Below, in pieces: positions 1-38,871 of a stretch of 38,871 bases of DNA. The DNA comes from Ignavibacteriota bacterium. GTDB lineage: Bacteria; Bacteroidota; Ignavibacteria; Kapaibacteriales; UBA2268. The stretch lies in contig JAGXGG010000022.1 in assembly GCA_024636855.1 (NCBI GenBank), positions 1 through 38,871 on the forward strand, read 5' to 3'. The translations under genes and the position numbers were made by a program. The notes below the pieces were generated by a model. That model saw only the letters and a list, made by a program, of their open reading frames with translations. It was not told where the DNA came from and searched no databases. Numbering within the stretch: the stretch's first letter is position 1; each line of letters begins with the position of its first letter.

Positions 1-2
1 GT

Positions 3-338
3 CATAGTCTTATAGATACGAATATAAAATATACTTTCTATTCAGTCCCACTCTTTGTTAATAGAAATATTGATTACTTAGAAAGGAACAATTTATTCAT
101 TGTAAATAGTTACCCTCACTTATTACCTTTAGGGTTTAGTAAAAATGCATTTGTATTAAGATCAATTAGAATTGAAGAATCTCCTACTTTGTTCACATCT
201 ATAGATATAGAATTGAAAGAAAAGGAACTTATTTATTTAGTAGAGATTTATATCAGAGTTATTGAAGATCAAATTAGTCTTGTTTCTATTCAAAAGAATG
301 AACTTTATGAACCTCTTTATTTTAAAGAATGCAAATAA
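3..338 (+). CDS. 3' end of an unrecognised protein gene (cut by window start)
   Basis: An open frame enters from the left edge (codons start at base 3) and ends at TAA 336-338, giving 111 residues without an internal stop. The fragment is rich in Ile, Leu, Asn and Glu and ends in the short tail YFKECK. It has no motif I recognise. It lies 27 bases before the lipoprotein gene at 366 on the same strand, so the two may be co-transcribed. The start codon and any signal peptide lie outside the window. I call it coding because the frame stays open over its whole length and its codon use resembles the neighbours. The function is unknown. Confidence 0.6.
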   Translation, partial: HSLIDTNIKYTFYSVPLFVNRNIDYLERNNLFIVNSYPHLLPLGFSKNAFVLRSIRIEESPTLFTSIDIELKEKELIYLVEIYIRVIEDQISLVSIQKNELYEPLYFKECK

Positions 339-365
339 TTAAAAAATAAAGTACTTAATTATCAC

Positions 366-842
366 ATGATAACACTACACACTATATGCTTTATTATACT
401 TATTACAATTAGTATTTCATGCAGTAGTAATAATACTATTGAATATGTGAACGAATATAATGAATTGAAATTAGATTTGTTAAATGAGATACTTACTTAT
501 TTTGATGAAAATAAAATTGTAAATACAATGCCTTACTATACTTTATTTAGTTACCCTTATTATCCAAATCTTGAATTAGATGATATAAAATTAGAAAGAG
601 CTTTTATATATAGAACTTCACCTTTTGAATCCTCAAGTTTTTATAGGAATAATAGTATATTTATCAATGATTTAGACATTTTTAATTGGGAGGGACAATC
701 CTTGTTTGCTATAGTTGGTGTTTTCCTACGAAATGAAAATAGTGAAGATAGATACTATGGCTTTTCATTCATCTACCTGGAAAATAAATGGGTTCTTACA
801 GATTCTAAAAATAAAGTGACAAAAAATTATTTTTTTAAATAG
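366..842 (+). CDS. Small putative lipoprotein, function unknown
   Basis: The 158-residue product starts with a hydrophobic signal segment (residues 3-18) that runs into Ser-Ile-Ser-Cys, with Cys19 followed by Ser-Ser-Asn-Asn. This looks like a relaxed lipobox of the Bacteroidota kind, so the mature protein is probably tethered to a membrane. The rest is a small soluble domain rich in Tyr, Phe and Asn, with aromatic-rich stretches such as PYYTLFSYPYYP near residues 55-66. I recognise no family. The ATG at 366 is chosen because it places the signal segment at the N-terminus; there is no good Shine-Dalgarno. It follows the partial gene by 27 bases. The downstream stretch to 1047 is non-coding. 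Confidence 0.6.
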   Translation: MITLHTICFIILITISISCSSNNTIEYVNEYNELKLDLLNEILTYFDENKIVNTMPYYTLFSYPYYPNLELDDIKLERAFIYRTSPFESSSFYRNNSIFINDLDIFNWEGQSLFAIVGVFLRNENSEDRYYGFSFIYLENKWVLTDSKNKVTKNYFFK

Positions 843-860
843 GAATTACTTTTAGTTTAT

Positions 861-945
861 AGACTCTTCGCTACGCTCAGAGAGACGTGGGAAAACTGAG
901 ACGTATGCACCTCGACTTCGTATAACACAGGCAATACGTCTCTAC
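861..945. repeat. Dispersed-repeat-like patch with GAGACGT inverted repeats
   Basis: This patch is more G+C-rich than its surroundings. GAGACGTATGC (898-908) faces GCAATACGTCTC (931-942); apart from one extra T these are reverse complements, with 22 bases between them. A third copy of the core, AGAGACGTGG, sits at 881-890, and CTTCGCTACGCTCAGAG (866-882) precedes it. The arrangement suggests a decayed non-autonomous inverted-repeat element or a REP-like intergenic repeat. There is no open frame inside. Whether it is multicopy cannot be seen from one window. Confidence 0.45.
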
Positions 946-1047
946 TTATAATAAAGCTTTCATTTTAATACTTATTTCAAATCACCCTAGCCCTCTTTCC
1001 TGTCCAGCTGAAAGCAGGAAATCTTCAAGAGTGTAATAACGAAACTA

Positions 1048-2484
1048 CTACCCACCATAAGTGCTATTTATCATTATCATTTTTTCATCCATCATATCTT
1101 CAATTGAGTGTTTTACTCCACCGAAGCCAAGACCAGAGTCAGCTGTACCACCGAAAGGCATCCAATCTACTCTGAAGGCAGTACCTTCGTTTACCATGAC
1201 AGCTTTAGTTGATATATTTCTAGCGTAGTGCATTGCCACGTCTATATCTTGTGCAAAAATAGAATCTTGGAAGCAATATTCATTATTGTTAATTGCATCA
1301 ATTGGTTCTTGTAGGTCATTGTATTTCAAGATATTCACCGTTGGTCCGAAAACTTCATCTTTGAATATCTTCATATTTGTATTGACATTAGTGATAATAG
1401 TAGGAGTTAGGCACTGGTTTCCAATGTTCTCAAATCCATATTCTACTTTTGCACCTTCTGCAACTGCTTCTTTTACCCAACTTTCTACTCTTTCCACTTC
1501 ACTTTTGCGAATAAGTGGGCCAACTTCAGTTGCACTATCTGTAGGGTCTCCAGTTTTCAGTTTCTTAGTTTCTGCAATCAATCTATCGAGGAATGTTTCA
1601 TAAATATCAGAATGAACGAATACATTTTGTGTTGATACGCAAACTTGACCAGCGTGATAGAACGCATGTTTAGCTATTTTTGGTATTGCTTTATCTAGAT
1701 TTGCCGATTTATCTACAGTACAAACTGCAGTTCCACCATGTTCAAATGCCATTCGGACACCATTGTGAGCTTTTCTTCTTATCCCCCACCCTACTCTACT
1801 ACTTCCTATAAAAGTAATAAACTTAAGACGTTTATCTGAGACTAATTTATCCGCTTGTTCATTAGATATTCCAAGAAATGAGATTACACCAGAATCTAAT
1901 CCAGCATTCTCGAAAAACTCTACTATTTTATAAGCAGAAATAGGAGTACTAGATGATGGTTTTAGTATAACAGTATTTCCAGCTGCAAATGCTGTTGCTA
2001 ATTGGTGAGCAATCAAATTCACTGGATGATTGAAAGCAGAAATAGCAAGCACAGGACCAATTGATTGTTTAATAGTAAACGCTGTGTGATTTTCACCTTT
2101 TGCAGTTCTATCCATTCGGATTTCTTCACCATGAATTGTTAGAGCTACCATTGCACAAGTTTCTATAGTATTAATGGCTCTTGTAACTTCTGCTCTAGCA
2201 TCAGTAAGTGGTTTTCCACCTTCCTTTGCAATTGTCATTGACAAATCTTCGTGATTTTCTTGTATTTGTTTTGCAACATTATTAAGTATATCTGCTCTTT
2301 TATGAGCTGGCATATCTTTCATTAAACTTTTATAATATTCAACACTATTTACTAGAGCTTGTTCTATTGCTTTATCATCGGCAAGTTCCATTTTTGCAAT
2401 TACTTCACCACTATAGGGTGATACAACATCTTGAAATTGGTTAGTAGGGCTTACATGTTTGATTTTAATATTTAGAGTTTTCAT
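1048..2484 (-). CDS. NAD(P)-dependent aldehyde dehydrogenase
   Basis: This 478-residue protein is a full-length member of the aldehyde dehydrogenase superfamily, which oxidises aldehydes to acids with NAD(P)+. The catalytic set is complete: Asn152 in FNHPVN, cofactor-binding Lys175 in ILKPSSSTP, the TFIGSS turn at 224-229, the general base Glu248 in FEHGGTA, and the nucleophile Cys282 in GQVCVSTQ. The C-terminus keeps the EVFGPTVNI and PFGGTADSGLG segments. The FNHPVN and EHGG variants recall lactaldehyde- or glyceraldehyde-3-phosphate-type members, but the substrate cannot be read from sequence alone. It is monocistronic, divergent from the BNR protein gene across 127 bases. The ATG at 2484 gives a normal family N-terminus with no signal peptide, so it is cytoplasmic. 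Confidence 0.9.
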   Translation of the reverse strand: MKTLNIKIKHVSPTNQFQDVVSPYSGEVIAKMELADDKAIEQALVNSVEYYKSLMKDMPAHKRADILNNVAKQIQENHEDLSMTIAKEGGKPLTDARAEVTRAINTIETCAMVALTIHGEEIRMDRTAKGENHTAFTIKQSIGPVLAISAFNHPVNLIAHQLATAFAAGNTVILKPSSSTPISAYKIVEFFENAGLDSGVISFLGISNEQADKLVSDKRLKFITFIGSSRVGWGIRRKAHNGVRMAFEHGGTAVCTVDKSANLDKAIPKIAKHAFYHAGQVCVSTQNVFVHSDIYETFLDRLIAETKKLKTGDPTDSATEVGPLIRKSEVERVESWVKEAVAEGAKVEYGFENIGNQCLTPTIITNVNTNMKIFKDEVFGPTVNILKYNDLQEPIDAINNNEYCFQDSIFAQDIDVAMHYARNISTKAVMVNEGTAFRVDWMPFGGTADSGLGFGGVKHSIEDMMDEKMIMINSTYGG

Positions 2485-2611
2485 TGTAATTATTGTGGCT
2501 TTTAACTGTTAATAAATAATTGTAACTAACTAATCTGTTAATTTGTCTAAGTAGAATGTAAGTTATATATTATAACAATAAAAACGAAAAAAATATAAAT
2601 TTGGTTAAAAT

Positions 2612-5600
2612 ATGAAATTATTTAAGTATCTACTAATATTAATTATAAGTGTTTCAACTGCTTCATCTCAAGTTTGGTTAGAGCCTTTCCTAGACAGAGA
2701 TAGTGTTAAGTTATCAGAAATACAAGTGGTTGCAGAAGCATACTTTGAAACAATTGATATTTCACAAAAAGGTAGTGGGTTCAAACAATACAAGAGATTC
2801 GAGCAATTCTGGAAAGATAGACTAATGCCAGATGGTACTTTTCCTGATGCTGGATTATTACTAAGAGAAAAGTTAAAATTCAATCAATCTATAAATAATA
2901 AGAACAATAAGGTACAAGCTAGTGATTCGTGGCAAGTTTTAGGTCCATTTGAGTCTAATGGTGGTTACGGAGGTTTGGCGAGAGTTAATTGTGTACGTAA
3001 GAACCCACATAATGGAGCAATATGGGCTGGTTTACCCGCTGGAGGCATTTGGGTAAGTACCAATGAGGGTACAACTTGGAGTACAAACACTGATAATGAG
3101 GATGTAATAACTGCATTGGGTATAACTTCAATTGCTTTCCACCCTACTAACTCTAGTTTAGTATATGCAGCATCAGGAGATGGAGATGGAACAAATACTT
3201 ATAGCTTAGGAGTTCTAAAGTCAACAGACGGAGGTAGCAATTGGAAAACTACAGGATTAAGTTGGAATGTAACTCAATACAGAACAATAAGTAAATTGCT
3301 TATTAACCCAACAAGTCCAGACATTCTTTATACGGCTGGTTCTAATGGAATATACAAATCTACAGATGCAGGTAATACTTGGGATCAATTAAAAACTGGA
3401 AACTTTAAAGATATGGAGTTCAAACCTGGTACACCAAATACAATTTATGCCTCTGGAACCGAATTATGGAGAAGTACTGATGCAGGCGCAAACTGGACAC
3501 AATTGACTAATGGATTTCCGACAAGTGGTATTAGACGAATCGCTTTAGCAGTAAGTGTCAATAATGCAAATGCTCTCTATGCTCTTGTAGGTAATTCTAG
3601 TGGTAATAATTTGAAAGGTGTTTATCTGTCAACAAATAGTGGTGATAGTTTTACTGAGATTGCTGATAATAGTCCTAATATGATGGGATATGCTAAAGCA
3701 GGTGATGATACCAAAGGTCAAGTATGGTATGACCTCTGTATAGAAGCAGATCAAGATGATTGGGAAAGTGTTATTGTTGGAGGTGTAAATCTTTGGCGAA
3801 CTACAGATAAAGGAGCAAACTGGGAAATTTCTTCAATGTGGAGTGGGAATCATAATGATGTAACTACTGTCCATGCTGACCAACATGATTTATGGTATGA
3901 TAACACTAATAATATAATGTATGTTGGAAATGACGGTGGAGTTTATAAATCGAGTGATTTTGGTGACAATTGGGACTGGATAGGTAGTGGTATATTAGGT
4001 ACTCAATTCTATAGATTTGGTATTTCTCAATTAGACTCATCAGTATATATAGGAGGTACACAGGATAATGGAACAAAAGTACATAAATCAAATGGAACAT
4101 GGAGAGACGCTATTGGAGGAGATGGTTTTGAAAGTCTTGTTGATAATGAAGATAAAAATACAATGTACGGCAGTCTTTATTATGGTGCATTTTTCAAATC
4201 AACTAACAGTGGGAATAATTTCAAAAGATTAAATGATTTAGATAATAATAATGAATATGATGAAATAACTGAGAGTGGCGCTTGGAGTACTCCATTTATT
4301 CAGAACCCAAGTAATAGTAATACAATACTATTAGGGATGAATAATGTTTGGATTTCAAAAGATAAAGGAGATCATTTCACAAAGATCTCAAATTTTGGCT
4401 TTGGTAACAATAAACTTGTGTCTTTAGCTATGTCTGAATCAGATTCAAATTATATTTATGCTTCTTTTAGTTCGAAACTTTACAGAACCACCAACTATGG
4501 TACTAGTTGGACAGAAATGACTCGTCCGGGTAACTCTGGTATTAGTTATATATTCGTGGATGATGAAGATAGTGATAAATTATGGGCTACTAATAGTGGC
4601 TATTCAGCAAGTAATAAAGTTTTCGAATCAACTGATGGAGGGACTACATGGACTAATTTGACCAAAAACCTTCCTAATGTACCTGCATTAACTATAGTTA
4701 AACAAAAAGATTCAGATGATAGGTTATGGATAGGTAATGATATAGGCGTATATTATATAGACGATAATTTAACAGATTGGGTTGCTTATAATACAGATTT
4801 GCCTAATGTGATAGTAACGGAACTTGAAATAAATTATACTCATAATCAGTTATATGCAGCAACTTATGGAAGAGGAATTTGGAAAGCAGATATACCCTCT
4901 ACCCTGTCAGTCCCTAGTATAATTGAACCTTTGGCTAATTCTTTTGGTAATGCTACTACGAATTTATTAATAGATTGGACTGATGTACCAGAAGCAACTG
5001 AATATGAGATACAAGTATCTACAGATTTAAATTTCTCTACAACTATTGCTATAGATACAGTTACCGTTTCTAGATATTTTTTAAATAATTTAAGTAATTT
5101 TACTAATTATTATGCTAAAATTAGAGCAAAAAGTAAATATTCAATCAGTAATTGGACTCAATCTCAAAAATTTACAACTATAGTTGGGAAAGTATCATTG
5201 ATTAGTCCAACGAATAACTCAATTGCAAAGGATACTGCTGACAATCTTAGTTGGTCAGTAGTTCAAGGTAAAACAGAATATCAAGTTCAGATTGCAAACG
5301 ATGAAAATTTTAATAATCTAGTTGTTGATCAAAATATAACGGCAGAACAATTTAATTATAATTCATTATCACATTTTACATATTATTGGTGGAAAGTAAG
5401 AGCAAAAGATCCTAGTAATATTTATGGAGATTGGTCATTTGTAAGGAAATATCAAACAAAAGTAAATAAGCCAGATTTAATATCACCTGCAAATTCAACA
5501 ACAGATTTAGCATTCACTCAGAACCTAGATTGGAGTGAAGTTACTGGTGCTGATAAATACATTATCCAGCTATCTGACAAATCAGACTTCAGTAACCTAA

Positions 5601-7708
5601 TCCTAAATAAGTCAGTCAATATAACTCAAGAATCAATAAGTAATTTATTACCTTATACTAAATACTATTGGAGAGCAGCAGCAGAAAATAATACTAAACA
5701 AGGAAATTGGTCGAATGTGTTTACATTTACTACTAAAATAGAGGCTGCTACTTTAATTTCTCCAGCTAATAATGCTTTTAACTTGGATACTTTTCAAACT
5801 TTTAATTGGAACAATGTCCCTTATGCAGATAATTACGAAATTCAGATTGACACCAAAAATACATTTGATACACCTAATCTAATAATCTCCAATATATCTC
5901 AGAATTCGAGAGAAGTAGATAAACTTCTGCATGATACACTTTATTATTGGAAAATAAGAATCAAAGTTAATTCTGAAATTGGAGCATGGAGTGATATATG
6001 GACTTTCAGAACTAAATTAAAAGAACCTACACTTGAGCTCCCAACCAATAATACTACTAATGTTAATTTTTCGGACATTTTGGAATGGTTTGATTCGGCA
6101 CCTACATCTTCATACAAGCTACAAATAGCCCTTTCTTCTAATTTTAATTCATTAGTTGTAGATGAAATAGTTAATGACAATAACTATGATTTTGATGGTT
6201 TAGAGGACTATAAAGTTTATTATTGGCGTACTAAGGCTGTAAGAGGTGAATATCAAAGTGATTGGTCAGATATTTTTAGTTTTACCACTAAAATCGGAAC
6301 TACTAGCCTAATTAACCCATCTGATAATTCAGTTAACCAAGATACTAATATTGTTTTTTCTTGGAATAAGAAAGATTATGCAAACAAATACACTATACAA
6401 ATATCTTTAGAAAATTCATTCACGAATCCTAAATTAATAACTTCATCAGTTAATAATAATTATAATGGATTAAATTTATTATATGATACTACATATTATT
6501 GGAGAACAAAAGTTCATTTATCAAATGATGAAGGTGATTGGTCAGATATTTTTAGTTTTAGAACCAAACTTGAAAAGCCAAATTTAATAAGTCCAATCTT
6601 AGGCAGTACAGAAATTGCAACAAAAGGTCAGTTGCAATGGAACAACTTAGCATCAAATTCACAAAGTAGAATACAGATTAGCTTAGCTTCTGATTTTGTA
6701 AATCCAAGTAAAAATGAATTGGTAAACAATGAGACTTTTAATTATTCAAATTTACAAAACGATAAGAAATACTATTGGAGAGTTAAATCAGTTAGAGGTC
6801 AATTCGAAAGTGACTGGTCTAGTACATTTGATTTCAATACACCCTCAACAATTGATAGACCGCAATTAAATTACCCTTCCAATAATGAAAGTAATCTAGA
6901 AATTGCAGCACTAAATTTAAAATGGATTGCATTAAGTAATGTGACAAACTATCGTATTCAAATTTCAATGACAGATAATTTCCAAAGTCCAATAATTGAT
7001 AAATCAGATGTAAATTTAAATAATTTCGATTTCTCTCAACTAGAGTATAATAAGCTTTATTATTGGAGAGTAAAAGGTATAAGAACTGGTGGAAATGAAA
7101 GTGAATGGTCTGAAACTTGGGTCTTCTCTACTATTCTACCTACCCCTAAACTTGAATTACCCCTAAACTTATCTAATGATGTCGACCTAGTTAGCAAGCT
7201 AGTTTGGGAATCTATAGATGAAGCTACTAAGTATAATGTCGAATTAGCAACTGATAATCAGTTTATCAGTAAAATAATAGAACCTACTAAATCTGTAAAC
7301 ACAAATTCATTAGACCTTTCTGGTCTTGATGAAAATAAAACCTATTTTTGGAGAGTAAATTCTGAGAGTGGTATTGCATTAAGTAATTGGTCGGAGATAT
7401 GGAGTTTCACTACTTCAAAACCAATATCTTATGTAACTAGTTTTGATATGATTGGAACAATTAAAATCACTCCTAATCCTGTTACTGATATAGCAACAAT
7501 AGACTTACAATTAATAAAATCAAGTGCCGTAAATATATATATTTCTGATATGAATGGTAAATTCATGAAATCAATAGTTAGTAAATACTATTTAGAGAAT
7601 CAAAGACATCAGATATCATTTAACAAAGGAATGCTTTCTTCTGGAGTGTACTTTATTAATTTTGATATTGATGGAATTACAAAGTCCATTAAAATTATAG
7701 TTAATTAG
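2612..7708 (+). CDS. Giant secreted BNR/Asp-box and Fn3-like protein with T9SS sorting domain
   Basis: The 1698-residue product begins with a Sec signal peptide (hydrophobic 5-15, cleavage near Ala17-Ser-Ser-Gln20). Residues about 105-760 hold a sortilin/BNR-type beta-propeller with many Asp-box motifs, such as STDGGSNW, STDAGNTW, TTDKGANW, SSDFGDNW and STDGGTTW. Residues about 765-1605 hold nine Fn3-like modules of roughly 93 residues, each with a W..v...-Y-Q strand, a YYWR motif and an F-TTK end. The last 85 residues (ITPNPV...DMNGK...SSGVYFI) are a type A Por/T9SS C-terminal domain, so the protein should be exported by type IX secretion and surface-attached. Related propellers bind or cleave glycans or proteins; no catalytic residues are evident. 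A TAAATTTG element lies at 2596-2603, only 8 bases before the ATG, and a TTGTCT-N17-TATATT pair at 2543-2571. Its stop overlaps the convergent metallophosphoesterase stop by 4 bases. Confidence 0.9.
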   Translation: MKLFKYLLILIISVSTASSQVWLEPFLDRDSVKLSEIQVVAEAYFETIDISQKGSGFKQYKRFEQFWKDRLMPDGTFPDAGLLLREKLKFNQSINNKNNKVQASDSWQVLGPFESNGGYGGLARVNCVRKNPHNGAIWAGLPAGGIWVSTNEGTTWSTNTDNEDVITALGITSIAFHPTNSSLVYAASGDGDGTNTYSLGVLKSTDGGSNWKTTGLSWNVTQYRTISKLLINPTSPDILYTAGSNGIYKSTDAGNTWDQLKTGNFKDMEFKPGTPNTIYASGTELWRSTDAGANWTQLTNGFPTSGIRRIALAVSVNNANALYALVGNSSGNNLKGVYLSTNSGDSFTEIADNSPNMMGYAKAGDDTKGQVWYDLCIEADQDDWESVIVGGVNLWRTTDKGANWEISSMWSGNHNDVTTVHADQHDLWYDNTNNIMYVGNDGGVYKSSDFGDNWDWIGSGILGTQFYRFGISQLDSSVYIGGTQDNGTKVHKSNGTWRDAIGGDGFESLVDNEDKNTMYGSLYYGAFFKSTNSGNNFKRLNDLDNNNEYDEITESGAWSTPFIQNPSNSNTILLGMNNVWISKDKGDHFTKISNFGFGNNKLVSLAMSESDSNYIYASFSSKLYRTTNYGTSWTEMTRPGNSGISYIFVDDEDSDKLWATNSGYSASNKVFESTDGGTTWTNLTKNLPNVPALTIVKQKDSDDRLWIGNDIGVYYIDDNLTDWVAYNTDLPNVIVTELEINYTHNQLYAATYGRGIWKADIPSTLSVPSIIEPLANSFGNATTNLLIDWTDVPEATEYEIQVSTDLNFSTTIAIDTVTVSRYFLNNLSNFTNYYAKIRAKSKYSISNWTQSQKFTTIVGKVSLISPTNNSIAKDTADNLSWSVVQGKTEYQVQIANDENFNNLVVDQNITAEQFNYNSLSHFTYYWWKVRAKDPSNIYGDWSFVRKYQTKVNKPDLISPANSTTDLAFTQNLDWSEVTGADKYIIQLSDKSDFSNLILNKSVNITQESISNLLPYTKYYWRAAAENNTKQGNWSNVFTFTTKIEAATLISPANNAFNLDTFQTFNWNNVPYADNYEIQIDTKNTFDTPNLIISNISQNSREVDKLLHDTLYYWKIRIKVNSEIGAWSDIWTFRTKLKEPTLELPTNNTTNVNFSDILEWFDSAPTSSYKLQIALSSNFNSLVVDEIVNDNNYDFDGLEDYKVYYWRTKAVRGEYQSDWSDIFSFTTKIGTTSLINPSDNSVNQDTNIVFSWNKKDYANKYTIQISLENSFTNPKLITSSVNNNYNGLNLLYDTTYYWRTKVHLSNDEGDWSDIFSFRTKLEKPNLISPILGSTEIATKGQLQWNNLASNSQSRIQISLASDFVNPSKNELVNNETFNYSNLQNDKKYYWRVKSVRGQFESDWSSTFDFNTPSTIDRPQLNYPSNNESNLEIAALNLKWIALSNVTNYRIQISMTDNFQSPIIDKSDVNLNNFDFSQLEYNKLYYWRVKGIRTGGNESEWSETWVFSTILPTPKLELPLNLSNDVDLVSKLVWESIDEATKYNVELATDNQFISKIIEPTKSVNTNSLDLSGLDENKTYFWRVNSESGIALSNWSEIWSFTTSKPISYVTSFDMIGTIKITPNPVTDIATIDLQLIKSSAVNIYISDMNGKFMKSIVSKYYLENQRHQISFNKGMLSSGVYFINFDIDGITKSIKIIVN

Positions 7709-8910
7709 ACTTTTAAGATAATTTCTGTGATTTCCGGCTTTACTCCAATTCTCAGTGGTGGACCTACGGTTCCAATTCCACGGTTGACGTAAAGCTGGTC
7801 ATTACCATTTTTATATAATCCTTCAAATTGTCTATATACAAATTTTGCAGGTTTGAATTCAAATCCATTGAATTCCCAAGCTACCTGTCCCCCATGTGTA
7901 TGACCTGATAGAGTCAAATCAGCAGGATATTTATTTCTTATATTCAAATCCCAGTTAGTTGGATCATGACAAAGCAGAATTGAAGTTTCTTCTTTATTTA
8001 TATTTTCAAATGCTTTATTAAAATCACCAAATTTTTGTCTCATTCCTAGGTTATCAACTCCAACAATATTAATAGGGCTATCATTTATAATAAGTCTATC
8101 ACTTGTGTTGATTAATAGGTTAGAACCAGCGTTATTTAATGCTTTAACTAACTCTATATGCTCATTATCTTTCATATAGTGATCATGGTTGCCTAAACAT
8201 GAAAAAATACCTATATCAGCTTTTAAAAGCTGTAAATCTTTATAATTTGCTTTTAATTCTGAAGGTTTGTTATTTACAAAATCACCTGTAATAACTATAA
8301 TGTCTGGACTTAGGTTATTCGTTAGTCTTCTAACTTCTTGAAATGAACTATAGTCATAAAAAGAACCTAAATGTAAATCTGAAAGTTGTACAATTTTTAA
8401 TCCATCTAAATTTTTAGGTAAATTAGGTAGATGAATTTCTGCCTTTCTTACTGTGAAATCATTAGTTGTAGAAAAAAGACCTTTTGAAACTATAAAAAAA
8501 GGAATGGATGCAAGAGTCCAAGCGGAGGTTTCAACTATCTTCCTTCTTTTATCATCTACTACATCAATTTTATTTGAAGATAATCTTCTCGTAAGTTTTA
8601 AAAATAACCGCGAAATATCTTTCATTAAAAGTACTGGAACTACAGCTATTTTGGGGAGTATCCATAAAGCAATTAAGAACATTGTTATATATCGTAATTT
8701 ATTATTTACTCCCATAAATAAACTACTAAACATTGAGAAAGTTGAAGCGGTCAATAAGAAGATAGAGATGAACTTAGGTATTCTATACCAACTTCTTTGT
8801 AAATTGTGTTTATTTACAAATTTTCGCCAGTTGAAAAGAGTATAAAATTCCAAGGCAATAAAAATTGCTGAAAGAATCGAAAAGAAAATAATAAATCTTG
8901 TTATATCCAT
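7705..8910 (-). CDS. Membrane-anchored calcineurin-like metallophosphoesterase (YaeI/YkuE type)
   Basis: The 401 residues start with several membrane segments (about 4-24, 45-66, 73-95 and 128-143). A metallophosphoesterase domain from about residue 168 follows. The metal ligands are all present: Asp178 and His180 (LSDLH), Asp210 (TGDF), Asn241 and His242 (GNHDH), His315 (CHDP), and His337 and His339 (GHTHGG). The order and the GHTHGGQ motif fit the YaeI/YkuE group, some members of which hydrolyse UDP-2,3-diacylglucosamine or act on envelope substrates; the substrate here is unknown. The catalytic domain probably faces the periplasm or outer membrane leaflet side. It sits 44 bases downstream of the lipoprotein gene at 8955-9725 on the same strand, so the two may form an operon. 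The ATG at 8910 gives the full first membrane helix. Confidence 0.88.
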   Translation of the reverse strand: MDITRFIIFFSILSAIFIALEFYTLFNWRKFVNKHNLQRSWYRIPKFISIFLLTASTFSMFSSLFMGVNNKLRYITMFLIALWILPKIAVVPVLLMKDISRLFLKLTRRLSSNKIDVVDDKRRKIVETSAWTLASIPFFIVSKGLFSTTNDFTVRKAEIHLPNLPKNLDGLKIVQLSDLHLGSFYDYSSFQEVRRLTNNLSPDIIVITGDFVNNKPSELKANYKDLQLLKADIGIFSCLGNHDHYMKDNEHIELVKALNNAGSNLLINTSDRLIINDSPINIVGVDNLGMRQKFGDFNKAFENINKEETSILLCHDPTNWDLNIRNKYPADLTLSGHTHGGQVAWEFNGFEFKPAKFVYRQFEGLYKNGNDQLYVNRGIGTVGPPLRIGVKPEITEIILKV

Positions 8911-8954
8911 ATAACACTGTATACGAATAACAATGTGACATTGTTGTAGTAGGA

Positions 8955-9725
8955 TCAGTCTTTAATAATAGTATCAAATGTATATGAGGAGTAGACATTA
9001 ATTATGACTTGTTCATTGTTACTAGCAGTATCAAGTAAATAATGACCTTTCAAACATTCAATTTCGTATTTACCAGTAGGAATATTATTAAAAACATCTG
9101 AAGGAAAATTCAATTCTGTTTCAAAATTTGAATAAAAAATAAACTCTTTATTATCGTTATATATTCTAATTCTTGCTTCATCAAAACCGACATCATTTGT
9201 TTTGAGCATAAGTCCTTGAGATTTAGAAATCTCGCTTAGTGTATTTATATTCTCGATAACTAATGAACTATCTAATAATCTAATATTTTGACTATAAGAA
9301 GGAAACTCTTGTCCAGTAGTTTGAATTAGAACATTGTCATTAAAATGAGGTTGATCTAATTCAAGATAATAAGCATAACCATAATCGATGAAATTCTCAA
9401 TTAACTGGACTATATTAAATATATCATCTGCCTTTGATTTATTTATTTTTTTATTATCAAAATAAAAAACTCCAGCATCTCTAAATCTTCTTTTATCATA
9501 GAAAGTAGCTCTAATATATGAAGAGTCAAAAGTTTGACCATGATGTTTGATAATACCATAATCAATCCTATTAACAATATTATTATAACTTATAAAAGGT
9601 TCAATTATAAAGAATGGTTGTTCAATGCTGTAAGTTAATGGGTTCTGATTGGTACTAGTTGTACTTTCACAAGAATAAAATACAAATGAAATCGTAGTAG
9701 TTATTAGGATTATAATTATTTTCAT
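8955..9725 (-). CDS. Putative lipoprotein, function unknown
   Basis: The 256-residue product has a hydrophobic N-terminus (residues 2-17) ending in Phe-Tyr-Ser-Cys19, then Glu-Ser-Thr-Thr-Ser, a plausible lipobox of Bacteroidota type. The remainder is predicted soluble and beta-rich, and near 195-245 it reads like an Ig-like or PEGA-like sheet (segments such as GKYEIECLKGHY and INVYSSYTF). I do not recognise a family. The gene is divergent from the thioredoxin-like gene with only 27 bases between the two start codons, so its promoter must overlap that gene or the gap. It is followed after 44 bases by the metallophosphoesterase, the likely operon partner. Confidence 0.62.
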   Translation of the reverse strand: MKIIIILITTTISFVFYSCESTTSTNQNPLTYSIEQPFFIIEPFISYNNIVNRIDYGIIKHHGQTFDSSYIRATFYDKRRFRDAGVFYFDNKKINKSKADDIFNIVQLIENFIDYGYAYYLELDQPHFNDNVLIQTTGQEFPSYSQNIRLLDSSLVIENINTLSEISKSQGLMLKTNDVGFDEARIRIYNDNKEFIFYSNFETELNFPSDVFNNIPTGKYEIECLKGHYLLDTASNNEQVIINVYSSYTFDTIIKD

Positions 9726-9752
9726 TTCGTAAATTAACCAAAGGAATTAAAA

Positions 9753-10307
9753 ATGGCAAGAACTGAATCAAAAATGGTTGAGTTAGGTACAAAGGCAGCT
9801 GAATTTGCACTTTTTTCTCCTACAGAAAATCGAGTAATAACATCAACTTCACAGGAAACGGACAAGGCAACCCTTATAATGTTTATGAGTTGTCATTGTC
9901 CATTTGTAAAGCACTTAAATACTGCAATTTCTTCTTTTGCAAATGAATATATGCCAAAGGGTTTAGGTATATTGGCAATCAATTCAAATGATATTGAAAA
10001 GTATCCTGATGACTCACCAGAAAATATGATAAAACAATCAGAAGAGTTTGGTTTTACTTTTCCCTATCTTTTTGATGAAACACAAAATGTAGCTAAAGAA
10101 TTTGGAGCACAGTGTACACCTGATTTTTTCTTGTTTGATGGAGATATGAAACTTAGATACAGAGGTCAATTCGATGAGTCTAGACCTGGAAATGGTGTTC
10201 CTATTACAGGCAAAGATTTGCGTCAAGCTGTAGATGCATTACTTAATAACGAATTACCATCACTTATTCAGAAACCTAGTGTTGGATGTGGAATAAAGTG
10301 GAAGTAA
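9753..10307 (+). CDS. Thioredoxin-fold AhpC/TSA-like protein (peroxiredoxin-like 1 type)
   Basis: The 184-residue protein has a thioredoxin fold with an unusual active site, Ser46-Cys47-His48-Cys49-Pro50. This CHCPFVKH form is typical of the peroxiredoxin-like 1 group of the AhpC/TSA superfamily. The cis-proline loop is QCTPDFF (Cys121, Pro123), so a third Cys lies beside the active site, and a fourth (Cys179) is near the C-terminus in VGCGIKWK. The product is probably a cytoplasmic thiol oxidoreductase or redox sensor, since no signal peptide is present. AAAGGA at 9740-9745 sits 7 bases before the ATG, a better ribosome-binding site than most genes here have. It converges on argS with only 8 bases between the stops. 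The physiological substrate is unknown. Confidence 0.85.
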   Translation: MARTESKMVELGTKAAEFALFSPTENRVITSTSQETDKATLIMFMSCHCPFVKHLNTAISSFANEYMPKGLGILAINSNDIEKYPDDSPENMIKQSEEFGFTFPYLFDETQNVAKEFGAQCTPDFFLFDGDMKLRYRGQFDESRPGNGVPITGKDLRQAVDALLNNELPSLIQKPSVGCGIKWK

Positions 10308-10315
10308 TATAATAA

Positions 10316-11959
10316 TTACATTTTATTAGGAGCTGAAATACCTAAAATAGTTAATCCATTTTTCAAAACGGTTTTAGCTATATTTGCCAAATGTAATCGG
10401 GACTTGAGTATTTCAGCTTCTTCACCTTTAATTCTACAATTATGGTAGAATGAACTAAAGTTTGAGGCAAATTCACGCAAATATTCCACAATGATTTGAG
10501 GTTCATACTTTTCAGATGCCAATCTTATAGAATTAGGGAATTCTAAAATAGATTTGATTAAATTAATTTCGTCTTCTAATTGTAATAATTCAAAATTGGG
10601 TTTTTCTTTTAGAATATCTTCTGAGTTTTCTACATTTTCAAGTATGGAACATATTCTTGCATGTGCATATTTTAAATAAAATACAGGGTTTTTATCAGAA
10701 TTCTCAGTAGCCAAAGATAAGTCAAACTCAAGATGAGTTGTATTCCCTCTCATTATTAAAAAGAATCTAACTACCTCGTCACCTACTTCATCAAGTAAAT
10801 CATCTAATGTATAACTCTTCCCTGTTCTTTTAGACATTTTAACTTGTTGTCCTTCTTTTGTAAGTGTGACAAATTGATGTATAACAACTTTTATATTATC
10901 AACATTATATCCTAAATGTTTAACTGCTGCCATTACATCAGGAATTGTAGCTATGTGGTCTGCACCAAAAACATCAATAATTTTGTCAAAGCCACGTTTA
11001 AATTTTTCTTTGTGATATGCAATATCTGGTAATCTATAAGTAGGTTCACCTGAAGATTTTACAATTACTCTGTCATCATCTAATCCCATTTCAGAAAGCT
11101 TAAGCCAAGTAGCTCCATCTTTATCATAAACAAGATTAACTTCTTTTAAATCGTTAATTACATCGTTTATTTTACCTTCTTTATAAAGTGAGTCTTCATT
11201 ATAGAATACATCTTGTTCAATATTCATTTTTGAAAGAGTCTTCTTTATTTTATCGAAGCACCAAGTTTCACCGAATTTCTTAATTGCTATTCTATCTTGG
11301 AAATTACCTTCTTTTAACTCATCACCATAATCTTTTATAAGTTCCTTGGCTATATCAATTACATAATCACCATGATAACCGTCTTCAGGAAATTCATGGC
11401 TACTATCGCCAAGCTCATTCATATATCTAACATATATAGAAGTAACCAAATTATTCATTTGATTGCCGGCATTATTGAAGTAATACTCTCGTGTTACATC
11501 ATATCCAAGCCATTGATAAATATTGGCTATTGTATCACCTATTGCAGCATTTCTACCATGACCTAAGTGCAATAAACCAGTTGGATTAGCACTAACGTAT
11601 TCTACATTAACCTTTATACCATTACCAATATTTTGTTGACCATAAGATTCATTTTTAAGTAGTATCTCATTAAGTTGGCTAGTATAATAACTATGATTGA
11701 ATTTAAAGTTAATAAATCCAGGTCCAGCTATTTCGATATTTTCTATAACAGAACTATCTATTTCTAGAATATTAACAATATTTTCAGCTATTTTTCTTGG
11801 AGAGTTCTTAAGAGCAGACGCTAGTTGTAATGCTATATTAGTGGAAACATCACCATGCTCAGGATTATTTGGTTTTTCAAATGCTATTTCTACTTCTTGT
11901 TCTAAACCTATCGTAGTTAAAGCACTTGCGATTGCTTTTTCTAATAATTTAATCTGCAT
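10316..11959 (-). CDS. argS: Arginyl-tRNA synthetase
   Basis: This class I synthetase charges tRNA-Arg with arginine. The N-terminal Add1-type domain covers about residues 1-110. The HIGH motif appears as HLGHG (about 131-135) after SANPTG. The KMSKR signature with TGK is near 374-381. The DALR anticodon-binding domain begins around VFYLKYAHARI (about 426-436). The length of 547 residues is normal. I use the ATG at 11959; the codon just upstream (11960-11962) is an in-frame TTG and would add one residue. The start overlaps the end of rsfS by 11 bases, indicating translational coupling. It is the last gene of the long minus-strand cluster. Confidence 0.97.
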   Translation of the reverse strand: MQIKLLEKAIASALTTIGLEQEVEIAFEKPNNPEHGDVSTNIALQLASALKNSPRKIAENIVNILEIDSSVIENIEIAGPGFINFKFNHSYYTSQLNEILLKNESYGQQNIGNGIKVNVEYVSANPTGLLHLGHGRNAAIGDTIANIYQWLGYDVTREYYFNNAGNQMNNLVTSIYVRYMNELGDSSHEFPEDGYHGDYVIDIAKELIKDYGDELKEGNFQDRIAIKKFGETWCFDKIKKTLSKMNIEQDVFYNEDSLYKEGKINDVINDLKEVNLVYDKDGATWLKLSEMGLDDDRVIVKSSGEPTYRLPDIAYHKEKFKRGFDKIIDVFGADHIATIPDVMAAVKHLGYNVDNIKVVIHQFVTLTKEGQQVKMSKRTGKSYTLDDLLDEVGDEVVRFFLIMRGNTTHLEFDLSLATENSDKNPVFYLKYAHARICSILENVENSEDILKEKPNFELLQLEDEINLIKSILEFPNSIRLASEKYEPQIIVEYLREFASNFSSFYHNCRIKGEEAEILKSRLHLANIAKTVLKNGLTILGISAPNKM

Positions 11960-12386
11960 CAATCGTGTTCTCTATCTCTATTTTTAAATCTGAATAGCTA
12001 GTCTCAACTAGCTCAGCATCATCATTAACAATATAAAATTCTGAGTCTGCCCATAATTTTTCTAATTTATAGTAACTTCTAAGTTCACTAATGAATATAT
12101 GGACTACCACATCGAAGAAATCTAAAATTACCCATTCTGCTGTTTCCATTCCTTCTATTTTTGGTTTAGGTAGGTCGTGTTCAGTTATATTATTTAAAAT
12201 ATTATCAGCAACAGATTTAACCTGAACTGTAGATTTACAATCACAAACCATAATAAAATTGCTTGAAGCAATATCTATTTTATGTAAATCTAAAATGACA
12301 GCATTTTCTGCTAATTTGTCTTGCGCTGCTTGAGCACACAGAATTGCTAATTTTTGAGAGTCGGAGTATTTTTTCTTCTTAGTCAA
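11949..12386 (-). CDS. rsfS: Ribosomal silencing factor RsfS (Iojap/DUF143 family)
   Basis: The 145-residue product matches RsfS, which binds ribosomal protein uL14 and blocks subunit joining when nutrients are scarce. Diagnostic parts are the early AILCAQAAQDKLAENAVILD helix-strand, the SSNFIMVC strand, and the core EWVILDFFDVVVHIF near 104-118, followed by SELRSYYKLEKLW. The start is a TTG at 12386 with a lysine-rich beginning; upstream in frame come only ATA, ATT and a stop (TAG), and no internal ATG would preserve the domain. The 3' end overlaps argS. A position next to a LytR_C gene recurs in many bacteria. It acts in the cytoplasm. Confidence 0.95.
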   Translation of the reverse strand: MTKKKKYSDSQKLAILCAQAAQDKLAENAVILDLHKIDIASSNFIMVCDCKSTVQVKSVADNILNNITEHDLPKPKIEGMETAEWVILDFFDVVVHIFISELRSYYKLEKLWADSEFYIVNDDAELVETSYSDLKIEIENTIDAD

Positions 12387-12470
12387 TATAATCTATTATT
12401 TAGTTTAATTTTACTTACCATTATTGGAGTAACAAGTTAATGACAATTAAAGTTATTACAAAATAGAATC

Positions 12471-12905
12471 TTAAAGATTAACTCTTAGATTGGAGAAATC
12501 CTTTCCTAAAACCAGAGTAGCTCGCAAATAGAGTGAAGAATCAATAACAGTTTCTATTTTTTTCTCATCTAAACCGATTGCTTTACTTAATTTGTAAGAA
12601 GAGATTTTATCCCCTAATCTATCGATAATGATTGTGGAATCAATTAATTTATCATAATTACCAATTTCAACTACGTCAAAACCTAATTGTCGTAGATGAT
12701 TTCTAGTTTTAGATGCAATACCTGATTCTCCACTTGCATTCAATACATTAAGCTGAATAGTCTTATTGAACCCTATATTTTCTGTTTTCTCAGAAAGGTT
12801 GGTATTCATGGGTGATGAATTCAATCGTAAAATGAAAGATAATAACATAAATACAGAAAGAATACTGAAGATTACAATACTTGTTTTTAATAGTAACTTA
12901 TTCAT
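12471..12905 (-). CDS. Membrane-anchored LytR C-terminal-domain protein
   Basis: The 144-residue product has one N-terminal membrane helix (about 7-27) and a LytR/CpsA/Psr C-terminal-type domain (LytR_C) at about 49-138. The domain is marked by QLNVLNASGESGIA, LRQLGFDVVEIGNYD and the final ATLVLGKDF. The catalytic LCP phosphotransferase domain is absent, so this is a stand-alone LytR_C protein that probably faces the periplasm and binds envelope components. The role is inferred from the domain only. It lies 60 bases after the ECF sigma factor gene and 84 bases before rsfS on the same strand. Confidence 0.82.
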   Translation of the reverse strand: MNKLLLKTSIVIFSILSVFMLLSFILRLNSSPMNTNLSEKTENIGFNKTIQLNVLNASGESGIASKTRNHLRQLGFDVVEIGNYDKLIDSTIIIDRLGDKISSYKLSKAIGLDEKKIETVIDSSLYLRATLVLGKDFSNLRVNL

Positions 12906-12965
12906 TTGAGTTTAAATATTAGATAGTTATAGAATAATTATAACTAGCAATATTTATGCCTGTTA

Positions 12966-13589
12966 TTACTTTATATTATTCAATAAGTTATATTTGTCTT
13001 TTAGTTCTTCGTACAATAACTTACGAGCTCGGAAAAGATGTGCTTTGACAGTACCTAAAGGTAAATCGAGCTGTTCGGCGATAGCCTTATAGTCTAATTC
13101 TTCTTCATGACGAAGTAGAATAATTTCACGGTAATTTTCAGGAAGTGTGTTTATAGCTGCTGTTATAATATCAGCCTTTTGTTCACTTATTAGATCAGCA
13201 TCAGGACTATATGAATTATCTTCTATTTCAAAATAGTTTTCATCTTCGGCATTTCCAATCGGTTTATCAATTGAAAATGTATCGAATCTTCTTTTTCTCA
13301 AGAAGTCGATTGTATTATTAGAAGCTATTCTATAGATCCATGCAGAGAAAGAATAATTGAACTTGAACTTATCTAAAGCCTTATATGCTTTAATAAAAGT
13401 TTCTTGTACCAAATCCTCTACATCACTGTCATTCTTTATCATTTTTTTGACAAGTGAATAGATTAAATTTTTATATTTTTTTTGTAGAAACTCATATGCA
13501 GTATTATCTCCTTCGAGTACTTTTCTTATTGCATCGAAGTCTTCTTGCTTTGAGTCTGATTTATTTTTTCTGTTTTGCATACTTCCCAT
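12966..13589 (-). CDS. ECF-type RNA polymerase sigma factor
   Basis: The 207-residue sigma-70-family protein has only regions 2 and 4, as in ECF (RpoE-like) factors. Region 2 includes DVEDLVQETFIKAYKAL (about 56-72) and the DNA-melting SAWIYRIASNN (about 82-92). Region 4 includes LPENYREIILLRHEEELDY (149-167) and the helix-turn-helix IAEQLDLPLGTVKAHLFRAR (170-189). A long acidic linker (about 110-140) joins them. The start may be Met1 (13589) or Met4 (13580). No anti-sigma factor gene follows; the next gene encodes a membrane LytR_C protein without anti-sigma features. It follows the PhoR-like kinase gene by 33 bases. Confidence 0.93.
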   Translation of the reverse strand: MGSMQNRKNKSDSKQEDFDAIRKVLEGDNTAYEFLQKKYKNLIYSLVKKMIKNDSDVEDLVQETFIKAYKALDKFKFNYSFSAWIYRIASNNTIDFLRKRRFDTFSIDKPIGNAEDENYFEIEDNSYSPDADLISEQKADIITAAINTLPENYREIILLRHEEELDYKAIAEQLDLPLGTVKAHLFRARKLLYEELKDKYNLLNNIK

Positions 13590-13622
13590 AGTATGAAATT
13601 AAAAAGATTTCTTTACAATTCC

Positions 13623-15362
13623 TTATTGAATTACACTCTGTGTAAAAGGAATTGTAATTATAAACCTTGTACCTTTATTTATTTCACTTTCTATTTCTAT
13701 CTTTCCTTTATGTAATAAGACGATATGTTTAACGATAGAAAGACCTAACCCAGTACCACCCACTCTTCTTGATCTTGATTTATCCACTGTATAGAACCTC
13801 TCGAATATTCTATCAACATCATCTTTAGGAATACCTAATCCCGAATCTTCTATTATAAAAACCTGTTTATTATCTTTTTCTTTTGAAGTGATTTTAATAT
13901 TACCCTTATCTGTATATTTAAAAGCATTATCAATTAGGTTTATTAATAATTGTTCTATTCTAAAATTATCGATTTCTAATATACGTTCTTTATTCTCAAT
14001 TGATATTATTAAATCTATACCTTTCTCGTTACTTTTTTGAATAAATAAACTGTAAACATTTTCAAGTATATCATTTACCTTAATTTTATCTAAAATTAGG
14101 TTCGTTTTAGTTTGCTCTAATTCTGATAAATGTAATAAGTCGTTTACTATTCTAATAAGTCTGTTAGTATGTCGACTTATTATTTCTATATATCGTTTTT
14201 GCTCGGGATCGTCTATTTCATCAATTAAAGTTTCTGAGAACCCCTTTATAGCTGTGAGAGGAGTACGTAATTCATGAGATACATTTATTACAAAGTCTTT
14301 CTTAATAAGTTCTAGTTTATTAAGTTCGGATATATCATGAAGTAAAATAATCACTTCATTCTTCATCTTAATCCAACTTGTTGAACATAAGAACTGTCTA
14401 TTACCAACTTCTATTTCTCTTGTTATACTCTTGTCATTTGAAACGATTTCTTCAAGTAAATTCTTAAGATGATTATTATCAATCAATCTAGTAAGTTTTT
14501 TGCCTATTAAATTATCTTTTCGTAATAAATCAGAAAAAGACTCATTATATAGTTTAATTCTCCCCTTAGAATCAAGTACTACTAAACCTTCTTGAATTTC
14601 TGAAATTAAAGTATCTAATTGTTCTTTCTGTGAATTTACTTTATAAAATAACTTTTTTAAACGTTTAGTCATGTTATTAAAATTAATAGATAAATCACCC
14701 AATTCATCTTTAGAATTAATTTTTACTTTAACATCAAAGTCTCCCTCTGCTACTTTTTTGGATGCTTCAGAGAGTTGCTTTATAGGGTTTGAGATTTTCT
14801 TTATAAATACAAATAGACCGAGTATAGAAATAAGATAAACGAAAACAGATATTTCAATTATCTCTGTTCTAACTTCATGTAATAGTTTATTCATCTTATA
14901 AACAAAAAAGCTAGTTCTTAAATAGTATTGACTATCTCCCATTTTAATTACTCTAGCTACATATAACATGTCTTCTTGAACAGTTTTAGAATACCTAATA
15001 CTATGCCCTATCTCAGAATTTGATAATTCGAGTATTTCTGGTCTATTTTTGTGGTTTTCCATTCCTGATGGATTTTCATCGGAATCGAACAGAACAACAC
15101 CTGATTTGTCAATAATTGTTATTCGGACTTTAGATGTTGAAGAGAATTCATTTAATAAATCATTGATTTGTTTATTATCTTGAATTAGATCAAATTTGAT
15201 TAATTCTGACTCAATCAACTTAGAATAAATTTCTAGATTATTAGTCAAATCACTAATATAATGCGAACGTATAGTACTATAGGAAATAAATACTATTAAC
15301 GAGGAAAGTAGTGTCACAACTATTAAATATCCGAAAGAGAATTTGGAAACAATTTTTTTCAT
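13623..15362 (-). CDS. PhoR-type membrane sensor histidine kinase
   Basis: The 579-residue kinase is built as TM1 (about 10-29), an extracytoplasmic sensor region (30-167), TM2 (168-188), HAMP (about 189-241, with NPIKQLSEASKKVAEGDF), a PAS domain (about 248-350), HisKA and HATPase. The phosphoacceptor is His363 in VSHELRTPL. The ATPase boxes include LINLIDNAFKYT, IEDSGLGIP, FERFYTVDKSRSR and GGTGLGLSIVKHI. This architecture and the paired regulator match PhoR/ResE/WalK-like kinases; phosphate sensing is possible but unproven, since no pst or phoU genes are visible. Its start lies 4 bases after the regulator stop, so the pair is translationally linked. Confidence 0.93.
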   Translation of the reverse strand: MKKIVSKFSFGYLIVVTLLSSLIVFISYSTIRSHYISDLTNNLEIYSKLIESELIKFDLIQDNKQINDLLNEFSSTSKVRITIIDKSGVVLFDSDENPSGMENHKNRPEILELSNSEIGHSIRYSKTVQEDMLYVARVIKMGDSQYYLRTSFFVYKMNKLLHEVRTEIIEISVFVYLISILGLFVFIKKISNPIKQLSEASKKVAEGDFDVKVKINSKDELGDLSINFNNMTKRLKKLFYKVNSQKEQLDTLISEIQEGLVVLDSKGRIKLYNESFSDLLRKDNLIGKKLTRLIDNNHLKNLLEEIVSNDKSITREIEVGNRQFLCSTSWIKMKNEVIILLHDISELNKLELIKKDFVINVSHELRTPLTAIKGFSETLIDEIDDPEQKRYIEIISRHTNRLIRIVNDLLHLSELEQTKTNLILDKIKVNDILENVYSLFIQKSNEKGIDLIISIENKERILEIDNFRIEQLLINLIDNAFKYTDKGNIKITSKEKDNKQVFIIEDSGLGIPKDDVDRIFERFYTVDKSRSRRVGGTGLGLSIVKHIVLLHKGKIEIESEINKGTRFIITIPFTQSVIQ

Positions 15363-15366
15363 TTTA

Positions 15367-15891
15367 TTAAGACTCTTCTAATTTGTAACCAACGCCCCTT
15401 ATATTCTTTATAAATAGACCATATTGGCCTAATTTTTCACGAAGATTCTTTATGTGAACATCAACAGTTCTATCTAAAACACCTTTATCACTAACACCTA
15501 GATAATCCAAGATTTGCTCTCTGGAATATACCCATCCTTTTTTATTAGCAAGTAAATTTAAAATCTTGTACTCTGATGAAGTTAATTCTACTTTTTCATT
15601 ATCAATTCTTACTTCGTATTTATTCAAGTCAATCTCTAATGATTCCCCAATATAAACTTTATTTATATCAGGTGCTTTTTTCTCATTCCTTCTTAGTACA
15701 GCTTTTACTCTAGCGACTAGTTCTCTTGGAGAAAATGGTTTAGTAACATAATCATCTGCACCAATTTCTAAACCTAGGATTTTCTCAGTCTCGTCTCCCC
15801 TAGCTGTTAACATGATTACTGGTATATTAGAATAATCGGATTCACTTTTTAGATATTTACAAATTTCAAATCCATCTGAATCTGGTAACAT
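15367..15891 (-). CDS. OmpR/PhoB-type response regulator, main open part of a frameshifted gene
   Basis: This 174-residue frame holds the second half of a receiver domain (MLPDSDGFEICKYL, VIMLTARG with the conserved Thr, and the conserved Lys in DDYVTKPFSPRELVARV) and a complete winged-helix DNA-binding domain (LTSSEYKILNLL, GWVYSREQILDYL, DRTVDVHIKNLREKLG, IRGVGYKL). Read alone it lacks the acidic pocket and the phosphoacceptor Asp. The same frame continues upstream to about 15995 and encodes KSGYKTIEFESG and DLVILDL, which includes that Asp. The true start is the ATG at 16097 in another frame. Repairing one base gives a 243-residue protein of normal family length. It is coupled to the downstream kinase gene. 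Confidence 0.9.
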   Translation of the reverse strand: MLPDSDGFEICKYLKSESDYSNIPVIMLTARGDETEKILGLEIGADDYVTKPFSPRELVARVKAVLRRNEKKAPDINKVYIGESLEIDLNKYEVRIDNEKVELTSSEYKILNLLANKKGWVYSREQILDYLGVSDKGVLDRTVDVHIKNLREKLGQYGLFIKNIRGVGYKLEES

Positions 15892-15986
15892 TAAATCAAG
15901 TATAACTAAATCAATTTTATTTGATTTTATATATTTGAAAAAGCCCTCTCCGCTTTCGAATTCAATAGTTTTGTAACCACTTTTCT

Positions 15987-16097
15987 TTAATGAATTGACA
16001 CTAGTTCTACTATGTCTGGTTCATCATCAACTATAGCAATTGTTTTCAGAATCTTATTGCTGAAAGGTGATTTCTCTTGTGATATGTTTTCTTCCAT
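15987..16097 (-). pseudogene. N-terminal fragment of the same response regulator, ended by a -1 frameshift
   Basis: From ATG 16097 the minus strand encodes a receiver-domain start: a short polar leader, then KTIAIVDDEPDIVELVS, which includes the acidic pocket Asp-Asp-Glu. The frame then ends at a stop at 15987-15989. The downstream part reads on in a different frame. One extra A in the AA pair of TCAATTC (plus-strand TT 15995-15996) gives DIVELVSNSLKKSGYKT, which aligns with PhoB-type receivers without a gap. The ATG lies 12 bases after the hydrolase stop. This is therefore one gene (15367-16097) with a single-base deletion, either a genuine frameshift or a sequencing or assembly error. Confidence 0.85.
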
Positions 16098-16109
16098 TTA
16101 TTCTCCGAT

Positions 16110-19425
<3,316 letters not shown>

Positions 19426-19468
19426 TTAAAAGTCTCGTTGGTTTTTAATTTCTCTCTTATGCTAGATA

Positions 19469-19500
19469 CAAATATAACTATTTATTCAATGTAAGACAAT
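19469..19500 (-). promoter_or_regulatory. Bacteroidota-type promoter for gyrB
   Basis: On the minus strand ATTG (19497-19500) and TATATTTG (19469-19476) are separated by exactly 20 bases. This matches the -33 TTG / -7 TAnnTTTG layout of Bacteroidota housekeeping promoters. Transcription would start near 19462, leaving a leader of about 37 bases before the gyrB ATG. The -33 part overlaps the end of the DUF721 gene, so gyrB can be transcribed separately from dnaN-recF. Confidence 0.6.
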
Positions 19501-19779
19501 GTTTTTAATGATATTAGCACCCAAATAGGCATTGAATTTTTCAACAATTTGATCTTTACGCAATTGGATTTCAGTTTTCCACACAGGGTTACTAACTTTT
19601 AATATTAGTTTTCCATTCTTTAAGTCATATATTACTACAGACTTGGAGAAACTTTCTGAAATAATATCTTTTATATTATTTCTTAAATCAACTATTACTC
19701 TCTTTTCAGCTAAATTAAATTTGTTAGGCATAGAATCGAATAAACTATTTAAGTCTTGTGGTTCTTTGTCTAATCCCAT
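19486..19779 (-). CDS. DciA-like DUF721 protein
   Basis: The 97-residue product matches the DUF721 family, whose better studied members (DciA) help load the replicative helicase. Family signs are the small alpha/beta core with GKLILKVSNPVWKTEIQLRK and a C-terminal FNAYLGANIIKNIVLH, which corresponds to the usual end of these proteins. It starts 1 base after recF ends and is followed by gyrB, the standard position of this gene next to recF. It lacks the longer N- or C-terminal extensions of some homologues. The helicase-loading role is inferred from family and position. Confidence 0.82.
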   Translation of the reverse strand: MGLDKEPQDLNSLFDSMPNKFNLAEKRVIVDLRNNIKDIISESFSKSVVIYDLKNGKLILKVSNPVWKTEIQLRKDQIVEKFNAYLGANIIKNIVLH

Positions 19780-19780
19780 A

Positions 19781-20935
19781 TTAATCTACCTCCTCATCTA
19801 TTCTAACTACTTTTCCTTCATTAACATAAAAATAATGGCAATCATCTGAGGGTTTCATTATTTTTTTAATCTTTTCATCTTCTGTAATAGTAATAAATGC
19901 CTGAGCAAGATTTTTTAAAACTGTATGAATGACTAATTCAGTTCTCTTGGCATCTAATTCTGAAAATATATCATCTAATAAAACTATTGGTGTTTCATTA
20001 AGTATTTCCTTCATATAATCGAATTCGGCAAGTTTTAAACTTATTAAAACGGTTTTGTGCTGCCCTTGTGATGCAGCTTCTTTTACTGGCGCTTCATTTA
20101 TATATAAATCTAAATCATCTTTTTGTGGTCCGAACAAAGTTGTGTATCTAGTTAATTCTCCGATTTTCTTTTCATCTCTTAACTTTATAAGACGATTAAC
20201 TACTATATTTTCATCTAAAGTTTTATAATCAAGGTCACCAAATCCATAAGGTGAATATATTAATTTTACTTCCTCTTTACTATCAGATACTTTCTTGTAA
20301 TTATTCAGATAATATGGTTCAAACTCTTTAACAAACTTAGCACGTCTAAGTATTATTTTTGCACCGAACTCTAGAAGTTTTTCTGTCCAAATATTCAATT
20401 CATTTTTATCAATACTTCTGTCCTTCTTCATTTTAGAGAATAGATTATTTCTTTGTTTAAGTACTCTTCTATATGAGTATAAATCATTCAAATAATTATT
20501 ACTTATTTGGGAAATCGTAGTATTGATAAATCGTCTTCTATTTTCTGGTGAACCTGCTGTTATTTCTTTATAATCTGGCGATAGTATTATAATCGGAATA
20601 GAACCAATCAAATCTTTTGGACGCATATTCTCCATAAATGAAGATGAAATTCGCTTCCTTGATCCTGTTTCTTTTTTAACTTCTACTGTGAAATCTGTGC
20701 CTCTATCCCTCATTGTATTCACTCTTGATAAGAATAGTTCATTATCAAAATTTATCAATGAATTTTCTGGAGTATTTTGAAAACTCTTTGATATAGCAGC
20801 TAGTGATATAGCTTCTAATATTGAGGTCTTCCCAGCTCCATTTAAACCAAAAAACACATTGATATGTTTTCCGAAGTAGATTTCAGTTTGTTTATGATTT
20901 CGGATATTCAGAAAATATATTGAATCTATGCGCAT
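19781..20935 (-). CDS. recF: DNA replication and repair protein RecF
   Basis: The 384-residue SMC-like ATPase acts with RecO and RecR to load RecA at gapped DNA. Walker A is GLNGAGKTS (30-38). The ABC signature lies in AASQGQHKTVLISLKLAE (287-304). Walker B is PIVLLDD (316-322), followed by IFSELD. ENRRRFIN (131-138) is also conserved in RecF. The length is typical. It is followed immediately by the DUF721 gene. A hairpin with a T-run ends only a few bases before its ATG, which may lower read-through from dnaN. Confidence 0.97.
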   Translation of the reverse strand: MRIDSIYFLNIRNHKQTEIYFGKHINVFFGLNGAGKTSILEAISLAAISKSFQNTPENSLINFDNELFLSRVNTMRDRGTDFTVEVKKETGSRKRISSSFMENMRPKDLIGSIPIIILSPDYKEITAGSPENRRRFINTTISQISNNYLNDLYSYRRVLKQRNNLFSKMKKDRSIDKNELNIWTEKLLEFGAKIILRRAKFVKEFEPYYLNNYKKVSDSKEEVKLIYSPYGFGDLDYKTLDENIVVNRLIKLRDEKKIGELTRYTTLFGPQKDDLDLYINEAPVKEAASQGQHKTVLISLKLAEFDYMKEILNETPIVLLDDIFSELDAKRTELVIHTVLKNLAQAFITITEDEKIKKIMKPSDDCHYFYVNEGKVVRIDEEVD

Positions 20936-20941
20936 ATATAT

Positions 20942-20981
20942 AAAAAAAGGGTAAGCTATAAATCAATTATGCCTACCCTTT
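20942..20981 (-). terminator. Rho-independent-like terminator or attenuator between dnaN and recF
   Basis: AAAGGGTA (20946-20953) pairs with TACCCTTT (20974-20981), extended by GC (55-56 with 71-72) beyond one mismatch. The loop is about 14 bases. On the minus strand, the transcribed direction, the hairpin is followed by a run of seven T (20942-20948), so it has the form of an intrinsic terminator. It begins 18 bases past the dnaN stop and ends 6 bases before the recF start codon, so it may act as a partial terminator or mask recF translation. Confidence 0.65.
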
Positions 20982-20999
20982 AAAATGATTTGAGTTTTA

Positions 21000-22163
21000 T
21001 TAATTATTTAATCTAACAGGCATTATTAGCATCAATAACTCTTTAGAGTCTTTCTCTGGCATCAATAGAGCCGGTTTATTTGATTCAGATAATGAAAAAA
21101 CTATTTCCCCATCAGAAGAACTATTTATGTGACTTATTGCTTCATCTAAAAACTTATAATTAAATCCGATTTCCACAGGTTCACCGTCAAGTGAACAAGC
21201 AATTTTCTCATCTGCCTTAGTTCCAGAGTCAATGTCTTGTGCTGTTAGAGTCATCTCTGTAGCATCTATTTTCACTCTTATCTGTTTAGTAATATCATTT
21301 GCGAAAATAGCAACTCTCTTAATGGCTGATTGTAACTGATTCTTATTAACTGATAAGAATATATTATTTCCTGCTGGTATAACTGATTCATAAGGAGGAA
21401 ATTTCTCATCTATAATTCTAGAAATATAAATAGTAGAACCAACCTTAAATTTAATATGCGTTACTTTATCATTATTTTTAATAAATGAAAAATGTACTTC
21501 ATCATCAGCTTTTTTAAGTATATCCATAGTCCTAGAAGGGATAATTATATCTAACTCATCAGGTAATTGTCCAGCTTCAGTATTATAAGTTGATTTTACC
21601 AATCTATAACTATCCGTAGAGACAGCATTCAAATATTGTCCTCTGAATTGGAATAGAACTCCAGTCATAGCAGGTCTAAAATCATCATTTGATACTGCAA
21701 AAGCAGTCTTATCAGCTAATCTGATAACATCTTCTTTTGGTAACAATGCTTTATCAACAACTGAACTATCTGATATATCAACATTTGATTCGAATAATTC
21801 TGGTAATTCTATATACTCATCATTATTCAATCCTTTCATTTTGTAAGCACCAAAATCTGTAATCAAATCAATTTCAAAGTTTTCAGTATTCGAATTAAAA
21901 GTAATTTTCTCAGTCTTTCCTAGTGCTTTTAGTATATCATTAAGCTTTCTTCCAGGTACTAAAACTTTACCAGGAGTAGCATTTTCTACATTTAGTTGAG
22001 TTTTTATTGTTATTTCTTGGTCAGTAGATATTATTTCTAATAAATTATCATTAAGTTCAAACTTTAAATGCTCTAATACAGGTAAAGTTGATTTTGGAGG
22101 AATTGCAGGAAGAGTTTTATTTACTGCTTCTTGAAATTCATTTAAGTTCACGGTAAAATTCAT
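21000..22163 (-). CDS. dnaN: DNA polymerase III beta subunit (sliding clamp)
   Basis: The 387-residue clamp tethers the replicative polymerase to DNA. Three clamp domains can be followed: the N-terminal domain begins MNFTVNLNEFQEAV and includes LPVLEHLKFEL; the middle domain includes FRPAMTGVLFQFRG and VSTDSYRLVKS; the C-terminal domain contains LDGEPVEIGFNYKFLDEAI and ends in LLMLIMPVRLNN, the usual terminus. I start at ATG 22163, which matches the family N-terminus, rather than the in-frame TTG at 22178. No dnaA lies upstream; the next gene is psd on the other strand. Confidence 0.97.
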   Translation of the reverse strand: MNFTVNLNEFQEAVNKTLPAIPPKSTLPVLEHLKFELNDNLLEIISTDQEITIKTQLNVENATPGKVLVPGRKLNDILKALGKTEKITFNSNTENFEIDLITDFGAYKMKGLNNDEYIELPELFESNVDISDSSVVDKALLPKEDVIRLADKTAFAVSNDDFRPAMTGVLFQFRGQYLNAVSTDSYRLVKSTYNTEAGQLPDELDIIIPSRTMDILKKADDEVHFSFIKNNDKVTHIKFKVGSTIYISRIIDEKFPPYESVIPAGNNIFLSVNKNQLQSAIKRVAIFANDITKQIRVKIDATEMTLTAQDIDSGTKADEKIACSLDGEPVEIGFNYKFLDEAISHINSSSDGEIVFSLSESNKPALLMPEKDSKELLMLIMPVRLNN

Positions 22164-22240
22164 TTTTTGCCCAATCAATTAATAAGTCTAAATTATTTTC
22201 TATTTTTGAACTTTGACAGTTACAAAACATCAAAGACTTA

Positions 22241-22248
22241 CAAATATA
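22241..22248 (-). promoter_or_regulatory. Probable -7 element upstream of dnaN
   Basis: TATATTTG on the minus strand is a perfect TAnnTTTG element, identical to the one upstream of gyrB. It lies 77 bases before the dnaN ATG. The -33 position reads TTAC rather than TTG, so the match is partial. The dnaN-psd gap holds no DnaA-box cluster that I can see. Confidence 0.4.
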
Positions 22249-22277
22249 TAATTTTAAATTAATAAAAAGTAAATAAG

Positions 22278-22946
22278 TTGCTAACAAGATACGGTACAGA
22301 TAACATCCTCATAATGCTTGGTATTGCGGCAGTATTGCTAGTATCAGGATACTTTGTGGAAAATAAAATTTTAACTTACGCTTTTGTAGGAATAGGGTTA
22401 ATTTTCGCATTATTCACATTGTGGTTTTTTAGAGATCCTGATAGAACTATCCCACCTCAGGCAATTGCAGATGAGTCAATTGTTATTTCACCTGCTGATG
22501 GAAAAATAGTTCAAATGGAAGTAGAAAATGAAAGACACTATATTAAAGGTGAGTCTAAGAGAGTTAGTATCTTTCTTTCTCCAATAGATGTTCATGTTAA
22601 TAGAACTCCTGTTAGTGGCGTAGTAGAATTCTATGAATATGTTCCTGGAGATTACTTAGTTGCCTATCACCCAAAGTCATCTGAAAAAAATGAACATAGT
22701 AGAATAGGCGTTAAAAACAAATATGGAAAAGTATTCTACAAACAAATAGTTGGATTGGTTGCAAGAAGAATAGTGTGCGAGTTAAATGTAGGCGATACTA
22801 TACAAGTTGGTGATAAAATTGGGATGATGAAATTCGGATCAAGAATGGATATAGCAATGGAACCTGATACTGAAATACTAGTGAAAATCGGTGATAGAGT
22901 AGTAGCTGGTGAAACAATAATAGCAAAACTTAATAAAGTAAATTAA
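22278..22946 (+). CDS. psd: Phosphatidylserine decarboxylase proenzyme (short, archaeal-like type)
   Basis: The 222-residue enzyme decarboxylates phosphatidylserine to phosphatidylethanolamine. Two N-terminal membrane segments (about 9-27 and 32-50) anchor it. The motif FFRDPDRT precedes the catalytic part. SPADGKIV (71-78) and SPIDVHVNR (101-109) are conserved. Self-cleavage should occur at Gly187-Ser188 in KFGSRMD, with Ser188 becoming the pyruvoyl group. The start is TTG 22278; this keeps the LTRYG N-terminus typical of relatives, whereas the ATG at 22314 would remove it. Its stop overlaps the pssA start (TAATG), so the two enzymes of one pathway are translationally coupled. Confidence 0.93.
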   Translation: MLTRYGTDNILIMLGIAAVLLVSGYFVENKILTYAFVGIGLIFALFTLWFFRDPDRTIPPQAIADESIVISPADGKIVQMEVENERHYIKGESKRVSIFLSPIDVHVNRTPVSGVVEFYEYVPGDYLVAYHPKSSEKNEHSRIGVKNKYGKVFYKQIVGLVARRIVCELNVGDTIQVGDKIGMMKFGSRMDIAMEPDTEILVKIGDRVVAGETIIAKLNKVN

Positions 22947-23728
22947 TGGCAATAAGACTTACTAGATCAATAGTACCAAACTTACTAACATTGGCAAACC
23001 TATTTTGTGGGTTTGTTTCAATTATTTATGCTTCGAATGGAGAATATACCCAAGCGGCTATGTTTATACTGTTAGGTGCGTTTTTTGATATGTTTGATGG
23101 TATCACTGCAAGATTAGTAAATGCAGCAAGTGAATTTGGTGTTGAGCTAGATTCGTTATGTGATACTGTAACATTTGGACTAGCTCCTTCTTATATGCTA
23201 TATCAAGCTGCCTTCTCAACTAGTGGAGAACTAGGTATTCTTTTCGCTTCTTTTCCTGCATTGGCAGGAGCTACTAGATTAGCTAGATTTAACGTAACTC
23301 TCACAAGTCTTGAAGATAAAGCATATTTTATTGGGTTACCAATCCCATCTTCAGCGTTGGTAATTGTCTCTTATATAGTCTTTATTCAGCAATCTGGAAA
23401 GTATGACCCAACTACTGTACTTTATTTGAATTATATAGTACCTGCTATAGTTTCATTGGTAATGGTTTCAAATATAAAATTTGATAATATGCCTAGACCA
23501 ACTAAAAAATACGTTAAAGAGAAACCATTTTTCCTCATAATATTCGTAGTATCTATAATATTAGTAATTTTGAGTAAAGGTGAACATCTATTCCCAGTTA
23601 TGTTTTTCTGGATTATATTCAGTTCTGTTAAACATTTTTTACATTGGGTACTTAGTAAAAGAATACCTGAAGAAGATTTGGGGGACGAAGGAGATGATTC
23701 TTTTTCACAACAATACGACATTGATTAA
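22946..23728 (+). CDS. pssA: CDP-diacylglycerol--serine O-phosphatidyltransferase
   Basis: The 260-residue membrane enzyme makes phosphatidylserine, the substrate of the preceding Psd. The CDP-alcohol phosphotransferase signature DGx2ARx8Gx3Dx3D is complete: Asp51-Gly52, Ala55-Arg56, Gly65, Asp69 and Asp73. The early PNLLTLANLFCGF segment is typical of PssA. About six to eight hydrophobic helices follow, and the C-terminal tail (about 240-260) is acidic and cytoplasmic. It overlaps psd by one base and ends 32 bases before purS. Confidence 0.95.
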   Translation: MAIRLTRSIVPNLLTLANLFCGFVSIIYASNGEYTQAAMFILLGAFFDMFDGITARLVNAASEFGVELDSLCDTVTFGLAPSYMLYQAAFSTSGELGILFASFPALAGATRLARFNVTLTSLEDKAYFIGLPIPSSALVIVSYIVFIQQSGKYDPTTVLYLNYIVPAIVSLVMVSNIKFDNMPRPTKKYVKEKPFFLIIFVVSIILVILSKGEHLFPVMFFWIIFSSVKHFLHWVLSKRIPEEDLGDEGDDSFSQQYDID

Positions 23729-23760
23729 ACTAATTTATTAAAAAGTGGGTCATATTATAA

Positions 23761-24018
23761 ATGAATACCTATAAAGCAAAAATAAAAATTACACTTAGAA
23801 AAGGCATCTTAGATGTGCAAGGAAAAGCTGTAGAACAAGCTCTTCATTCAATGGATTACGATATTATGGATAACGTAAGAATTGGAAAATATGTAGAGTT
23901 AGATATCACTGCTCAAAATGATGGTCAAGCAGAAGAATTCGTGCGTGAAGCCTGTGATAAAATCATAGCTAATCCAATCGTAGAAGATTATGAAATAGAA
24001 ATATTAGAGAAGGCATAA
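23761..24018 (+). CDS. purS: Phosphoribosylformylglycinamidine synthase subunit PurS
   Basis: This 85-residue protein is the small bridging subunit of the three-part FGAM synthase (PurSQL), which converts FGAR to FGAM in purine synthesis. Family signs are the beta-strand [22 protein letters not shown], with GILDxQGxxVxxAL conserved, the strand [12 protein letters not shown], and the final [11 protein letters not shown]. It starts 32 bases after pssA and ends one base before the purQ start. The synthetase subunit gene purL is not in the window. Confidence 0.93.
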
Positions 24019-24019
24019 T

Positions 24020-24715
24020 ATGAAATTTGGCGTTGTAGTATTTCCAGGTTCCAATTGTGATCATGATGCATTATATGCAACATCAAAAAACGTTGGTGCA
24101 GATTCCGTTGAAATATGGCATAAAGATACAAATATACCTTCTGACGTTTCATGTGTTATTCTACCAGGTGGATTTTCATTTGGTGATTATTTGAGATGTG
24201 GCTCTATAGCAAGTTTTTCCCCTATTATGAAAGAAGTAATTGAATTTGCTAATAATGGTGGATATGTAATTGGTATTTGTAACGGTTTTCAAATCCTTAC
24301 AGAAAGTGGTCTGTTGCCAGGTACATTATTGAAGAATGAAAGTCTTAACTTTGTTTGTAAAGATGTGAATTTGAGAGTTGAAAACACGAATAGTATTTTT
24401 ACAAAAGGTTTAGAAACAGGTAGTGTACTTAGAATACCTGTTGCACATGGAGAAGGTAATTATTATGCTGATGAGGAAACTATAAATAGATTAGAAACTA
24501 ATAATCAAATTATATTTAGATATTCTGATAGTGAAGGCAATATAACTAAAGATGTCAATCCAAATGGTGCAATAAATAATATTGCTGGAATTTGTAATGA
24601 AAATGGTAATGTTTTAGGTATGATGCCCCATCCTGAAAGATATAGTGATGAGATGTTAGGTTGTAATGATGGGGTTGGTATTTTCAATTCTATTTTAAAA
24701 TATATAAAAAATTAA
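24020..24715 (+). CDS. purQ: Phosphoribosylformylglycinamidine synthase subunit PurQ (glutaminase)
   Basis: The 231-residue class I glutamine amidotransferase supplies ammonia to FGAM synthase. It begins with the PurQ mark FPGSNCDHD (8-16). The nucleophile Cys87 is in GICNGFQ, and the His204/Glu206 pair is in [24 protein letters not shown] (48-64) and [10 protein letters not shown] (140-149) are further family segments. The length is normal for the small-type PurQ. It is coupled to purS by a one-base gap and followed 15 bases later by the first Tat gene. Confidence 0.95.
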
Positions 24716-24730
24716 TTCCCCGGAGGGATT

Positions 24731-24889
24731 ATGTTTGGTTTAGGAACACCTGAATTACTTTTAATTGTATTAGGTATAGCCCTATTATTTGGTGGTAAAA
24801 AGATACCAGAACTAATGAAAGGATTAGGCAAAGGTATAAAAGAATTTAAAGATGCATCAAATACTTCTGATGTAGATAAAAAAGAGTAG
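24731..24889 (+). CDS. tatA: Short TatA-family twin-arginine translocase protein
   Basis: This 52-residue gene is short but clear. It begins [20 protein letters not shown], a short Tat transmembrane helix that starts after the Gly-x-Glu-Leu type entry. The [21 protein letters not shown] amphipathic hinge and helix follow (only the first 20 residues are needed: FGGKKIP...GKGIKEF), then a short polar tail. TatA proteins form the pore-like assembly that passes folded twin-arginine substrates across the inner membrane. CGGAGGG at 24721-24727 is a strong Shine-Dalgarno ahead of the ATG, rare in this window. A second Tat gene follows after 3 bases; tatC is not present here. Confidence 0.9.
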
Positions 24890-24892
24890 AAA

Positions 24893-25174
24893 ATGTTTGA
24901 CATTGGATTACCAGAGCTTTTATTAATTGGAGTTGTCGTTCTACTTATGTTCGGCCCCGATAAGTTACCAGAGATTGCTCGTAGCTTAGGTAAAGGAATG
25001 CAAAAAGTCAAACAAGCACAAATGCAATTCCAGAATGAATTGAATAATGTGAAAGAAGAGATGAAAGTACAAGAAGATGATTTAGTTGAAGATCCGATTA
25101 ATGAAATGAAGAAGAATGTCATCAAAAATGTAGATGAAATAAAAAAGAATTTACGTAACCTGAATAATAATTGA
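24893..25174 (+). CDS. Second TatA/TatB-family protein
   Basis: The 93-residue product begins MFDIGLPELLLIGVVVLLMF, then GPDKLPEIARSLGKGM and a long charged amphipathic helix and tail (about 40-93). The F(G)P-x-KLPEIAR hinge and longer tail fit TatB or a second TatA. In Bacteroidota-like genomes these are hard to separate without tatC context. It probably works with the short TatA encoded just upstream. It starts 3 bases after that gene and ends 10 bases before gatA, so the three are co-transcribed. Confidence 0.85.
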   Translation: MFDIGLPELLLIGVVVLLMFGPDKLPEIARSLGKGMQKVKQAQMQFQNELNNVKEEMKVQEDDLVEDPINEMKKNVIKNVDEIKKNLRNLNNN

Positions 25175-25184
25175 GAGAGTAGTC

Positions 25185-26606
25185 TTGTTAACACCTTATT
25201 TAGAGTTGAGAAAGCAATTTGAAAATAAACAGAGTTCTGTTGTTGAAACTGTTAATAATGTTTTAGCTGATATTGAAAACAGAAAGAATTTGAATGCATT
25301 TATCACTGTTACTGGTGATTTGGCAATTGAACAAGCGAAGATCTCACAGAATAGATTTGATTCTGGTAATCCTAGAGAACTAGAAGGAATGATATTAGCT
25401 ATCAAGGATAATATCTCTACTAAGGATATCCGCACAACTTGTGCATCAAAAATGTTAGAGAATTACTTACCTATATATAATGCAACGGCTGTACAACGTT
25501 TGTTAGATGCTGGTGTGATTATTATTGGGAAAACTAATATGGATGAATTCGCTATGGGTTCATCAAATGAAAATTCTTATTTTGGTAATGTACTCAATCC
25601 TTTGAACAATGAATATGTACCAGGTGGATCATCAGGTGGGTCTTCTACAGCAGCAACAGCTGGTTTTTGTCATGTATCACTAGGTTCTGAAACTGGTGGT
25701 TCTGTTAGACAGCCAGCATCTTTTACAGGTATTTACGGTTACAAACCTTCTTATGGAAGAATTTCAAGATATGGCCTAGTAGCTTTTGCTTCGTCACTAG
25801 ACCAAATAGGTATTTTTAGTCAAAATTTGGAAGATTTATCATCTGTTTGTGATGTAATAACAGGTGTAGATGAAAATGACTCTACTTCAGCTAATTTGAA
25901 ACCAACTGTTAGTAAAACTCACTTCAATTCCGAATATTCTGGATTAAAGGTTGGCTATGTATCCGATGAAGTATTAAAGAATTGCACTGAATATGTGAGA
26001 GATAAATACCGTTCCGATTTGAATATAATGAAAGATCAAGGTCATGAATTAATTGAAATTCCAATTCATTATGCAGAAGCTTGGATACCTACTTACTATA
26101 TCATAGCTACAGCAGAAGCATCTTCAAATCTTGCTAGATTTGATGGAGTTAGGTTTGGTTTTAGACCAGAGTTGAAAGAAAATGAAGATATCTATGTTAA
26201 GACTAGATCCAAAGGCTTTGGTATGGAAGTAAAACGTAGAATTATGCTAGGAACTTATGTTCTTTCTAGTGGGTTCTATGACGCATACTACAGAAAAGCA
26301 CAGCAAGTAAGAAGAAAGATTGCTGATAGTTATCTTGCAACTTTCGATAAAGTTGATTTCATATATATGCCAACTACTCCTGGTTCAGCTTTTAAATTTG
26401 GTAGCAGAAATGGTAATCCTATAAAGATGTATAAAGCTGATTATTATACTGCTTCAGCTAACTTAGCAGGTGTTCCAGCTATTAATATTCCATCTGGATT
26501 TGATGAAGATGGTATGCCTTTTGGAATGCAAGTACAATGTAATAACTTTGATGACGAGAAAATGATTGGATATGCACACTACATTTCTAAGCTAATCAAA
26601 AGTTAA
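25185..26606 (+). CDS. gatA: Aspartyl/glutamyl-tRNA(Asn/Gln) amidotransferase subunit A
   Basis: The 473-residue amidase releases ammonia from glutamine for the GatCAB complex, which converts Glu-tRNA(Gln) or Asp-tRNA(Asn) to the amide form. The amidase-signature triad is complete: Lys74 in AIKDNI, cis-Ser149 in PGGSSGGSS and the nucleophile Ser173 in [24 protein letters not shown] and FGxRNG-type segments also match GatA. The start is TTG 25185: the next in-frame Met (residue 70) is inside the catalytic core, and the [11 protein letters not shown] beginning resembles relatives. gatB and gatC are not adjacent. It follows the Tat genes by 10 bases. Confidence 0.96.
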
Positions 26607-26609
26607 TTG

Positions 26610-26696
26610 CGGAAAGGGAGGGATTCGAACCCTCGGTACCCTTGCGAGCACACACGCTTTCCAAGCGTGCCAGTTAAACCACTCCTGCACCTTTCC
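26610..26696 (-). tRNA. tRNA-Ser (anticodon GGA)
   Basis: On the minus strand a 7-base acceptor stem GGAAAGG/CCTTTCC (26690-26696 with 26611-26617) carries discriminator G (26610). The anticodon stem CACGC/GCGTG encloses loop TTGGAAA with anticodon GGA (26660-26662). A long variable arm and the T-arm GGTTCGAATCC follow, as expected for a class II serine tRNA of 87 bases. The 3' CCA is not encoded. The gene lies between gatA and the LD-carboxypeptidase gene, opposite in strand to both. Confidence 0.95.
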
Positions 26697-26711
26697 GTTC
26701 AACTAAGGTTA

Positions 26712-26743
26712 CAAAACTAACATTAATGAAATTATAAAACAAT
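26712..26743 (-). promoter_or_regulatory. Bacteroidota-type promoter for tRNA-Ser
   Basis: On the minus strand ATTG (26740-26743) and TAGTTTTG (26712-26719) are separated by 20 bases, the same geometry as the gyrB promoter. The -7 element ends 15 bases before the mature tRNA 5' end, so transcription would start only a few bases upstream of it. Confidence 0.6.
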
Positions 26744-26782
26744 TTTAAATTCAACGGCATAAGATTTGCTAAATGGTATTTT

Positions 26783-27847
26783 ATGAATAGAAGAAACTTA
26801 TTTAAAATATTAGCAACAGCCTCACCCCTATTATTTAATTCAACATTTAATAAAGTAAATGAGTTTTTCTATAATGAATTACCAGATCAAGATACTCAAC
26901 TAAATAAACTAAAAATTCTTCCTAGAGGTTTAATTCCTGGTAAATCAAAAGTTGCCATAACAGCAACTTCGAGCCCAATGTCAGCTTATGAGATGAAAGA
27001 TGCCCTTAATTTCCTGAAACAAGAGAATATTACTTATGAAATTGGAGATACAGTAAAGAATAATAATTCCAATTACAGATACCTTTCAGCTTCAGATGAC
27101 GATAGAGCTGCAGAATTTATGAAGTATATAGTCGATGATACTGTAGATTGTATATTATGTGGTAGAGGTGGCTATGGTGTTCTCAGAATTCTTGAGAAAC
27201 TTGATTTTGCAACAATAAGAAAGAATCCTAAAATAATAATTGGATTTTCTGATGTAACAGCCTTAATTACTCCTATCTTTGAACATACTGGATTAGTTAC
27301 TTTTCACGGTCCTGTTGCAGTTTCGTCTTTTAATTCGTTTACACAGAATCATTTCAAAAAAGTCCTTTTCTCAACAGATAAATTTGAACCTATAGTTTCA
27401 ATTGAACCTAATGCTATAATTATCAATGAAGGCAAGGCTAGAGGAGTACTCAAAGGTGGTAATTTGAGAATGATTGTAAGTACTTTAGGTACACCTTATG
27501 AACCCAATTTTGACAATAGTATATTATTTCTAGAAGACGTTTCTGAACCGGCTTATAAAGTTGATAGAATGTTAAGCCAATTATTGATTTCTGGTAAACT
27601 TAAAAATTGTAAAGGGATAATATTTGGACAATTCGATAACCTTAACTCTAGACAAGCATTTCACCCAGGATATTCTTATACTATTAAGGAAGTGATAGAA
27701 CAACTATATAGTAAACTAAACATCCCAATTATGGTTGGTATGCCATTTGGTCATGTAAAAGACAAATTAACTCTCCCCCTTGGCATTTTAACAGAAATAA
27801 ATACTAACAATCGATCTCTAACCATCCTTGAACGTTCTGTTATTTAA
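26783..27847 (+). CDS. LD-carboxypeptidase (peptidase family S66) with a Tat-like signal
   Basis: The 354-residue protein belongs to the S66 family, which includes LdcA (murein tetrapeptide recycling) and MccF (microcin C immunity). The catalytic Ser156 lies in IIIGFSDVTAL after CGRGGYGVLRIL. The probable Glu251 is in LFLEDVSEPAYKVDRM and His324 in PFGHVKDKLTLPLG. The N-terminus MNRRNLFKILATASPLLF has a twin-arginine pattern (RRNLFK plus a hydrophobic stretch), so it may be exported by the Tat system whose subunits are encoded nearby. That fits a periplasmic murein enzyme rather than cytoplasmic LdcA. Tat export is inference; Arg-Arg followed by Phe-Lys is visible. Confidence 0.88.
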   Translation: MNRRNLFKILATASPLLFNSTFNKVNEFFYNELPDQDTQLNKLKILPRGLIPGKSKVAITATSSPMSAYEMKDALNFLKQENITYEIGDTVKNNNSNYRYLSASDDDRAAEFMKYIVDDTVDCILCGRGGYGVLRILEKLDFATIRKNPKIIIGFSDVTALITPIFEHTGLVTFHGPVAVSSFNSFTQNHFKKVLFSTDKFEPIVSIEPNAIIINEGKARGVLKGGNLRMIVSTLGTPYEPNFDNSILFLEDVSEPAYKVDRMLSQLLISGKLKNCKGIIFGQFDNLNSRQAFHPGYSYTIKEVIEQLYSKLNIPIMVGMPFGHVKDKLTLPLGILTEINTNNRSLTILERSVI

Positions 27848-27926
27848 AATTATTTTCTTAATTTATGAAACTATTTACAATCTAATTTGTTTTTACATTT
27901 AGTATAGAAACTTAAAAGGAATTATT

Positions 27927-29759
27927 ATGTCTAAATTAATTACAGCTTTGGCAATATTTTTAATATCAATTGGCTCTACTAACGCCCAATTCTTTAATAT
28001 CTCGAGTATAAATACTGATAAATTTCCATGGGTTAGCACTATATTCGTGGCAAAAGATGGTGATAATGAATTTATAAAAAATGCAACAGTTAATCAATTC
28101 TCAATTGAAGAAGATGGATTATTTGTTCCATTTTCAAAAATGAAAATTGAATGTTTTGAAAGTCAAGATGTTCCTGAACTTTCAATTGTAATTGTAGTAG
28201 ATAGATCTGGGTCAATGGAAGTCCCTTTCGATGATAAAAAGCCTAATGAAACACCATGGCTAAAAGTAAGAGAAGGTGTTGAAGCATTCTTAAATACTAT
28301 AAAATTTGTAGGTAGAACAGAAGCATCATTAGTAGCTTTTTCTAACGATTCTTTTCTAGGGTGTCCATTTACAAATAATCCACAAAGTATACTTGATTCA
28401 TTGGATGCTATAATACCAAATGGTGCTACTAGATATGATCCACCTTTTATAAAACCTGAATATTTATTTAATGGCGAATGGATGAGAGAAAGTGCCACAT
28501 CACTATTAAAAGAAAGACCTGCAAATATGAAAAGGATTGTAGTTTTTCTCACAGATGGTGCACCAACTAGCCCTCCTAGTACGATAGAAATAATTGATTC
28601 ATTAAATTACTATAATATAACTGCTTATAATATTTCATTCTTAACGAAAATGGACCCTTCATTAAATGAGATTGCAACTCGAACAAATGGTAGAGCTTAT
28701 TTAGTAGAGAAAAAAGAAGACTTAGCACACATATATACTGAAATAGCAATAGAAGCTCAAAAAGCATATTTTTGTGAGTTAAGTTGGTTAACTGACTACC
28801 CATGTTATGATAATCAGAGAGATAGAACAGCTGATATTACATTCAAGGGAATTAGTCCATATGGAAGAGGTACAAGAAGTTATGTTATTCCAGAAAGGTT
28901 TATACCAAATAGAACTTGGGATAAAAAGACATATTCATTTGGTAATCCAGAAGTTGGACCTAATAATTCTATAATAAAAACATTACAACTTGTTATAGGT
29001 AAAGTTGATTTTAACTTAGAAGATTTAGAAGTAATACCTGACAATCAGGGATTCAAAATTAATAGTATTAAAAATAGCGCAGGAACAGTTGTTAATAATA
29101 ATTCAATTGTTTCAGAAGGTGATACTTTATTCATAGAAGTTGAATTTGAACAGTTCGGTACTAAAACATTACGTACTGCTACTCTTTCTGCAAACGGTAA
29201 ACCATGTTTGACTGCATCTCAATTAGTTGGTGGTACAACTGATATAATTCTAGAATCACCAAATGGTGGTAATGTGTTTACTGTTTGTGATAATATTAAC
29301 ATAAACTGGAATGGTGTCGAATTAGGTACCGATGTACATATTTCATATTCAAAAGATAGTTTTTCAAAGGATTCTAATTTTATAACAACTTCAAGAAGTT
29401 CAACTTATAATTGGACTAATAGTCCTGGTCCTGGAAAATACAAAGTTAAATTGAGGGTTGACCCAGAGGCACGATATATTTACGCACTAAACGAAAAAAG
29501 TTCTGGAAAAAGTCATGGTAGTTCTATAGCATTATCAAGAGATGAACTTTTTACATACAGTACTGGTCATTATAATGATACTATAAAATTCGATAACACT
29601 ATACTTAGTAATAGTGGCAATACAGATATTTTCTTAGCTAAACATAACTCTGCTGGAAAGTTGATTTGGGCAAATTCTTTAGGTGGTGATGGTTTAGATT
29701 CTGCCTCAGGTGTTTGTGTTGATGATCAAGAGCAAGTTTATATTACAGGAGCAACTTAA
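27927..29759 (+). CDS. N-terminal part of an interrupted VWA/SBBP T9SS protein
   Basis: The 610-residue open part has a signal peptide (residues 1-20, ending STNAQ). A von Willebrand factor A domain follows from about residue 85, with the metal-binding motif Asp92-x-Ser94-x-Ser96 (VDRSGSM), a Thr in the GATRYDPP loop and FLTDGAPTSPP. A beta-rich region then leads to SBBP-repeat sequence near the end (DIFLAKHNSAGKLIWANSLG and VYITGAT). The frame stops at TAA 29757-29759 inside the SBBP repeat, then continues open in the same frame to 32633. I read both parts as one gene of 1568 codons with a single nonsense codon. VWA domains usually mediate metal-dependent protein binding. AAAAGGA lies 8 bases before the ATG. 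Confidence 0.85.
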   Translation: MSKLITALAIFLISIGSTNAQFFNISSINTDKFPWVSTIFVAKDGDNEFIKNATVNQFSIEEDGLFVPFSKMKIECFESQDVPELSIVIVVDRSGSMEVPFDDKKPNETPWLKVREGVEAFLNTIKFVGRTEASLVAFSNDSFLGCPFTNNPQSILDSLDAIIPNGATRYDPPFIKPEYLFNGEWMRESATSLLKERPANMKRIVVFLTDGAPTSPPSTIEIIDSLNYYNITAYNISFLTKMDPSLNEIATRTNGRAYLVEKKEDLAHIYTEIAIEAQKAYFCELSWLTDYPCYDNQRDRTADITFKGISPYGRGTRSYVIPERFIPNRTWDKKTYSFGNPEVGPNNSIIKTLQLVIGKVDFNLEDLEVIPDNQGFKINSIKNSAGTVVNNNSIVSEGDTLFIEVEFEQFGTKTLRTATLSANGKPCLTASQLVGGTTDIILESPNGGNVFTVCDNININWNGVELGTDVHISYSKDSFSKDSNFITTSRSSTYNWTNSPGPGKYKVKLRVDPEARYIYALNEKSSGKSHGSSIALSRDELFTYSTGHYNDTIKFDNTILSNSGNTDIFLAKHNSAGKLIWANSLGGDGLDSASGVCVDDQEQVYITGAT

Positions 29760-29969
29760 GATAAAAGTAAATTTGGTACTTCTAGTATTTCTGCACCTGT
29801 TGGTGGAAGTGTCTTTTTTGTAGCTAAAACATCCCAAAATGGAGGGGCATATACTGTTAGATATATTGCTGCGAGAAGCCCATATACTACATTTGGAGCA
29901 TGGGGAACAAAAATACGTTATGATCAGCCAAGTGACAAGATTATTGTTCAATTTGGGGCTAAAAATGAT

Positions 29970-32633
29970 ATGGAGAATCTTAATCCTACTTTTTCATTTA
30001 AAGCAAATAGAACTAGATATACTGCTGAGTTTGATACAAATTTGAACATCATTAGAATTTTTGAAGGTTGGGAAGCAGGTGATTTCTCTTCAGATACTGA
30101 TGTTACAGAAGATAAGAAATCTACTTATAAGATTGGAACAATGAGTTCAGATAAAACATTTGGTCCATTTAATTTGAAGCATAGTGGTAATAGTGATGTT
30201 TATATTACTAGATTTGGAGAAAACGAACCAAGTGAAGATGTTAGTGAAACTACTTTCACTATTGAGAAACCAATATTAGCATTTTCAGAAACTGGTCCAA
30301 TTGTATATGAAGACACTCCAATTAATGATGTAAATGCTAAACACCAAACTAGTTTTGTAATTAATCAAAGTATTCTTCCTATTGAAATTGATTCAGTTTA
30401 TATAACTGGAACTAACAAAGATGAATTTGCTTTAGATAGAACATTCGACGGATTTGTTGAATCTGGTGCTGCAAAAGCAAGAGATATATACATTAACTTC
30501 AATCCACAGACTGTTGGTGCTAAAACAGCTACTTTAAATATTAAAGGTATTTGTGCTGATCTGATAAGTATAGAACTCCGTGGTAATGGAATATGTGATT
30601 TAGTTACTACAAATGAGATTAATTTTGGTGCTACTAACTTAAATCTTACTTCAAACAGGACTGACGAAAAAGTATTTTACAATAATAATAACGTACCTGT
30701 TCGAATTACTCCTCAGATTATTAGTGATATTGATAATGAGTTTAAAATAATATCTATAAATGATAATCCAGGGTTAGTAGGTACTTCAATTAACGTCGAA
30801 CCAAAAGACTCAATAAAAGTAGAATTAAGTTTCACACCTGTGAAAGAAGGAAATAAGAATGCCCAATTATCATTCAACTCAGAAACGGATGGTTGTACAG
30901 ATGTTGTCACTAATTTAATAGGTACTGGTGCCAATACGGATCTTTCTTATGCTGTAGTTGGTTTTGGTAGAAAAAGAATACAAACTGTATCTAAATTAAA
31001 CTTAGAGATTGTTAATAGTGGCGATTTAGATGTAAATTTAACTAGCCTAAGTTTAGCAAATAATAATGCATTCACAATTGAAAATACAAGTGATTTACTT
31101 ATTCCTAGTAAAGGTTCTAAAACATTCGAAATAACATTTAATCCTCAAACAGATGGAAATTACTCTGTTCCTATAAATATTGTCATTAATCCAGGTGATA
31201 GTCCGATATCACTAAACAATGTTATTGGAATTGGAGAAAACCCTACTGCAATTGGCTCAATTGACTGTGGAAATAGTAATATTCAAAATACTACTACAAA
31301 TGTTGATTTGATTCTTACAAATACTTCAACAGTTGCTACAACGAATGTTGTTAGTATCACTATCTCCCCTACTTCTAATTATACATTTACAGGGGGATTA
31401 AAAACATTAAATACAATTCCTGACATTGCTGTAAATAGTGATATTTCAATTCCACTTGAGTTTACCCCACTAACTGCTGGTATAAACAAATTAATATATT
31501 CTGTTGTTTCTAATACTGCAATTGGGAATAATGTAGATGATGTAATCAACGACCCAATCACTAGACAAGATACTTTGGAGTGTAATGCAATTCAAAGTAG
31601 TGGTGCTGATCAAGTAGATTTCGTTGGTGTACTTGTGTGTGATGAACATAGAATAGATTTATCTATTCCTAATAATGATCCTAATAGTGCAGTAACTATA
31701 GATAGAGTAGAACTAACACCAAGTGGTACAGATTTCTTTTTGAGAGATTTACCTGCTGGTAGTTTTGTAATCAATGCAGGAGGAAACTATCCTTTCAAAG
31801 TTGCATTCCAACCTGATATAGAAGGATTGCAAACAGCTAAGGTAATTGTTTACTACTCAACTGGAACAACTAAAGAATTCAATCTAAATGGTACTGGTAA
31901 GAGAATAAGATATTTCACGAATTCAAATGATATAGATGTAATTCCTGGTAGCGAAGTTAAATTGACTTTAATGGCTGATATACCTACTTTGAGTTATGAT
32001 ATCTCCGATCTAGATGTTATACTACTGCACAACCCTGATATTACTGCATTCAATACTAATGATAATGGTTTTATACTTACTCCTATAAGTAATAATATAA
32101 ACTGGACATGGACTAATAATACTAATAAAAATGCTCAACAGTATATCAATTTTGAAGGATTACCAAATACTCCAGCTGATATACTAAGCAATGGAGCTAC
32201 TCATGAACTATTTGATATAGAATATAAAATGTATTTAGGTCGAGATGAGAGTGACAATATAGCAGTAGCTGATTTCCCTAAATGTTTAAATCAGTCATTT
32301 AGCCAAGTTCAGAAAGTAAATCTTAGCGGTGTTTGTGCATTGGATAAGAGATTGATTGAGATTGGTGTTGTTCCAGATAAGAGTATATCTCAATTCAACG
32401 CTAATTTGAATATTATCAAAACAAACTTTACTGTAATGTATGATAATCTAGATGTCAACATTCAAGTTCTAGATATGAACGGTAATTTAATAACTGAACA
32501 GATTTCTAGTAATTTGAAACAAGGTCATTACGAAAGTGCTATCAATGCTAATTTGATTTCTTCGGGGTTATACTTCGTTAGAGTTAATTCTGGTGCTTAT
32601 AGCAGTGTGAATAAATTGATGATTATTAAATAG
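29970..32633 (+). CDS. C-terminal part of the same protein: SBBP, choice-of-anchor-D modules, T9SS domain
   Basis: This part (887 residues from ATG 29970) is in the same frame as the upstream part, and the stretch 29760-29969 between them has no further stop. It continues with SBBP-like sequence (FNLKHSGNSDVYITRFGEN, about 67-85), then several choice-of-anchor-D/ASPM-SPD2-Hydin-like beta modules (about 100-650; repeated phrases such as INFNPQTVG, LSFTPVKEG, ITFNPQTDG and LEFTPLTAG). It ends in a type IX sorting domain (about 805-887; VLDMNGNL, SSGLYFVRV, KLMIIK). As a stand-alone product it would lack a signal peptide and could not be exported. Native start at 29970 is unlikely. A terminator follows 23 bases after the stop. 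Confidence 0.85.
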   Translation: MENLNPTFSFKANRTRYTAEFDTNLNIIRIFEGWEAGDFSSDTDVTEDKKSTYKIGTMSSDKTFGPFNLKHSGNSDVYITRFGENEPSEDVSETTFTIEKPILAFSETGPIVYEDTPINDVNAKHQTSFVINQSILPIEIDSVYITGTNKDEFALDRTFDGFVESGAAKARDIYINFNPQTVGAKTATLNIKGICADLISIELRGNGICDLVTTNEINFGATNLNLTSNRTDEKVFYNNNNVPVRITPQIISDIDNEFKIISINDNPGLVGTSINVEPKDSIKVELSFTPVKEGNKNAQLSFNSETDGCTDVVTNLIGTGANTDLSYAVVGFGRKRIQTVSKLNLEIVNSGDLDVNLTSLSLANNNAFTIENTSDLLIPSKGSKTFEITFNPQTDGNYSVPINIVINPGDSPISLNNVIGIGENPTAIGSIDCGNSNIQNTTTNVDLILTNTSTVATTNVVSITISPTSNYTFTGGLKTLNTIPDIAVNSDISIPLEFTPLTAGINKLIYSVVSNTAIGNNVDDVINDPITRQDTLECNAIQSSGADQVDFVGVLVCDEHRIDLSIPNNDPNSAVTIDRVELTPSGTDFFLRDLPAGSFVINAGGNYPFKVAFQPDIEGLQTAKVIVYYSTGTTKEFNLNGTGKRIRYFTNSNDIDVIPGSEVKLTLMADIPTLSYDISDLDVILLHNPDITAFNTNDNGFILTPISNNINWTWTNNTNKNAQQYINFEGLPNTPADILSNGATHELFDIEYKMYLGRDESDNIAVADFPKCLNQSFSQVQKVNLSGVCALDKRLIEIGVVPDKSISQFNANLNIIKTNFTVMYDNLDVNIQVLDMNGNLITEQISSNLKQGHYESAINANLISSGLYFVRVNSGAYSSVNKLMIIK

Positions 32634-32656
32634 TCTGATTAGAATAATATAAATTC

Positions 32657-32693
32657 AAGTCCCAACTAGTGAAAACTTTTTGGGACTTTTTTT
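32657..32693 (+). terminator. Rho-independent terminator after the VWA/T9SS gene
   Basis: AAGTCCCAA (32657-32665) pairs perfectly with TTGGGACTT (32680-32688) across a 14-base loop, and a T-run follows (32687-32693). It ends transcription of the large surface-protein gene and isolates sucC. Confidence 0.85.
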
Positions 32694-32713
32694 ATTAATG
32701 TCTACACTCTGCT

Positions 32714-32744
32714 TTTGCTATCCCAATGTAATTTGGTAAATTTG
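32714..32744 (+). promoter_or_regulatory. Bacteroidota-type promoter for sucC
   Basis: TTTG (32714-32717) and TAAATTTG (32737-32744) are separated by 19 bases, matching the -33/-7 layout seen upstream of gyrB and tRNA-Ser. The expected start of transcription is near 32750, giving a leader of about 45 bases before the sucC ATG. Confidence 0.62.
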
Positions 32745-32796
32745 AAGATATCATAATTGAAAATAAAAATAATAACTAATATTCAGAGTAAATTGT

Positions 32797-34041
32797 ATGA
32801 ATGTACATGAGTATCAGGCAAAAGAGCTTCTAAAACAGTACGGTGTCCCTGTATTGGAAAATAGAGTTATCTTCAAGCCAGAAGACGCTGAACAAGCAGC
32901 AAAGGAATTTGTTGAAAAGGGAAGCAAAGTAGTAGTATTAAAATCGCAAGTGCATGCAGGCGGTAGAGGAAAAGGAAAAGTACGTAACATAAATACTGAT
33001 GAAATCATACAGATTGATGGTAAAGATGTTCACGGTGTTAATGTATTATTTGGTGATAATTTACCTGCAAAAGCTAAAGCATTCGCTCAAGCAACTCTTG
33101 GCAATAAACTAGTGACAATCCAAACTGGTGAAGCTGGATCTATCGTTAATAGAATGATGCTAGAAGATGGCGCTTCTATTGACAAGGAATTTTACATTAG
33201 TATCCTTTTAGATAGAGCTACTAGCAAAAACATTATAATGGCATCTACTGAAGGTGGTGTCGAGATTGAAGAAGTTGCAGAGCACTCTCCTGAAAAAATA
33301 TTAAAAGAAATAATTGATCCTACTATCGGATTCCAAGGTTACCAAGCTCGTAGATTAGCTTTTGGTCTTGGTCTTAGTGGTGCGGGTTTCAAAAACTTCG
33401 TTAAATTCATATCTAACCTAATCAAAGCCTATGATGCTTTAGATTGCTCTATGTTAGAGATTAACCCATTAGTGGTTACTACTGACGAGCAAATCATAGC
33501 ATTGGACGCAAAGGTTGATTTCGATGACAACGCTCTTTACAGACACCCTAGCATCGCCGCATTGCGTGATGAGTCTGAAGAAGCTCCATTAGAAGTTGAA
33601 GCATCCAAATATGACCTTAATTACATCAAATTAGACGGTAACGTTGGCTGTATGGTTAACGGTGCAGGTCTTGCGATGGCAACTATGGATATGATAAAGC
33701 TTTCTGGTGGCGAGCCTGCCAACTTCCTTGATGTGGGTGGTGGAGCAAACGTCGAAAGAATTGCAAACGCATTCCGTATCATGATGAGTGATAAGAATGT
33801 TGAAGCCGTTCTTATCAATATCTTCGGTGGTATTGTTCGTTGCGATAGAGTAGCGAATGGTATTATCCAAGCTTTGGAGACAGTTGAAGTGAACTTACCT
33901 CTTATCGTTAGACTAGATGGTACTAATGCTGAACTAGCAGCTGATATTCTTGACAAATCTGACCTAAAATTTATCGTAGCTAAGACTTTTAACGATGCTG
34001 CGGAAAAGGTTGCTTCTGTAGTTAAGACTTTAAAAGTATAA
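32797..34041 (+). CDS. sucC: Succinate--CoA ligase (ADP-forming) subunit beta
   Basis: The 414-residue beta subunit makes succinate and ATP (or GTP) from succinyl-CoA in the citric acid cycle. The ATP-grasp domain starts MNVHEYQAKELLKQYGVPV and has QVHAGGRGKGKV (51-62). LEINPLVVT is near 221-229. The C-terminal ligase domain has GCMVNGAGLAMATMDMIK and the GGIVRCDRVA loop near 343. It is slightly longer than the E. coli protein. Its codons are visibly richer in C and G at third positions than the neighbours', as expected of a highly expressed gene. It has its own promoter and terminator; the alpha-subunit gene sucD is not adjacent. Confidence 0.96.
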   Translation: MNVHEYQAKELLKQYGVPVLENRVIFKPEDAEQAAKEFVEKGSKVVVLKSQVHAGGRGKGKVRNINTDEIIQIDGKDVHGVNVLFGDNLPAKAKAFAQATLGNKLVTIQTGEAGSIVNRMMLEDGASIDKEFYISILLDRATSKNIIMASTEGGVEIEEVAEHSPEKILKEIIDPTIGFQGYQARRLAFGLGLSGAGFKNFVKFISNLIKAYDALDCSMLEINPLVVTTDEQIIALDAKVDFDDNALYRHPSIAALRDESEEAPLEVEASKYDLNYIKLDGNVGCMVNGAGLAMATMDMIKLSGGEPANFLDVGGGANVERIANAFRIMMSDKNVEAVLINIFGGIVRCDRVANGIIQALETVEVNLPLIVRLDGTNAELAADILDKSDLKFIVAKTFNDAAEKVASVVKTLKV

Positions 34042-34070
34042 AATTATAAATACAGTAAGTATTTTACAAG

Positions 34071-34096
34071 GCCACTCTCACAAGGAGTGGTTTTTT
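34071..34096 (+). terminator. Rho-independent terminator after sucC
   Basis: CCACTC (34072-34077) pairs with GAGTGG (34085-34090) across a 7-base loop, followed by six T (34091-34096). It lies 30 bases past the sucC stop and fits an intrinsic terminator. Confidence 0.85.
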
Positions 34097-34112
34097 GTTT
34101 TCTGGTCTTCCC

Positions 34113-34175
34113 TATTCGCCCACTCGCCGAGGGTTTCCGCTCCCTAGCCAACCATTTCCGCTAACTAGTTAACGG
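34113..34175. repeat. Three-unit 21-bp-period degenerate repeat
   Basis: Three consecutive units start at 34113, 34134 and 34155, exactly 21 bases apart. They share the core TATTCGCC / TTTCCGCT / TTTCCGCT at the unit start, then an xxCT(A/C)G step (CACTCG, CCCTAG, AACTAG). The last unit contains the palindrome AACTAGTT. The block is much more G+C-rich than its surroundings and lies between the sucC terminator and the end of the lipoprotein gene. ATTTCCGCTAACTAG here (34154-34168) closely matches ATTTTCGCCAACTAG at 34867-34881 on the other side of that gene. Confidence 0.6.
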
Positions 34176-34210
34176 ATTTTGTTTCAAAGTAAAATGTAAG
34201 TGTCCTTTAT

Positions 34211-34723
34211 CTACTCAAAGGGATTCTCATTACTACTAACTATGACAATTGGCATACAGTATAAAATTTCATCAACATTCATCAATGTTAAAAGATATGC
34301 TCCACTCTCATAACCCATCAATTCAAACTCTACTTGTACATTTGTACTATTATTCAATCTTTTTTCCAATGTTGAAAAAGAATGTGATTCAGGTTGAATA
34401 AAGTCTGAAATATACCTCATCTCTAAATCTTTTAATAATTCTCCCCCTATTTTAGCCTTTTCTAACTTTAATTTATAGTAAACTGGATTAAATAAATTAA
34501 AAGTAACTTTATCACCTTTGAATAAAATATTAGGATAACCGATTATATCATAATCCAAAACACCTTCACAAGGAGTTTCTACTTTATTCGAAGAACCTAA
34601 TGTATCACCCAATTTACCTTCTTTATCGATAATCACCATTCCCTCTATTAATGGAATTTCTTCACTACAACCACAACTCCAAACTGCCACTAGGCATAGT
34701 ACTACTAATATATATTTCTTCAT
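34211..34723 (-). CDS. Small lipoprotein, function unknown
   Basis: The 170-residue product has a hydrophobic signal (residues 4-16) ending Val-Trp-Ser-Cys17-Gly-Cys19-Ser-Glu-Glu. Either Cys could be lipidated; Cys17 fits the lipobox spacing and Cys19 the start of the acidic mature region. The rest is a small, probably beta-rich domain with a phrase like GDKVTFNLFNPVYYKLKL (about 70-87) and no family that I recognise. It is a single gene, convergent with sucC, and is flanked on both sides by related 21-bp-period repeat arrays. Base composition is like the rest of the window. Confidence 0.62.
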   Translation of the reverse strand: MKKYILVVLCLVAVWSCGCSEEIPLIEGMVIIDKEGKLGDTLGSSNKVETPCEGVLDYDIIGYPNILFKGDKVTFNLFNPVYYKLKLEKAKIGGELLKDLEMRYISDFIQPESHSFSTLEKRLNNSTNVQVEFELMGYESGAYLLTLMNVDEILYCMPIVIVSSNENPFE

Positions 34724-35320
34724 TTCTTCCCCTATTTAATAATTATAATTTGTTAAAAATACATAACTATTTATAAAATTCAAACTATTTATCTTTGTTA
34801 TTCTCAATTAATTATAAGACAATTTCACTTTATACGCTTAAAATCTAATTTATTCACTAGTCGAATATTTTCGCCAACTAGAATACTTATATCGGTGGCG
34901 TAAGGGGTCAAAAGAATGGCGTAAGACCCTAAGAAGATGGCGAGGAGGCTTCAAAGAATGGCGAGATATAGTAAGAAGACGACGAGGAGGAGAAGGAAAG
35001 TGGCGAGATGTCTTGTGAATATAGTTTGAATCGGTATTTTGTCATTTGTTCCTCTTTTATTGAAATTAGTATTTATTAGCAAATTAACAATTATTCAAAG
35101 ATTATGAAATTTTATTGGATAATTAAAGCTATATATTGATAAATAGGTCCAAATATAGTTTATCTATATGGTTTTGTTTAGGTTATAGTTGCCGAATATT
35201 GCATTTTTGAGTCTTATTATGGATTTAGTTATGAACTTCACACTATATTAACTGACAACTTATAATAAGCTAACACCGAAAGTGAAATTTTGTATATATG
35301 AAAATATCAAGAAGTGATAA
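34724..35320. other. Gene-free intergenic region upstream of two divergent genes
   Basis: This 597-base stretch separates the lipoprotein gene (-) from the OlsF-like gene (+). I find no credible protein gene, tRNA or terminator. It holds AT-rich flanks, where both promoters must lie, and the 21-bp-period array at 34846-35013. No clear TTG-N19/20-TAnnTTTG promoter is visible in front of either gene, so their promoters may need another sigma factor. The last 300 bases (35014-35320) show nothing further that I can name. Confidence 0.5.
34846..35013. repeat. 21-bp-period degenerate tandem array (about eight units, two orientations)
   Basis: GGCG (or its variant GACG) recurs at 34897, 34918, 34939, 34960, 34981 and 35002, exactly 21 bases apart each time. 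Cores include AAGAATGGCGTAAG, AAGAAGATGGCGAGGAGG, AAGAATGGCGAGAT, AAGAAGACGACGAGGAGG and AAAGTGGCGAGAT. The units starting 34930 and 34972 agree at 17 of 21 positions, others at 12-13. To the left, two units with CACTAG (34855) and AACTAG (34876), also 21 bases apart, carry the core in the opposite sense (TTCGCCAACTAG). The right part is strongly purine-rich on the plus strand. Confidence 0.65.
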
Positions 35321-37072
35321 ATGAAGTATGTAACGTTAAAGAATCTGATAGAAAGCGTTTCGCTAGATAACAAATTGACTCGATTTGTTCTCAGGTATAG
35401 GCTGTTGGAGAATATTGTTGATAAATTTCTCAGTTTCAAGGAGGTGAATAAGTTCTTGCATAGGACGGAGAATTGGTCAGGTATAGAGTTTATCGAGGAA
35501 TTGTTCGATTATATCGATTTTTCGTTTACGACTACTCATAAAGATAAGCAGAAAATCCCTTCCGAGGGTCGGGTTATAGTTGTGGCTAATCATCCATTGG
35601 GTGGCTTGGATGCGTTATCACTTATTTGTAGTATCTATGAGGTTAGACAGGACATAAAGATTCTTGCCAATGAGATGTTAACTAATATCGAGCAATTGAA
35701 TGAGTTTATAATTCCTGTGGATATTTTTTCTAAGAATCAGAAAAAGAGTTCCATGGTAGCCATTCACAATGCTATGATAGAGGAAAAGGTCTTGATTATT
35801 TTCCCAGCGGGTGAAGTGTCTAGGTTAAAGTCTGGGAAGGTGATGGATGGAGATTGGTCGAAGAGCACGATAAGTATCGCTAAGAAGTATGGGGCTCCTA
35901 TACTACCAGTTTTCATCAAAGCACAGAACTCATTCTTATTCTATGTTATTTCTAAGCTGAATAAAAAGCTTTCTACGGCATTATTGCCAAGGGAAATATT
36001 CAAAAAGGCAGGCGATCGAATAAGCATAAAGATAGGAGATCTAATCCCAAGTATGGCTATAAGTAACTACATGAAAGATAAGCGATTGATTAAGCTCTTA
36101 AAAAAGCATGTTTATAGGATTGCTAAAGATAAGAAAGGTATTTTTATGACTGAGAGGAACGTAGTTCATCCCCAATCACAAAAATCAATTAAGATAGAAC
36201 TGAATATGTCTAGAATACTATTGAATATAGATAATAAGACGAAGTTATATATTACTAAGTATAATATAAGTAAGAATGTTATAAATGAAATCTCTAGACT
36301 AAGAGAGTTGACATATAGAAAAGTTGGAGAAGGAACTGGGAATAAGTCGGATAAGGATAACTATGACAAGATATGTGACCACTTGATACTCTGGAACAAT
36401 GAGAATATAGAGATAATGGGTTCTTATAGATTGGGTGACCTTTCCGAGATAATAGCAAATCATGGCTATGAGAGCATTTATAATCATCAGTTATACGAAT
36501 TCAGCCCAGAGGTCGAGAAAGTGTTAAATAAGACATTAGAATTGGGTAGAAGTTTTATACAGCAGAAATACTGGCGAACGAATGCTTTGGATTATTTGTG
36601 GCAAGGAATAGGCGCTTATGTATCAGAAAGACCCCATTTAAAGTATATGTTTGGAGCTGTAAGTCTAAGTGATTCTTACTCAGAACTAGCAAAGAACCTA
36701 ATAGTGTTCTACTATCAAAAGTGGTATTCTGACCCTGATAATAGCTATCTGAAAGCTAAATTCCCTTATGAAATACCTAAATTGTCTTATCGTACAGTTT
36801 TAACTACACTGAATGGAGAAGATTATAAAGCAGACTTTATTAATCTCAAAAAGTCTTTGAGTGAATTGGGTTATTCAGTTCCAGTATTATTAAGAAAATA
36901 TACTGATATATGTGAATATGGTGGAGTGAAGTTCCTAGGTTTTGGTATTGATGAATCATTTAACAACTCAATAGACTGTGTTGTCTTATTAGACTTAGAA
37001 AAAATTAAACCCGAATTCAAGGATAGATACTTCAGGAATAAAAAACTCATCAACAATGTTGAACTTGTCTAG
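35321..37072 (+). CDS. olsF: OlsF-like bifunctional acyltransferase (ornithine lipid synthesis)
   Basis: The 583-residue protein joins two acyltransferase domains. The N-terminal part (about 60-280) is PlsC/OlsA-like, with ANHPLGGLD (His91, Asp97) and IFPAGEVSR (160-168). The C-terminal part (about 290-500) is an OlsB/autoinducer-synthase-like GNAT, with RLRELTYRKVGEGTG, HLILWNNE and IMGSYRLG. This order matches OlsF, which N-acylates ornithine and then O-acylates lyso-ornithine lipid. The last 80 residues form an extra segment without a motif I know. Substrate specificity (ornithine versus another amino acid) cannot be read directly. The sensor kinase gene follows after 2 bases, so the two are co-transcribed. 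Confidence 0.8.
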   Translation: MKYVTLKNLIESVSLDNKLTRFVLRYRLLENIVDKFLSFKEVNKFLHRTENWSGIEFIEELFDYIDFSFTTTHKDKQKIPSEGRVIVVANHPLGGLDALSLICSIYEVRQDIKILANEMLTNIEQLNEFIIPVDIFSKNQKKSSMVAIHNAMIEEKVLIIFPAGEVSRLKSGKVMDGDWSKSTISIAKKYGAPILPVFIKAQNSFLFYVISKLNKKLSTALLPREIFKKAGDRISIKIGDLIPSMAISNYMKDKRLIKLLKKHVYRIAKDKKGIFMTERNVVHPQSQKSIKIELNMSRILLNIDNKTKLYITKYNISKNVINEISRLRELTYRKVGEGTGNKSDKDNYDKICDHLILWNNENIEIMGSYRLGDLSEIIANHGYESIYNHQLYEFSPEVEKVLNKTLELGRSFIQQKYWRTNALDYLWQGIGAYVSERPHLKYMFGAVSLSDSYSELAKNLIVFYYQKWYSDPDNSYLKAKFPYEIPKLSYRTVLTTLNGEDYKADFINLKKSLSELGYSVPVLLRKYTDICEYGGVKFLGFGIDESFNNSIDCVVLLDLEKIKPEFKDRYFRNKKLINNVELV

Positions 37073-37074
37073 AA

Positions 37075-38871
37075 ATGAAAATAACTCATAAACTAATACT
37101 ATTCATTGCCTTTAGTCTAGTAAGTATCATATCAATTATTCTTATATCACTCAAGAATACAAGTAACTTAAAAAAGAAAGATAATTATAAACAAATAGAA
37201 AGTTTAGTTTCTAAAGCAAGTAAAGATTATAGTATTTTTATAAAATTTAAAAATATTGGTTTGATAGAAAGATATAATTCCAACTTAGAAAATGCTCAAG
37301 TATTAAATAATGAAAACGAAACAGATAATAAGTATGAATTAATAAAGTCTAAAATAGAAACTCTACGAGATCATACAAATGAAACATTTGATTATTGGAA
37401 GCTTAGAGGTTTAAACGAGGATACAGGCTATGAGGGAGATTTTAGAAAAAATGTACATCATTTAGAAGACTTATTAGAAAATGAACATCTTGATAAATTA
37501 ACTATTACTATGTTGCAAGTACGAAGAAGTGAAAAAGATTTTATTCTTAGACGTAAACAAGTTTACGTAGAGAAAGTATTAAAAATGATAAGTAAATTAA
37601 AAAGACAGACTGTAGAATTAAATAATGAAATAATAAATAAAGATTCCATAATTCTACTTTCTAATGACTATAAATATACTTTCATAAAACTAGTTGAAAT
37701 ATTAGATGCTATTAATAAAAGAAATAATACAATGTATAAATTAGAATCAGAATTGAACACAATTCTTTCATTAAAAATAATAGAACTAGATTCAGAGATT
37801 AATGAATTTTCTAAATTCATGTATATTTCATATCTATTGTTTATTGTTTCTTTAGTTTTTATTTCTTTTGTTATGTATAAAAGAATATTAAATCCAATCT
37901 CAACCCTAAAACAGAAAACTACTACTATATCCAATGGTAATTATAACGATATTATTATATATAGAAATAGAGATGAAATAGGAGAATTTGCGAACTCATT
38001 TAATACCATGGTAAGAAAATTTTTAGTTTCTCAAAAAGAGTTAGAAGATTTAAATTATAAGTTAGATAATAAGGTTAAAGAAAGAACACATTTACTTCAA
38101 AATGAAATAGATATGAGGAAAAATTCTGAGAAGAAACTAGAAATGTACAACAACGAAGTTAAATCACTATTAGAAAAAGAACAACAACTAAGTAGGTTAA
38201 AAACAAAATTTGTAGCAACTGTTTCACATGAGTATAGAACACCATTAACAGTTATATTAAACTCCACTTATTTAATACATCAATATGCATTAAAAAATGA
38301 TTTAGACTCATTGAATAATTATTTAAATAAAATACAATTCTCAGTTGTTCAGATGAAGGATTTGTTAGAAGATACTTTAAACTATGGAGAAATAGAAAAT
38401 GGAGATTATAAATTAAATAAGACAACTTTAGATTTAGATCAACTTATTAAAAATCTAATCCAAGATTTTAAAACTATTAATAAGAATCGAGAAATAGAAT
38501 ATAATAATAAAATAAAAATAAATAATATAATTTCAGATAAAAAAGCATTGCATCATTGCTTGAATAATTTAATTGCAAATGCTTTAAAATTTTCGAACAG
38601 AGAGATTATTATTCAAGTTGAAAAAAATGAATTTGATATTTCAATATCAATAATAGATTTTGGTATTGGAATACCAGAAGAAGACCAAAATAATGTATTT
38701 TCTGCTTTCTATAGAACAAATCTTGCTAAAGATATTGCTGGTACAGGTTTAGGATTGTCTATAACAAAAAAATATATCAATTCATTAGGAGGTAATATTA
38801 CACTTAAGTCTAAAGTGAATAAGGGTTCTGTTTTCACTTTAAATATACCTTATCAAACAGAATTATTAATA
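37075..38871 (+). CDS. Membrane sensor histidine kinase (runs off the window end)
   Basis: From ATG 37075 the frame stays open for 599 codons to the last base. TM1 (about 7-26) and TM2 (about 248-267) enclose a long helical extracytoplasmic sensor of about 220 residues that contains RRSEKDFILRRKQVYVEK (150-167). This phrase resembles the helical bimodular type of ligand-binding domain. HAMP (about 268-320, with NPISTLKQKT and RDEIGEFANSFN) and a coiled coil (about 320-375) follow. The HisKA phosphoacceptor is His385 in VSHEYRTPL. HATPase motifs are NLIANALKFS, DFGIGIP and GTGLGLSITKKY. The end may continue into a receiver domain or stop soon after. It starts 2 bases after the OlsF-like gene. 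Confidence 0.88.
   Translation, partial: MKITHKLILFIAFSLVSIISIILISLKNTSNLKKKDNYKQIESLVSKASKDYSIFIKFKNIGLIERYNSNLENAQVLNNENETDNKYELIKSKIETLRDHTNETFDYWKLRGLNEDTGYEGDFRKNVHHLEDLLENEHLDKLTITMLQVRRSEKDFILRRKQVYVEKVLKMISKLKRQTVELNNEIINKDSIILLSNDYKYTFIKLVEILDAINKRNNTMYKLESELNTILSLKIIELDSEINEFSKFMYISYLLFIVSLVFISFVMYKRILNPISTLKQKTTTISNGNYNDIIIYRNRDEIGEFANSFNTMVRKFLVSQKELEDLNYKLDNKVKERTHLLQNEIDMRKNSEKKLEMYNNEVKSLLEKEQQLSRLKTKFVATVSHEYRTPLTVILNSTYLIHQYALKNDLDSLNNYLNKIQFSVVQMKDLLEDTLNYGEIENGDYKLNKTTLDLDQLIKNLIQDFKTINKNREIEYNNKIKINNIISDKKALHHCLNNLIANALKFSNREIIIQVEKNEFDISISIIDFGIGIPEEDQNNVFSAFYRTNLAKDIAGTGLGLSITKKYINSLGGNITLKSKVNKGSVFTLNIPYQTELLI

What the first reader, a model, noticed from the sequence alone, without database searches (positions are those of the whole stretch)
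34113..35013. Two 21-bp-phased degenerate repeat arrays flank a lipoprotein gene
GGCG cores fall at exact 21-base steps from 34897 to 35002 (six units), two further units with CACTAG/AACTAG stand to the left, and three more units with TTCGCC/TTCCGC cores lie at 34113-34175 beyond the other end of the lipoprotein gene. The two blocks share ATTT(C/T)CGC(C/T)AACTAG. The period is conserved more strictly than the bases, and units 34930 and 34972 match better (17/21) than adjacent ones, suggesting a 42-base higher-order unit. 21 bases is two DNA turns, so every core faces the same side of the helix, as expected of a multi-site protein-binding platform. It could also be a decayed tandem-repeat element. 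No feature type I know explains it.
Basis: seen in the sequence. Interest (0 to 1): 0.6.

Follow-up and report, generated by a model that had tools for sequence, protein, structure and literature searches.

The report
Two-turn repeat arrays beside genes
The window holds real but worn DNA repeats that recur exactly every 21 bases, two turns of the helix; they resemble a wider class of 21-base arrays that in related bacteria usually sit just upstream of one uncharacterised gene family.

Summary
In detail: both blocks show a 21/42-base period that none of 1000 dinucleotide shuffles reaches. The same units recur in this genome and in the three same-genus genomes searched; 59 of 59 neighbouring distances of 15-27 bases are exactly 21. 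At the window's locus, sisters G003 and G001 keep an 8-unit array with no gene or other genes in place of the lipoprotein; G002 lacks the whole block.

In G003 one array stands 5' of a 318-aa gene. That family gave no match in G000 but is multicopy in some relatives. In three locus sets 75 of 87 family genes have a tandem array of period 21 or a multiple upstream (14 of 21 in the most distant genomes), against 9 of 267 control genes under a stricter distance rule. Unit sequence varies between loci; the period does not. Codon periodicity is absent. A 10.5-base rhythm of conservation was strong in one set (z 8.7) and weak in the next (z 1.6).

Best reading: orphan members of this class, a helically phased DNA platform 5' of genes; binding and function are inferred. 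A neutral minisatellite is the main rival.

The parts
34106..34168 (-). Array A: three 21-base units (CTAGTTAGCGGAAATGGTTGG, CTAGGGAGCGGAAACCCTCGG, CGAGTGGGCGAATAGGGAAGA), 3' of the lipoprotein gene and just after the sucC terminator
34211..34723 (-). 170-aa lipoprotein-like gene (named from its sequence; no Pfam match) between the two arrays; not present at this place in G003, other genes there in G001
34840..34881 (-). Two inverted units left of array B (CTAGTTGGCGAAAATATTCGA, CTAGTGAATAAATTAGATTTT)
34891..35016 (+). Array B: six 21-base units with GGCG (one GACG) core; G003 and G001 have 8-unit arrays at the orthologous place
35017..35061 (+). Tail of the array (GAATATAGTTTGAATCGGTATTTTGTCATTTG...), similar at the 3' end of eight arrays in four genomes
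35321..37072 (+). Acyltransferase plus GNAT gene (Pfam Acyltransf_2, Acetyltransf_5), to which array B points; orthologs in G001 and G003; no match in G002, which lacks the arrays at this place too
32797..34041 (+). sucC (ATP-grasp_2 and Ligase_CoA domains), fixed left flank of the block

Best explanation
In relatives that carry it, the partner gene encodes an acidic, all-helical protein, often with fibronectin-III domains, and each gene copy has its own unit sequence. In the window's genus three of four genomes gave no match to the partner family, and the array plus its tail precedes lipoprotein genes or the acyltransferase gene. Shown: recurrence, exact period, orientation toward the downstream gene, similar tail, turnover of units, no codon signature. 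Inferred: the period is kept because something touches or bends the DNA from one face, so that the array works as a promoter-proximal DNA platform for the downstream gene; in this genus the GGCG block would be the contact.
For: Exact step: 59 of 59 unphased hit distances between 15 and 27 are 21, of which 27 of 27 lie in four loci not used to train the matrix; the other distances up to 60 are one of 13 and three of 42. Neighbouring units of three orthologous arrays differ by 192 substitutions with no phase-breaking indel, while the noncoding flank G000-G001 has 5 indels for 85 substitutions. Core columns 6-9 change between neighbours in 0.07, 0.20, 0 and 0 of 45 steps, the other columns in 0.22 to 0.73. 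Eight arrays in four genomes point at the downstream gene with a similar tail. Class: 26 of 28, 24 of 31 and 25 of 28 family genes with a 21n array in up to 900, 900 and 700 bp upstream; by the stricter rule of the control 48 of 59 in the first two sets against 9 of 267 ordinary genes; best lag 21 or 42 in 52 of 59 family upstreams against 60 of 758 control genes. No 3-base rhythm in column conservation (z -1.5 and -2.4). A 10.5-base rhythm at z 8.7 in 33 arrays.
Against: No binding protein, transcript or phenotype was tested. The 10.5-base rhythm was only z 1.6 (p 0.07) in the 16 validation arrays, and the genus arrays carry one conserved block per 21 bases, not two. In the most distant genomes of set 2 only 14 of 21 loci have the array. 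G000-G003 flanks also show 57 substitutions and no indel, so that pair proves little. Three of four genus arrays lie within the shuffles for predicted curvature, one at the 91st percentile. Units arise by duplication, which can keep a period without selection. The partner protein is acidic (median pI 4.87 in 61), unlike a usual DNA binder. Some 21n arrays lie between convergent genes or away from the family, where a promoter role is unlikely.
Confidence: 0.4

Rival explanations
1. Neutral minisatellite: the unit length comes from the duplication process and is inherited; the window arrays are decaying relics, perhaps spread inside a MITE-like carrier as BrickBuilt is in Porphyromonas gingivalis.
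For: Units are duplicated and turn over; similar tail at eight arrays, like BrickBuilt's leader and tail (PMC4596501, abstract and passages); G002 lacks the whole block; window units are too worn for TRF; block-like clustering of conserved columns could come from shared duplication history.
Against: One period recurs with differing unit sequences at many loci and in many genera, so it was not set once; strong tie to one gene family.
Confidence: 0.3
2. Joints of gene cassettes: in this genus the CTAG-type units are left at, or used for, recombination that swaps small genes in and out between arrays.
For: The place between sucC and the acyltransferase holds a lipoprotein gene (G000), no gene (G003), a GNAT gene next to sucC and a 256-aa gene next to the array on two contigs of G001, and nothing at all in G002; for 22 small genes of the genus the first unit starts between -24 and 42 bases from the stop, and 21 of 22 offsets are multiples of 3; runs of lipoprotein genes are separated by the same units.
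Against: No recombinase is tied to the sites; many of the 22 genes are paralogs, so the frame count is far from 22 independent cases; no cassette pattern was looked for in other genera.
Confidence: 0.15
3. Remnants of a coding heptapeptide repeat (21 bases = 7 codons; heptads could also give a 10.5-base rhythm).
For: A G006 array reads FPNGVKT repeats in a 91-aa ORF; similar units lie inside a 551-aa ORF at C100; one antisense frame of the genus arrays has 2 stops against 11.0 +- 4.0 expected; antisense open frames of family arrays 34 of 41 against 28.5 +- 2.4; in 18 arrays with a unique open sense frame the third codon position is slightly less conserved (0.797 against 0.837).
Against: No 3-base rhythm of conservation; no codon-position effect in genus arrays (0.39, 0.45, 0.43); sense open frames 30 of 41 against 26.8 +- 2.6 expected; L207, L210 and L136 have stops in all sense frames; lag 10 exceeds lag 9.
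Confidence: 0.1
4. RNA element: a transcribed leader whose repeated units fold or bind a protein as RNA.
For: The L009 array plus leader folds better than shuffles (z -2.3).
Against: Window array z -0.3, G003 array z 0.7; no Rfam match in the window besides a tRNA.
Confidence: 0.05

Closest known systems
BrickBuilt MITE / minisatellite of Porphyromonas gingivalis (PMC4596501; abstract and passages seen)
   Same: Intergenic tandem direct repeats without spacers, variable unit number, imperfect units, conserved flanking segments; promoter activity reported for it in E. coli
   Different: Unit 23 nt, one shared (imperfect) unit in 19 copies, small inverted-repeat ends; here 21 nt, units that differ between loci outside the genus, and a partner gene family. 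Inverted ends were not looked for here
vlhA promoters of Mycoplasma gallisepticum with (GAA)n upstream (PMC6258824; abstract seen)
   Same: Multigene family whose promoters carry a tandem repeat upstream
   Different: Trinucleotide of one sequence; here 21-mers of many sequences, and no evidence of on/off switching
Iterons of plasmid origins (recalled, no call)
   Same: Direct repeats of about two helical turns, bound in phase by a Rep protein
   Different: Partner not recognised as a Rep; one member's helical part finds nothing in 72,556 plasmid or 50,697 phage records at E 1e-5
PQLLE family NF052641 (NCBIfam) for the partner gene
   Same: Subthreshold matches along the helical domain
   Different: Best 38 bits against a cut-off of 80

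Membership tests
BrickBuilt MITE | 23-nt unit | tested here: not met
   59 of 59 distances of 15-27 bases are 21 in the genus arrays
BrickBuilt MITE | conserved flanks on the repeats (leader, tail) | tested here: met
   similar tail at eight arrays; a leader was not tested
BrickBuilt MITE | terminal inverted repeats | not tested
   no dedicated search was made
CRISPR array | near-identical repeats separated by unique spacers | tested here: not met
   neighbouring units differ at 6 to 13 of 21 positions in three arrays
Plasmid iterons | adjacent replication initiator on a replicon | tested here: inconclusive
   none of nine family proteins scanned reaches a Pfam cut-off; one query finds no plasmid or phage homolog; the helical domain finds no PDB match at E 0.001
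Coding heptapeptide repeat | codon-position pattern of conservation | tested here: not met
   3-base harmonic z -1.5 and -2.4; genus arrays flat by codon position
Known RNA family | match at Rfam gathering score | tested here: not met
   in the window only a tRNA at 26610-26696
NCBIfam PQLLE family (partner gene) | score over the 80-bit cut-off | tested here: not met
   0 of 61 genomes over the cut-off; best 38 bits

The most novel reading that the evidence does not exclude
A two-part locus spread over the phylum: a multicopy gene for an acidic helical (often FN3-bearing) protein and, just upstream, its own tandem array whose sequence is free but whose period is fixed at 21 bases. A sequence-free, period-locked element would mean that the helix pitch itself, not a motif, is selected, or that arrays are written by an unknown 21-base duplication machine; orphan arrays such as the window's are its traces.
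Probability: 0.4. Interest if true: 0.85.

Novelty: new variant of a known kind. Interest (0 to 1): 0.62.

Why it matters
If the association stands, a large unnamed gene family has a constant non-coding partner whose only fixed property is its length in helix turns. That would be a natural test case for selection on DNA geometry rather than on sequence, and a handle on the function of a family with 42 matches at about 32 places in one genome (G012). It may also explain some small repetitive ORFs of the FPNGVKT kind (one seen).

Tried and rejected
Known RNA families. RNA folding as a general property: one of three arrays. Static curvature: 21-base repeats of the consensus units are predicted curved (mean 2.26 against 1.04-1.35 at periods 18-20 and 22-24), shuffled units almost as much (2.04; mean percentile of the real units 0.61), and the genus arrays lie at percentiles 0.24, 0.91, 0.75 and 0.59 of their shuffles; the wedge parameters were recalled, not fetched. 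Partner gene on plasmids or phages: none with one query. Fold of the partner: listed PDB matches of the full model are FN3-sized, viral ones FN3-sized or with rmsd above about 18; the helical part alone finds nothing at E 0.001. A motif shared by the arrays of 64 family loci: CGGA in 19 against 6.1 expected, GAAA 30 against 13.9, GGCG only 9 against 4.7, so at most a weak common core. Model R1 over a phylum sample: only G000 and G006 at E 0.005 (2 of 148 genomes, stricter filters). In one search, 12 of 24 genomes had a hit at E 1; I took the unclustered hits outside the genus and G006 as chance. Literature: searches listed no paper that I recognised as describing 21-base arrays beside this family; only listings were seen, apart from PMC4596501 (abstract, passages), PMC6258824 (abstract) and PMC5771137 (passages). 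Most subscription journals and preprints are not held. The array rule looks at 21n periods only, so repeats the test over all lags 10-60.

Rows dropped before counts: L144 and L147 (upstream cut by the contig end); L234 and L310 (same) and L237, L309 (no family ORF). Five loci (L236, L241, L245, L247, L250) repeat loci already used and were not given. Some counted arrays have only about two copies by TRF (e.g. L134, L155, L167, L169, L174, L195, L206, L209, L240); over sets 1 and 2, one search found 44 of 59 loci with at least four units, three of them out of 21-base register (L145, L146, L206). For the column tests only arrays with at least 5 units and mean neighbour identity 0.5-0.88 were used (33 of 44; 16).

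Full report
OBSERVATION. The main block runs 34891-35016 on the plus strand with cores exactly 21 apart (five GGCG, one GACG). Two units at 34840-34881 and three at 34106-34168 lie on the minus strand. Autocorrelation at lags 21 and 42 exceeds all 1000 dinucleotide shuffles in both blocks; lag 42 is stronger than lag 21 in the main block. TRF at score 30 does not list the arrays.

SAME UNITS ELSEWHERE IN THIS GENOME. A pattern of three GGCG cores 21 apart, with up to two mismatches, gives 44 matches in the genome against 20 for the reversed control; 4 are exact, two at C33 and two at the window. Most of the one- and two-mismatch matches elsewhere look like ordinary sequence. Reading the places shows an array at C33:15820-15966 (L009), a shorter one at C33:14940-15006, one at C17:2784-2844, two to three units between tandem lipoprotein genes on C17 and C33, and similar units inside a 551-aa ORF at C100. 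A weight matrix from 40 units has its information at GGCG (columns 6-9).

SAME GENUS. Model R1, built from unit pairs of G000, G001 and G003, was run over 24 genomes including the window's own: 12 had a hit at E 1; the hits cluster in the four genus members and in G006 of the same family. In nine loci of the four genus genomes, 59 of 59 successive hit distances in 15-27 are 21; the other distances up to 60 are one of 13 and three of 42. The matrix was trained on units from five of these loci; in the other four, 27 of 27 are 21. A similar tail follows the array at eight loci of four genomes, before the acyltransferase (sucC locus, three genomes), small lipoproteins (four loci) or the 318-aa gene (G003 C34).

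THE SITE IN SISTER SPECIES. G003 has sucC, an 8-unit array and the acyltransferase, with no lipoprotein gene. G001 has the 8-unit array and acyltransferase with a 256-aa gene on the other side of the array (no Pfam match), and on another contig sucC followed by array-like sequence and a GNAT gene. G002 has sucC next to a pyridine-nucleotide-disulphide oxidoreductase gene (thioredoxin-reductase-like); arrays and acyltransferase are missing there, the junction lying between the two terminators. Array B of G000 aligns to those of G003 and G001 with one 21-base gap, G003 to G001 with none. Between G000 and G003 the 281-base flank also has no indel (57 substitutions), so that pair says little; G000-G001 has 5 indels for 85 substitutions.

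THE WIDER CLASS. The 318-aa protein beside the G003 C34 array has matches in 7 of 40 related genomes, none in G000, G001 or G002; G012 has 42 matches at about 32 places, G009 14 matches. Three sets of loci, chosen by protein similarity only, were read for arrays. Set 1: 26 of 28 with a TRF array of period 21, 42, 63 or 84 in up to 900 bp upstream. Set 2: 24 of 31; 10 of 10 from G012 and G009, 14 of 21 from eleven further genomes. Set 3, mostly more loci of the same genomes: 25 of 28 in 700 bp. Control: 9 of 267 ordinary genes in 389 kb of eight genomes (G000 and seven with the family) have such an array ending within 420 bp of the start; by that rule sets 1 and 2 give 48 of 59 (Fisher p 2e-37). 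Over all lags 10-60 the best lag is 21 or 42 in 52 of 59 family upstreams against 60 of 758 control genes from 20 genomes. In ten genomes with the family, 25 of 47 tandem repeats found in 729 kb are 21n, 15 of these from G012 alone; in ten genomes without it, 1 of 7 in 420 kb. Three family genomes sampled there (G003, G016, G107) showed no tandem repeat. Several 21n arrays stand away from family genes, some between convergent genes, so arrays without the partner are not peculiar to the window.

WHAT IS CONSERVED. Unit sequences differ between loci, with at most a weak shared core (CGGA in 19 of 64 against 6.1 expected). In 33 diverged arrays column conservation has a 10.5-base harmonic at z 8.7 (0 of 3000 permutations) and no 3-base harmonic (z -1.5); leaving out G012 or G009 keeps z above 7. 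In 16 new arrays the 10.5-base harmonic is only z 1.6 (p 0.07), the 21-base one z 5.4, the 3-base one z -2.4. So the lack of a codon rhythm is replicated; the helical rhythm within the unit is not firmly replicated. Around the conservation peak T is favoured on the 5' side and A on the 3' side in the first set (36 arrays). Genus arrays have one block, GGCG, and no codon-position effect; the matrix used to find them centres on that block.

THE PARTNER. AlphaFold models: helices to about residue 214, then FN3 (mean pLDDT 90.9, pTM 0.55), and the helical domain in a copy without FN3 (89.4, pTM 0.69). Median pI of the first 215 residues is 4.87 in 61 proteins, range 4.5-9.1, so most are unlikely direct binders of the array. 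None of nine members scanned reaches a Pfam cut-off. No homolog of one member in plasmids or phages.

MECHANISM. Shown: an exact two-turn step, duplication and turnover of units, position 5' of genes with a similar tail, tie to a gene family. Inferred: contact or bending from one face, and control of the downstream gene. The neutral-minisatellite rival stays serious because duplication alone can keep a period; what it does not explain is why differing unit sequences in many genera share one period beside one family.

KNOWN THINGS. BrickBuilt (PMC4596501, abstract and passages) and vlhA repeats (PMC6258824, abstract) are the nearest described cases that I saw; neither fits in unit length, sequence sharing or partner. 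The verdict is a new variant of a known kind (intergenic tandem arrays near genes), with a categorically new reading not excluded. The literature searches cover open-licence papers only.

Noticed in passing
L122 4436, 5024, 5654, 6326; L011; L009; window 34168: CTAG-type units follow the stop codon of 22 small genes; the first offset is a multiple of 3 in 21 of 22 cases. Genes include GNAT, coiled-coil-like and lipoprotein genes. Paralogy inflates the count, but it hints that the units once lay in frame.
   Followed up: partly
L011 1-2540 and L009 6081-7520: Runs of tandem lipoprotein genes with a near-identical signal-peptide stretch, diverged mature parts and nearly identical spacers carrying one to three 21-base units.
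   Followed up: partly
L070 about 2985-3075, L043 1100-1200, L071 160-270, L009 4937-4963: Repeats of the GAGATTGCC...CTCGCAATGACA and CACTGAGCGGAGTCGAAGTG kind sit inside or beside the arrays; that such repeats are common in many bacteria is recalled.
   Followed up: no
L219 18236-18890: A protein (YIPKRD...) that does not match the family profile has a 9.6-copy 21-base array 69 bp upstream, so the arrays may serve more than one family.
   Followed up: no
L125 3158-3433: A 91-aa ORF of FPNGVKT repeats is the array itself; small repetitive ORFs of this sort in annotations may be such arrays.
   Followed up: partly
L127 2131-2256, L132 1666-1749, L141 2579-2747: Three G006 arrays share a GGCGAAGGAACG core and are less worn than those of the window's genus.
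   Followed up: no
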